Assembly: GCF_036711975.1 (NCBI RefSeq)
Contig: NC_091967.1
Span: 5,146,001-5,210,000, forward strand
Reading direction: 5' to 3'
From: Onthophagus taurus
Lineage: Eukaryota; Arthropoda; Insecta; Coleoptera; Scarabaeidae
Length of the DNA stretch: 64,000 bases
Shown: positions 1 to 64,000 of the stretch, piece by piece
How positions within the stretch are numbered: the stretch's first letter is position 1
Layout of the letters: each line of letters opens with the position of its first letter
The notes under the pieces: model-generated
Database searches by the model: none
Seen by the model: the letters and a program-made list of their open reading frames with translations, nothing else
Told to the model about the DNA's origin: nothing
Program-made: the position numbers and the translations under genes

Positions 1-2114
1 CATTTAAAAATTAAACTGCTATCTTCATTGTTGCTAACTTAGGGTTTAATGTTTTCTATTCTATTTTTGGACTCATTTTAAAGGTTTTTTAATGAAGATG
101 ACAAATATGTCAAAATTGACGTTGACGTTTCAAACCGGAAGTGATTGAATTTTCATTAATATTGAAGTTAAATATGTCGAGTTTGGACTCATTTTAAAGG
201 ATTTTTTTATGAAGATTACGAATATAATAATAAAATTAAAGTTGACATTGACAACTGAAAGTTGAGAATGAGAATGATTCTAGTTCTGGATGTAGTGTTA
301 GTTCTAATTTTAATTGTTATTTAACCCTAAATTCTTGTACATTTTATGTGATCTTTAATCCACTTACCTTGCTTATAATTTCATCCATTTACCCATTTTG
401 AATTAAATACAACCTTTAAATCCAATTAATTATGTGTTTTTCATTAAAAAAACTTAAATTCAACGTCGTTTTGACAAGCAACTGCAATATTTGGATCTTA
501 ATCACCATGGTAACCGAGTCATGTTGGATAACTTTAAAATAATAAAATTTTATAGCGATTTTGTTATCAATTCTAATCTAATTTTTATTAATTTTAAAAC
601 AATTCGAATTCTTTACGATTATCTCGCATTCATTAATATTTCGCTTCATATTTTAATATTTTATAAATAAAAACATAGATATGTCAATTCTTCCAATGAC
701 GTCACAGCAAGGCCTTTGTGGTGGGATACGTTCATAACGAGTTGGATAATCTAATATTCTTCTTCAACTTTAAATGACACATTAAAAAATGAATTTGTAT
801 AAGAAATAACACCGCAACATCTTTTAAAATTGTTTTGACACATTTAATTGTTAATACCAGTCAGTACCAACCTCAAAATAAAAAAAACTTCACATATTTG
901 ATTGTCTAAATTTAAAATTAATGTAAAAAGTACATTACTAGGTAAAAAGTAATAATATTAGAAAGAATGAAATAAATTCTAAATTGATTAACAAGCAAAA
1001 TACAAAGTCAATTAAAATGATATATTTGATAAGAACCTTGGCTACAAAATATTCACAAACGATTTCACATAAACTATACTATAATTCTAACAAAAAAAAG
1101 TACAATAATAAATACAGAAAGAATAATTTATATGTATATCAGTGCTTCTCGGCCAAGTAACGAAACGAAAAACAAAAATAAACAAACAGAATTGTTGTTC
1201 AAAAAGTGAAAAATTATCGATTATATCGATTAAACGTATAATTTAGAACTTTTTGATTTTTTAATGTTGATTTTTCGTTGCGATTTTAGGCCGAGAACCG
1301 AAGTTCTGATGATGCAACAGTCAAAAGTTCAATAAGTTATCGAAAAGCAAGGCACAAACGTACCGACGACGAAATCCATCGAAATCGTAATCAAAAAACG
1401 ATCATATTCTAAATTTATATCAAGACAAAAATAGAACGTTCAATTATTATTAATAGGTATATACAAAGACACATCTTCGCCAATTCAGAATAAAAGAAAC
1501 AATAAGAGAGATAGAAATAGAGAAGAATTATCGTCTTACAAATGTACACATATATTTATATTAAAAACAAAAATATTTGCACATTGTCTTTTTTAATTTT
1601 TTGATTATAGACACTCTTTTTATAAATCGTATTAAAAATTCTTTAAATCGGTAAAAATAAATGAATAAAAATACGGTTTCACAACGTATTTTTATGTCAA
1701 TATTACATCGAAAGCTTATAACGATTATAGAGTAATTTATGTTATTTTTTTAACCTTAAGGGCAGTGTAGCCAATTTGTTCTAAGTACACAGTCGAGTTT
1801 TTGTAATAAAGAAAACACAAATAGAGAGAAAGAAATAGAAAAAAAAAACAATATACTATAATTGTCCACTTTACACATCAACTATATAAAAACTAAGAAC
1901 ATCAAGTATACAGTTGAATAATAACTATTTTGAATCGGACGTCTAACCACTTATAACATAGAACGAAAAGTACAAAAGGGACGTTAAAATGGTCCAAAAA
2001 AAAATCGGGTGGGGGTTTCAAGATTCAACCTTACAAAGTTTAAAATGCAGGTGGTAAACACGGTTAATAATGGAGGAGGGAAAGGGCACGTTAACAATAA
2101 TAAATAAAACGTAA
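1..2114. other. 3' UTR and downstream flank of Mbs; no gene seen
   Basis: AT-rich DNA to the left of the Mbs stop codon. The part next to 2114 must contain the 3' UTR of that minus-strand gene, but I could not choose a convincing polyadenylation site. A fragment of the dispersed TAGTTCTAG hairpin repeat lies near 262-315. No convincing coding ORF is present; the gene at left, if any, lies outside the window. Confidence 0.5.
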
Positions 2115-2201
2115 CTATTTCGATAGTTTACTGATCACTCGGATTAGGGCTCCGTTTTCGTCCTTTAATCGTTGCACTTCCGTTTTCAACACTTCCATTT
2201 G
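2115..2201 (-). CDS. Mbs: Mbs alternative leucine-zipper exon B (canonical C terminus)
   Basis: CTAG acceptor, 28 codons beginning QMEVLKTEVQRLKDENGAL and ending RVISKLSK before TAG. The ending is essentially the same as the C terminus of vertebrate MYPT1, which makes this the ancestral form. The zipper is used in vertebrates for dimerisation and for binding of cGMP-dependent kinase. Confidence 0.93.
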   Translation of the reverse strand, partial: QMEVLKTEVQRLKDENGALIRVISKLSK

Positions 2202-5200
2202 CTAGAAAAAAAATTAAATAAATACACAAGAAATTTTATGCTAACAATAAAGGACGGATTATGAAAATTTGGTTTATTTTAAACAAAAATTATATTTACT
2301 ACACAAAAATAATACACTCTAACAATAAAATAAACCATGCAATCTTCATCAACGTCTTTAAAAACATTAACCACCATCAAAAAAATAACAACAAACGAAA
2401 CACCAGAACAAGCTACGTTCCTAAAACAACAAAAGCAAAAAAGAACAAAAAATATTTAAACTCAAAAGCGGTAAAATAAAATTACACTACATCAAAATAA
2501 ACAATTTCATCCTCATTGAGTGCTTTCAACGTTTTATTGAATCAAGAAAATGTTAACGTTAACTGTGAGATAGAGACAATAACAAAAATAGACTAAAAAA
2601 CACTTAGATGCGATGAATAGAAAGTTGAGACATTTTTATAAAGACACGTGGACGAGACTAAAAACAGAATTGGGAATAATGAGTGCGACGAAAAGACGCG
2701 GAAGTAAAGAAAAAAAATTGTATTGTTTACCATTTCTCTTAATTAATTAATTAATTAAAAAAAAGAGCGGGGGTGCGGGGTAGCTGGTGACGAAGTGTTA
2801 CCTATTTCTCTGTGGCGATGCTGAGTTTGTTGACGACACGTGTCAGGGCCCTGTTTTCGGCCCTCAGACGTTCATTCTCAGCTTTGAGCTTTTGCAATTG
2901 CTATAAAAAATAATAATTTTGATTTGTGCACCAATAATAAATTGAAAAAAAAAGTGAATCGATTACTCTCATTTTTTTGAGAAATTTTTGTTTCTTAATC
3001 TGTTTTCAATGTTTTTTATAAAAATTTATTTTGTAAAAAAAAAGTAGTCACTAGTCGTAAAAAGGTGGAAAAACAACTTAAGGAGCAAGCGCTAGCAGCA
3101 TGAGATCTACTTAGAAAAAAAGGAATATAAAAAAAGATTATTAAAAAATAAGGTAGAAAAACTATCACTATCAAAAAAAAATTGAAAAAAAAAAATAATA
3201 ATAAAATAGAGAGAGACACGTAAATGTCAAACTTATTCCAATAACATCCATCCAACCATTGAGTGAGAAGGAGGACATAAACAAATGGATTAAAGAAACA
3301 CTTACCTTGAGTTCTTCTTCCATTTCGCTTAACTTTCTTTCCATTGCCCGTTTTTCCCTTTTTTCTAACTCCGATAAAGAGTTTTTACTCGTCTAGAAAA
3401 AAAAGCAGATAATAATTTTTTTTACAAGTAGATTTATTTAAATTAGCTATTAACAAGTCATCAAGCTAATATATCCACTTTTTAAGATGATACCAACAAA
3501 TACAAGAATCATATGAGGAAGGAAATCAGCGAAGTGGAAATAACAATTAGCAGAATACCTGTAGAGTCACCGAAATCATTAATGAAAGAGCTTAAGAAAA
3601 AAACAGACATCATTGTTCTACCAGCAGACTTTATCTGCAAGCCACCATGGTTATGATTTGGATCCAAAGAAAATTTGTACAGGCTTTAGTGGGCACAACC
3701 ATACATTTTCTTCTGTACCAGTTGATGAAGCACCTTACCAAGTTTTCGTCTCCCTTTACAGGTTAATCAACAGGTTAATGGCGAGGGAGACTCCAGGATA
3801 TGTAGTGAGGGAGGAGGTTAAGCTGGATGCAGTAAGGGTGGAAGACAAGAGCAGTGAAGTATGTGGAAAGCATAGAAGGAAGACCCCATTGCAGGATTCT
3901 GGGAGAGTGCTGGAGGGAAATCAAGGAGAGAAGGTTGGAAGATAGGGAAGGATATTATAGGAGAGTGTGATATCCACTAACTGGGATCGACAATAGAAGA
4001 GTGGATAGAGGTGAAATGTGGAGAGAACTGAGGGATAGGGACAGGGATATACAGATGCAGGAAAGAAGGTCACAGATACAGGAAGGGAAATATAAAGTAA
4101 GGTATGGGGAAATAATGGCAGAGGAACTGCCAAAGTATCTGTTGATGGAAGGGGATGAGGAAGGGGAGTGATTGGTGACCAGATTTTGGACGGACCATAT
4201 GAAGAGGTGGTGTAGGTTGTTTAGAGAGGATTAGGAGGCGCTGGAACACATACTGAGAGGGTGTAGTAAGCTGACGGACGATGTGATGGACAGGAAGCAG
4301 GTTTTGGCAGAGGGGGTGAGGGCAAAAGATGGATAGAAAGGAGATAGAGGTTGTGTGTTTGCGGGATTGGATTAGTCTCAAAAAAAGAAACCTCTATCTC
4401 TTATAGTTTCTGAGATACGAAAAAAGTAGGTGCCAGGTCCCGGTTTCTTTTTTCGAGACTAACCCAATCCCGCAAACACCAAACCTCTATCTTCCTTTGG
4501 TTTTTAAGTTATAGCCAAAAAGTCAAATTTTCGTGATTTCAAAAAATGTTCATATTTCGTTTATTTTTGAAATTAGAGAAATGAGGTTGATACGTTCTTA
4601 AGACACTTTTTTAAGTAGAATATACTGCCGTTGATAAATTTTAAAAATATTTGATGATTTTTGAGATACAACACAAAGTTGTATTTTTTTAAATACAAAC
4701 TATACTTGATTATGATGTTAAGAGGCCTACCTAGCTGGCGAAAAATTCGAAACGAGATTCCCTCGTGAACACGCTTAATGCGGCAACACCGCTCCATGTG
4801 TACTCGATCGGGCTGGCGCGCCAGGCCGATGGCGACTAGGACTGTCCGATTGTCGGGTAATTCCCCGACAATCAGCGACGTTGATTTTATTCTTAGTTGA
4901 ATGCATTTGAATACGAGTCGGGGCCGCTTTTTGGAACATAGCTGTTATTGCTAGTATTTTATTATTATCGATTGTTAGTTAAAATTATATATTTTCACGA
5001 AAAGGGATGTTGGTGGATGCCGATCTTATCAGATTCCTCATTATAAAATTGCACAGTATACCAAATTTTATCAGTATATGACAAATCATTGAAATTATTA
5101 CAGATAATCTATACCTTAGCCATTTATTGATTTATACAGGGTGATTTATCAGCTCACCATCAAACTTTGACATATGATAGCTAATCCAATTACAAAAAAA

Positions 5201-8200
5201 AATGTTAATGAACATATGTCCTATTTTAATTAATTACGAAATTATAACACTTTAAAGTTTTCATTTTTATATCATAATTAACTGCTACATTATTTTTAAA
5301 ACACATAAATATTACAAATATTGTTCAAAATAGACTCCTTCTGAAGAAGGAATACATGCTTCACAATGACGAATTAAAGAGTTCTTCAGCCGAATTAAAA
5401 TGTCTGGTTGATTTCTTGTTCCAGTAGCAGCCATTTGTATTCTGTTTAATGACTGTTTTCGTGTGTTAATTTCCACTTGATACACAATTTGTATCATATG
5501 ACCCAATAAGTAGAAATCTAATGGATTAAGGTCGGGGGATGTAGGTGGCCAAGCAAATGGACCATTACCAATCCACTTGTTTGGAAAATATTGATTTAAC
5601 CACTCGACAACTATTCTTCCGCGATTAGGGGGGCATCATCGTGCTGGTACCACATATTTTGAATTACATACATTAAGAGGTATATCTTCAAGTAAATTAA
5701 AAAGTGTGTTGTTCAAAAAAATCTGTAGTTTACAGCGTTCAAACGTCCATCAAGTACATGCAAATCTAGTAAATTGTTGTTAAATAATCCACCCCAAACG
5801 TTGATGCTGAAACGTTGTTGAAATTTCCTTGGTCTAATCGCATGCAGATTTTGTAATGCCCCGATATGTTCATTATGGTAATTATTTATACCATCTCGTG
5901 TAAAACATGATTCACCTGTCCAGCGATCATTTGAAATGAAGTCATTATTTTGGGCATGTTACTACAATAACCATTCACAAAATGCTAACCGTTGCTGATT
6001 ATCTCCTGGCTGTAGAGCTTGAACGTTCTGTTTACGATACGGATGAAGGACTTGTCGATTCAATACGCGCCATGCAAAATGTTGACTTACATGTATGTTG
6101 TGTGCTATTCTTCGAGTGCTGATGGAAGGATTATCAATGACAGCATTAATTACAGCTTCTTCGTCCGCTACATTAACTACATGCGGTCGAATAGGATTAC
6201 CTGTTTCTCTAATATGGCAAATAACGCTGTGGAAATCTTTCTTGATATTCTGATACTGATTGTCGACCGATTCAATCGCAAAAAAAAAATACACGAAAAT
6301 TATATCAGCATACTCTTCAGTGTTATAAGCGTACATTTTGAGTTTCTTCTTGTATGTAATAATTAAACCTTACAGCAAACTGATATGTTACAATGACAAC
6401 TTTGTTTTTGTTGAATGTTTGATTTTACTGACTATTAATAAATTCGCTGCAGAAAACTTTAAAGTGTTATAATTTCGTAAATAATTGAAATAGGATATAT
6501 GTTCATTAACATTTTTTTTTTGGTAATTGGATTAGCTATCATATGTCAAAGTTTGATGGTGAGCTAATAAATCAACCTGTATTTAAAGATTAAAAATGTT
6601 TAGACTAGCTGTCATAATTTTTGCTCTAGCAGTATATGTGGTTGAAATTATGCCACCACTTACAGAAACACCATATATTTTATATAGGGTGCCCATTATT
6701 TATGGAATATAGTATATATCTCGGTAAATGTTGACTTTATAAAAAAACATTTTATACAAAAGTTGTTTAATATTTTATTTGCCATAATAAGACAGCATTC
6801 AATTGTTTATATTTCAGAAAACAAATGAGCAATGAATAACACTTGAATTTTTTTAAATGGCAATGTACCCTTTCGTTAGGCTCATTTGATAGAGATTGTT
6901 TTTCTCTTTACGATAACGTAAAATTTTAGTACCCTTATATCAGAAAATATTTGAAAATATTTAAAAATTGTTATTAAGAAAATTTTTAGTTTTTTATAAG
7001 TGAATATATTTTTTTATTATTTATATTGTATTATTTATTTTAAAATATACCTTTGGTGCTTCTTTATATTTTTATTTTGTATTTATTTTAATAATTAATC
7101 TAATAGTAGATGATCAGATAATTGTGCAAATATTCTCATTATTAAAAATGTATTGCCACATTTAGACATTGTTTTGCATTCTACGTAAATTAAATGTTTA
7201 AATTTAAATTAATGATATACAAATTTTTTGATCTATCCGAAAATATTAATCGCTTCAGGTTTGTTTTTCTTGGGAGACACTACGCCGACGTCTCGGTTAC
7301 TGAGAATACCGAGCTCCACTATGTCTCGGGCAATGTTTGGGACGGAGCAATATTTGCGATGTTGCCGTATTTATACTCCACAAGCAATCAAAACGGACTA
7401 CACGTTTTAAACCCATTTTATTTAAATTTGCTGCATTTAATAAAAAAATTGAACTCTTTAAATATGATTTACTTTACATTCCACTACCTCGTGATGCATT
7501 CCGTTTTTAAAAATTTTTTAAAACGTGATTTTAGAAACGTTACGCGACATTTTTTGAAAAAACTAAATGCATCACTAAAAACTATATAAAAAAATAGAAA
7601 TTTTGATGTAACAAACATATAAAAATTTTAAACGATGGCTGAATAAAATGGTATTCGTTGTTTTTGCTAATAGGTTATCCTCTTAATGAAAAGAGCATAT
7701 TTTTAGCTTTCCAATGATGTATCGCAATGATGTATGGTGTATTTGCGGAAAATAAGCGTTAATTTTCAATTCCAAAATAGTAAGCGCTAAAGTTAAAATT
7801 TTAATTATAGTAGGCGGGTTCGGACAGTAATTACTACCTAATTGCTATATGGTTTTGCACAAATATGACAGAAAGTTGCCCTTGTACCATTGTGCAGGAT
7901 AAAGTTGCTTTTGTACCAATGAATAAAAACTTTGAAGAGTTGATTTAAATTTCTCAGTATCTTATCCCTTACTTTGTTCACCAATAAAAAATGATTTGTA
8001 GATAAAGTTTGTTTATTAAAAATACAAGAAACATATTAATTAATGAATAATTAAATATGAACAACAACTTCAGGAACTAAACAGTCACAGACTATGTCAT
8101 CTTCTTCTACTAAACTTACTGGTTGTAAGGTTAGAACAGTTGGGTATCAATGAATGAAATCTTCGGTAGTATCGTCCCTGTTTTCCCCAACCAGATTTAG

Positions 8201-11200
8201 AAGTTTTTTCATATTAGCAACCTTTTCTTTTGAAATTGGGTGAGATAGAGGAAGATTAGGGATCATAAACTGGGCAGCGGACTTTCTATTGAAACGATGT
8301 TTATATGGTATATGGAGCCTTATCTATCATTTTCAAATTTTATCGCTTAATGTATTTAAAGATAATGAGGAATTTTTAAGCGGGAAACTCGTTTCGAAAA
8401 ATTCATGAATGAAATGATCAGTAAACTCACGTTACTATAGTAACTAAGTGGTATTTAACGTTTTCCTCGCCTACTATAATTAAAATTTTGAATATTAATC
8501 TTTAATATTTTAGAATTAAAAAATAACGCTTATTTTCCCCAAATACACCATGCGTGCAATACATCATTGGAAAGCTACAAATATGCTCTTTTCAGTAACA
8601 CCATAATCTATTATAGTTTGTATTTAAAAAAACACAACTTTGTGTTGTATCTCAAAAATCATCAAATATTTTTAAAAATTTTCAACGGCAGTATATTCTA
8701 CTTAAAAAAGTGTCTTAAGAACGTATCAACCGCATTTCTCTAATTTCAAAAATAAACGAAATATGAGCATTTTTTGAAATCACGAAAATTTGACTTTTTG
8801 GCTATAACTTAAAAACAAAAGAAGATAGAGGTTTAGTGTTTGCAGGATTGGGTTAGTATCGAAAAAAGAGACCGGGACATGGCACCTACTTTTTTCGTAT
8901 CTCCTATAGTTTCTGAGATAGCCTATAATAACACCCAAATTTGCCCACCCTGTACAGATTAATCAGAATCATATATCAGACATTCCACACATCTTGTGGA
9001 ATCAATCAAAAACTGTAAAGACAGATCCCCAGAGTATCCTGGTAAATTTCGTTGTGGTAGTTCTATTTAGCTGCATCATCGACATATTTCAGCTGATAGA
9101 GAGAATTCTACGAGCAACGTGAAGGGGGAGACATGGAGATATTTGAAGAAGAAGCATTACGGAAAAGACTGTACAAAAAAGCTATGGAATTCTGGTAAAT
9201 TGTGAAGAAGTGGGGTATAAATTGATGACTGTGTTTATATTAATTATAAGTATTAAAAAATGATAAAAATAATTTTTACTTACAACAGTTTGTAATTTTT
9301 CTAATGTCTGTTTAGTATCTCGAAGTTCCTCATCGGATTTTCTCAATTTATCTTTCAACCTATCAATTTCAGTAAGCGATTGCTCGTACAGCCTCTTATA
9401 ATCGATTTCGCCATTTTCACCCCTTAAAATTAAATCGCTTGAGCTGCTAACGCGCGAACTTCTTCCCGATCTTTCATTACCACTCTGGAAAATATTAAAA
9501 AAAAGAAATAAAAACAAATTCCGTTGTTAAGCTTAAATCAATTAAGTCATTAAATTATAATTAAGTAACATTAAAAATTGTAATTGTTTCACAGAAGATT
9601 CTAAGAGAAAGAACTTTTCTTTTCCCATTTGATTACATTAGTAGTTCAAAGACTCCATCGTCTATTTTAGTTCGGAGCTTTCGCCCTCCAATTATACGAA
9701 TAATTAATAATAGGCGCGCGTTATTCCGGGAAGGGCGTAAATATAGGCTAAACGCACTGGTAGACAGCGACGGCGGCGGAGTTGGCGGCACGCGCTCGCA
9801 GTCACGGTATAAAATTGGTTGTAATGTTTATTATTCGCTTCTATTTAAAAGCGACGTGTGCCAACACCGCAACCATCAAAAACTGGCACGTGCAAACCAA
9901 AAAACTATAAAACCACTTTTAGAAAATAATCATCACCCAAAAAAAAATTACTTACAATATAACCCTCTGAATTTAATGAAGTTAAACTATGCGATCTTGA
10001 ACCCATCCCACTACCCAGAGCTTGTAAGGCATTTTGAGCTCTAGTTAAAGAATTTTCTCTTGTAAAACTCCCCGATCGGCTCATTTGCCTTGACGTTCGT
10101 CCTCCACCACTAACATATTCTCTACTATTATCATAAACCTTCGAATAATTAGGTGTGACCACGTTAATGTTGGTCAGGGCTTTGGCGGGAATTGTTAAAC
10201 TCGCGTAACCGCTTGGAGAAGATCCGCTTCTATAACTATTTTGATAATACGGGCTTTTATAATTCGATGAGTAACTTCCGTAATTCTTATAAGAAGAAGT
10301 CGGCGAGTAATTTGTATAAGGAGTATTTGACGGAATAGCGGCTAAAGCCGATGAAAACGGACTACTATGCGAACCCATGTAACTTCTCGGTCTGTTATAA
10401 TTGGTGGATGAGCTGGTGGAACCGTTTCGAACGGCCGAAGATGATCTTCTTCGAGCCGGAGGAACGGGTTGTTTCGATCTGAACGACATTTCCCTCAATG
10501 AGAAACCTAAAATAATTCTTACACCGATTATGTTGTTTTTTTAGCGCCAATTTTACTATTTGAAGAAGAAATTTTTAGTCACATCACAACCACAAATTTA
10601 AAAAAAAACTTAATTTATTTATTAACATTTTCTTCTTCAAACGCAAATAAGTGAAAATATTTACTTTTTCACCACACCTATAGAAAACGAAAACAAACCG
10701 AGAGAGAGAATACGTGTGAACGTTCAAGGCTCGAGATACGTTTGAAAACTGGCAGGAATTCTACGAAACAACCAATTTATGTAAGTCCGCGACGGTCAAA
10801 CGGTGCCAGCGTTTCTAAAACATTTAAGTCCCGATATATTGAGAATCTGTCGATAATACTTAAGGTCGAACATTTCAAATTGTAGGACAGGTGTAAAATG
10901 AACGTTGTTGCCAACGAACAGAGGAAGAAGTTAATGTCCATTTGGTGCCAAATCTTTATAGTAAAATCGACACCAACTTAAATTACTCTAATCCTTTACT
11001 TAAAATAAATGGTTTAAAGATAGAAAGAGAAAGACAATATCGCAAAAACAGCTTCTAGTTGTTTGGAAACGGTCCAAAAAAAGACTTTATTATCGCGATT
11101 AGAGCACGCCTCCCCCATTCAAAAGATGCAACGGGAAAACGCGACAGAAGGAAGTCGAAAACACCAGAAATAGACGAGGGGGGAACACATTACGCGCTTT

Positions 11201-14200
11201 ATTCGCACGGTCTTCAAAATGTTCTGCGGTTTACACCGTAACCATTGCGACACCTTTGGCACGGTTTTTACGGTGACAAAATCTCACATAAATATCGTTT
11301 ATTTCGGTGTGCGTTTGATTATTATTGCCTTTTAGGTAGCTTTATAAAACTAAGACTTAAAATAACACATATTATAAATAAAACTTGATTGAAAACGTGA
11401 TTCAAAATTCGTAAACTTTGAAATGTCCGCGTTTGAAATAAACTTGAATTAATTACACAATTAACTCTTATTAGAGAAGTAGAATATTCTAAAATTATAC
11501 TCGTTTACCCCGGAGGTAGTGACTCATCTCTTAAATAATTAGAGCTTAAATTAATTTACTGCGTTTTTTACTCAATCTCGAAAATCTATAATCAGATTTA
11601 GTTGAAAAAATAGAATTATGTTTTTTAGAGTAAATAATAATCAGTGAGAGTAAGAGTAAGTTAGCACTCGCAAAGTGACCTTTGAAGTTTGAAACTTTCC
11701 AAAACCGAAATCATAGAGTTTATTGATTTACGTAATTTTTGCGTTACGTATTAAATAAAATGTTGCGACTACTAAAGAAGGTGGATAATCGAAAAGTTTT
11801 GTGCGTCATCGTGAGTTTGATAAATTGGAACCTTCGAAAACTTGCGACACTTCAACGACCCACTTGGTTTTTCGAGGTACGGATCAAGGTGTAGGTCCGC
11901 CAAATATACACATCGCGTGCCAATTTTTACCCGCCTCCACGTGTCGAGAACGAATCTACCAAATTTAACAGACTTCTCAACATAACAAACAATCCAAATA
12001 TACCCATTCATACGATTTAAAACACACTTGCGGTCCTCAATCAAACAAATCAGAAATAATTAAGTTCTTTTCCAACAATACGTTCTAATTGATTGGAAAT
12101 TTATTTATGTCAAATAATGTATAGTGAAATATTTCTTACTTTGTGGATGTCATGCATACAAAATCCATACAAAGCATCATTGTGAAAAGTTAACGTGCCA
12201 TAGTAAAGTGACCAAACGTTCTAGACAGCCGTTCTCGGCACCAAAACATACTCTAACATGTTGCTTAAGCATGTTCTGACTCCTAAATTAATATCCCAAA
12301 AATCAAATGTTCTCTGATTTTTTGAACATAGCAGATTATTTAAAAAAAATTGGAATAACTCGAGAACGGCCGAATCAAATTGTAAAAAGTAAAGTTATTC
12401 ATTAACCTTGAAAATAGACAAATCCAAATATGTAAAAATATACAGGCTGTTCCATTTAAACAAACAAAGTAGGGTGCGTCATCTTCCGGTTATTCCGGAA
12501 GTGCTACAAATCTGAAAATATTTTAGTCAAAGAGAACGCAATTGATAATACTTAAGTCTAAATTCTCAAATTTTTATTTTGGGCAGTACCCCAGAAACGT
12601 CTAATGACCGGTCTCGCTGAGACACCCTGTATATTTTTAGACACAATTGGTGGTATGAATAAAAAGCGAGCATATGCTCTTAAGTATAAGCAACAGCTAT
12701 AAGCTTATGCTGAAAGTAAAAGGTCCGAGTATAAGCATTTGCTGAGATTTGTATGAATAATGATTTGCTTTTACTTATGAGCATCTGCTTAGATCAAATG
12801 AGGATTTGCTCGTCTAACTCGTCGTGACTTGTATAAATCGGTGCCGCAGTTGTTATACTTACGCTCTTAGTATTTGATGTTTGTGTTTATTTATCTAACC
12901 TAACATACTGAATTATACCCTTAGAAGTTTAATGCTTTGTATAAACCAGTAATTTGTAAGACAACAATGTCGGCAGAAGAAAATGGTGACGATGTATCAA
13001 GCAACAATTTGCTAGTAGCATTGCAGTTGCAAAAAAGGCCGGAAATTCTATGGAAAACACAAATTCCGCAGAAAAAAACATTGGAAGATGAAGCCTTGAT
13101 GAAGAAGACGATCTTCTTCTAATTCATATTCTTCGCCGTTATTGAGATTTTCTTCATCATCATCATCTGGAAAATCTGCATCTCCTAAATATTTGGCAAT
13201 GTTGTGTAGTACAATGCAACAAACAATAACGGAAGGGACTCTTTCCAATTTAACACGGCACATATATTTTAGAATTGGAAATCTTCGCTTAAGTTGGCCG
13301 AAACATCTTTCGATAATCACCCTTTCTTTCTTAAACAATCTGTTGTAAGTTCTTTCAGATTCGTTATTTGGGTTCCGAAATGGTGTCATTAGCCACGGTT
13401 CCAAACCATAACCGTCATCTCCTAATAATATTGCACCAGGGAATTGTTGCATAATCAAACGTGTTTCAGAATTTCTCCAAATTCTAGCGTCATGCACAGA
13501 ACCCGGCCAACTTGCATCAACACTAGTAAAGATTTCTTTGGAGTTGCACGTTGCTTGCACATTTAAAGTCGCCAACCCCTTTCTGTTGATGTATTCATCA
13601 CCGTGATGGATAGGTTTCAATATTTGAACGTGTGTGCAATCAATTACGCCTATCGCACATGGAAATTGAAATGTCTCCTGCCACCTCTCCTGTGCTTCGT
13701 TTACTTGGTTCAACGTTGACGGAAATTTGATCCATAAAGGAGCTTTTTCGAGTATTTTGTTAATCACGTACGTAATTGTTTTTGATACTGTCGACTGATG
13801 AATTCCCAATTCTTCAGCAACACCAGTTTGGAAACCAGGATTGGCCATATACCGTAAAAATATCTTAATTTTAAGGTCCGACGAAAGAGCACCTCCTCTT
13901 CTTTCGTTGTTCTCGCCCATAAAGTGTGTTGCAATGTAATGCAAATTTTCTTCCTCAAACCGGTAAAGTGATTTAAAATCTCGGTTATCAGCTCCTCTTC
14001 GTACTTTGTAATGTTTTTCTGCCCGTAAATTAATAAACTCTGCCATTATTACCGACCACTGAAAGGGTGCATCTAGTACTGAACTAGATGCACATTTTAT
14101 CGAGCATATGCTCAAAATGTGAAGCAAAACCTCCGTTTTATTCATATCAATCGGAGCATATGCTTAAAAGTAAGTAGATGCTCATGCTCAGAGGAAAGTG

Positions 14201-17200
14201 TTGAGTAAAAGCTTTTACTTACAGTTTTATTCATAAAATATGTAGCAAATGCTCGAAATTTTGCGAGTATAAGGTTTTACTCTCCTTTATTCATACCACC
14301 CAATGAAAGTACTACTAGGTTTAGACATTTACAGCTGTAGAGAATAGGGCAATGGGGCCAATATGATAGGTAACTACAAAAACAGATTTCAAATATAAAT
14401 CCGAGAGTTATTTGTTCGTAGCTCCTGTCACTCTGTTAATCTTGTTTTAAATGATGCTGCAGAATCAAATATAGAAATGGTCAATTTTTTTGGAATAATA
14501 CAAAGCTTGTATTTTTTTTTTCTGTATCCACTTATAGATAGTCTATTCTTGTCAAACATCTGACTAATTTAACATTAACATGCGATAAGGCCCGTTAGAT
14601 TTTTGTCTCGTCACTTTTTGGTATTGTAGAAGATACGTCTTTGCTGGATTCTCATGGAAATAATACTAAAGTAGAAGCAAGCAATATATTAGAGAAGTTA
14701 AATTATTATGCATTACAATAATTTGGTATAAATAGCAATGTATGCAATGGACTTTTAGATGTTAAAAGAGTAAATCTTCTGCTAGGAAGCCCAAAATGCG
14801 CAGTTTGTGCAGCAGTTGAAACCATTGTACAGCTTGCAAATAATCTAAAAAAACTAAGACGTGACGAAGACTATCAAAAATTGTTAGTTATAGCGTCTGA
14901 ACTTCAAATTCTGCAAACTCAATGAATGTACAACTAAACTTTACAAAAATTAGATTAAGACGTCGAACTTAATTTCGTTTAACATTCGGATTTTTGCACA
15001 ATTTTACCGAGCTAAGAAATTGGGAAAAAGAAGTCGTCATAAAGCAAAGCATGAATTTGGAGATTACTCTTACACATAACAACAGAAAAGACATTGACGG
15101 CATTCACCTGGCGGAAGAGTTGAGTTTTATTTAAAAACTTTTAAACCCATGTGATACACCTTATGAAGTTTTGAAATATATTTTAAACAACAACTTAATT
15201 ATTATATGCATATCCAAATCTTTATATCGCTTTGAAAATCAAAAAAGGCGAGAATTTTAACAAATTTATATTTGTTAGTTTGCAATTTGCAACTTGTTCA
15301 ATAAATAAACAGAAATAAATCAAGTGCATTTTTGAAATGACACTTTTTTTAAATTTTTATTTAGGCAACCAAATCCATTTTCGCCTGTAGCGGCCAAATC
15401 TAGCGGATAATGATAGAGAATATTAACTAGCAAAAGAAAAAGAACCGGTTAGCAGCCTCCAAGGGCCTCATAAAGATTTAGGATTTTGCAAAAAGAGCTG
15501 TATAGTCAAAAAGTTCGTTCTTTCTTCTCTTCCCATCACTATTCTCCATAAAAATAAATTAATTAAGAAAATAATTAATTACAATCTTTATTTTTGATTA
15601 AAATCACTTACTTCTTGATGATTCACTTTGGTGGAATCATCAAAATCACCACCTCCACCTGTCGATTGATCTTTTTCCGATTCCCCATCTTCCATATTCT
15701 CCAAAGTAACCACACCAGTTGATCGTCTTTTGGGTCTCCTTCTCCGTTGTATAGCAGCTTGGGTAGCCAAAGTAGCTTGTGCATTTCTAGCATCGTTTTC
15801 TTTATCTTGTTCCAAAGCGACTAATAAAACGCAAAAATTACAAAACGAAACATCACAAAGATTAAATTCTTACTTTTCTCTTCGGTAGATTTAGGTCTTC
15901 GTAACGGTAAAGTTACGGTTGTATCCGCAGTTTCTACAGGAGCGGACGAAGGTCTTGGAAGAGGATTACTTTGAAGGCCGCTCCTTCGAATGTACGATGG
16001 AGTTGAAGGTGGTTCTTCCGGTTTGTTCACATCCTCAAGTTTAAACTAAAAAAAAATAAAAGAATCGAAATATTTATCGTTGAAATTAATATTGCGTTTT
16101 AAAAAAGCAACCAATCAAACGAACGTCACGATAACATTAATTGATGAGATTAACTCATCATCTGATTCAAATAAGGATAAAACACATTCGTCAAGGTCAT
16201 CAGGTTGCTTTTTTAAAAAAAGAATAATCATATATCACAAATTTGTAAATCTAATAGGAATGTGTGTTACGTAAAGATAGATTTAATTACGTGTGAAAAA
16301 ACGTTTATTGAAATTATTTATAGGTGTTGAATTACACAGAACGAAGTTAATAAGCTGACACCGAATTAATTATTGTTCATTATTTATAATTTTTTCTACA
16401 AATAACAAAAACCTAAAATTAAAGTGTTTTCCTTAATTAAACTAGAACAAAGGTAAACAACGCAAATAAATTATAGTTAGGTAGATTAACAAAAGCAACG
16501 TCTCTATCTACACAAATAAAAGTAAGATTTATGAAACAAGAATAATAATTAAATGAAATTAGGTAAAGGAAAGCGTTATGTACATACTAACTACAAACAA
16601 CTATAAACTACCAGTAAAGTGATAAGGTAAAATATGTGTACGAGAGGGTGGCACAACATAAATAAAGAAAATGCTAACAGAAAGGTGGCTTCAATCTGAA
16701 AAAGAAAGAAAAACAAAGGTACGACGATTGTTAATTTGATGCAATTATATGGTGTAGTTAAACTTATATAAACCTACCTTTATTTTTTAAAAAAGTATAA
16801 TAAAATATAATCAATTAACATCACATGCAACAATGACCTTCGTTGACATCCAACAAATTCAATTTAATAAAAAAATCGTCCGTTAAGAACAAAAATTCAT
16901 CCTTAACATAAAAAAATCCTTACCTTGCTTCCATTATCGACCCGCAATCTCCACGAGGGCCTCCTTTCATGCGTTGTAACAACCGGTTCTTCGGTATCCC
17001 TTGTAATAACGGTTGGCGTAGCTGTGGTGATGGTGGCGGTTACGCTGACGGTAGTGTTAGAGTCTCCGTTAGCCCCCGACTGTTAGTTGAGTAGAAAAGC
17101 GTAATAGAAAAGCCAAGTTATCGACATAAATGATAAAACGAAAAATTTTTCTTTTTTATTTTGTAATTTAAAAGGGGGATAGATAAACATGAATGAATTA

Positions 17201-20200
17201 GTTAGTAAAACTAAATTATAAATAAAACGAAATAAAAAAATAACAAAGAAAAAAAATTACCTCTACGTTATTGTTGTTATTATTATTGTTCGTAGTTTGA
17301 TTCTTCATCTTAACCAGTTGTTCGGCGGACTTGATTTCTTCCAGAGTCACCCCTTGCGTTGATCTGCGCGTCTCCCGTACTCTCTTCGCGTGAGCCTTTC
17401 GTTGAGTTTCGCTCTCTTCATCTCGAACGGGCGGAACAAAAGACCTTCAAAAAATATATTCGTTTATATAATATTAAAATACTTTTTTTTTGATTATTTA
17501 ATGAAAACGAAAAAATTCCAACCAACCAAATGTCTTTTTTTGATCTTGGAAGATATGTATTTTGTTAACAAAAAAACACACAAATTTTTTTAAGTCATTT
17601 AAACCACTCAAAGAAGACCATTCAAAATCATACTTGAAGAAGTTTTTGATCATGGTGAGCCTGTTGTTTCCATTGGATGGTGTAGTGGGGGTTGGGGGCG
17701 TTGTAGTCTGAACACTACTAGTGGGTGGTGTGGCGCTTGCAATCGCCAACTTCAAGCCACTATGGCCAAAATTATTTTTTTATAATTTCAATTTGATCCA
17801 TACACAACAAAAAGTAATAAAAAAAAACAAATAGTACAACAAATAGGAAGCAAAATAGCAACAAAAAGCTTACATACCTCCTAATAGGTACAACATTTGG
17901 CAGTGGACTACTAGAAACCGTTTTTGTCGATGGCGTTGTTGTAGTGGTGGTTGTTGTATTAGTTGTTGTTGTGGTACCAGTGATTTCGGGTGTGCTACTT
18001 GTCGCGTCTTCGTTTTCAATTTTATTAGACTTGCTACAAAACGGACAAACACAACACGTAAAAGAGACAAAAGGTACACCAGGACAATAGACGATAAACG
18101 TACATTAAAATATAAGAAAGAAAATGTTAAGAAAATAGAAACCCCCTTTAAAATTTTATTCTAATTATTAGAAAAAATAGTAATTCTGATATTTAGTAAC
18201 TAACAGATCAATTTTTGTTATATAATATAATATTAAATAAATAATATTTCGGGGAGATTATTTCTTTCCTCTATAACTATAATTATTTCTATTTTCGGTT
18301 ATATCGACGTGAACAGTCAGTCAGTGTAGCATGCAAAGCCAGCTATGCAATGCCATTCACGTACAAAAAAAAAACAATAAAATTTTTTTCTTCAGACCCA
18401 CGGGGTTCCGTACTTTAATTGTGTTTTTTTAATTTGAAGCTACTTTTGTTAATATCTACAAAAAAAATTAAAAGAAAGAGAAGAAGTAAGATTTTTTTTG
18501 AAATTATTTAGTCTCTTTGCAATCTATCTTCATTTAAACAAACGATACAACAACTTCACTTCGTTATGTTTATACAACTTACTCAAAATTTTCAATTTCT
18601 CCATAAAAATCGCCTTGAAAGCAACACATTCTTAGTGTATCACCAAACATTTCTGTTTATACTTAAATTTGACTTTTAACACGTCAATTTTAACATAAAT
18701 GAAGTAAATGAAGTCGTCATATCGTTTATTTTTTTTTTAATTTTAAAACTCGTTGAATATTATTATTTTATTACTTTCAAAAGTGAGTGAATGCGATATT
18801 ATGTTTATTAGTACTAGAAAATTAACGATGACGTATTAAAAAAAAACTAACGTGCATACCTGAGCTGCCGCTGGTTTGAGTTATTGAAAAGGGGTGGGAT
18901 AAAGGTTTGGAATTTGTCCTTGTTCGGGGGATGGTAGTAACACGGGAAGGAATTAGCCTGGATGCGTGAGCGCAGCTCCTGATACCGCGCGTAGAACCTA
19001 AACATGCAAGCAGCAGTGTCAGAGTGCTGAGAACGCGGTCGCCTATCCGGGGCCCTACTACTTTAGAATGGGCCATTTTGATACATTATGTTTATTTAAC
19101 CGTCAGCAACTCTTTTTTTATTCTATGTTATTCTCGTTTATTGACTAAAAATCAAGTTTTTAAATAATTTAATTCATTTTAGTTGTTATGCTTAAGTTAT
19201 TCCAAATTTATATTTTTTTTTTACGTTTATATTGCAAGGAATAAACTGTTTTAATAAAAAAATACAGTATCTTAAAATTATATCTAGATATACATGTAAT
19301 TATATATAACCCAACATGCTTTGTATTAATGCACCTGGTTTAAGATACACAAGTTTGAATACAATCAAGATTATAGTTTAATTTTTATCACTTGAGTGCA
19401 CCCTGATGTTATAACTTTAAAATAACACAGCTTAGAATCCTATGAATACATCTGAAACTATCTTTGGAAAATGGTTGATATTATCTTGAGATATTGCGTT
19501 ATATCATGGCTTATACCAACATCAATTTAGAATAATACATGTTGTTTTGATGTGATTAATAATACAAGATGAAAGTTATATATAATTTTGTACATATTTG
19601 TAAAACACTAACAACAAAACTTGCTAGTTTATTCCTTGCATATTTGAACTTTTGTTAATTTTTAAGCAAAAAAAAACCACTACTCCGTCAAAATCCACTA
19701 CATCTAATCTTTTAAATGTTGGTTAATATCGCTTTCCGAAACACATTCTAAAGTAGTAATACCTCGTACAGGAAACAAAATAGTAAAAAAAAAACGAAAG
19801 AAAAATATTAATTAAAAAAAAAAAAATTTAATTCATCTGCACGCGATATTTCAACATAAATTTTCTTTATTAATTCATTAATTTTGTTTATCTGTATGAT
19901 GCGTGCAAATAAATTAAAATAAAGATCCTCCCTTGCAAAATGAAAGCAAAACGGTTATATTTGCGAATGATCATTTGTTAATTTTTGTTAATTCAATGGT
20001 TTTTAAACCGCCAAAAGCGACTCATATTGCCAAGGAGTTACATTTAAATAAAAAAATTAAATAAAATTAAAAAAAAAATCTACTTACTCTGGGTCGTTTT
20101 GAAAACTGTGTATTCTTCGAATAGTCACCTCGTTTTCACCGTCTTTTTCTCCTAAAATAAACAAATCTAAATAAGAAAATTCCAACAAAAATAAAAAAAT

Positions 20201-23200
20201 CTTACTAAAACTATTAGGTCTGTGAGTTTGTCTCCTCCACGTTGGAGCGCTATCGTCGATATTAACATTATCAGGTGGGGGTTGTTTAGGTGGTAAGGAC
20301 GGAGGCCCTTTAACTTGTTCAGAGGCTTCTTTAACAGCTACTATGTGTACTGGAGGTACGTCGTTGTTCATCGTATTTACTTTGTTCTTTATTTCTGTAA
20401 ATTTTAAATCATTCAATATATTTCAAATTAAAATAAATTCATTTTCATGCATTTCATTCCAATTAGATGTAGTTTTTTTTAGTAGATGTTAAAAAATAAA
20501 ATCATAAAAGATACTAATGTCAAAAAAATTAATTCATTTAGTTGTTAATTTTAAATAAATTTAATAACATCGATAAATCCAAAAAGCTCTCTTGTACTAA
20601 TGAAGACTTTACCGCTTTCCGAATCATCCGATTCCGAATCATCACTCGCCGAATTCGAGTCTGTACCACTCGAACTAGAAACTTCCATTCCTTTAGATTA
20701 TTTTTTGTATGTTTACAGAGAAGCGGGATGAAAGAGAGAAATAGAATAGAACAAAAACACTCAATCAAAACTTGATCATAACTATTTTTTTTTTTAGTTT
20801 TATTTTTATACGATAAAATCGGTTCAAATACTCACCCACTTCCGATTCCTTCTTCAAATTCTCATCTTCTTCGTTACTTTCGATTTTCACCTCAACACGT
20901 TTAACCTTCGTTGGCATCTCAACCTCCGTCGTTCTATCTTGTTCTGGTCGCTTCTTACCCAAACCGCGCATTGCTTCGTCTTTTACTTGTCGCTTTTTTA
21001 ACATGTCCAAATGAGGTAACATGTCGTTATCACATACGTCAAAAGGTGTTTGCCCCTTAATACAAAATTATAAATTAATCAGATATCAAGTTTAACTTCT
21101 GAGACTTACAACAAAATTTTGAGCGTCCATATCAGCCATATTATTAGCTAATAATTCCGTAGCTTCCATTTGACCCCAATGGGAGGCCGCATGAAGTGGA
21201 GTCCATCCATCATTATCTTGTTTATTAACATCCGCACCGCATTGTAACAAAACCCTAATAAAAAAATAGGTAATATAAAATAAATAAACCACATTAAAAA
21301 GATCTTTAAGTTTCCTTACTTAATTACTTTAACGTATCCTTTAGCAGAGGCTACATGTAAAGGTGTAGCGCCAGTTTTGGCATTTCCAATGTCAACGGAT
21401 GAAGTTTTCGAGCTTAACCATTCGGTGGCGTCCCTTAACATCAATCGTTCTTCTTCGCTGCGCGCTTTTTCACAATCGATCCCTCTGGCTTCCACCTCGG
21501 ATTTTAACAATTCTTCCATCCGTTCACTCTCAGTTATGTCAAGGGCGAGTTCCCCATCGCAATTAACCGCCGCAACATTTGCACCGTGGTCAATCAGGTA
21601 CTTGGCTATCGAAAGGAAACCGCAACTGGCGGTCGCATGAAGCGGCGTCCAACCCTCGTTGTCGCCACGGTTTACATCCGCCCCATGCTCCACTAGGAAC
21701 TCCACCATATCTAAGTTGTCGTCGATACATGCCTGTAAAAAACATAAATAACATAATAAGTGGCTCCTCCGCCAATTTAGAAAATGAATTTGATTTGATA
21801 AAGGGGTATCGAAGAAGTTCTAAAATAAGTAGGCGTTCCCTTGAACCGACGTGTTTAAAAAAGTAAAAGGAACCGCTCGGTACCTACTTTTGTAACGGTC
21901 GATTCGGGATAAATCTAGGACGGTCCGAAATAGACGTGTGGCGGTGAGCACGCGATCGAAATCTTGGACGCGGGGTCCCCTCCCGTTTGACAATGAGAAC
22001 GGATTTCGAAACTTGAAACGTGTCAAAGACGACTCTCTCTAAGTCAATTGGCGTAATGCGGCGAAGACACCGTAAACAAACAACAGGTTGAATCCCCGAA
22101 CAATTTCTTAACAACATTTAAAAATTAATAGAAAAGTAGAACATTTTATTTGCATTAATACAAAGAATGAAGAAACCCTGATAACTGTTATTGTATCATT
22201 TTAAAACCTAACTATGCGTGTATTAGACCACATCCGTTAAAAAACGAGTTCATTAAACTTAACAGAGTATAAAAATAATGTAAAATTTATTATAATGAAT
22301 TCAATGTTAGTTGTTTGTGAGTGAATAAGGTGTGCAATATAACTGTTTTTTTTATTATTATTTTTTTACATCTCTCTCTCTCTTCATTGGTGTTATAGCC
22401 CTAATTAACTTTTTATATTTTGCCCCCAACACTTCCGATCAAGAGTAACTTTTTTCCAGGTTCTGACACTCATGAGTCATGTGCATTTTGCTGCTTAAGA
22501 GCCTTTTTAGCATTTTATCCTCGTTCATTTGTGTCCTATACTACCCAATTGTAATCTCATTGTCCCAATCTCCCTTAAACAGATGGTTTCCACGTTGTAT
22601 AGCCTGCTCCATGTCTATTTCTCCGATATTAGAACAAAGATTTTTTTCAAAAATCAAGGTACTGCATAGGGGTAAGTTAAGTAACCAAATATCAGTCAAG
22701 ACAGGAATAAAGCAAAGATGCCCGCTATCATCCCTACTCAGTATTCAATATTGTACTACATTGGGTTCTGAAAAATGTAAATTTTGCAGAATATGGCATA
22801 AGATAGAACTTCCTAATCAAACTGAATGATTTAGAGTATGCAGAGTTCTGTGATGGTTTATAAGCGCTTGTTAGACGAAAATTATCACAGGTTAACTTTC
22901 TCGGGATGTCATTCTTAGAATTTGGCAATATGTTATTATTGTAAAATAACTCTAAATTACTAAATATAACATTATAAACATTTTTATTTTGTAATCATGA
23001 TATATTAACATGTAAACACCAATACAATAATATCTATTACTGTAAATATGTACTAACTAAATATTGATGCATCGTTATTTCGTAAATTTTCTAATTTCTT
23101 AACAATGTAAAACATATTGAAAAAATAACGTTTTGTTTTGTAAATGTTGACTCATAAAAGATATATGAGAAATATTTCCTATATTCGTTGTGTGGTTTGG

Positions 23201-25628
23201 TTTTTTTAATAGGAATTTGATACGCTTAGTGATTAACATGGCCAGACAAAATAGTTATACAATGATAACCAATTGCGGCGTCAGCCGACGGCCAAAACCA
23301 AACCGATAACGAAGTAGTAAAAATAATTGACGTGTCCGAATCGAAAAACATAAACCTCGTGGAATGGTGTTTGATAAATATTTAATATACATGCACTTTG
23401 ATAAGATGATAAGTGCTATATTTATAAACTCGAAAATTAATTTAACAATTTTAAGGAAATTTTTGAAAATTGTCAATCAAATTTGATCTCAATTATAATA
23501 ACATTTTGTTACTATTTTTAGAACACCCAATAAATGTCCCTACACCACATATACCTGCTAATTTATTAGGTAATATCTTTTAAGCGCTGCTTGAGTATGA
23601 CATCAGCGTCAACAAGCACAAATGCCATAATTGCATGAGTAAACGTGTTAAATTAGACCTTTAATTTAAAATTTCTTGTTGAGTTAAATACTAAAGAAGT
23701 GACATTCTTTTATGTTACAATTTTCTTTCATACAAATAAAAATAAGAACAAATGATAGCTTTTTAGAGGATGATTCCGACAGTTACATAGTGCATTGAAT
23801 TTGAAAACACCCCTCCGAATTAAAAAATAGAGTATAGAAGAGGTGAAAAGATTCAAATAATCAACTTAAAATCAAGCAACTTTTCTCTCTCTAAGTCCGT
23901 CTCCTCATTTCCGAGGAATCGTGACTCTATGGTGTTTAGGTGCACTAATTTGTGATTTGATTCCACCTGAATCGGTCTTTAGCTTCTCTCATTGTTATTT
24001 GTAAGCGCTTCTCTATTATGAAAATCCAAATATGGCAACATAGAACCTCTAAACTAAAAGTACAAATCTTAAAATTTGCAATTAGATGAGAAGAAAGATG
24101 AAGCTGGAGAAGAGACACCATCGAGGTTCTATCTCCCGACTGTATCTTGCTGATGATGGAAGGCGTCCTGTTGGGGTCTTGATTAAGTTTTTACATAAAG
24201 TTTGGAGATACCAGACTTTTAATATCGAATAATTTTATATTTATTACATTATTGAAACAATTTTTAGTACTTACTTGTACATATTATCTATACAACAACA
24301 ACAAAGAAATAAGCTTTTTCACACAAACCTAATATTTTTCATAATTACTCCTTATTAATAACGTTTGATTTAATTATTATTAGCATTTGTGGTACTAAGT
24401 ATTTGCTTCAAAGTAATTAGTTTTTGCAAAAGCTAAAGATTACTCATTAAAATGTTGATTTGAAAAAGATATTTTTTGCAAGATAAAAGATATTTCTGTT
24501 TTAGAGGAGGAGTTGTTGTATTAACATAGATTTATAATAAATTAAATTTTCGTAAGGTTTATAAACATGAAATAAAAAATATCTTTGAAGAAACAATAAA
24601 ATTTTATTTATATCCACAAAGAGTCAAGATTTGCGTAATAAAAATCTGCTTAAGCCCACTTTTACCACCTCTAGATAAATTTATCTAATAGATTAATCCA
24701 GCTCTTAGCAAATGAGAGTACTTAAAACCGCTGTAACCATTGCAAGTATCCCCTAAGATAGTTTATCAGGAGATTCTGACTTTTATATTTTAGTAAGAAC
24801 CTCGTAATCTCAAACTTGTTACAAAATCGTAAAACGTTAGAAAATGTGTAATAAGTTGATGAAAATTGTTAGAAACACGTGAAAGCACAGGAGCAGTATC
24901 GGTTTGATTAGTAATTGGACCTTGTAGGTGAGGAAAAGCGGGCGGTTTTCTACACGTACACATATCTCAACGATTATGCGTCCCGATTAAAAATATTCAA
25001 TGAGTAATCGAAGGAAAAATAAATTATTTATAACGTTAGTTTTATAATAAACGAATTGTATGTTTTAATCTATTTTAACTTGGAGTGTTCATTGACATGT
25101 TTATATTTAGAGAAAAAGTCGGCGCGGACTTTAATTTTTTATAGGTTATGGTTTAGTGCGCGGTAAAAAAAAGGAAATAGGGGTTATCGGTTGGTGGAGG
25201 GCAATGACACTAATCAAAGAAAATAATATATTAATAAATAGAGATCGTTTAAAATAAAATTTTTAATTTGTATATATATGTGTGGCGTAAAAAACTCAGC
25301 TGTGCAGTAGCCATATTGAGTGATTTACGTCACTTGAATCGCGATAAAGGTTCTCGAAAAACTGGAGGAGGTAACATACCTGATGTAGGGCTGTCAAACC
25401 ATCTACGTTGGCGGTATCAATGTCGGCCCCCTTTTCCAATAATCTAAGCACTTCGTCTTTTTCGCCGGCAGCACACGCCGCAAGAAAAACGCATCCAGAG
25501 GAAAACTTTATTTTCCTCGATCTCTGTTTAGGTGTCACTGGTTCGCGATTGGTATCCGATTCCTCCCAACGTTTCAGCTGCTCGACCCTTTTGTGCAGGG
25601 CGGACGTGGTGCGTGTCTCCACTGACAT
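2115..25628 (-). CDS. Mbs: Myosin phosphatase targeting subunit (MYPT1/PPP1R12A orthologue), multi-exon
   Basis: Regulatory subunit that holds PP1 catalytic subunit on phosphorylated myosin light chain and other cytoskeletal substrates. Coding exons in transcript order: 25380-25628, 21320-21732, 21110-21254, 20836-21055, 20613-20690, 20206-20394, 20088-20151, 18860-18997, 17878-18033, 17634-17759, 17261-17444, 16924-17079, 15874-16045, 15612-15820, 9284-9484, 3306-3392, then 2802-2900 or 2115-2201. All have GT-AG borders and matching phases, giving 961 or 957 residues against about 1030 in human. Seen: KIKF PP1 motif at residues 39-42, ankyrin repeats to about 300, acidic serine cluster near 343-368, Thr-rich linker 500-590, RRSTQGVTL (Thr622) and RRSTGVV (Thr798) matching the two ROCK sites of the family, coiled coil 860-957. 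The start is the first ATG before the KIKF motif. Exon joins are my inference and are untested by RNA. Confidence 0.93.
2802..2900 (-). CDS. Mbs: Mbs alternative leucine-zipper exon A (upstream copy, own stop codon)
   Basis: TATAG acceptor, then 32 codons with a leucine/asparagine heptad (QLQKLKAENERLRAENRAL) ending KLSIATEK and TAG. The stop is the last three bases of the exon and is followed at once by GTAACA, a usable donor. This exon could be terminal coding with the next exon as 3' UTR, or be skipped. It is clearly related to exon B, so it arose by tandem exon duplication. Confidence 0.82.
   Translation of the reverse strand, partial: QLQKLKAENERLRAENRALTRVVNKLSIATEK
3306..3392 (-). CDS. 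Mbs: Mbs exon 16: coiled-coil segment SELEKREKRAMERK
   Basis: 29 codons in phase 0, CTAG acceptor and GTAAGT donor. SELEKREKRAMERKLSEMEE matches the LLEMEKRERRALERRISEME stretch of vertebrate MYPT1. It is followed on the minus strand by two alternative leucine-zipper exons. Confidence 0.93.
3480..4345 (+). pseudogene. LINE relic, C-terminal part, plus possible Penelope RT scrap
   Basis: From about 3960 the plus strand reads EGKYKVRYGEIMAEELPKYL and then, after stops, EALEHILRGC. A YN-x-YK...P-YL stretch and an E-x-x-E/H-H-x4-C finger close the ORF of many insect R1-like LINEs. Reading frames are broken in several places. Upstream, near 3577-3635, SLMKELKKKTDIIVLPAD resembles the start of a Penelope-type reverse transcriptase, but only about 20 residues survive and that call is weak. 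Confidence 0.5.
5137..6579 (-). mobile_element. Tc1/mariner-superfamily element with decayed transposase
   Basis: Starts CAGGGTGATTTATCAGCTCA and ends with its inverse, flanked by TA on both sides; the terminal inverted repeats run for about 115 bp. On the minus strand, 6336-5312 gives a transposase in pieces: NTEEYADIIFVY and HIRETGNP of the N-terminal region, RWTGESCFTRDGINNYHNEH, WYQHDDAP and SPDLNPLDF of the DDE core. The first catalytic Asp position reads TGES instead of TDES and there are stops near 5955 and 5730, so the copy is dead. Confidence 0.85.
6685..6802. mobile_element. Solo end of a mariner-like element
   Basis: About 118 bp beginning GGGTGCCCATTATTTATGG and running through CTCGGTAAATGTTGACTTTA to CATAATAAGACAGCATT. 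The same sequence recurs at 57996-58113 with over 85% agreement, so it is a dispersed terminal repeat. No transposase lies next to it. Confidence 0.6.
9284..9484 (-). CDS. Mbs: Mbs exon 15: start of C-terminal coiled coil
   Basis: Codes for 67 residues beginning SGNERSGRSS and continuing DYKRLYEQSLTEIDRLKDKL, which matches the DFKKLYEQ...EKLKAQL stretch of MYPT proteins where the coiled coil begins. Phase 0 at both ends, so both the long transcript (from 15612) and the short one (from 9956) can splice into it. Confidence 0.92.
9485..9955. promoter_or_regulatory. Intron 5' of Mbs exon 15 with GC-rich block
   Basis: Between the short-isoform exon and exon 15. Most is AT-rich, but 9700-9830 is sharply GC-rich (GGCGGCGGAGTTGGCGGCAC) and on the minus strand contains TTTTATACC about 25 bases before a CpG-rich stretch. 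This could be an enhancer or another start site; no ORF of note follows it. Confidence 0.3.
9956..10489 (-). CDS. Mbs: Alternative first exon of Mbs (short C-terminal isoform)
   Basis: An open 178-codon exon starting MSFRSKQPVPPARRRS, rich in Ser, Tyr and Arg, ending SEGYI at a GTAAGT donor in phase 0. Exon 9284-9484 starts in phase 0, so the join is clean and would give proteins of 306 or 302 residues ending in the coiled coil. It cannot be an internal exon of the long form: read in the phase left by exon 15612-15820 it meets TGA within four codons. A TTTTAG acceptor sits 19 bp upstream of the ATG, so a further 5' UTR exon is likely. Vertebrate PPP1R12B makes a comparable short C-terminal form (M20/M21) from an internal promoter; that this is the same arrangement is inference. 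Confidence 0.75.
10490..12182. promoter_or_regulatory. Probable upstream region of the Mbs short-isoform promoter
   Basis: Minus-strand upstream DNA of the alternative first exon. It contains a TTTTAG acceptor at 10508, a GAGAGAGAG run at 10700-10713, and an unusually GC-rich part at 11060-11290. ORFs here are short and unconvincing. A start site is inferred from the exon downstream, not seen. Confidence 0.35.
12183..12633 (-). repeat. Dispersed repeat, inverted copy of 63528-63990, with internal mariner-type MITE
   Basis: About 450 bp matching the right end of the window in opposite orientation, from GAAAAGTTAACGTGCC to GAGACACCCTGTATA. Inside it, 12453-12631 is bounded by TATACAGG and CACCCTGTATA, the typical ends of short mariner-derived elements. 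Agreement between the copies is roughly 85%. Confidence 0.7.
12967..13105 (+). pseudogene. Possible scrap of the Harbinger Myb-like partner gene
   Basis: On the strand opposite the transposase, MSAEENGDDVSSNNLLVALQ runs for about 50 codons and then overlaps the end of the transposase gene. Harbinger elements usually carry a second, SANT/Myb-type gene. The composition looks coding, but no domain can be recognised, so this is a weak call. Confidence 0.25.
13048..14145 (-). CDS. Harbinger transposase (HARBI1-like DDE nuclease), intact
   Basis: 365 codons without a break. The N-terminal half has a helix-turn-helix-like stretch (ELGIHQSTVSKTITYV). The DDE_4-type nuclease core follows: GVIDCTHVQI (first Asp), LLGDDGYGLEPWLMTPF (second Asp) and ERCFGQLKRRFPIL (Glu). 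HVQ...P and RKG...NVQATC motifs of the family are present. The acidic C-terminal tail is less typical. Family transposases need a Myb/SANT-like partner, which this copy lacks apart from a possible scrap on the other strand. Confidence 0.9.
   Translation of the reverse strand: MNKTEVLLHILSICSIKCASSSVLDAPFQWSVIMAEFINLRAEKHYKVRRGADNRDFKSLYRFEEENLHYIATHFMGENNERRGGALSSDLKIKIFLRYMANPGFQTGVAEELGIHQSTVSKTITYVINKILEKAPLWIKFPSTLNQVNEAQERWQETFQFPCAIGVIDCTHVQILKPIHHGDEYINRKGLATLNVQATCNSKEIFTSVDASWPGSVHDARIWRNSETRLIMQQFPGAILLGDDGYGLEPWLMTPFRNPNNESERTYNRLFKKERVIIERCFGQLKRRFPILKYMCRVKLERVPSVIVCCIVLHNIAKYLGDADFPDDDDEENLNNGEEYELEEDRLLHQGFIFQCFFLRNLCFP
14340..14935 (+). pseudogene. hAT-type transposase relic
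   Basis: The plus strand reads GANMIGNYKNRFQ, then CHSVNLVLNDAAESNIEMVN and FFGIIQSLYFFFSVSTYRW with stops between. The order NM-x-G-x-Y-x-G, C/A-H-S-x-N-L-V-L and FF-x-x-x-Q-x-LY-x-FFS is that of the catalytic region of ZMYM1-like hAT transposases. Later parts (LLDSHGNNTKVEASNILEKL) continue the family but in decayed form. Confidence 0.7.
14936..15611. other. Mbs intron 14, left remainder; no feature seen
   Basis: AT-rich sequence between the hAT relic and exon 14. No splice-bounded ORF or repeat of note is visible. Confidence 0.5.
15612..20690 (-). CDS. Mbs: Mbs exons 5-14: central regulatory region with two ROCK-type sites
   Basis: Ten exons of mostly low-complexity sequence: acidic Ser cluster (20613-20690), SAPTWRR motif (20206-20394), Thr-rich linker (17878-18033), then TPVRDEESE-like FVPPVRDEESE and RRSTQGVTL (17261-17444), RRPSWRLRVDNGSK (16924-17079), and RRPKRRSTGVV (15612-15820). 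The two RRST motifs match the inhibitory and second Rho-kinase sites known in vertebrate MYPT1. Exon 18860-18997 is open in two frames; splice phases on both sides pick the frame that begins EFYARYQELRS, so the reading beginning at an internal ATG in the other frame is rejected. Confidence 0.88.
16046..16923. other. Mbs intron 12 with a short inverted repeat
   Basis: AT-rich. TTTTAAAAAAGCAACC at 16096-16111 and GGTTGCTTTTTTAAAA at 16203-16218 are inverse copies about 90 bp apart and may be the ends of a very small element. On the minus strand the enclosed part is open (DDLDECVLSLFESDDEL), without clear splice borders. Confidence 0.3.
18034..18859. other. Mbs intron 8; no feature seen
   Basis: AT-rich intron between exons 18860-18997 and 17878-18033. 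No ORF, repeat or clear structure. Confidence 0.5.
18998..20087. other. Mbs intron 7; no feature seen
   Basis: AT-rich intron of about 1.1 kb. No ORF or repeat recognised. Confidence 0.5.
20836..21732 (-). CDS. Mbs: Mbs exons 2-4: ankyrin repeat block
   Basis: Three exons (21320-21732, 21110-21254, 20836-21055) separated by introns of 65 and 54 bp. They carry repeated NxGWTPLHA and GADVN signatures of ankyrin repeats, which in this family wrap the PP1 catalytic subunit and shape substrate choice. The block includes the linker SEVEARGIDCEKARSEEERL between the two repeat groups, at the place and with the wording expected for MYPT1. Exon 4 ends in a charged KKR/E-rich tail after the last repeat. 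Confidence 0.93.
21733..25379. other. Mbs intron 1, 3.6 kb
   Basis: Mostly AT-rich. A GC-richer block at 21823-22120 (GAACCGCTCGGTACC, GGACGCGGGGTCCCC) stands out and may be an intronic enhancer. A LINE relic lies at 22590-22850. A second GC-rich patch is at 24880-24985. 22860-24870 shows nothing I can name. Confidence 0.45.
22590..22850 (+). pseudogene. Reverse transcriptase relic of a LINE
   Basis: The plus strand reads KIKVLHRGKLSNQISVKTGI then KQRCPLSSLL, matching the V-x-x-G-x-x-QGC-PLSP block of non-LTR reverse transcriptases. About 60 bases on, IKLNDLEYAEF recalls the following LDYADD block with the catalytic Asp residues lost. Only about 90 codons remain and the frame is broken. Confidence 0.6.
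25380..25628 (-). CDS. Mbs: Mbs exon 1: start codon, PP1-docking KIKF motif, first ankyrin repeat
   Basis: Codes for 83 residues and ends GLTALHQ at a GTATGT donor. SRKIKFSSG at residues 37-45 is the RVxF-class PP1-docking site typical of MYPT proteins, followed directly by the first ankyrin helix (VFLAACAAG). The upstream DNA is a CGTCGT-rich low-complexity stretch, consistent with a 5' UTR near a start site. Intron 1 is about 3.6 kb. Confidence 0.92.
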
Positions 25629-26857
25629 CGTCGTTTAGCGGTCGTCGCGCAGCCACGCCACTACGGATTCGCACTACTAAAAATCGTCGTTGTATTCGTA
25701 ACCGTCGTCGTCGTCGACGTCGCAATCGTCATCGTCGCAAAACTCCTTTTTTCGCACACACTTAACCGAGGGTGCGGTTTACAAAATAAACTTTTTGTCC
25801 GACACACACAAACACTGACATCTATTTGACAAACACTCAATCCCACCTCGTGTAGATGGCGTAACGTTTACGTAATAATTGGTCCGAATCTATTCGCGAC
25901 GTACGAACGACTGAACGTCCCGGGACCGAACCACACCGAACACTTTTAGTTCCATTAATTACCACATTATTTTCAAACGCCTCGCTCTAACATATAAGTT
26001 AAAAATGAACTTTTAAAAAATTGTTTAAAACGCAATTTACCTAATAATATTTACAACAATAATTATCCTTTTTATTTAAAGAAATTACTAAAAAATGTTA
26101 AACTTGATAAACTTGTGAATAAAACTTATTTAATTTTACCTAAAAATAAATAAATAAATAACTTCCGTTTACAAATGAACCAATTATCAACCCATCTAAT
26201 TTTATAAAATCAATTTTATTATTTATTGGGTAAATTTAGAACAAAAAGATTTATAATAAAGTCATTTTTATACATTACTTACATTATTCATTAATCTTAA
26301 GATAAATTGGTACATTTATACTAGAAGAATTGTCATAAAATTTGGCAACACACTTTTATAAAAGAATTTTCTATAATAAATAACATAATATATTTTGCTT
26401 ATATTCCAGTTTCTATTTAAATAAATTTGTGTAAAACTGAAATCGTAAATGTAATAAAGACTAACAAACATTTATTTCTTCCTTAAACCTTATTTACAGT
26501 GTTGCCATCTAGTTACAATCTCTAAACCCGACGCCGGTCGGCGAACAACGCCATTTTGACGTGATCATCAGCGTGCATCGTCACGCTTGTAGTGTTCTCC
26601 AAGAAAATTTAAATTCCTATGAAATTACATCGACTTTATAATTTTGAATTCTGTTAATATTGGTAAATCAATTAATTGACGTCAAAGGACTCAAATTGGT
26701 AAGTAAACTCATAATATTAATAAATTAAAAAAAAAAAACCACAACGCCGCCATTCCATTTTCATGGCGTCATTCGGCTTCTGTCATAATTTTCCGGGTTC
26801 ATCGTGTTTTTTCTCGTAATCACACGTATTAAAACACGTTTCTATTTCAGTAACACA
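25629..26857. promoter_or_regulatory. Divergent promoter region between Mbs (-) and Pep (+)
   Basis: About 1.2 kb between the two start codons, which face away from each other. 25640-25760 is a CGTCGT-rich low-complexity stretch likely in the Mbs 5' UTR. 26500-26620 is GC-richer and probably holds the Pep start site. A donor (TTGGTAAGT) at 26699 and an acceptor (TTTCAG) ending at 26850 mark a 5' UTR intron of Pep. The middle, 25980-26480, is very AT-rich and shows nothing clear. Confidence 0.6.
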
Positions 26858-29800
26858 ATGAGTTACTACCGACCTAAGTGAGTACAACATTTCATCGGCA
26901 TCAATTAAAAACAATAATTTGTGCACGTTTTTTTTTGTTTTTCTCCTTTTCTTGTTACAGCTTTAGCCAAACCGCTGCGATGTCTCGTGGTCGTGGTTAT
27001 TCATCATCAAGAGGTAGTAGTTATCGTGGATCGAGTCGTGGAACTTCGGCATGGGGTTCTAGTCAACGTGGTAGCTACAACAATAGTAGAGGGTCCGGAA
27101 GCGGTGCTCGATTTTCGTCATCGTCATTCAATTCGTCTTTTGACTCTAGATCGAAATATGGGTCGTCGTCTGATCGGTACTCAAGGCCAGATGACTATAG
27201 AAAATCGTCCTATAGACCGGTAAAATAAATAAAATTAAACAAAGATAAAAAAAAAATTTGATATGTCTTTGTGTTACTTGAAGTTTACATGATGTTACTT
27301 TGAGCGTCAAACGAGACTAATATTATTTTATAACTTATTTCCACAAGATGTGTTTATTTGAGTATATCTTACTATAAATAAGTTACACTTTTTTTTTTAA
27401 ATATTTGGTAGCATTTTTGACTTTTTGTTCTAGAGCTTTTTTTCTCTCAGAGCTAGATACTATGTTTATTCCAATTATGATTTGTGCTATATGCACACCA
27501 TTTGTGAATGAGAACTAAATATACAAAATTGTTAACAGACCCTCCCTTTTCCCTATTAATCCATTATATTGAGGATTTACTGTACTACTGAATAAATAGT
27601 ACTTTATATGCTACATTCAGAAATGATGTAATGTTTATACCAAGGTCCATAAAACATATTGTATCAGGGTGGCCAGAGGTAATAGAACGCGTTTTAGGGA
27701 AGGGAGGGGGTTAACGTCACGAGTTACGACGCAGTGGGAGCTACACTGATTATAAATGTTATGTATTTTTGTTTTTTATTATTTAATTACATAATTTTTA
27801 TACTTTAAATAGAATACTTTTCTCTTAAAACGCTTGTAACGTGTGAGGGTTGTTCACTTTTCATAAGTTGATGCTTTATGGACCTTGGTTTATACTTCAA
27901 ACAAAAAGAAAATATTTAAATCAAAAATATTGAGTCAAAATACCTATTAATGATATTACAAGGCGCAAAATAATTGCTAAATACATTTTCTTTTTGTTTT
28001 TATAGGACAGTTCTAGATATTCTGGCAGTGAGCACCGTGGGTCTCCAGACCGTAAACGATTGAGAACTGAGGTATGTAAAGGATTAATAAATGTTCTAAT
28101 ATTTAACAGCACAGGTTGACAAATACTGGGGGCTGATAATCAGACACCTATAGAGGGTACACGATTGATCCCTTCACAAAGAATAAATCAAATAGCGAGA
28201 GAATGAACGCTGATTTAATAGAAATACTAAGAGAGAATGCAACCAAATTTTGACAAAAATGATATTTAAACTTGTTAAAATGTACGTCTCGAGAGATTTT
28301 ATTCGATATAGTAACAAGTAATAAACAGATAGATAATAGATTATACCCAACGATTTATTCATCGATTCTTAATTTTTTTTTAATAAACTGGAACTGTAAG
28401 ATTCGGCGGATTAAAAATAATTTTATTACTTGTTATTTTTTTGGTGATTTTAAAACTGTATGTAAACGTTTTTTTGGATGGTTAAAAGCCATGTTAAACT
28501 CGTATCAAATCAATAATAGATATTTTGTAATACCTGACCTGATAGACGTGAAAAGTCTGAAGCAGGTCAAAATACTTAATTGAATCGAACCTAATAAATA
28601 GAAATAAAATAAAAAAAAAACCTGAATATGCAAATGTGTTATTGTTGTTATCCAGTCTCTTAGCTCGCGCCATGATGGCTACGGTGGATCAGGTGATAGC
28701 TACGGCAGATACGACTCTTCAGGGAGTGCGTCTTACACGGATAGGAGAAGTTTTTCGACCGACAGGAGGCAGTCATCATTTTCTAGGCGCGAAGAATTCC
28801 GAAAGCCGGCTCCGCCCGTTTCCTCTAGCCCTCGCGGGGGTTATAGGGGTCGCATCAGTTCAAGGGGTTCGATGCGATCAAGGCTAAGAGAGAGGCCGAC
28901 GCGCCGCCGTCTCATTGAGAGCTCTTACGTTGTACGGAGACGCACTATCAGACCGTCTGACTACACGAAGAGATTAAAAATGGCCCGTATGAGGAGGTAA
29001 TTAAATACAAAAACCTTTCTAATAATGCCGAAATGAATCAAAAAAATTATATTATATTGGTGTCGATGTCCCGCTTTCCTCTTCTTCTCCCAATATAAAA
29101 AAGGTTTAAATAAAAAAATATTGTTGAGGGTCACTTCTCGATAATAAATTAATAATTGCGACGTTTGGGATATTTTATGGAGGTCGCATCCGAATAATGT
29201 GTAAAATCGACACATAAACAAACAAAAACAAATTTCTTTGAGTTCACAGGGTTTTCAATTTATTTTTATTCAACGACGACTGAAGATTTTCTTTTTTTCA
29301 AGAGTGAATAGTGCAGACGAAAGTTGTCGACCGTTAGATTAAAACGGCAGATGACTTGCTTTTACACCTTCTGCACGTTCAAACGCACTGAATCAATCAG
29401 CCGAATTCACGGAAGAAGAAAATGGAGAAGTTTTTGCTACAAAATGAAATGTTTTCGAGTCACATTGCAAGTTGGTGTTGTTGCACGTGTGACGTGGACT
29501 TATCCACGAAGAATTTATAATTTTTTTTTTATTTGTCTGTTTTAACAGCAAACTATCATTGCAAATTGATAATTTTAAAGCTTTTTCACATTCAATAATT
29601 TCTGAGGCAATTTTAGTTGCTGTTACAACATTTTCCACAGAAGCACTAGCACTTTTAATCCACCGTTCGGTTTTATTTCAATGTTTTTAGCGCCGTTGTT
29701 CGTCGTTCCATTAAAAAACCGAAGAGTGACGATGAAAGCGGAAACGAAAAAGAAGAAGAATCCGAAGAGAAAAAATCTAAACCGGAAGCTGAAGACGCGG

Positions 29801-32800
29801 AAGAGGAGAAACCCGGGAATGACGGTGGTGAAGATGATGACGAGGACGATCGTCAAAGTGAAAAGAAGGAGAAAACACCTAGTAAGAAAATAAAAGATGA
29901 AAAAGATGAGAAAAAAGACAGCGATAGCGGCGATAAATCGCCGTCGCAAAGAAAATACATCAAATTGGTTTGTCCTCATTGCCAAACTAAATGTACTACG
30001 TTTGTAAAGTACAGTTTACATTTGCAAAGTGGGCGTCATATTTCGGCGATGCGTCGCGTTGCTTTGAAACAAAAAGCGATTTTGAGCCGGATGCGTTTGA
30101 TGCAGAGGAACGCCCAAAGAGAACTTGAAAAGACCACAGACGACTTGGCATCAAGAACTAGTTTTTGCCCATTGTGCAAATTGAATTATAAACAGCCTAA
30201 ATTAACCCATCAGGCTTCTGAGTCTCATAAAAACATGAAAAAGTTTTTGATGCCATATTGCAAAACTTGCAAGATAACTTTCAAGAGTCCTATGTTGTAT
30301 GAGAGCCATTGTTGTTCTATTGATCATATTAAGGTTTGTAGATTTTGTTTTTTTTAAACAGCATTAGAAGAGAAAACTCGTCTCTGTGTTACTTGAAGTT
30401 AATTTTTAATTTAACTTTGAGCGTCAAACGGGACGGATATTAAAAAGATCTTGTTTTCCACAAGGTGTATTTCTTTTTATATAAATTCATCTTACTAAAA
30501 ACAAGAAACAATCTTAGAATTATTAAAAAAATTGGAATTTTTATTGATTTTCTAATTTGTTTACAGCGTAAATCTAATTCTGATGACAAATCTGATAAAG
30601 ATGAAGGATCTGGAGCCGATGATAACTTAGAAAACTTTATGACCATTGATTCTGTAGGCGATATGGACGGTAAGAAACGCAACAAATTTTATGTTGCAAT
30701 TGTTGTCCTTGTGTTACTCAATAATAACCTCAACTATTTATTATTGAGCGTCAAACAGGACAAAAATAAACCTATCCAACTTATCCGAAAAATGTTCTCA
30801 TAATAATGGTAACAATTTTACCAAGAGTGGGATACAATTTTATTTCCTATAATAAATTTTTATTGGCCCATTTGTGGTTAAAAATACTATAAAATTCTTG
30901 GCACTATCACTAGAACGAATCTATATAGTAGGTACTATAGTGTTAGTTCTAGTTTTAATACTCCCTTTGTCCCAAATTAGGGTATATATTTCTCTAAAAT
31001 TTATGGATTAAAGAAGGTTTGGAGAATTAACGAGTTTTTATCTATTTAATATAATATAAAGTAATCTAAATTTAATTAATGAAAGAAACTAGAGTTCTGT
31101 TTGTCAAAGGTTAAATCAAATCGATGTTTTGAGGATATGTGCGACTCAACGCAAGTTAAAAGGTCGTACTACATAACGCTGGACGAAGCAGAATCAGAAA
31201 GGCGCTGTAAAAGCAAACGGTTCATAACTAAAGTTATGATTATGGCTGCAGTGGCCATAAACAGTATTTCAATGGCAAAATAGGACTTTGGTCTTTTGTT
31301 TATAAAGAACCTGCTAAAAGAAACGGCAAGAAGCGGGTAGGAGGAGCAATGGTGACCAAAAACATCGAGTCTATCAACGCAGCAGAATGCAAAAAGATGA
31401 TTATTGATAACGTTGTACCAGCCATTAGATCAAAGTTGATTGGTAATTGATGATAATGGATCAAGATAATATAATTCATAAGCAATACCACCATATTTAT
31501 CTCAGTTTCTTATGCACAAGCCCACAATATCAAAATTGACAATCATCTTCATTAATATCTGTTATGATTAAAAAACTGAAAGTGATAGAGAAAAACGTTT
31601 CCCATAAAAATTAATGATAATGAATTAAGATAACATAATCCATAGTCAATGCCACCATAGATATCACCATTTCTTAGGTTCAAGCCAGGAATTCTCAAAA
31701 TATGAAAATTGACAATCACCTGCGTTAAATTCTGTTATAAGTAGAAAATTAAAGGTGATAGAGAAAAACGTTTTCCATAAAAATTAATGATAATGAATCA
31801 AGATAACATAATCCATGGTCAATGCCACCATAGATATCACCATTTCTTAGGTTCAAGCCAGGATTTCTCAAAATTGACAATCATCTATGTTAATTCTGTT
31901 ATAAGCAGAAAATTAAAGGTGATAGGGAAAAACGTTTGCATAAAAATTAATAATAATGAATCAAGATATTATAATTTATAACCAGTGCTACCATAGATAT
32001 CACCATTCATGAATAAAGAAAAGCTTCGCCATGAAGGGCGTTTACATTGAACCAGCTGAATTGTGTTTAAATGTGTAAAATTTTCATTAATGTATCTTTA
32101 AATTAAGTTACAAATTGAATTACTAATTTTGCAAACACAATAAAGCAGTTTCCAAAGTTTTGTACACCATAATTTGAGACAAATTGTAAAGATAAATGTA
32201 TACCATAATTTGGAACAGAGGGAGTAGTTATTAAGCGCTAAATTGTCTATTTTTACGGAAGTAAAAGTAGAACGAGGGCTAGATCTAGAACTAATAACTA
32301 GAACGGAATGACTCCAGTTCTAGGTATAGTGTTAGTTCTAGTTTTACACTTGCACTGTCACTAGAACTAACATTAGACCTAGAACTAGAAATATTTGGGT
32401 TTAGCCTGTCGTCTCAAGACAACTAATCCCGAATGTTTCTAGATTTATCTTCCTAGTGGTCAATACATCCAGGAAAGGTAATGATTCTTTCTATTATTAT
32501 CCACGAATGTATTATAATTATAATTTATTCACCTGTATATAACAAAAAAAAATTTGGCCATTTTATCATTTCTTCTAAATGATGCAAATGGATTAAGTAA
32601 TAATTAATTTTTTGTTTTAGAAGAAGAACGTGAAAAGAAAAAAGAAGGTGAAGACACAACAAAACCAAAAGAAAGTATAAACGTTGGCATAGAACACGTA
32701 AAAAAAGTTGAAGTTTATTATTGCGATTTATGCAGTATGTACTTACCGCGTCGTGAAGAATCAGAAATGCCGAAAAAAATTGCAGAACATTGCAAATTAC

Positions 32801-33240
32801 GCACTCATTTACGACGTTACGTTAGTTACAAAGAAGATAAAGAGTTGGCTAAACGAGCTGAACGTTTACAAAGGCGTGAAACGTTGGAAAAGGAGAAAGA
32901 GAAAGAAAAAGAAGAAATTAAACCCGCTGACGATTCAACAATAAAATCTGAGACTGGTGGAAAAGAAAATGGGGAAGCTAGCTTGAATGAAGATGAAGGT
33001 GATGAAAAGCTTTGGGCTGATGTTGATAAAGACTTGGGGATTATCTTGGCGGAAGCTGAGTCAGGGAATAAAAGTTCTGATGAAGATGAGGATGATTCCT
33101 TTGTGGGTGGGAGATACGATAGATTCAAGACTGGCGAGAAAAATGTTGACGAAAAGAAATTGGCGGATGATGGTAAAGAAGATGAATCGATGGAAACTGA
33201 AGTTAAAGAAGAAGAAACTCCTGAAACTGAAGCTAAATAA
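26858..33240 (+). CDS. Pep: Zinc finger protein on ecdysone puffs (Pep) homologue
   Basis: Nuclear C2H2-like zinc-finger protein; in Drosophila it binds RNA/ssDNA and sits with hnRNPs at active ecdysone-induced loci. Coding exons 26858-26877, 26961-27219, 28006-28071, 28656-28996, 29691-30333, 30567-30669 and 32621-33240 join in frame to 683 residues. Residues 1-230 are RGG/RS/Ser-Tyr-rich low complexity; 240-315 is strongly acidic/basic mixed. Four fingers follow: CPHC...H (about 323-345), CPLC...H (388-409), CKTC...H (421-441) and CDLC...H (512-540), spaced as in Pep. The MTIDSVGDMD and NVGIEHVKKVEVYYC blocks between fingers 3 and 4 are also typical. The tail is acidic. The frame in exon 28656-28996 is fixed by splice phases, not by the longest ORF. 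Three introns host snoRNAs. Confidence 0.88.
26961..27227 (+). CDS. Pep: Pep exon 2, with possible read-through short product
   Basis: The exon codes for an SRG-rich segment (RGRGYSSSRGSSYRGSSRGT) and ends SSYRP at the GTAAAA donor at 27220. If this weak donor is ignored, the frame runs only three more codons to a stop at 27226. Retention of this intron would therefore give a short RG/SY-rich peptide of about 95 residues. The donor is non-ideal (GTAAAAT) and is followed 43 bases on by the first snoRNA. Confidence 0.5.
27263..27390 (+). ncRNA. Box H/ACA snoRNA 1, guide for two 18S rRNA pseudouridines
   Basis: In the Pep intron 27220-28005. Two hairpins with H box ATATTA (27320-27325) between them and ACA at 27385-27387. 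Hairpin 1: outer stem GUCUU/GAGAC, pocket strands GUGUU (27271) and GUCAAA (27306), inner stem CUUGAAGU/ACUUUGAG. These strands pair with 18S UUUGAC-UC-AACAC. Hairpin 2: outer stem AACUUAUUU/AAAUAAGUU, pocket strands UCCAC and ACUA, inner stem AAGAU/AUCUU, pairing with 18S UAGU-UG-GUGGA. Both 3' pocket strands begin exactly 14 nt before the H or ACA box, the rule for this class. Intronic, same strand as host. The 18S segments are quoted from knowledge of the conserved eukaryotic sequence. Confidence 0.92.
27639..27889. mobile_element. Short inverted-repeat element (MITE) in Pep intron
   Basis: 251 bp bounded by ACCAAGGTCCATAAA and its exact inverse, with TTAT directly repeated on both flanks (27635-27638 and 27890-27893). 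It has no coding capacity. A G-rich run (GGGAAGGGAGGGGG) lies inside. It lies in the same intron as snoRNA 1, about 250 bp downstream of it. Confidence 0.7.
28072..28655. other. Pep intron 3 with a strong hairpin
   Basis: AT-rich intron. At 28535-28569, TGACCTG and CAGGTCA pair with an inner AGAC/GTCT stem and a small loop. It is followed by an AAAATA that could pass as an H box, but no second hairpin with ACA was found, so I do not call a snoRNA. Confidence 0.35.
28997..29690. other. Pep intron 4 with paired hairpins
   Basis: Contains GTCACA...TGTGAC (29459-29493) with an inner TGCAA/TTGCA stem, running directly into CGTGGA-CTTA-TCCACG (29493-29508). Further on, AACAGCA and TGCTGTT (29546-29617 region) pair just before an ACA. 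The last pair has the look of an H/ACA 3' hairpin, but no rRNA target or H box was recognised. Confidence 0.3.
30378..30513 (+). ncRNA. Box H/ACA snoRNA 2, paralogue of snoRNA 1
   Basis: In the Pep intron 30334-30566. Hairpin 1: outer stem CGUCUC/GGGACG, pocket strands GUGUU and GUCAAA, inner stem CUUGAAGUUAA/UUAACUUUGAG. H box ATATTA at 30437-30442. Hairpin 2: outer stem CUUGUUUU/AAAACAAG, pocket strands UUCCAC and ACUA, inner stem AAGGUG/CAUCUU. ACA at 30508-30510. Pocket-to-box spacing is 14 nt for both. Pocket strands are the same as in snoRNA 1 while all stems differ by paired changes, so both probably guide the same two 18S sites (UUUGAC-UC-AACAC and UAGU-UG-GUGGA). Confidence 0.92.
30702..30839 (+). 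ncRNA. Box H/ACA snoRNA 3, shared 5' guide but different 3' guide
   Basis: In the Pep intron 30670-32620, starting about 33 bases after the donor. Hairpin 1: outer stem UUGUCCU/AGGACAA, pocket strands GUGUU and GUCAAA, inner stem CUCAAUAAUAA/UUAUUAUUGAG; target 18S UUUGAC-UC-AACAC as in the other two. H box AAATAA at 30764-30769, 14 nt after the pocket. Hairpin 2 is unrelated in sequence: outer stem AUCC/GGAU, pocket strands UCCGA and ACCAA, inner stem AAAA-UGUU/AACA-A-UUUU, ACA at 30834-30836, again 14 nt spacing. Its pocket matches 18S UUGGU-UU-UCGGA. Hairpin 2 folding is less certain because its pocket is large on the 5' side. Confidence 0.85.
30961..32224 (+). mobile_element. Mariner-like relic with Stowaway-type ends and internal tandem repeats
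   Basis: Bounded by CTCCCTTTGTCCCAAATT at left and the inverse of CTCCCTCTGTTCCAAATT at right, with TA on both flanks (30959-30960, 32225-32226). Such ends are typical of plant Stowaway/MLE elements. The plus strand at 31129-31450 reads KRSYYITLDEAESERRCKSK, then KVMIMAAVA, and after a frameshift GLWSFVYKEPAKRNGKKR and VVPAIRSKL, in the order of plant-type mariner transposases. From 31450 to 32010 about four tandem copies of a 162-173 bp unit follow. The element sits inside an older copy of the TAGTTCTAG hairpin repeat. Confidence 0.75.
31445..32010 (+). repeat. Four tandem units of about 165 bp inside the mariner-like relic
   Basis: The phrase GATAATGRATYAAGATAA recurs at about 31451, 31615, 31788 and 31950, each followed by CCACCATAGATATCACC-like text and ATTGACAATCATC. 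The unit starts where the QDN-containing part of the transposase would be, so a piece of transposase sequence has been multiplied. Confidence 0.75.
32226..32420. repeat. TAGTTCTAG hairpin repeat, right half (left half 30895-30958)
   Basis: CTAGAACTAGAA-type inverted units with GGGTTTAGCC at the centre, the same family as 37640-38215. The mariner-like element was inserted into it, so this repeat is the older of the two. Confidence 0.6.
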
Positions 33241-33430
33241 AGTAGTAATGAGTTATGTGTTGGAATTTATCGATTTACTAATTTCAAATTGAGTTTTTAT
33301 ATTTCCATTAGTTTTATATTCTAATTAAGTTGAATACATTATAATAACGATACTTATAGATGGTTAAACAATGTGTGTCTCGTGTTATTTTGGATAATCT
33401 ATTTTGTGGTTGTAAATAAGTTTCTTGAAA

Positions 33431-33436
33431 ATTAAA
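33431..33436 (+). terminator. Candidate poly(A) signal of Pep
   Basis: ATTAAA about 190 bases after the stop codon, with a GT-rich stretch (TTTGTTTTATTTGTGTTC) starting some 30 bases later. A canonical AATAAA at 33521 is an alternative. Confidence 0.4.
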
Positions 33437-34919
33437 TTAGAAATAGATGTTCAATCTCCAAATTATTTGTTTTATTTGTGTTCATTTCACGTTAATTATT
33501 TCGTTAGTTAAATATTTCGTAATAAAATGAATACCAGCAATCCTGGGTGGTATATTTCAAGTTTACAACAACAGTTTATTATCTCTTAACTCATATCAAG
33601 ATTATTAACAGCCCTCTTAAGATGGTATGCAGTCTCAGCTCCTTCTGGCAATAAAACAATCTCATCAAGCACCGCGAAGAAAAGGAACACGTACAGTTGT
33701 ATAGCAATAAAACCATGAAACTGCATCGTATTTCATTTTGGACAGTTAATTGAGATGGAGACTGCTTTCTGCGAATTATATATAAAGATTTATCGCTGTA
33801 CAATCCTTTAGGAGACAATAGATCGCTCCGAGCGGTCACAAAATCAAAGCTACCGACATCAAATTTTGATATTTATAGTAAGAGATGAAAAAATTTTATG
33901 TGAAACATTTTTAAGAAATTAACTGTTATCAAAACTTTAAAATCTTTTAGCATAACATTCACCAGTTCTTCTGTATATCTTATTTAGATCATTTTTGTTA
34001 TAAAGGCAGATTCTACACTCATTCATGAACAATATTTTTTTCCACTGTCCAATTAATGTGTATTCGGGCAAAAAGCAAGTCTAGATCTTTTGTGAGTTGC
34101 AGTAAGGTTCTGTAGCTAGACTGCAAGTTGTTAAACCACTTTCTCTTAATGTTTGACGTAGCGGTTTGATCTTTCATTGCAGAAATTTTCCAACACCTGC
34201 TTACACAGAGTTTGTAAATTTGAGCAGAGTAAAGTTTTTGGCAATGTCATTTCCTACTTCTTTGGAAAATTAGCTTTTCTTACATTTTTACTCTTTTAGT
34301 TCTGAAGTATCTAAAACAACAAACATGGGGATAAATAATTTTGCCATTTTCTATTCTTTATAATAACCAGTTTTCCTTCAATTTTTGTAAATCTAGTGTT
34401 GAACAGAATTTCTGATCAATGTAATTAGAAGTGCATCTTATTTCTCATCATCTCTAAAGCAGCAAAAAAGGAAAAAATGGTTTTTGCCGTTTCATATTCT
34501 TTTAAAAAATCGGTTTTTCTTGATTTTTTGCTAATTTCGGGTTGTGCAGAAATACCTGAAACAAAAAACATGGAGATAAATATGATTTTTATTATGTGTA
34601 TCTGTAACTTTACTTCGGCAATAAATAAAAATCGATCCAACAAAATTTATCGTGTTTACCTCCCCCCCGTATACAACAGGCAAACAAATCAAACTTCCCT
34701 AACACTGAAAAAACACAGAAAAAGAAATAAATAAACAATGTTTCAACATCGTCCCCTCCCTTATTTTTCTCGAGATCTCATTCCCTTTGCCCTTTTCGTG
34801 GATCCATCCCCTTAACGTCGTTAACGTTGGAAACTACGGCGTTTGACGGCTTCGTCCCCACTTCGACAATTCAAGCGATTTCGATTCTTACGCAAACCTT
34901 TGCTAGGGTAACAAATCGT
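33437..34919. other. Intergenic stretch right of Pep; no gene recognised
   Basis: AT-rich up to about 34700, with several unconvincing ORFs. 34735-34919 becomes GC-richer and pyrimidine-rich (CGTCCCCTCCC) and may contain a promoter for the exon that follows. Confidence 0.45.
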
Positions 34920-35159
34920 ATGCGCGGGTCGTGTTTTGGGGGGCGAATGTTGCAGCGTAGGCGAAACGACGAGGTGGGCGGGGTTAGGGTTCCGAGAACA
35001 AGTGAAAATCAGAACCCCGCTAACTCAATCAGGGCGGCCGAATTTTCGGGGCTTTCCCCTGGTGCTCGACGGATGTATAACGAACGACTTGTGTCGCTTC
35101 TAGAGGAAGAAGAGGAGTCGAATTCCCCCCTGCTCCGGTTGTCTCACAGCGTTTCCACA
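34920..35159 (+). CDS. Unrecognised 5' coding exon, 80 codons, continuation not found
   Basis: ATG followed by 80 open codons ending exactly in phase 0 at a strong donor (ACA|GTAAGT). Seen: basic start MRGSCFGGRMLQRRR, a polar middle (VPRTSENQNPANSIRAAEF), a helix-like segment GARRMYNERLVSLLEEEEE, then SHSVST. The frame is open upstream to 34827, but only with TTG, so the first ATG is chosen. GC content is well above that of its surroundings. I cannot name the family. No downstream exon in phase was found up to 64000, so the gene may have a first intron of over 29 kb, or the ORF may be chance. Confidence 0.45.
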
Positions 35160-37449
35160 GTAAGTAATGCTTCCGATAAATTACCGTTCTCTCTCTCTTT
35201 TCTTTCTCTTCAACACCCGGTTCGGTATAAACGTGTAATTATTTCAACGTGAATTATTCGATGACTACCGGTAGCCGATTGGCCAATTGAATTTCTGATT
35301 AATATTCGATGTAGTATACATCCGTTGGCATCCAATTAGACGAAGTAATGATGTACTTCTATCGCAATCTTTAAGAATAATATAGTTCACGTTATTTATC
35401 ATTATGATTTGTTACACTTCTACTAAAATATAACTCAATTATATTAAATAATAGAACAATTTTGATGAAAATAACCGTTTATTAGTCGAGTTAAATCTGT
35501 CACAACACGTCCGCCTTCGATGCAAAAAAGGGGATGCTGCCACCCTCATCCATATTCTTTTCGCCCTTAGCTTGTAAAGGGTGACGTAATCGTCGTCGAT
35601 AATTTGGCCTTCGTCGGGCAATAGTCAGCACAATAGGCGATCAGGGTGCGTCCAGGAGGCTGACCGCAGAACACCGCCAACGTAAGGGTTGTTATTACGT
35701 CCCGTCCCTAGGCAGGAAGGGAAGAACTGGTTATTAGGCTCCGATTGATATGGTTATGCAATTACCGACTTTGCCCTCTAGTCTCAATAAAACTCAACCC
35801 ATCCACGCGCCTACTCTTTTATCTAATTATATACTTACAATAGAAGTTATGACAACTTTAATTTTATATATATTTTTTTTTTTTTGTTGATGAGTACATA
35901 AGTATTGATTTCTATTTCAGTATATTCGAAAATTTGTAATTCCCCCAGCGAATAAAACAATAGAATTAGTTCCCCTCTTATAACCGCCGCCCCCGATGGA
36001 AACTTCACGTTTGACGATCCCGTGTTAAACGAATCGAAAATAACTCGCGCAATTGGATTCCTGCACTATTCCCGTCTCTTTCTTTCCACGCTTCTAATTA
36101 TACGAAACCAGACCGCATTAGTCATGGTTTTAAGCTGTCCCAAAAAAAAGATCTTTCTACATTTCTTTTTTGTTGGTGACGATTCGATTTAAATAATGTG
36201 ACGTTGATCGATCCGTTGCGAAATGCGTGAAAGATGTATCGATTTTAACCGTTAGAGGGTATCCAAAAAATAATGCTACTAATAAAAATGGTGAACTTAA
36301 AAAATTGTATTTTTTGCAAACTGTATTTTTGTGGCAGGTGCAAGGCTTCGCAAACAAATCAATCTTTTGTTCAAGGCACTTCTCTCTGGATGGTGATTGG
36401 TTGATGGCAGAGGCGTGGCAACTAGAACTTTACGCTCCTCCCTTCAACTCCCCCACTTATTGTTTGTTACTGTATGTATACACTATGTACCAGCTTTTTC
36501 ATGTAAATATATATAAATTATACATTGTCAGAATGTGTAGGTGGTATAGAATGTAGTGGTATAGAAATATTGATCTTGAATATACATTTCAGATGATATT
36601 GTTATCCCTCAAATTTATAAAGTAAGTAATTTATGTACTACAAAAGAATGAGGTACAACTAAAATTACTAATACCAAGTTATGTCATCTTTTATTTTGTC
36701 TGCTTTTATCTGTTTTTTACAAATATTATATGTATATATATTTCCGATTTGTCAAAAGATAGTGAAACATTCTGATGAATGTGCATTAAAGAGAAGCAGT
36801 ATGACACTATCAACTTGGGCAACCTGTGTTGAAAATCATCTTACCACTCTGCATTTATAAATCGCTGTGGTGGATAAGTAAGTATCTGAAAAGTACTTTA
36901 GGTCAGTTAGGTTTTAGTTGAGTTGTTGTGTTATTGAGTCTGTAGAAGCTAAAATTATGGGATATATTTACTTTCTGCACCAATTGGTCCATCTCATCTG
37001 GCATCACTGAGCCTCCTACAAAAAAAAATTATTTTATTTGCTTGGCAGAAACTGTATCTTCTACAGATTAAGTGCAATGGGAAAACTTTGACTCATAAGC
37101 TGCCGAAAATTCTAAAGAATGTTGAGCAGAAAATTATTAAGAGAAAACTGTACTTTCTCGAATATTTATATATACTAAAATTTTAGTTTTAGCCTGCTAC
37201 AAAATTGTTTTGCAAATCTAATTTTTGCTATTTTGGTTAGTTCTTGGAGAATGCTTCTTAATATCATTTAATAAATTGTTACCTCAAGGTATTTTTGCTT
37301 TTGAAACAAAAGAGTCTTTAGATTTGGTTGTTGGGAAGTTGTTTCCAACACTTGTCCAATTTCATTTAATCAGGATTTGATAAAACTTATTGTTGATACA
37401 TGCTGTATGGGATCCAAAATGAATATCCGTACAACAGGATACTTAGTAC
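35160..37449. other. Non-coding stretch with GC-rich candidate regulatory patches
   Basis: GC-richer patches at 35480-35830 and 36340-36460 (GGTGATTGGTTGATGGCAGA, ATGCAATTACCG) stand out against AT-rich DNA and contain homeodomain-like cores. 36600-37450 is AT-rich with short open pieces (LPQGIFAFETKESLDL near 37270) that are probably retroelement scrap. Confidence 0.3.
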
Positions 37450-37635
37450 ACACTTTTTTCTATGGACCAACACTACCATGCAGATTCAATTTATACCGAT
37501 GTCAAAATGGTGTTTAACTGGGTTAATCATAACCTTTCGATGTCTAAATTTCATTATTTAGGAATCACGTCATAATTATTTCGGAACAGAATTCCAGAAA
37601 CTCTACCTGTTAATTCGAAAATAGGTCACCACCGT
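37450..37635 (+). pseudogene. Possible LINE reverse transcriptase scrap
   Basis: Reads DVKMVFNWVNHNLSMSKFHY followed by LGIT, similar to the W-x-x-x-N-x-L-x-N-x-x-K-x-x-Y/F block downstream of the catalytic YADD in non-LTR elements. Too short to classify. Confidence 0.3.
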
Positions 37636-37639
37636 TTCA

Positions 37640-38215
37640 TACTAGACCTAGAGCTAGAAACATTCGGGTTTAGTCGTCTTGAGAGACGTACGGCTAAATC
37701 CGACTGTTTTTAGCTTTAGTTCTAGTGACAGTGCAAACGTAAAACTAGAACTAACACTATACCTAGAACTAGAATCATTTGGGTTTAGCCGCACGTCTCT
37801 AAAGACGGCTAAAATGATTCTAGTTCTAGGTATAGTGTTAGTTCTACATAGTAACAGTGCAAGTGTAAAACTAGAACTAACACTGTACCTAGAACTAGAA
37901 TTATTTTGGTTAAGCCATCTTTAGAGACGTGTGGCTAAACCCACAAGATTCTAGTTCTAGGTATAGTGTTAGTTCCACATAGCAACAGTGCTAGTGTAAA
38001 ACTACAACTAACCCTAGACCAAGAACTAGAATCATTCGGCTTTAGCCGTCTTATGAGACACACGGCTAAACCCGAATGTTTCTAGTTCTAGGTCTAATGG
38101 TAGTTTTAGTGACAGTGCAAGTGTAAAAGTAGAACTAACACTATACCTAGAACTAGAATCATTTGGGTTGGGTTGGGTTGATTCTAGTTCTAGTGTTAGT
38201 TCTACTATTATTTGT
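37640..38215. repeat. Array of alternating inverted hairpin units (TAGTTCTAG family)
   Basis: About four units of roughly 130-150 bp in alternating orientation. Each unit reads CACTATACCTAGAACTAGAA, then ATTTGGGTTTAGCC, a small GTCTC/GAGAC core, and the inverse back out to TTCTAGTTCTAGGTATAGTG. Each unit is therefore a near-perfect palindrome. Other copies in the window: about 262-315, 30895-30958 with 32226-32420, 40965-41200, 44005-44085 and 49790-49830. Confidence 0.85.
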
Positions 38216-38956
38216 TATACTAGATTAAAGATTCTGCATTTTTTGTATGATTATGAAGATTTTGACCATAATTGATGTTCACTGCAACCCAACAAGAGAT
38301 ATCTCTTGTTTTTCTCTTCAAGTAATATTGACTTCAAGATGTAGAACGGGTAACCGTTGTTGAAAAGTGTTGAGGAACAAATGTTGATGATAGCTCTGCA
38401 AAAAAGGGCACCATATCAAAGAAATCATGCTTTGTGCGGTATATAAAGTCTCGGCAAATCCAAAGACTTCATAGTTTTTTGAAATAGCTACCCCTGTAAT
38501 GTAAATTTTTTAGGGTTTCTGTTGGTATTGTCTAGGACCCTTATAAAATTTATGTTGTTTTCGTGATTTTTAGTAACATTTTCAGTAACTAAATAGTTGA
38601 GGTTAAAATACTAATCAATTTTTAGATTAACACGATTTTAACGAAGTACATATTTATTATAAATGGCAAATAAACACCTCACAATATTTTTTAAGCACCT
38701 TTTCTTTTTGAACAACGAAAACTAAAACGTCAGTGTGACATATCTATTTCAAAACATGATAAAACAAAACTCCCTGTTAATTTTGCCAACTTTAAAACAA
38801 TTTCACAGGTATTATAGACAACAAGTAATACAATGGCAATGAAATGAAACGAAATTTTTGATTTCAAAAGTGATACGTTTGCAAGTCAAGATGAAAATAT
38901 CAGGAGTTCTAACATTTGATGAATTTCTGTGGAAATCTTATTAATTACACTTCATG

Positions 38957-39336
38957 CTTTGATTATATATAATATGGATTGAGCTAACTGAATATATCTA
39001 CTAACAAAAATGTGGCTCAAGGTGAATAGACGCAGATAGAAAGCGATAATGTGAAAGTGTAACAAAGATAGACATAAAACGGTACTAAACAGACGGGCGC
39101 ATGCGCACAAAAGTGTCAAACCTGACGTTTATCGTTTTGTTGTGTCACAGCCAGTCACACCGTTATGTTTAAAAATGTATTGTTTCGTGTGCAAAGTTCG
39201 CGATAATACAGTTTCACATCACCTGTAAGTATTATAAATGTTACTTCTAATTGATAGTTTTGTGTCTATCTCGGTTCGATCACCTTGCGCAAGCTATCTC
39301 TCTCGTTGGCTCAATCCATATTATATATAATCAAAG
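38957..39336 (+). mobile_element. 380-bp MITE with long perfect ends and 8-bp target duplication (P- or hAT-like)
   Basis: Begins CTTTGATTATATATAATA and ends with the exact inverse; the perfect terminal repeats are 28 bp and continue to 32 with one mismatch. ACTTCATG is directly repeated on both sides (38949-38956 and 39337-39344). Inside, 39175-39224 reads MYCFVCKVRDNTVSHHL and then meets a strong GTAAGT donor, as in the first exon of a THAP-domain transposase. The sharp ends suggest recent insertion. Confidence 0.85.
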
Positions 39337-39344
39337 ACTTCATG

Positions 39345-40964
39345 CAACTTAATTCAGTTAATTTTAATTTAAGTTATTAAGTTAATTCTCAAATATCTTT
39401 TAATAAAAAAAAAACCTTGATGTGGAAAATTTTATAAGTTGGCAACATTGAAAATTTGCCCCCTTTATCTGTCATACCTCAAAATTTGGAGGTTAGAATT
39501 AGTAAAGTTATGTCAAATTTTGACATTTTAGGTTATGTCTTAGTAGTTTTAAATCACACCGTATATTAACACATTATTATCTTAATTATTTTAATGTTAC
39601 AAGTGAAGTTCTTTCTTTCCTTTATTCAATGCAGATTATGCCGAAAATCCGGGGCATTTATCTCTTATCGTCGTTTTCTATAGCTTGAGGGTCGACGTGA
39701 TCCGGTAATTGGTGCTCGAGTTCTCGAGGATTTAAGAGTTCCGCTTGAGGCCGTCTGTAACCTACGAAGAGAAGAGCGGAGAACGCGCGCTGTCCCCGAA
39801 TCAGTACGACGAATAATGCGGCCGAATAATCTGGCGAGCAATTAAAAGCCTTTCTGATTTAAGAACCGGGCGGTGCGAGCGCCCCGCTGTAAATCAGAAG
39901 ACTCCGACGATAATGCGCCGGGGGGCGCCGGTGGCTGAGTTGCTACTTTGCCGCTGCCGAACTCCCCGCGGCATCGTGCGATTTACAATCGACGCTTCAC
40001 CGTAAAGTATCTTGTCAAGAAAAAATTTACTCTTTATTTAGAACAAAAATATGATTTGAATGTTTAAAAATTTAACCTTTAAAATCCATTTAAGGTGGAG
40101 AAATAAAACTTCGAGTTTGGGACGATAACGATAACCAGCTTATAAAATGCAGATTTAAACCCTATTTAAAACCGAACCATGCGAAGAGAATCTTAAACAG
40201 ACTACATTCGTTATTGTCCCCATTGCCCTACGAATAAATCGTGCACCACTCTACTTGTCCCGCTTTATTCGGATTCCATCGAGAGCAAAAGGAATAATAC
40301 TAGCTTTGAAACGGCTCCTTCTAACTTGATTGCGTTTGAAATTTATCAGTTTCCGTTCGCGTCCCAGTTCGCGCGTGATTCTCTTTCAGATTATTATTCA
40401 ACTTCGGGTTCGTTTGATTGTTCGGATCCGCGGTCTGATTTAATTCCGGTGATACAGCGACGACGTCTTTGATCGAATTTGCGCCCGAATTTATTCGAAT
40501 TTTAAATAATTTTTTTCGAATTTAGTTTTTAAAATAGTGCCATTGATAAGTAAATATAAATAAGTGGTGTGTTAACATTTAGAATGTAAATCTGTCGAAA
40601 CGGTGCAAGTTTCCGCTTCACTCATCTGTCGACAGAACTGGGCCGCAATTGAATTTAGATCAAAGCAGTGAGGTGGTGGATGAAGGAGGTGAAATTCCAC
40701 CCCATCTCTTGCGGATTACACGCGTTCACACAGAGAGAATAAGAGAGAGAGGTTGATTTTGGTTGTCGAATTGGACTCCGACGACAGATGTGTAAAGGAT
40801 TTGCGCGAGGCGACACCCAAAATGGATTACAATTACACGGTATTACACATGTCGTACTGTTTGCCGTTCTACTATGTACTCAATCGATTGTATCAATAGT
40901 TTCGAATTGAAAACCAACAAAGTATTTTCTATGAGTACGAAGACTTTCAACATCGGTATTAATT
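39345..40964. promoter_or_regulatory. GC-rich non-coding blocks, candidate promoter or enhancer
   Basis: 39640-40015 is very GC-rich (GGGGGGCGCCGGTGGCTGAG, GCGCGCTGTCCCCG) and 40290-40830 moderately so, in DNA that is otherwise about 70% AT. No long ORF crosses them. 40100-40290 lies between and is plain. Function is inferred from composition only. Confidence 0.35.
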
Positions 40965-41200
40965 GAACTAAAACTAGAACCTAGAAATAGAATTAATAGT
41001 AGATCCACAACTAGAAACTTTCAGATTAAATCAGGCGTTTTTTGATACATTTTTATTGAACTAACACTAGATCTTAAGAGACGTATGGCTAAGCCCGAGT
41101 ATTTCTAGTTTTAGTTCTAGTGATACTAGATAGTGCTATGTTGTATATTTTTAATGAACTAAAACTAACACCAGACCTAGGACTAGTGCTACTTACTAGA
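40965..41200. repeat. Degraded copy of the TAGTTCTAG hairpin repeat
   Basis: Contains AACTAGAACCTAGAAATAG, TTAAGAGACGTATGGCTAA and TTTCTAGTTTTAGTTCTAG in the order of the 37640-38215 units, with several changes. Confidence 0.65.
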
Positions 41201-41219
41201 CGTAGTAAGTTAAACTGAA

Positions 41220-44003
41220 TCTCTTACATAGACTATGCGAGGAAAAAGGACATTATGGCTAACCAGATCTGCCACAGGCTTCTCGGAAAGAACTTTTAAA
41301 CCACGAATGGCTCATTATTGGGCCTACGTAGCAATAATCAGACCCATGATCTTAATATAACGGGTGCAATGAGATCTTGTCCGACAGCTGCTCTTGAAGC
41401 CCTACTGGGTCTTGCCACTTCATTTATATACAGGGTGAGTTATTAGTATCCCGGCGGACGATAGTTGCTAAACCGTTTGAGAAAGAAAAAACTATTTTCT
41501 ACAAAAGTTGTTTGACTCACCACTTTCTATTGCGTAAAATTATTTTCACTTATACAGGATGTTCCAGTTAGACGTAACGGAGAGTACGTAGATTTTTTTA
41601 AATGGAACATCCTGTATATTTTATCATATTATGAATAGAATTAAATTTGTTTATACAGCCGTATATGTTACTAATTCATAACGTTCATAGTTCTTGAGAT
41701 ATCCAGTTGTTTTTCCAAAAGTGTTTTTCCAAAAAGTGTTTTTCAAAAAGTTTTTCCTTGAACCTGTGTCAGATAATAGTCAAAGCCAGTAGGTAAATGA
41801 TAGTATCCAAAGATATTAGATACCATATACAGCGTGTTCATAAAGCTTAGTTACTTTTGATGTTTTTTTAATAGCTTTTTCTTAAGTTTTGGAAAATAAT
41901 AATGGAACATCCTGTATATTGTGTGCTGGTTGACTTGCCTATCAAGTTACCTTTAATTAATGATAAGTATGTCATATATCTAACTTTAGTAGTTTTCCTG
42001 ATATTTAGAATTTAAAGAATAATGTGTAATAAAATATGCGGTATTGTATTTAATATATAGTAGATACCAGCCATATACTAGATTTTAATGCGACTTGGTA
42101 CTTTATGAGATTTAAAAAGATGTAAGTAATGAAATATGCAATTGTTCCGCGATATAATTTACGTCTTTAGAGAAAATAAGATGCAGATGTTAAGAGATAC
42201 TTCAAGGTCTTTTATACAGCGCTTTAATGCTTGTAGAAGAGAAAATGGGCGGCATTTTGAACAACGTCTAAATATTAATTAAATTAATACCTACTTGTTG
42301 AGCAACGTTTAGTAATTTTTCATTCAAATAATTTAGTAATTAACAAAGGGATTTATTGTTCTGCCATTTAATTGTATATTTATCACGTTTTGATTATTTA
42401 ATTATTAAAGTTTTTTCTTCAATTGTATTTTAATATAATATTACTGATTTACAAATGACAAACAAAAAAAGGACAGAATATATAACATTCTTTCACTTTT
42501 TTAAGTACAATAATGACATTTTATTACACATTTTTCTTTTAATTCTAAATATCAGGTAAACTATTAAAGTTAGACATATGACATACTTATCATTAATTAA
42601 CGAGAACTTGATGAGCAATTCAACTAGCACACAATATACAGGTTGTTCCATTTAAAAAACTTAAGAAAAAGCCATTTGAAAAACATCAAAAGTAACTATA
42701 CTTTATGAACATCCTGTATAGTGTATCTAATATCTTTTAATACTATCATCTACTTACTGGATTTGACTATTGTCTGCCGTAGTTTCAAGGCAAAATCGGA
42801 TAAAATGTCGTTTTTACATTGTTTTTAAAAAGATCCTGTAATGGGCACATTTTGGAAGAACAATTGAATATCTCAGGAATTATGAATGCTGTGAAATAGT
42901 AACATATACGGTTATATAAACAAATTTAGTTGTCTTCATAATATGATAAATTAAACAGGGTGTTAAATTGAAATAAATTGGCGTACTCTCCGTTAAGCAT
43001 AAATGGAACACCTGTATAAGTGAAAATTTTTTTTCAAGTTGTGAAAACAACTTTTATATAAAATATTTTTTTGTTTTTCAAACGGTTTAATATCTATCGA
43101 CCGCCGAGGCAGCTTTAAATTCCTTATCACTGAAAACAGACTCTTCATTCAGCTGATGCAGGGTAACCTCAGAAGACACCTCGAAATCCTCAAGGACCCA
43201 TGTCTAAATCACTTGATTGAAATTAAAATGGAACCGTATACCGATAGAATACAATTTTGACCAGCAGTATCAGGCCATATTTAGAAGCAGGGATGATTAA
43301 ACGAAGGGGGCCCTCAACTAAAAAGAGAAGCCTTTGCCTGGTATACGGATGCTTCAAAGACAGTTAGATCCGGAGTAGGCATGGGCATTAGTGGACCAAA
43401 TAGCCGCATTAAATTATCACTCAGCTCGGACATAAACATTTTCACAGACAGTTACATCAGAGAGTGTATCAGCAACCTGAGAGAATTCGCTAAGGGCAAT
43501 GATGTTACTCTATGGTGGGTTCTAGGTCACAGAGACATTGAGGGCAATGAGAAGGCTGGCCAAAGAGGCAGCGAAACCGCCCTTCATTGGACCCCAGCTC
43601 GGTGGTAGACTACAAAAAAGCCACCTAAAACAAGTAATCAACAGTTGGGAGGCCTCAAAGGTAACCTTACGCAGGAAAGAACTTCCAGGTCACAGACAAG
43701 CGAAGAGTATGATAACTCCGTCGCAAAACAAAACCAAAAAGGTTTTATGCCTCAGCAAAGGAGATCTAAGGACGCTCTCAGGTTAACCTAAAATACCACC
43801 TCTTCCACATTGGACAAGTTGAGGATCAAACTTATCGAGTTTGCAACGACGAGTCAGAAATGGCTGAACATATACTGTGCTGCGATAAAGCTCTTTTGAC
43901 ACCTACCAACATAAAGAAACAAGACTTTGGAGCAATACTAAGGTTGGTCACAGTGACGAGAGGGGTTGCTCCCCTTAGCCCGGCAGCAATAATAATAATA
44001 ATA
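41220..44003 (+). pseudogene. LINE relic (RT end, RNase H, CCHC) split by a foldback element
   Basis: 41260-41428 reads RSATGFSERTF, then NITGAMRSCPTAALEALLGL, the block that closes the RT domain of I/R1/Jockey-like LINEs. After the inserted palindrome (41430-43107), 43340-43560 carries RNase H pieces (VYTDASKTVRSGVG and VLGHRDIEGNEKA), and 43800-43890 reads DESETAEHILCCDKAL of the terminal zinc knuckle. It ends in an AAT microsatellite at 43989-44003, which serves as its 3' tail. Several frameshifts. Confidence 0.8.
41430..43107. mobile_element. 1.7-kb foldback element with 0.6-kb arms
   Basis: 41430-42040 and 42500-43107 are inverted copies, about 85% alike, around a loop of about 460 bp. 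Matching landmarks in both arms: ATCGACC/CGGCGGACGAT near the ends, TTATACAGGATGTTCC, ATATACGGCTGTATAAAC-like text, ATTAATGATAAGTATGTCAT. Several ACAGGATGTTCC/GGAACATCCTGTA motifs inside show that small mariner-type elements had been inserted before the palindrome formed. It interrupts the LINE relic. Confidence 0.75.
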
Positions 44004-44195
44004 GACCTAGGACTGAAAAGTTTCGGGTTTACCCGTGCGTCTTCAGACGCAGTTTTATTTCTAGTCGTAATTCTAGTGTTAATTCAAAAGTATTTTCTAT
44101 TTTTTTCTTTACTATTACATAAAGTTACAATTCTAGAATGACATGTAATTGTCAACTTAAATTTTAGTATAACCAAAATATATTTATATAACCAA

Positions 44196-45771
44196 ATGTT
44201 TCGTCGTATAAATCAAACAATATCCGAACGCTGCGAAAGCGGTTTTTGCACAGTAGTTGCTCAAAGATACGTTGTCGCTTTTATAATGTGTCTCAATATC
44301 ACGCAATTTAAAACGTTATCGCTATGCTATGAGACATCTTTATTGTACCTAATCGATTGGGGAGGAACAAACACTTCTAATTTAACTACAGATCCAAACG
44401 CCATGTTTGTAATCAACGATACAATACCCAGTGGAAGTCTCTGCACCGAATCGGCGGTGATGATACCGTATTCTATGATAACCTCCCAAATGGATTTTGA
44501 CGCATTGTTTATGTCAAATAATATTTATTGTTATACGTTATTAATTACGCATCTCCCGGTGGGGTTAACGTGTGATAAATTAGGTATTAGGAATTCAATT
44601 ATTGCTTCATCGATTATTGGTGTTTTATTATCCAGTACTTATCCTACTATATTAACAAAAAGTAATTCGTTTGTGTTTCTAACACATAGAATAGCTCAAG
44701 GTATTTATTATTTATTATTACATTTTAATGTTTCCAAATTTGATTTTAGGGTTATTAGAAGCAATAATCAATGTAGTAACTGTGCATTTAGTGTCGCATT
44801 GGACCACGAAAGACGAATACACAATTGTGTTAACGTTGTGTAATGCGGGCGCAGCTTTGGGTGCGTTATATCATGAAATATTAACATATGCTTTACTTTT
44901 CGTGAGATGGGATATAATGTTTTATATTATTTCTGCGTCGTATGCCATCACTTTGTTATTAAATATTTATTTTGTGTACAATAATCCTCTACAATCGCCG
45001 TTTGCTAGTAAAGAAGAGAAAGATAAGGTGATGCAAGAATTGGGGGAAGAATACCCTGAACGTATTCCGTGGAAACAAATTGGCCGAGATGGTTCTATAT
45101 GGGCGTTATTACCTGGGCAATTAGGAACGGATATAATGAGAATTTTTCTTTTCGTCTATATTTCTAAGTATCTAAGATTGGTGATAGGAATAAATATTTT
45201 TAAATACTATTATTACATGATTATCTGTCATATCGGAACGGTGTTTATGCCGATGTTGTGGTGCTTATTAGCCCAGTACTTTATTAATAAGAAGATGATG
45301 CCCGTTTTGTATGTAAGAACATTTTCAGCCGGATTAGGAAACATTATGCCGTTTATTTTCGTGATTTTATCGACATATAGTGGCTGTTTAGCAGAAAGTA
45401 TCATAATTTGTTACACCGTGGGCTCAATCATCCGCGATCTCTCTTTAGTTGGTACAGCAGTTAATGTGTTAGATATAACTAGATATTATAGTGGATTAAT
45501 AGAGGCTATCACCCACGGTATTGGACGAGGAGTTGGTGGTCTCATCGTATCGAAAATGTTGTCACATGTGCGATTAGAAACAATAAACGATTTTCGATTA
45601 GCAACATGCGCTGTGGGTTCTGTAAGCATGTTTCTTACAATTTTATATTACGTATGGGCCGATGCAAGTAGAGCGAAATGGGATACTATTGAAACGGAAG
45701 AAGATGTAATCGGGTTAAGACTACATAAGAGGTTAAAATTATTTAACAAAAAATGTCTAATAATGAATTAA
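44196..45771 (+). CDS. Major facilitator transporter, SLC17-like (divergent)
   Basis: Two exons, 44196-44700 and 44750-45771, with a 49-bp GT-AG intron; joined they give 508 residues, the usual length for SLC17 anion/phosphate cotransporters. Seen: about 10-12 hydrophobic segments, a loop motif GLTCDKLGIRNS at about 123-134 in the place of the family's G-x-x-x-D-x-x-G-x-R signature, a glycosylation-rich first outer loop (NTSNLT), and EEYPERIPWKQI...WALLPGQL, similar to the central loop of SLC17 proteins. The conserved inner residues are partly replaced, so substrate cannot be told. ATG is the first in frame. The flanks are repeats on both sides. Confidence 0.7.
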
Positions 45772-46956
45772 TTCTTCATTTAGGCAAATCCAAGAAAATC
45801 CTAATATACATAGTATTCAGTTTTAAAGATGTTTTGAAATACGACGAACGATAATTCATCTTTTTTTTTGTATGCGTCGGGTATCAATGCACCATCGTTC
45901 GCCTCGATGAAGAAACCTAATTGGTCTTTCAAAGATGTAAGGTGGCCAAAGAAATTTTAGGTAAGAGGAACGTTGTGGATCCAGTGGAATGTTAATGGTC
46001 CATTAAGTTAACGAGAAGTGGTATTTACATGACAATGAAATGTTTACAAGTGATTGTAAAAGTAGCTCATTGAGTATATAAAAAAATAGACTTTGTAACT
46101 AATCGGTAAACTATTTATTTTCCTTTCCCCGCTGTTCATCACCACGGGAATCAAAAAAAAACATAACTAACCGGGGCGATAATAAAAAATGTATGCAGAT
46201 TCGGGCGAATTTCAAAAGCGCGCCCCTCGAAAACAGCGCGTCGGCTCAATTATCCGGGACTCTATCATGTAAATGAGACACCCCGCGGCCCCGTTTTTAC
46301 GCGTTGCGTTTTTTGGGGGGTGGAGGCGTCGGTTGCCAGGAATAGATAAAAAAAAAGGGAAAAACGTGGATACCGAGAACGAACGGACGGACGGTCGAAT
46401 CCGGGAGGAGATAACTCGATTCGCGTAATGAGGGGCTGAATGGGTAGCCGAGCGTGCGTTTCGGGGCGCCGGGCGTTGAGGGGCCCCTTTCTCGGGTAAC
46501 TGTATTGTCCGAGCGACTGCACCGGGATAATCCGTTTACGAGGATCTTTGTACGGGCGATTTCACGGGTCACGGGATGTCTTCCGCCTCGGGGGCCTACG
46601 AACACCCCACAGAATTTCAAGTTTCTTAATTGAGGTTGTTTCTTGTGTTGGTTGTTTCGAGTTTCTTCAGCTTCATAAACTTTTTTTGTTTTATTGATAA
46701 CTTTACTCTTAATTTTTGTTTAGAAATATAATCTAAAAACTTGAAAATGATTTTGATCTAATCCATTCGAACTTCCACTGCAGCTGATATTGTCGTTCAT
46801 GTCTCTATATCTCTGTGTTAAAACATTAAATGAAAATGGGGCTTCTTGGGCTTCCAAAAGCACTGCTTCCTTGGTTGCAAAAGTATGGCATATATCAAAA
46901 GCAACTTTTTCCAGATTTGATGTATAAGAGATGATGGAGAATGAGATACAGTTCAA
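45772..46956. other. Spacer with GC-rich block and one unexplained ORF
   Basis: 46190-46620 is GC-rich (GCGCGCCCCTCGAAAACAGC, GGGGCGCCGGGCGTTGAGG) without a convincing exon. On the minus strand 46720-46956 is open for 78 codons (DICHTFATKEAVLLEAQEAP) with coding-like composition, but no family is recognised and it runs up to the satellite array. Confidence 0.3.
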
Positions 46957-49760
46957 ATTGAGTTGATGAAAAATTCTGCTCAGGTTGAAATTTAAGGAAA
47001 AATATTTATGTAAAAAAATAGGGACTGCAAAAAATAGGTTTTTTTTTTAAATATTTGTTGCTATAGGCGACCAGGAATACGATGTAGGTTACATTAAGTT
47101 GATCAGAAATTCTGTTTAACTCGCAATTTGTAAAAATTCAAGAAAATCCAATAAATCAGGAAATGTCAGAAACAATTTTCTTTACATATATGCTTTTATA
47201 AATAAGAAGGAATGTAATTCAGCAAAAATTAAAAGAATTAGAAATTCTGTTCAAATTAAATTTTTCAAGAGTTTTAGAAAAGCTGATTTCCAGAGAAGCA
47301 GAAAATAGTAAAAATAAGTTTCGTTTAATGTTTACTGTTTTATACATGATGAAGAATATGATAAAGTTCAAATTAAGTTGATCAGAAATTTTGTTCAACC
47401 CAGAAATTGCAAAAATTCAAGAAAATCCAGCTTTCCAATAAACCAGGAAATGTCAGAAACAGTTTTCTTTATATATTTGCTGCTATAAACAAAAAGGAAT
47501 ACAATGCAGCACTAATTAAAAGAGATAGAAATTCTGTTGAAATTCAAATTTTTAAGAGTTTCAGAAAAGCTGATTTCCAGAGAAGCAGAAAATAGCAGAA
47601 ATAAGTTTCGTTTAATGTTTACCGTTTTATAGCTGATGGGGAATATGATATAGTTCATATTAAATTGATCAAAACGTTTGTTCAACCCGGAAATAGCAAA
47701 AATTCAAGAAAATCCAGGTTTCCAATAAACCAGGAAATGTCAGAAACAGTTTTTTTACATATTTGCTGACATAAACAAAAAGAAAATAGTAAAAATAAGT
47801 TTCGTTTAATGTTTACTGTTTTATAGATGATGGGGAATGTGATACCATTCAAATTAAGTTGATCAGAAATTTTTTAACTCTGAAATTGCAAAAATTCTAG
47901 AAAATCTAGATTTCCAATAAACCAGGAAATATCAGAAACAGTTTTCTTTACATATTTGCTACTAGAAACAAAAAGGAATACAATGCAGCACAAATTAAAA
48001 GAGCTAGAAATTCTGTTCAAATCCAAATTTTCAAGAGATTCAAAAAAGCTGATTTCCAGAGAAACAGAAAATAATAAAAATAAGCTTCGTTTAATGTTTG
48101 CTGTTTTATACATGATGGGGAATATGATACAATTCAAATTAAATTGATCAGAAATTTTGTCCAACCCAAAAATTGCAAAAATTCTAGAAAATCTAGATTT
48201 CCAATAAACCAGGAAATATCAGAAACAGTTTTCTTTACATATTTGCTACTAGAAACAAAAAGGAATACAATGCAGCACAAATTAAAAGAGCTAGAAATTC
48301 TGTTCAAATCCAAATTTTCAAGAGATTCAAAAAAGCTGATTTCCAGAGAAGCAGAAAATAATAAAAATAAGCTTCGTTTAATGTTTGCTGTATTATACAT
48401 GATGGGGAATATGATACAATTCAAATTAAATTGATCAGAAATTTTGTCCAACCCAAAAATTGCAAAAATTCAAGCAAATCCAGGTTTCCAATAAATCGGG
48501 AAATGTCAGAAACAGTTTTCTTTACACATTTGCTACTATAAACAAAAAGGAATGCAATACAGCACAAATTAAAAGAGTTAGAAATTCTGTTCAAATTCAA
48601 ATTTTCAAGAGATTCAGAAAAGCACGATTTCCAGAGAAGCAGAAAATAGCGGAAATAAATTTTGTTTAATGTTTACTGTTTTATAGATGATGAGGAATAT
48701 GATACAGTTCAAATTACGTTAATCAGAAATGTTGTTCAACCCTGAAATTGCAAAAATTCAAGAAAATCTAGATTTCCACTAAACCAGGAAATGTCAGAAA
48801 CAGTTTTCTTTACATTTTTGCTACTAGAAACAAAAAGGAATACAATGCAGCACAAATTAAAAGAGTTAGAAATTCTGTTCAAATTCAAATTTTCAAGAGA
48901 TTCAAAAAAGCTGATTTCCAGAGAAGCAGAAAATAGTAAAAATAAGCTTCGTTTAATGTTTACTGCTTTATACATGATGGGGAATATGATACAATTCAAA
49001 TTAAATTGATCGGAAATTTTGTCCAACCCAAAAATTGCAAAAATTCAAGCAAATCCAGGTTTCTAATAAATCGGGAAATGTCAGAAACAGTTTTCTTTAC
49101 ACATTTGCTACTATAAACAAAAAGGAATGCAATACAGCACAAATTAAAAGAGTTAGAAATTCTGTTCAAATTCAAATTTTCTAGAGTTTCAGAAAAGCTG
49201 ATTTCCAAAGAAGCAAAAAATAGCGGAAATAAGTTTCGTTTAATGTTTACTGCTTTATACATGATGGGGAATATGATACAGTTCAAATTAAGTTAATCAG
49301 AAATGTTGTTCAACCCTGAAATTGCAAAAATTCAAGAAAATCTAGATTTCCACTAAACCAGGAAATGCCAGAAACAGTTTTTTTTACATATTTGCTACTA
49401 GAAACAAAAAAGAATACAATGCAGCACAAATTAAAAGAGTTAGAAATTCTGTTCAAATTCAAATTTTCAAGAGTTTCAAAAAAGGTGATTTCCAGAGAAG
49501 CAGAAAATAGTAAAAATAAGCTTCGTTTAATGTTTACTGCTTTATACATGATGGGGAATATGATACAATTCAAATTAAATTGATCAGAAATTTTGTCCAA
49601 CCCAAAAATTGCAAAAATTCAAGCAAATCCAGGTTTCCAATAAATCGGGAAATGTCAGAAACAGTTTTCTTTACATATTTGTTGCTATAAACATTGAAAT
49701 GAACAGAAATTCTGCAAAAAGTACAAAATGCAGAAATAAATGTCGTTCTATACTTATGGT
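46957..49760 (+). repeat. Satellite array, 287-bp monomer, about nine to ten copies
   Basis: A unit containing AACCAGGAAATGTCAGAAAC, GCAGCACAAATTAAAAGAG, GCTGATTTCCAGAGAAGCAG and GATGGGGAATATGATACA repeats with a spacing of 287 bases (for instance 48134 to 48451 and 48736 to 49310 = 2 x 287). Left copies are more diverged and some are shortened; the right ones are 95% alike. Copies alternate between two subtypes (AAATCTAGATTTCCA versus AAATCCAGGTTTCCA), which suggests amplification of a two-unit block. ORFs of 96 codons on the minus strand are a by-product: 287 is not a multiple of three. Confidence 0.92.
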
Positions 49761-51696
49761 GTTTTCTTGATATGTTTTATTGAATTAAAACTGGAGTTAA
49801 CATTTGGGTTTAGCCATGCGTCTCTCAAGACTTGAGATAAATGTGTGTTTTGAAGGATTTTCAAAATATTTCCAATAATTTCAAAGAATTCCAAAGAATT
49901 TTGGGATTTATTTGGATGCACCATCAGCTCTTTTATAAGATAATCCAGAGATTTTATTTATTAAATGTATTATCTAACCATCCCCTTTTAAAACGCACGT
50001 GTTTCTTATCATTCCATCAAAAATTCAACTGAGCGTATAAAACACAACATTGAAAAGATAAAAACACATTGTTAGAAGTACGATTTTCTATGTTGTAAAT
50101 CACCTCACCGTACTTATACTAGGTATCCAAAAGCTACGCCTCTTCTCGCTATCGACGTTATAAAGAGAGAGAGGCGTCGTTTCCATGGTGACGCCAAACA
50201 AGGTCGTCGCGACGCCTACAACAGCTTCCGGAGCAGAGCTTTGAGTCCGCAATCATGTTGATCCGGGTTCCCGTACTAAAGGGGAGAGGCTGCAGCACCG
50301 GGCACACTGATTTTCATTTCAAAATGTTTTGCGTTTAATTGCGCCGTATTGTATTCGAGTTACATGTTTTAAAATAAACGTAAAACGATAAGTTTAATGT
50401 AATTAATTAATAATGAATATTATTGGCACATATTTTTTGTTGTTTATCTTATTTGCGTAATCCCTTTCTATGGCGCGCTTTACGCCACCGACGCATTTTT
50501 TTCTCTTATTGAATCTGCAGCGAAGGTTTAATCACTAATTAGAACTAATTTTACTATTGATTGCATTGAAATTATTTAGATTTAATTTGTTGTTTTATGT
50601 GACACGTTATTAATCTAGTTAATTTTGATTAATTAATTTTTGTGAAAGGTACCAAAGATTTTCTTAATTTTATTTCAACCCGTATGATATTCGAACGATG
50701 TTGCTATATCTATATGCAGATAGCTTGTAGTTATTGTTATAGACACACATACCATTAGGGCGATATTTCATTTTGACGCGGTTCCATTCCTCACCCATGG
50801 TTCCTATTCATTCGTATACTGCAACAAGAAACCAACAAGAAAACCGTCCCGGTACAAAGTCGGAGCGACGACCTCCGAGGAGGTGTTTATATACGATATT
50901 ACCAGGTACACGATCACATCAAACGCTTCATTAATCCACATATTCGATAGCCCAACAATACCGATAACGAATATCTCCTCTGTTGGTCCACGAAATGAAA
51001 GCAATTTAAAATTCCGATTGGTTTATCGATAACGACGCTTTCCGCTTCCTGTTACTTTCAAATTAGGTTTTTTTTTTGAAGTCGCCCTTTTTTATTAGCC
51101 AATTTTCTCCCTTCCTTAAAGTCAAGTTTAAATTCGTCAACTCCTCAATGCTAATGAGGAAAAAGAAAAGTTAAAAGGAAAAAAATGAAAAGAATGTGAT
51201 GAAATCTTTTTCGTAAAATGATAGCTAGATTTTAACATGGCCGTGGGTCGGCGGTTAACTTAATGAGTTAATAAAAATTCAATGGGGCGAACGCCTCAAT
51301 AAAACAAACACGGGGCGCCGGCGCCTTTTAACTTTTTCGACAATAGATCGGTAAGTGTCATGGTTGGGCTGAATTATGGCGGATTTTCAATGAATAACTT
51401 AAAACGAAAAGCGGGCGCGCTGCTGTAAACATTATGACACGGGAAGAGCCAGTCGTACTTACTCATCCACCCATGGTATCTTGAGTATCTTCGCTTCGTT
51501 TTAATTAAGTCGAACAATGCATATTATTATCATTTTTTACCCTACTAATTGACGTACTATTTTATGTAGAGCGGCCTCAGATGATTTTTTTTTAATAATT
51601 TATACTTTTATGGCCTATTCCATAAATGTATCAAATAAAATATATAATATAAAATAAAATCTGTGTGGGCTGACCACATTTTATTATCATAATTAA
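49761..51696. promoter_or_regulatory. Spacer with GC-rich candidate regulatory blocks
   Basis: Blocks at 50115-50330 (GGTGACGCCAAACAAGGTCG), 50760-50960 and 51235-51450 (GGGGCGCCGGCGCCTTTTAA) contrast with AT-rich surroundings. 51235-51450 includes several homeodomain-like cores (TTAATGAG, AATGGGGCG). No ORF. Function inferred from composition. Confidence 0.35.
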
Positions 51697-54079
51697 ATGT
51701 GGTACAAACGTCTCACTTATCGATTGAAATTACAACTACAACACATTAAATTCCTGAAAACTTGCTTAAGAGAAAAACTATTTCCTAACTTCACCAATAA
51801 AAATTATCCAGAACACTTACATGAAAATAAAATAATATCCTTGAAAACACAGCACATTAAAAAGACTATAAACGGACACTACAATAAGATCAACTTAATT
51901 AATATAGAACTATATTATTTGTACCAAACAATTAGTAAACAAGTACACCACATCGAACTAGAACAAAGCATTGAAGATGCCAAGAAACACGATAACAATT
52001 TATTAGAAGAAATAAATAAAAAGAAAAGAGAAAAACTACACAAACTCAGAGAAAGAAAAACTAGAGAAATAGATGAATAATTCAAAGACATTAGCACACA
52101 TAATTTTCATCCCAGAATCACAAATCTTACAAATGTTAGTTTCAGTCAGGAAGAAGAAGAATTTCTGAACAAAGGACAGAAATTTGCCACAAAAACAAAT
52201 CTTAATTTACCCCTAATTGCCATAGAAATACAATCCACTCTAAAAGGACACAAAGATGAAGAAAAGATAAAAAAGGATATACAACAAATACTTTTGAAGG
52301 AGGAAAAGAATAGAAGACATAACAACAATACCGAAAAGAAAATGATAAAAAACCAATCAAGAACTATTAAGAACATTAAACAGAAAATAGAGGAAAACAA
52401 TCTAATAGTCACACCAGGAGACAAGAACGCTGGTCTAATAATTCTAAAAAGAGAAAAATATATCTCCAAAACGGAACATTTCATGAAAGATAACAACTTT
52501 GAATTAATAAACAAGGACCCCACTAAAACCTTTCATAAAGAAACAAAAAATACCATTAAAAAATGTGAAGAAACACTTTATAAAATAACAGGTAACAAAA
52601 GAACGTTGAACATAATGAATCCTCAAATCCCAAAATTATATTCACTCATAAAATTACACAAAGAAGATCACCCCATCAGACCTATAATCAGCTGCATAAA
52701 TTCCAGTACATATAACTTATCAAAAATACTAGTTAATTTTTTGAAAAACTACATAAACTTTCAACCCAAACATACAATCATCAACCGAAATCAACTTATC
52801 TCCCTAATTACTAACCTACGATTACCCAATAAATACAAAATTTTATCATTTGACATTAAAAACTTATATACAAATATACCAGTTAAAGAAACCTTAGAAA
52901 CAATTAAAGAAATTATTCAAGATACCTTTACAAAAGAAGACGACATCAAAAATATTTTAACCTTATTTAGACAGTGTACAAAACAAAATTTTTGCCAATT
53001 CAACAACCAGATCTATAAATACAATGATGGACTTCACCTCTAAGCAGCATTCTCGCAGATGTCTTTCTTAATAAAATTGAAACAGAAAAGATTATCAATG
53101 ACAACAACCCCTACAATAAACACATTCTTTTATGGACCAGGTATGTAGATGATATTTTGGTTGTCATTGATGATGAAACAAAAATAAGTGATCTGCACAA
53201 CTATATAAATACTCTGCACAATAAATTACAATTTACGGTTGAAATTGAAAATGAAAACAAGATAAACTTTATGGACCTCACGCTTTCCAGAAATAATAAC
53301 ACAATAGAATTCTCCATTTATCGCAAACCTACACAAACCGACTGTATCATACCCTACGAATCTCATCATCACGAAAACCAGAAATATGCTTCTTTCAGAG
53401 CATATATTTGGCGAGCCTTAAATGCCCACCTTACCCAACAAGAATTTGGAAAAGAAATTAATATTATACAACAAATAGCCCAAAACAATAATTACCCACA
53501 ATATACCATACACAAACTGATTGATAAAATACAACAAAAGACCACTTTACTCAATATAACTTCTATGAGCAACGATAACAATACAAATAATAATATTATT
53601 TATCGTGCCATCACCTACCCAGGAAAAATTTCCCATAAAATTCAAAAAATATATAGACAATATAACATCTGTTTATCCTTCAGATCTAACAACACCACCA
53701 AGAATAAAATAGTTAATAACAAAGACAAAACAGACTTTTTACAAAAAAGTGGTATATACCAACTAGAATGTGACACTTGTGGAGCCATATACATAGGAGA
53801 AACTGGTAGAAGCCTTATCCAGAGAATCAAAGAACACAAAACTAGAGAAAGCTCAAATTTTGGAAGACATCTTATGTTTAATAATCACAACTTTGATGAA
53901 AGGAAAAATAGCAAAATAATACATCAAATGAACAAGAGCCTCCACATGGAACTACTAGAACTCTACGAAATTAATAAGTTTAAACATGACAACGCAAACA
54001 TTGAAATACTAAACGAACAGATTTTACCACAAAAAACACCACTATATTGCTGTTTAAAAAACCCATTCCCAAAATAATG
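51697..54079 (+). mobile_element. Penelope-like retroelement: RT plus GIY-YIG endonuclease, lightly damaged
   Basis: Nearly the whole protein is readable in three stretches. 51697-52077 is a charged N-terminal part closed by TAA. 52081-53040 carries RT blocks: TPGDKNAGLIIL, PKLYSLIKLHK, RPIISCINSSTYNLSKI, LSFDIKNLYTNIP. A small deletion with frameshift near 53037 removes the MGS of the next block, and the frame resumes as PLSSILADVFLNKIE, then RYVDDILVVID (catalytic YVDD) in 53040-54079. The C terminus holds a GIY-YIG nuclease: SGIYQLECDTCGAIYIGETG and RIKEH. Only two lesions, so decay is recent. Confidence 0.92.
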
Positions 54080-54888
54080 CACTTTTCTCATCAAAAGAGA
54101 GAATCAAGTTTGGTAGCGACTCGATTCCTTCGAATGTACCTCCCATGTTAATTCTGTTTCATTTTGAAGATTTATGCATTTTATAGTTTATATGAAGAAA
54201 AGATAGAATTATTTATTCCATTTTTGTGATGTTTGGATGTATTGTAGATGGGCAAATTTTGTCGTTTTAACTTTGAATATTGATTGCGAAAACAATAGTA
54301 TAATTTGATTTGTTTTATCTCAAATTTTATAAATTAAATACAGATTCCTATTTTTTCAATTGTTCATAACCTAGAAATAACTCATTTGCCCAACTTGTCA
54401 CACATATAATAGTTGGCGAGTTTATTTATTAATATTAGTTTTTGTGATAGATAGTTGTAGTTTAGTGCATGAATAGATATAATAATAAGCAAACATTCAC
54501 TTCCCAACGTTTATAGAAACTAGTTAACGTAAGTGTTTTTTACAATTAATAGTCCCTCTTTTGTTAACCTATAAAATATAATTATGAATAATTTTTATAC
54601 TTACCTTTGTAGAGGTCTCTGAAGACGGTAATGTAACCGAAACTAGTAAGACAAATATATAAATAATCACCATAGTATATAATTTTAATTAATATTTACC
54701 TTATCATAATAAAGGTAAGAAGAAAAACTGAAAATCTCTAGGGATCACCGATGTGGGAATCTTACTTACTTTAAAACATGGGCTTGTAGAATCCGTCATG
54801 GAAAAGTTACCAGTAGTCAAAAAAAAATTTTCGGTTTTAGATTTTGAGATATTATGACAATTTTGGGACTCTAGACCAAGAACTTATA
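54080..54888. other. 3' region of the Penelope element and flank
   Basis: AT-rich DNA after the stop codon. The element probably ends between about 54660 and 54720. Apart from the hammerhead-like motif nothing specific is seen. Confidence 0.4.
54615..54652 (+). ncRNA. Hammerhead-like motif in the Penelope 3' region
   Basis: GUCU-CUGAAGA-CGGU...ACC-GAAAC-UAGUA-AGAC. CUGAAGA (54619-54625) and GAAA (54639-54642) fit the hammerhead core, GUCU/AGAC forms stem I, A42-U47 and C43-G46 a minimal two-pair stem III with UA just before the expected cut. Stem II (GGU/ACC) has one extra C on its 5' side. Penelope elements are known to carry minimal hammerheads, so the position fits, but this copy may be inactive. 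Confidence 0.45.
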
Positions 54889-56042
54889 CAGGGTGTCCCG
54901 CAACGATTGTACAAAACTGCATCAGCGTATTCTATGATCAAAAATAAACAAAAAAAGCCTAATAAACATAGGTCCGAAAATGGACCATTTTCGAAATATT
55001 CAAAGATTTAGTTTCATAAGTTGATATTGTTAACATCATGAATTTAAATTTGAAAACATTAACAAATCACCACATTTTAAGGGAGCTCTTGCTTTATCCT
55101 TATCATTACAACAACGTTCAAGCTCTAACAGAAAAGGATGGCGAAAAGAGAGAGATTTTTTGTAGGTGGGCCATACAGGAAGAAGTAGTAAACGTCGACT
55201 TTCCCATAAACATTGTATTTACGGATGAAGCAACATTTACTCAAAGCGGAATTTTTAATATTCATAATGCGCACGTTTGGAGCGATGAAAATCTCCATGC
55301 AATACTAGAAACTCATCATCAGTGGCGATTCAGTGTTAATGTATGGGCTGGAGTTATAGGTGATCAGTTATTAGGTCCATTTTTTCTTCCAAAGAGATTG
55401 ACAGCCGATGCCTACATACATTTTTTATAAAATGACCTTACAGAGGCATTTGATGAATTACCTCAACAAATTCTAGAAGATTGCTACTTTATGCACGATT
55501 ATGCACGCGCTACTCGAGCATACTTAAATAACAGATTTGGCAATAAGTGGATTGGCCGAGGAGGGCCACCTCGTTCACCAGATTTAAATCCGTTAGATTT
55601 TTGGTTTTGGGGACATTTAAAACAAATTGTTTATTCTGAAGACGTTCAAAATGTGCAGGATTTGAAGAATCAAATTAGTAACGCATTTGACACAGTAAAA
55701 CAAATTCCTGGTATCTTTGAACGCATTAGAAGTTCATTTAGAAAACGTATCCGTTTGTGTTTAGAAGTAAATGGTGCGCATATTGAACATTTATTATGAC
55801 ATGAATCTTTTCCAATTTGTTAAATATTCGTTGTTTTTCATCGTAACCATGGTAATCATATAATTACTGCATCTAAATCGTTATAATTAATGATGTTTAC
55901 AATAGGTCAGCTTATGAAACTAAAACTTTGAATATCTAGAAATTGGTCCATTTTCGGACCTATGTTTATTAGACTTTTCTTGTCTGTTTTCGATCAGAAA
56001 ATACGCTGATGCAGTATTGTACAATCGTTGCGGGACACCCTG
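54889..56042 (+). mobile_element. Tc1/mariner-superfamily element, internally decayed
   Basis: CAGGGTGTCCCGCAACGATT at left and its inverse at right, about 135 bp of terminal inverted repeat, TA on both flanks. The transposase, 55038-55799 plus strand, is interrupted by one TAA at 55428-55430. Core motifs: FTDEATFTQSG (first Asp intact), MHDYARAT in place of the usual H-D-G/N-A-P, and SPDLNPLDFWFWG (third acidic residue). The N-terminal DNA-binding part is missing, so this copy cannot move by itself. Confidence 0.88.
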
Positions 56043-57995
56043 TATATGACCTTTTAAAATCTTTTACTTAAAGAATCTAAAAAAAATCAAACTTTGCTCC
56101 AGTTGAGCAAAATTTTTTCCTTCTAGTAAGAGTTAAACATGTTTGATTTTTAAAATAAACCATGAAAGCGGATTATCATCATCTCAATGAAGATAGATCT
56201 CAATCCCTCTTTCCAAGCTAGACGACATCGTTTTAGGAGCTTTTAGATGCAGTGCAACACGACGGGCGTTAAGGCAATATTTGCATTACGAGGAGAGTTC
56301 GCGCCCCAGCGCATCAACGTAGCCAGTCACGTGTCTGTTGAGGGGAGACCCCCTTTGTGACCCATTATACCCAACTATACTTACTCAAGGTTCACACGTG
56401 GACGATTACCTACAGAGTTCCCTAATCAAAATTATCCAAAATCTTACGTTAATTTCTATTTGAATTGAGTTGGAATGAAAAAAGAAGACGTTTCTTCTTT
56501 TAAAAAGTATCTTTGTGGACATTTTTCGTAATTGGATAGGAGGATGATCGGTGATGTGTAATTTAGTAGGCGTGTGTCCATTGTGGTCGATTAAAGAGTC
56601 CATCCAACCTATTGGGGTGCTGAGTTCAATTCTTTAACGTTGAATGATGACACGTGACCACGTAGAGGAAATGTTACATTAACGTGGAATTAGCGATTAT
56701 ATAATTTGGTGAATAAACTCATTGACTTGGAGAGTCTTTTATAAATTTTCTAGATGATGAAATGTCGTGAGATCGTTTTTATTTCCCTTTTCCATTAATT
56801 TTATTAGAATTAGAAAATTTTTTTATTCTGCCCACACGCAGACAAAAAAAATATAACGATATATCAACTGTTAGACAGACGGACAATCGAGTACAACTCA
56901 TCGAAAAGTTGAGCACCAAGGGGTTGAAGAGCGGGGGATTGAGGGACGCAACACCGCGCGACGAATTCAACCTGAATACAAACAGCCATAATTCAACAAA
57001 TCGGTGACAGCGCGGCACAGAAGGTCTTCCACGACTATACGTTATGGATACGGGACGTTTCAAAAAAGCACGCAGCGTCTTCTGTGCTTATTTTTTTTAT
57101 TACTGTTATTGTCAACTTTTTTTTTTGAATCCGACACGTAACCTTGCTCTTATATCAACGTTTACCTTTGAGACGTCGCGATCTCTGTGACTTATAGGTA
57201 CCATTACACGAACCAGTTTATGATTGTATCCGAAGGTTGATTAATTTAAAACTTAAAACCAGGAAATGTTGGATGTCTTGAAAAAAAAGGCATTCCGAAT
57301 TGAACGTTTAAAATTTATTTATATCAAAAGTTATTCCAAATGTTCAGAAAATGCTTCTAATGTTTCAAAATTAATGCCAGAATTTCTAGATATAAATCCT
57401 TGAATATCTGTAAAAATTTTTGCAAAGCCTTAAAAGTCTTTGGACATTTTGATGAATTCCAGAAGATGTCCATACGAAAATAATACAATTAATTCTTCTC
57501 GGCTAATCGTACCCGTGTCGGAAGTCTGGATTTCCCAATTGTGTGGTCAGTAATGGGTTTGAGTTTCAAAGGAGCTTAGATATCACCTGAACTAGAAAAC
57601 GTTGTCAAGGTCCAGTACCATATACCTAATCAAAGCGAAGAGCACACATCTATCGTATTCCGCACGCTATTCACGATTTTTACCAGACCAATGTTATGAT
57701 ATTCACGTAATCTGCATTGATAAAAGAGAAAAATTATTTTAGAATTTAGATTTCTAGTTTAAAAATTATTTCCTAATGATTAGCGTTGCGTCTCAACATG
57801 GCTAAACCAGATATCAGTATTTTGGGTGTCTTTAAGTAGTATTCTGAATTGATCCCAGTGTTCAATGCAAAACTCGATCAAGTCCAAATTGGCCTTACAC
57901 ATCCTCCACGACGCTTTTTTTGTTAGAGTATACACTTGTTTTTTGTCCACAGTGAGATGGAAAGTGCAGATCTTTATTATTATTACTCACTCATA
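56043..57995. other. Spacer; GC-richer patch, no gene seen
   Basis: 56160-56420 and 56840-57060 are GC-richer (GCGTTAAGGCAATATTTGC, GCGCGACGAATTCAACC) and may be regulatory. The rest is AT-rich without recognisable features. Confidence 0.35.
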
Positions 57996-58113
57996 CAGGG
58001 TGACCATTATGTATGGAATTATAGCATATATCTCGGTAAATGTTTACTTTATAAAAAAATATTTTATACAAAAGTTGTTTAATATTTTATTTGCCATAAT
58101 AAGACTGCATTGT
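57996..58113. mobile_element. Solo end of a mariner-like element
   Basis: CAGGGTGACCATTATGTATGG and the following 100 bases match 6685-6802. No opposite end was found nearby. Confidence 0.6.
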
Positions 58114-58317
58114 CAATTTTAAAATTAAGTAAACACTTTCGAGACACATTCACTTAGTTCCAGATTGTTAAAAAAATTATCAAAAAATATTGTATGGTTT
58201 TTTTTTTGTTCAAGACCCTCAGAAAACTTGTACACAACCCTAGAACCTAGGCTCTGTCCCATAAGTTAATCCTGGGATTTTCCAAGATAAATATCGAATT
58301 TCAAAGAGCATCTCGAC

Positions 58318-58629
58318 TTATCGCAGAAGTTTATAAAGACAATACTTAAAAGCTTTTTCTAAATGATCTAACAACGGCCATACTTTATAAAGACTATAAA
58401 AATATTTCGAATCACTATTAGGCATAGCAGAGTAATGATTGATATGCAAGTGTCCTAATAGCCAAGCAAATCTTTTTTGCGTCATAAGAGAGCTAATGTA
58501 AGAATCACGTAGATCTGGTGCACTGGACCAATAATCTTTGTAACTTAGCCAATGCTTGATCCTCATAAGTAAATTGATTCCTAAAAAGGCACCGCACGTC
58601 GTTCTCCTGTAATGTTTTCTAGTACGCAT
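58318..58629 (-). pseudogene. piggyBac-type transposase fragment
   Basis: A 103-codon open stretch with AFLGINLLMRIKHWLSYKDY, WSSAP, and RFAWLLGHLHINHYSAMPN, followed by YKVWPLLDHL. Spacing and wording fit the region before the first catalytic Asp of piggyBac transposases (F-x-G-I-x-x-x-M-G/R-I, YWS, R-F-x-x-I-L-x-x-L-H-F-x-D). The catalytic part is absent and no inverted ends were seen. Confidence 0.75.
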
Positions 58630-60375
58630 TTGTTCTTCAAGTTTGCCTGAAAAACCTAAAAATAGTTGAAACAGAGAATATGGTGTCGGATTTGAGCTTA
58701 AACTGTTTTTTTAATTCTTGCTTGAAGTACAGATAAAGTTTTCTTGTCATCTATCACGTATTTCAATTGGTGGTCTACATTATAAACCATTGGGTGAAAA
58801 TTTAGGTGGTTTATTTTTTGTACCACTGCATCAGTAAGAGTTAAATGATTTACTTATATAACTTTTTTTTTGTTATTATCAATACATGTTGTTGTGTTTG
58901 TTATGGTTGTTTTTCAATTTCATCATCGTCGTTATTTTCGTTCGTCGGGTCGCGATATTTCATACCCGATGAGCCCCCGGCGAAGAAACTACACCGATCG
59001 CGGGCGGCTAATTGCTCTGTCGGCGAGAGAAACGGAATGAAATACTGCGGGTCGCGTTTTAATTGCACCTTGTTAACCGCGGTAGTTGGTTACCCGAAGG
59101 ATTTGGAAGTCTCAGAACCGCCTTAAGGTAAAAAACCGTTCATCATCCACTTCATATGACTACACACAAGTCAAATTGAATCGTCTTTGTAGAACTAATC
59201 AAATAGTTATTATTTTGGTTAATTTTTTTGTTTTAGTTCTTTTATTTCGATCCTTTAATCAATGACCGTGGCAAAACGAAAAATGACGATCCCAGTCTCT
59301 TTAACCCCTCATACTAATAATTCCGACTTAGTTGGGTCTCCGAAAAGTGAGTCCCCAAAAGGAAAAGCCGCGGTAATAAGAAAAACGACTTAAAAGAGTA
59401 AAGGGCTACGTCGGGGCGTTGACGTATTCGGTGCATAAATCGGTCCCGACGAAAACGGGCTTCAACTGAATCGCCTGGATCCCTTCTGTGATCCGCTGCC
59501 GCCGAGCTCTTTCGTATACCAACCTCTTCAACGTTAATAAATAATAAATATTAATAACGGTGGCGGCGGCGGGGCGCACCAAGACTCTCCATGGTGATTT
59601 GCGGCCAGGCGGGACCGGGAGTTCAGACTTTGAAAAATTTATCGAACCGACCCAATTAAAACGTTACGCAGATGGCTTCCTATGTTAATTCTTTTTTTAT
59701 ATTAATTGATCATATTAATTGGATTTTTTCTAACAAATATAAGTTAACAGTTAACCAATAAATATCATTCCTAACATTCCATCACTTTCTATCTTCTCTC
59801 TGCTGGTTGATCTATCATCATTTCCAGGAAAAGTACACATAGTTATGTCAGTTTCTATGACTACTACTTCCCTACGCAGGCACCAGCACTTTAAATCCTT
59901 CTCTTCTGTGATATGCTTAAAACAGAATCTCTCTCCATTTAATCCATTGGGAATTTTGAGAAACTTTTTATTTTGACGAACTATTCGTAGTAAACGTCAA
60001 TTGTGTTGAATGCACAATTGCAAATCATATTGCTTTTGTGATTTACTCAACTTTCTGCTCAAGTGGCATAATTGCTAGTACTGCTAAATAATTGTGGACA
60101 GTTCTGCAACTAAAGTATTTAGCATCTGTGGAATATGCCAAATTGTTGGGGATCTTTAGACGGCTAAAATAACAAAATTAAATATCCTAAAAAATCAGGC
60201 TTGTCAACATTTTATATGCATTGCAATAAGAACTGCATGGATGTCAACAAACAACAGCAAGCAGGTTACGAGATTACTTTACAGAGCTTCAAAGTATAGT
60301 ATCCTAACAACCACGAGTCAGTTCACATGCAAGGCGAGGTTATGTAGCTAATCTAGAAGACTATGAGAGTTCGGT
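58630..60375. promoter_or_regulatory. Spacer with the largest GC-rich block of the right half
   Basis: 58930-59110 and 59240-59650 are GC-rich (GGTGGCGGCGGCGGGGCGCA, CTGCCGCCGAGCTCTTTCG). No long ORF crosses 59400-59650. 59660-60375 returns to AT-rich DNA without features. Confidence 0.35.
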
Positions 60376-60439
60376 GTGAAAATATTTGTTTTAAAACAAG
60401 TAAATGCTACTTTGGTGTGGTCGAGACTTAACGTATTCC

Positions 60440-60890
60440 AATTATTTTTGAAGATATTCAAAATGTCGCCCTGCAACATCAGCACAGCTTCTAATTCTGC
60501 GTTAAAAGAAAGCCCGGTCTCTTACTCAAACTTTTTAAGTAGCCCCATAAACAAAAATCTGCGTGATTCAAATCTACAGATTGTGCATGCCATGAAATGA
60601 AATTCCATCTCCCAAGAAATGTGTTATTTATATCTCTGATTTAACAGCTTTAAAGTTGGTCCTAACAACCTGTCTCCTATGATGCCTAACCAAATGTTTA
60701 GACTAAAACGCTTTTCTGGTGAAACCAGCTTCATTAATGAATAGAATGTTAGTTAAAAAGTCTGGGCGTTCAATAACTTCCCGTAGAAACCATTGACAGA
60801 ATCTCTTACGAGGTAATACTGAGGAGTGTGAGCTTGCACATATTGAATATGATACGAATAAATGACCTGCTCGTGGAGAGTTCTCCAAAC
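60440..60890 (-). pseudogene. Tc1/mariner-type transposase relic
   Basis: Minus strand 60888-60703 reads RKRFCQWFLREVIERPDFLT then ILFINEAGFTRKAF, matching the F-C-x-W-x-L...F-x-x-x-I-x-F-T-D-E-x-x-F block; the Asp has become Asn. Scraps of the following part continue to about 60440 with stops. Confidence 0.65.
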
Positions 60891-60901
60891 ATGTGCTACA
60901 A

Positions 60902-61550
60902 CTTGAACCTAAATCATACTAGTTTTGCAAAATTTTTGATTTCTTGGTGAATATCCGACGTCATTAATATTAGTCATATCTATGGGTGTATTGTATATTT
61001 ATTTTCTTATATGTATGTGGTTTTCTGGCCATAGAGCCAGCTTGGCTATCACCAGCAGTCTGCCAAAGTCATCAAAGTAAATAGTATTAACAAGTTGCCT
61101 GCACTTCAACTATGTGAAGCACTTTGATGCGATTATCACAGCCACTCCCTAATTGAACTGTTGGATAAGCTTCACATTTAACCATTTTACCGTTCTGCTT
61201 TATTTTTCAATTTCTTGCCATCTAACTTGAGCCTAAATCATACTAGTTTTGCAAAATTTTTGATTTCTTGGTGAATCTTTAAGGTCATTAATATTAGTCA
61301 TATCTATGGGTGTCTTGTATATTTATTTTCTAATATGTATGTGGTTTTCTGGCAATAGAGCGAGGTTGGCTATCACCACCAGTCTGCAAAAATCATCAAA
61401 GTTAAGAGTATTACCAAGTTGCCTGCACCTCAACTATGTGATGCACTTTGATGCGATTATCAAAGCCGCTCCCTAATTGAATCGTTGTAAAAGCTTTATA
61501 ATTAAGCATTCTACCGTTCTGCTTTATTTTTCAATTTCTTGCCATCATTC
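60902..61550. repeat. Direct tandem duplication of about 324 bp
   Basis: 60902-61224 and 61228-61548 agree at roughly 90% (shared CCTAAATCATACTAGTTTTG, ATATGTATGTGGTTTTCTGG, TACCGTTCTGCTTTATTTTT). It lies directly next to the mariner relic. No coding function is visible. Confidence 0.85.
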
Positions 61551-63527
61551 TTGTTTCTGCTAAATATAGAAAAGATGCAGAATTAGAAAAGTATTCCACA
61601 ATATTTTTTCTTCCGTATCTTATTCTAAATCCCTTTTAAAAAAACTATCATCTCCGTGGTAGTCGAGTCCCCACACTGTTTCGACTGTATATCCACCAGA
61701 AATAAAACCCATAGGAAAAACAAAAAATTGCTCCTCCTTATATTGAAGAGAGGGGATATCCAAAAATCGACATTGCCAACAGAACGAAATAAAACAAACA
61801 TATAGACCGGTGGCTGCGTCGAAACGAGGCGTGGTTTCATCGGCACGCCCAACACATAGATGAATCAGGGGAAGCTTTCCAAACGACCAATAGCGTTTTG
61901 GGATTGCCGAAAGGATTTCTATATGGGGAGTAGGTTTCTTCGAGGTCCAGTTGAATCTTTGACGTAGAAGCGAAAGCATTGATTTCGTTACAATCAATTT
62001 AAAAAAAAAAACTAATTAGTAAGCTTGTAAATAAATAATAAAATAAAAGTATATTCATAAAACTGTAGTGAGTGACGAAGATCGTGGGTTTTCAGTGTAA
62101 TTAACTGTTTCGTGAAAGCTAGATGAAAATAGCGCAACCATCTCCTGTATAATGAAGGCAAGTTTTTTTTGTATATATATTTTTTTGTTTTCTAGTTCTT
62201 TTTATGATCGCAATAAAAGAGACAGTGAAGTCTCGTTGAAATCCTAAAACCCACGCAGTATTTACAAACGCCGGTTGATTTTCGATCGTAATTTAGGTGT
62301 CGCCGGGCTCGTTTTAATCCCATTTAGGTGCCGGCGAAAAAGGGTACCAGCCGATTTCGATGATTATGCACATATTTATTGGGTAATTTGCATATTGAGT
62401 CGCAGCAGGACGCCCGGATTTATTTCCACGGGATCTATTTAGGCCGGACTTTATCGAGACTGCATATAAATAAGCGGTATAAATAAGTTCAAACAAAAGT
62501 AACTAAAATAACAACCGATCGGAAAATATTACGCGCTACATAGCAATTTATTGGTATTAACGTTAGCACTCCCATTTAAAACTATGTGTCTAAAGCTAAA
62601 TAGGAAATACATAAATTTTAAAGTATATTAGTTACTATAAATAAACCTGGATAATTATTTATAGTGTCATTTTAATTTTAAGGGCTAATTATTTTACATT
62701 ATTGGTAACTTATAGAAATAGAAAAATTTCCTAGGTTAGGAAATATCTTGATTGTGTATTAGCATTGATCTCCAGAATATTTTTAGATTCGTTATCTTTT
62801 CCTCTACGATAGACATCGGTGACTATTTTAGTAATTTTGACAAATTTAGTTGAGATATAGAACCTTACAAGAAACTTATCTATACATGTTCTCTCTACCA
62901 AAATCTGCAGAGAAGAGATAAAAACAATTAGGAATAAAAGTCTTGAAAAGATATTATAAATTTGAAATTGTCTCAATGCGGACCACGTAGACAACATGAT
63001 TTGTGCGTTTATATCTTGCACAATTTACTCAGTTTATCCTATTATATGAAATGTATTCATGTAATGTTTAATTTGGAGACTTGCAAATAAATTTTGCTAT
63101 TCCTAGTCTAACAGCAAAATTAATGTCTCGTTTTGGACATAACAGATTTTTTGCCTATCAATCTGTTTTGTCTACTTCCAGATGCTTTGTTCTTATTCAG
63201 AATTATTTTTCACTTCTTTATAGATTTTCTGTCATCTTCTAGGTTTTGCCTTTATTCGACGTTTTATTACATTCAGATTTTTCTCTTCTTTCTAATCTTC
63301 TAGCTTTTTCCTCCGTCAAAATTGACTTAAATTTGTTGCTTGTTTCTGGCTTTCTTTCCTCTTTGTACTATATGGTTACTTCTGACTTGTTTCAGCTTCA
63401 TTCCTTCTGATTTCGTTCAGGTTCCTTTTGTATACTTTTCTCTCTAAAAAATATGACAGCACATTCATTCTAATAACGTTGGTAGTACAAAAACAGTTAT
63501 TCCATCAACGTCAGAATTATATACATA
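61551..63527. other. Spacer with unexplained ORF and a dense AT/GC-mixed block
   Basis: 61620-61997 minus is open for 125 codons (IPKRYWSFGKLPLIHLCVGR) but matches no family I know, so it is left as non-coding. 62250-62480 looks regulatory: ATTTGCAT octamer, TTTATTGGGT, TATAAATAAG repeats close together. 63100-63450 is a long pyrimidine-rich tract (TTTCTGTCATCTTCTAGG-like words repeated) of unknown origin. Confidence 0.3.
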
Positions 63528-64000
63528 CAGGGTGTCTCAGCGAGACCGGTCATTAGACGTTTCTGGGGTTCTGGCGAAAATAAAAATTTGAGAATTCAGA
63601 CTTAAGTATTATCAATTACGATCTCTTCGTCTAAAATATTTTCAGATTTCTTGCACTTCCGGTTATACCGGAAGTCGCCACCAACTTTATCTTTTTAAAT
63701 GGAACACCCTGTATATTTTTACATATTTGGATTTGTTTGTTTTCAAAGTTTATAAATAACTTTACTTTTTGCAATTTGATTCGGTCGTTCTCGAGTTATT
63801 CGAATTTTTCTAGAAAAATCTGCTCCAGCAGACATTTGTTCAAAAAATCAGAAAACACTCAATTTTTGGGATATCAATTTAGGATTGAGAACATGCTTAA
63901 GCAACATGATGGTGTATGTTTTGGTGCCGAGAACTGCGGTCTAGAACGTTTGATCACTTTACTATGGCACGTTAACTTTTCAAAATTTGGAAGTACCATA
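63528..64000 (+). repeat. Dispersed repeat, inverse of 12183-12633
   Basis: Begins CAGGGTGTCTCAGCGAGACC; the part to 63711 ends GGAACACCCTGTATA and is a short mariner-type MITE. The match with 12183-12633 continues to about 63990, beyond the MITE, so the MITE lies inside a longer repeat that runs off the window. Confidence 0.75.

Follow-up and report, generated by a model that had tools for sequence, protein, structure and literature searches.

Three introns of the Pep gene of the beetle Onthophagus taurus very probably carry one box H/ACA snoRNA each, three paralogs of the RF00543 kind, which would guide modification of 18S rRNA at U1259, U1358 and, for copy 3, U906. It is most likely that guides of a kind known from flies here direct a decoding-centre mark on the ribosome. 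We read these elements as guides because they match an Rfam family, keep the box spacing and covary in their stems, because the surrounding exon boundaries fit the annotated protein, and because the targets lie in the beetle's own 18S rRNA. What is shown is how the copies are built, which family they match, that the target segments exist and pair with the pockets, and that a close first-pocket pattern is unique in the genome to this gene; expression, processing, RNP assembly and actual modification are inferred. The features lie as follows in the window, by which we mean the whole 64,000-nucleotide stretch analysed.

26858..33240, forward strand: gene for a Pep-like zinc finger protein, the host; seven coding exons, 683 amino acids
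26858-26877, 26961-27219, 28006-28071, 28656-28996, 29691-30333, 30567-30669 and 32621-33240, forward strand: Pep coding exons
27220..28005, forward strand: intron with copy 1; bounded by GT..AG, in agreement with the reading frame and the annotated protein
27264..27390, forward strand: putative H/ACA snoRNA copy 1; 35.7 bits with RF00543 (below the cut-off of 48), 74.8 bits with a model of copies 2 and 3
27271..27275 (5' strand, GUGUU) and 27306-27311 (3' strand, GUCAAA), forward strand: copy 1 pocket 1, predicted target 18S U1259
27320..27325, forward strand: copy 1 H box, AUAUUA
27340..27344 (5' strand, UCCAC) and 27371-27374 (3' strand, ACUA), forward strand: copy 1 pocket 2, predicted target 18S U1358
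27385..27387, forward strand: copy 1 ACA box
30334..30566, forward strand: intron with copy 2; exon boundaries match the annotated protein
30378..30513, forward strand: putative H/ACA snoRNA copy 2; RF00543 58.3 bits, cut-off 48
30386..30390 (5' strand, GUGUU) and 30423-30428 (3' strand, GUCAAA), forward strand: copy 2 pocket 1, predicted target 18S U1259
30437..30442, forward strand: copy 2 H box, AUAUUA
30457..30461 (5' strand, UCCAC) and 30494-30498 (3' strand, ACUAA), forward strand: copy 2 pocket 2, predicted target 18S U1358
30508..30510, forward strand: copy 2 ACA box
30670..32620, forward strand: intron with copy 3; exon boundaries match the annotated protein
30703..30839, forward strand: putative H/ACA snoRNA copy 3; RF00543 53.5 bits, cut-off 48; RF00396 (SNORA13) 39.9 bits, below the cut-off of 53
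30711..30715 (5' strand, GUGUU) and 30750-30755 (3' strand, GUCAAA), forward strand: copy 3 pocket 1, predicted target 18S U1259
30764..30769, forward strand: copy 3 H box, AAAUAA
30784..30788 (5' strand, UCCGA) and 30820-30824 (3' strand, ACCAA), forward strand: copy 3 pocket 2, predicted target 18S U906
30834..30836, forward strand: copy 3 ACA box

Box H/ACA snoRNAs are stable RNAs bound to dyskerin, NHP2, NOP10 and GAR1, in which 14-16 nt separate pocket and box. All six pockets in the beetle lie within this range: counted from the first base of the 3' pocket strand, the H or ACA box begins exactly 14 nt downstream in every case. An H box of the form ANANNA sits in the hinge of all three copies, and the ACA lies 3 nt before each 3' end (itself an inferred position). 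The fold is that of hairpin, hinge, hairpin and tail throughout, with a weak 5' hairpin in copy 1 and, against shuffled sequences, a borderline 3' hairpin in copy 3. An earlier note on this DNA had described much of this from the letters alone, and its span of 27263..30839 (with copy 1 beginning at 27263/27264 and 30839 as the last base of copy 3), its two hairpins per copy, its three H and three ACA boxes and its 14-nt spacing of six pockets are all borne out. Its claim of invariant pocket strands, on the other hand, holds for the first pocket throughout, and for the second in copies 1 and 2 but not in copy 3.

The same note had proposed a search with H/ACA covariance models, and this places copies 2 and 3 above the curated cut-off of RF00543 (snopsi18S-1377), with E values of 8.5e-8 and 1.1e-6. 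By this match the putative guides belong to a known family, a point that the earlier reader missed. Copy 1 falls below the cut-off (E 6.6e-4), but is recovered at E 4.2e-11 when the model is built without it, from copies 2 and 3; judged by these scores it is a paralog of the other two, and we do not file it as a member of RF00543. All three copies align over the full length of the Drosophila Psi18S-1377 model (1-140 of 140), whose consensus pockets, GUGUU/GUCAAA and UCCAC/ACUAA, also occur in copies 1 and 2, while copy 3 has the first pocket only. Relative to the fly family, then, what differs is the beetle host species, the sub-threshold score of copy 1 and the other second pocket of copy 3. 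The Drosophila Psi18S-1377 series runs from a to e. Multiple copies in the fly are also suggested by the name of Psi18S-1377b, a member covered by small-RNA reads in S2 cells (PMC13228274, in part). The literature searched contained no statement that the Drosophila copies lie in Pep: the portion of PMC13228274 consulted names no host for Psi18S-1377b, and the portions of PMC4430873 and PMC9997552 consulted do not mention '1377'. No beetle or silkworm H/ACA survey was among the best literature matches listed.

Each of the three 18S segments that the earlier note had named as conserved occurs once in the beetle's own 18S rRNA. Across 18S, the best-pairing uridine is the proposed one for all six pockets. 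Shuffled guides did as well in 16, 5 and 15 of 2000 cases for pocket 1 of copies 1, 2 and 3, and in 6, 12 and 5 of 2000 for pocket 2; on a reversed 18S the best pairing reached -10.2 kcal/mol, as against -16.2 to -21.1 on the true one. When scoring was cruder and took in 18S, 5.8S and part of 28S, 13, 7 and 9 of 2000 shuffled guides did equally well for pocket 1, and 70, 30 and 51 for pocket 2. The 28S part of this search consisted of pieces aligned to model positions 1-1888 of 3401; a conserved 28S motif gave no match in the O. taurus assembly. The pairing on both sides of a UN that the earlier note had described stands for five pockets, and for the second pocket of copy 3 only with one stem pair opened.

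The shared first pocket is predicted to target U1259, the counterpart of human U1248, a correspondence that the earlier reader did not notice. Copies 1 and 2 are predicted to target U1358 with their second pocket, as the Rfam consensus would. We take U1358 to be human position 1347, and U906 presumably corresponds to 829-830; the parts of the literature looked up gave no confirmation of the human numbering for either. Human U1248 becomes m1acp3-pseudouridine, guided by SNORA13, a homolog of yeast snR35, and this state at position 1248 has been read by an assay that uses reverse transcription and HinfI (PMC12975130, in part). Splicing of the Pep pre-mRNA would release the introns, from which snoRNAs of ~127-137 nt would be trimmed and join the H/ACA core proteins; the 5' pocket would then bind the 18S segments UUUGAC and AACAC flanking U1259, whose conversion to pseudouridine would be the first step towards m1acp3-pseudouridine, whilst copies 1 and 2 would pair around U1358 with their 3' pocket and copy 3, whose 3' pocket differs, around U906. 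The first pocket is of the same kind in SNORA13 and snR35 (GUGUU and GUCAAA in the RF00396 consensus), but the SNORA13 consensus lacks the U1358 pocket of copies 1 and 2, which are not listed among RF00396 matches. Copy 3 may be likened to SNORA13 in its predicted action at U1259, though we do not file it as a member of that family. Whereas human SNORA13 lies in the first intron of the lncRNA EPB41L4A-AS1 (PMC12975130, in part), a putative insect guide of the m1acp3-pseudouridine site is here placed in a beetle, as three copies in one protein-coding gene.

The sole new element looks to be the second pocket of copy 3, with its predicted target U906, which has no equivalent that we know of among the listed human pseudouridines. 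Copy 3 could be a re-aimed duplicate which kept the ancient guide of the U1248 counterpart and swapped its second pocket to U906, adding a mark to the ribosome of this lineage, a reading to which we give a little less than an even chance. U906 is the sole uridine in 18S to pass (at least 3 pairs on each side), the pairing is 5+5 bp and the exact 14-nt distance to the ACA is retained, and shuffled guides rarely do as well. A serious contender, if one we would not bet on, is that the snoRNAs are real guides of U1259, but that this pocket has decayed or serves another RNA (28S or an snRNA) or none. The pairing is short and takes one base from the predicted upper stem, where an A-U pair must open at a cost of 1.9 kcal/mol; with that stem left intact, no target passed for this pocket. 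Moreover, the Rfam consensus carries the U1358 pocket where copy 3 differs, the 3' hairpin of copy 3 is borderline, and the search for its target covered 18S, 5.8S and 28S up to model position 1888 only. These copies make a clean test case for the gain of targets by duplicated guides, with copies 1 and 2 keeping the second site of the Rfam family and copy 3 pointing elsewhere.

The paired stem changes claimed earlier are real. In the 5' hairpins, standard pairs occupy 47 of the 48 cells of 17 pairs and both sides change at 6 pairs (three sequences only), counts that were each reached by 2 of 500 shuffles, and the number of further pair types by 12 of 500. The whole folds of copies 2 (z -4.23, 0/500 shuffles as low) and 3 (z -4.5, 1/500) are unusually stable, whereas that of copy 1 (z -1.45, 38/500) is within the range of shuffles. 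For single hairpins, shuffles were as low in 1/1000 (5') and 8/1000 (3') for copy 2, and in 3/1000 for the 3' hairpin of copy 1 and 1/1000 for the 5' hairpin of copy 3; because 198/1000 and 53/1000 were as low for the remaining two, the 5' hairpin of copy 1 is ordinary and the 3' hairpin of copy 3 borderline. Copy 1 might be a decaying pseudogene, with RNA coming from copies 2 and 3 only: it scores below the Rfam cut-off, has that weak 5' hairpin and shares its intron with a MITE-like inverted repeat. We consider this unlikely, as its two pockets, two boxes and two spacings are all intact, its 5' hairpin remains fully paired in the lower stem in spite of the changes, and the model from the other copies recovers it out of sample.

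Pep is a zinc finger protein found on ecdysone puffs. The spliced product equals the annotated O. taurus protein (record P0001) apart from one residue at the last 3' splice site, which is a tandem AG. That Pep hosts putative guides of 18S pseudouridylation is the part of the earlier claim that stands, on the Rfam match, spacing, covariation, exons and 18S; the further step, that these snoRNAs functionally tie an hnRNP-type protein to ribosome production, we think quite improbable. Three copies in Pep would couple snoRNA supply to Pep transcription, but the location shows shared transcription only, because 95% of expressed snoRNAs in fly cells are intronic in varied hosts, ribosomal protein genes as well as lola, Arpc2 and dom (PMC13228274, in part). 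Ribosomal protein genes make up 73 of 239 fly snoRNA hosts in that source, the others including Uhg genes. Intronic residence alone is thus insufficient for such a tie.

That the three elements are mere chance inverted repeats in introns, or mobile-element copies, is scarcely credible: the Pep introns do contain other repeats and palindromes, but a close pattern of pocket 1 and its stem base, which would miss diverged copies, has 3 matches in 290.8 Mb, all in Pep (0 for the reversed pattern), and neither the RF00543 matches nor covariation beside an invariant first pocket fit such an origin. Within the 64-kb window, the three-copy model finds no further member (next match E 0.66) and Rfam at E <=1 no other snoRNA place. 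Looser patterns, swamped by repeats, gave 191 matches for pocket 1 against 134 in the reversed control; 324 against 412 for pocket 1 with the H box; and 264 against 85 for the second pocket of copy 3 with the ACA, with many evident repeats among the matches listed. With the first places of each listed, these three counts are uninformative on other guides. Two pattern matches in viral contigs and four in prokaryote genomes (titled bacterial bins) were taken as chance. Genome-wide, RF00543 returned copies 2 and 3 only, with 44 of 41757 first-look candidates scored, and the three putative snoRNA genes in Pep can be added to the O. taurus annotation.

The three intronic box H/ACA snoRNAs claimed by the earlier note in 27263-30839 are all present according to Rfam, a covariance model of our own and their anatomy, and the finding is sound; biologically, it extends a known snoRNA family to a new species, and copy 3, with its different 3' guide pocket (pocket 2), may contribute a new element. 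The covariance check proposed in that note placed copies 2 and 3 above, and copy 1 below, the curated cut-off of RF00543 (snopsi18S-1377, the Drosophila Psi18S-1377 snoRNAs).

The three snoRNAs and their introns in the Pep-like host gene (zinc finger protein on ecdysone puffs); RF00543 cut-off, 48 bits
Copy 1: 27263-27390; RF00543 35.7 bits, below cut-off; intron 27220-28005, snoRNA starting 44 nt past the 5' splice site
Copy 2: 30378-30513; RF00543 58.3 bits, above cut-off; intron 30334-30566, snoRNA starting 44 nt past the 5' splice site
Copy 3: 30703-30839; RF00543 53.5 bits, above cut-off; intron 30670-32620, snoRNA starting 33 nt past the 5' splice site

Against RF00543, copy 1 has an E-value of 6.6e-4 with its region searched alone and 0.011 in the whole window. 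As an independent test, a covariance model made with copies 2 and 3, leaving copy 1 out, recovered the latter at 74.8 bits (E 4.2e-11), the next match being the opposite strand of copy 2 at E 0.44, all E-values of this tool being rough. Functionally, copies 1 and 2 thus resemble ordinary members: in the alignments their two pockets are those of the RF00543 consensus, and small-RNA reads cover the fly member Psi18S-1377b in S2 cells, where they served to revise its 5' start (PMC13228274). Copy 3 retains the 5' pocket (pocket 1), and its pocket 2 differs from theirs. Across 290.8 Mb of genome, pocket 1 with its stem-base pattern occurs three times, always in these copies (0 for the reversed control), the pattern being a close one that diverged copies would escape.

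Each copy reads as hairpin, hinge, hairpin and tail, with an H box (AUAUUA, AUAUUA and AAAUAA in copies 1, 2 and 3) and one ACA box (n = 3). The spacing described earlier is exact: in 6/6 cases the first base of the 3' pocket strand lies 14 nt 5' of its box, for which the chance is ~5e-10, a post-hoc figure using frequencies of 0.050 for ANANNA and 0.016 for ACA from five introns of the host gene. The paired stem changes also hold, six pairs being altered on both sides among the three 5' hairpins, where 47/48 cells of 17 pairs are standard; 2/500 shuffles match this covariation and pairing falls to 38-54% when partners are slid by 1-3 columns, yet with n = 3 sequences covariation by itself is modest evidence. 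Copy 1 is the weakest of the three: its whole fold has a z of -1.45 (38/500 shuffles as low), against -4.23 for copy 2 and -4.5 for copy 3, and its 5' hairpin is at the level of shuffled sequence (198/1000 as stable). The 3' hairpin of copy 3 is borderline (53/1000), and the remaining four are matched by 1 to 8 of 1000 shuffles.

The O. taurus 18S rRNA (contig C31, L025:249-2175; RF01960, 1750 bits, 1927 nt) contains each target segment named earlier once: UUUGACUCAACAC at 1253, UUAGUUGGUGGA at 1353 and UUGGUUUUCGGA at 901. All three are present in a second, near-complete copy (C22); a third, partial copy has UUUGACUCAACAC and UUAGUUGGUGGA and lacks UUGGUUUUCGGA, whose region falls outside the aligned parts. 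When 18S uridines were scored by stacking energies, U1259 was the top target of pocket 1 (-17.5, -21.1 and -19.1 kcal/mol in copies 1, 2 and 3), U1358 that of pocket 2 in copies 1 (-16.2) and 2 (-17.1 kcal/mol), and U906 that of pocket 2 in copy 3 (-18.9 kcal/mol); the best energy in reversed 18S was -10.2 kcal/mol. Shuffled guides did as well in 16, 5 and 15 of 2000 cases for pocket 1 and in 6, 12 and 5 for pocket 2 (copies 1, 2 and 3). The same sites also came first by simple pair counting, a cruder score that covered 18S, 5.8S and a portion of 28S, with 13, 7 and 9 of 2000 shuffled guides as good for pocket 1 and 70, 30 and 51 for pocket 2. At U906, copy 3 forms 5+5 pairs, for which one predicted A-U pair of the upper stem must open (1.9 kcal/mol); with that stem left closed, its pocket 2 had no passing target.

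UUUGACUCAACAC is the segment containing human U1248, a position at the ribosomal P site. Human 18S presumably also carries pseudouridine 1347, 99 nt past 1248, just as U1358 lies 99 nt past U1259; human 18S is not known to carry one at the U906 counterpart. HinfI recognises GANTC, which GACUC within the UUUGACUCAACAC segment fits. According to PMC12975130, the first step towards m1acp3-pseudouridine at 18S 1248 is pseudouridylation guided by SNORA13, which is described there as a homolog of yeast snR35, and the published assay for that modification at 1248 uses HinfI. By analogy, we infer that the beetle U1259 would be hypermodified like human 1248.

Contig C31, a small one, also carries 5.8S, 28S and, on the minus strand between two rDNA stretches, a 5S rRNA gene (L027:5740-5858), a possible 5S-45S linkage in O. 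taurus. Its 28S (L026:6284-8023) matches model positions 24-1888 of 3401 only, and a 28S motif expected to be conserved further downstream had no match in the assembly; the 3' part could be interrupted, masked or missing.

The spliced reading frame of the host encodes 683 aa, of which residues 320-620 are 100% identical to the annotated O. taurus protein P0001, zinc finger protein on ecdysone puffs-like isoform X2. A full-length comparison shows a single-residue difference, located at the last splice junction with its two successive AGs, so the three introns, with one snoRNA apiece, agree with the annotated protein. At this tandem acceptor (AGAAG, 32615-32625), isoform X2 is one glutamate short relative to use of the nearer AG. 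Pfam returned zf-met alone, below threshold (18.2 of 21.2 bits), and the name Pep rests on homologs. Hosting alone does not entail the tie between Pep and ribosome production that had been drawn from it.

The snoRNA introns hold other features. In that of copy 1, 25-nt inverted repeats (27633-27895; 88% complementary, 213 nt apart), with CCAAGGTCCATAAA near their ends, look like a MITE and may partly account for how far copy 1 lies from the 3' splice site. The intron of copy 3 contains a tandem array (31445-32007; 173-nt unit, 3.4 copies) and a strong palindrome (32298-32404), whose GTGTTAGTTCTAG stretch also turned up at other genomic places, among the listed matches to a looser pocket 1 pattern. 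Two overlapping open stretches at 31083-31450 give the impression, and only that, of a worn transposase fragment. Elsewhere in the window, the minus strand at 4335-4498 matches two Rfam models below threshold, MIR2118 (46 of 85 bits) and mir-873 (39.6 of 95); this is perhaps a repeat palindrome.
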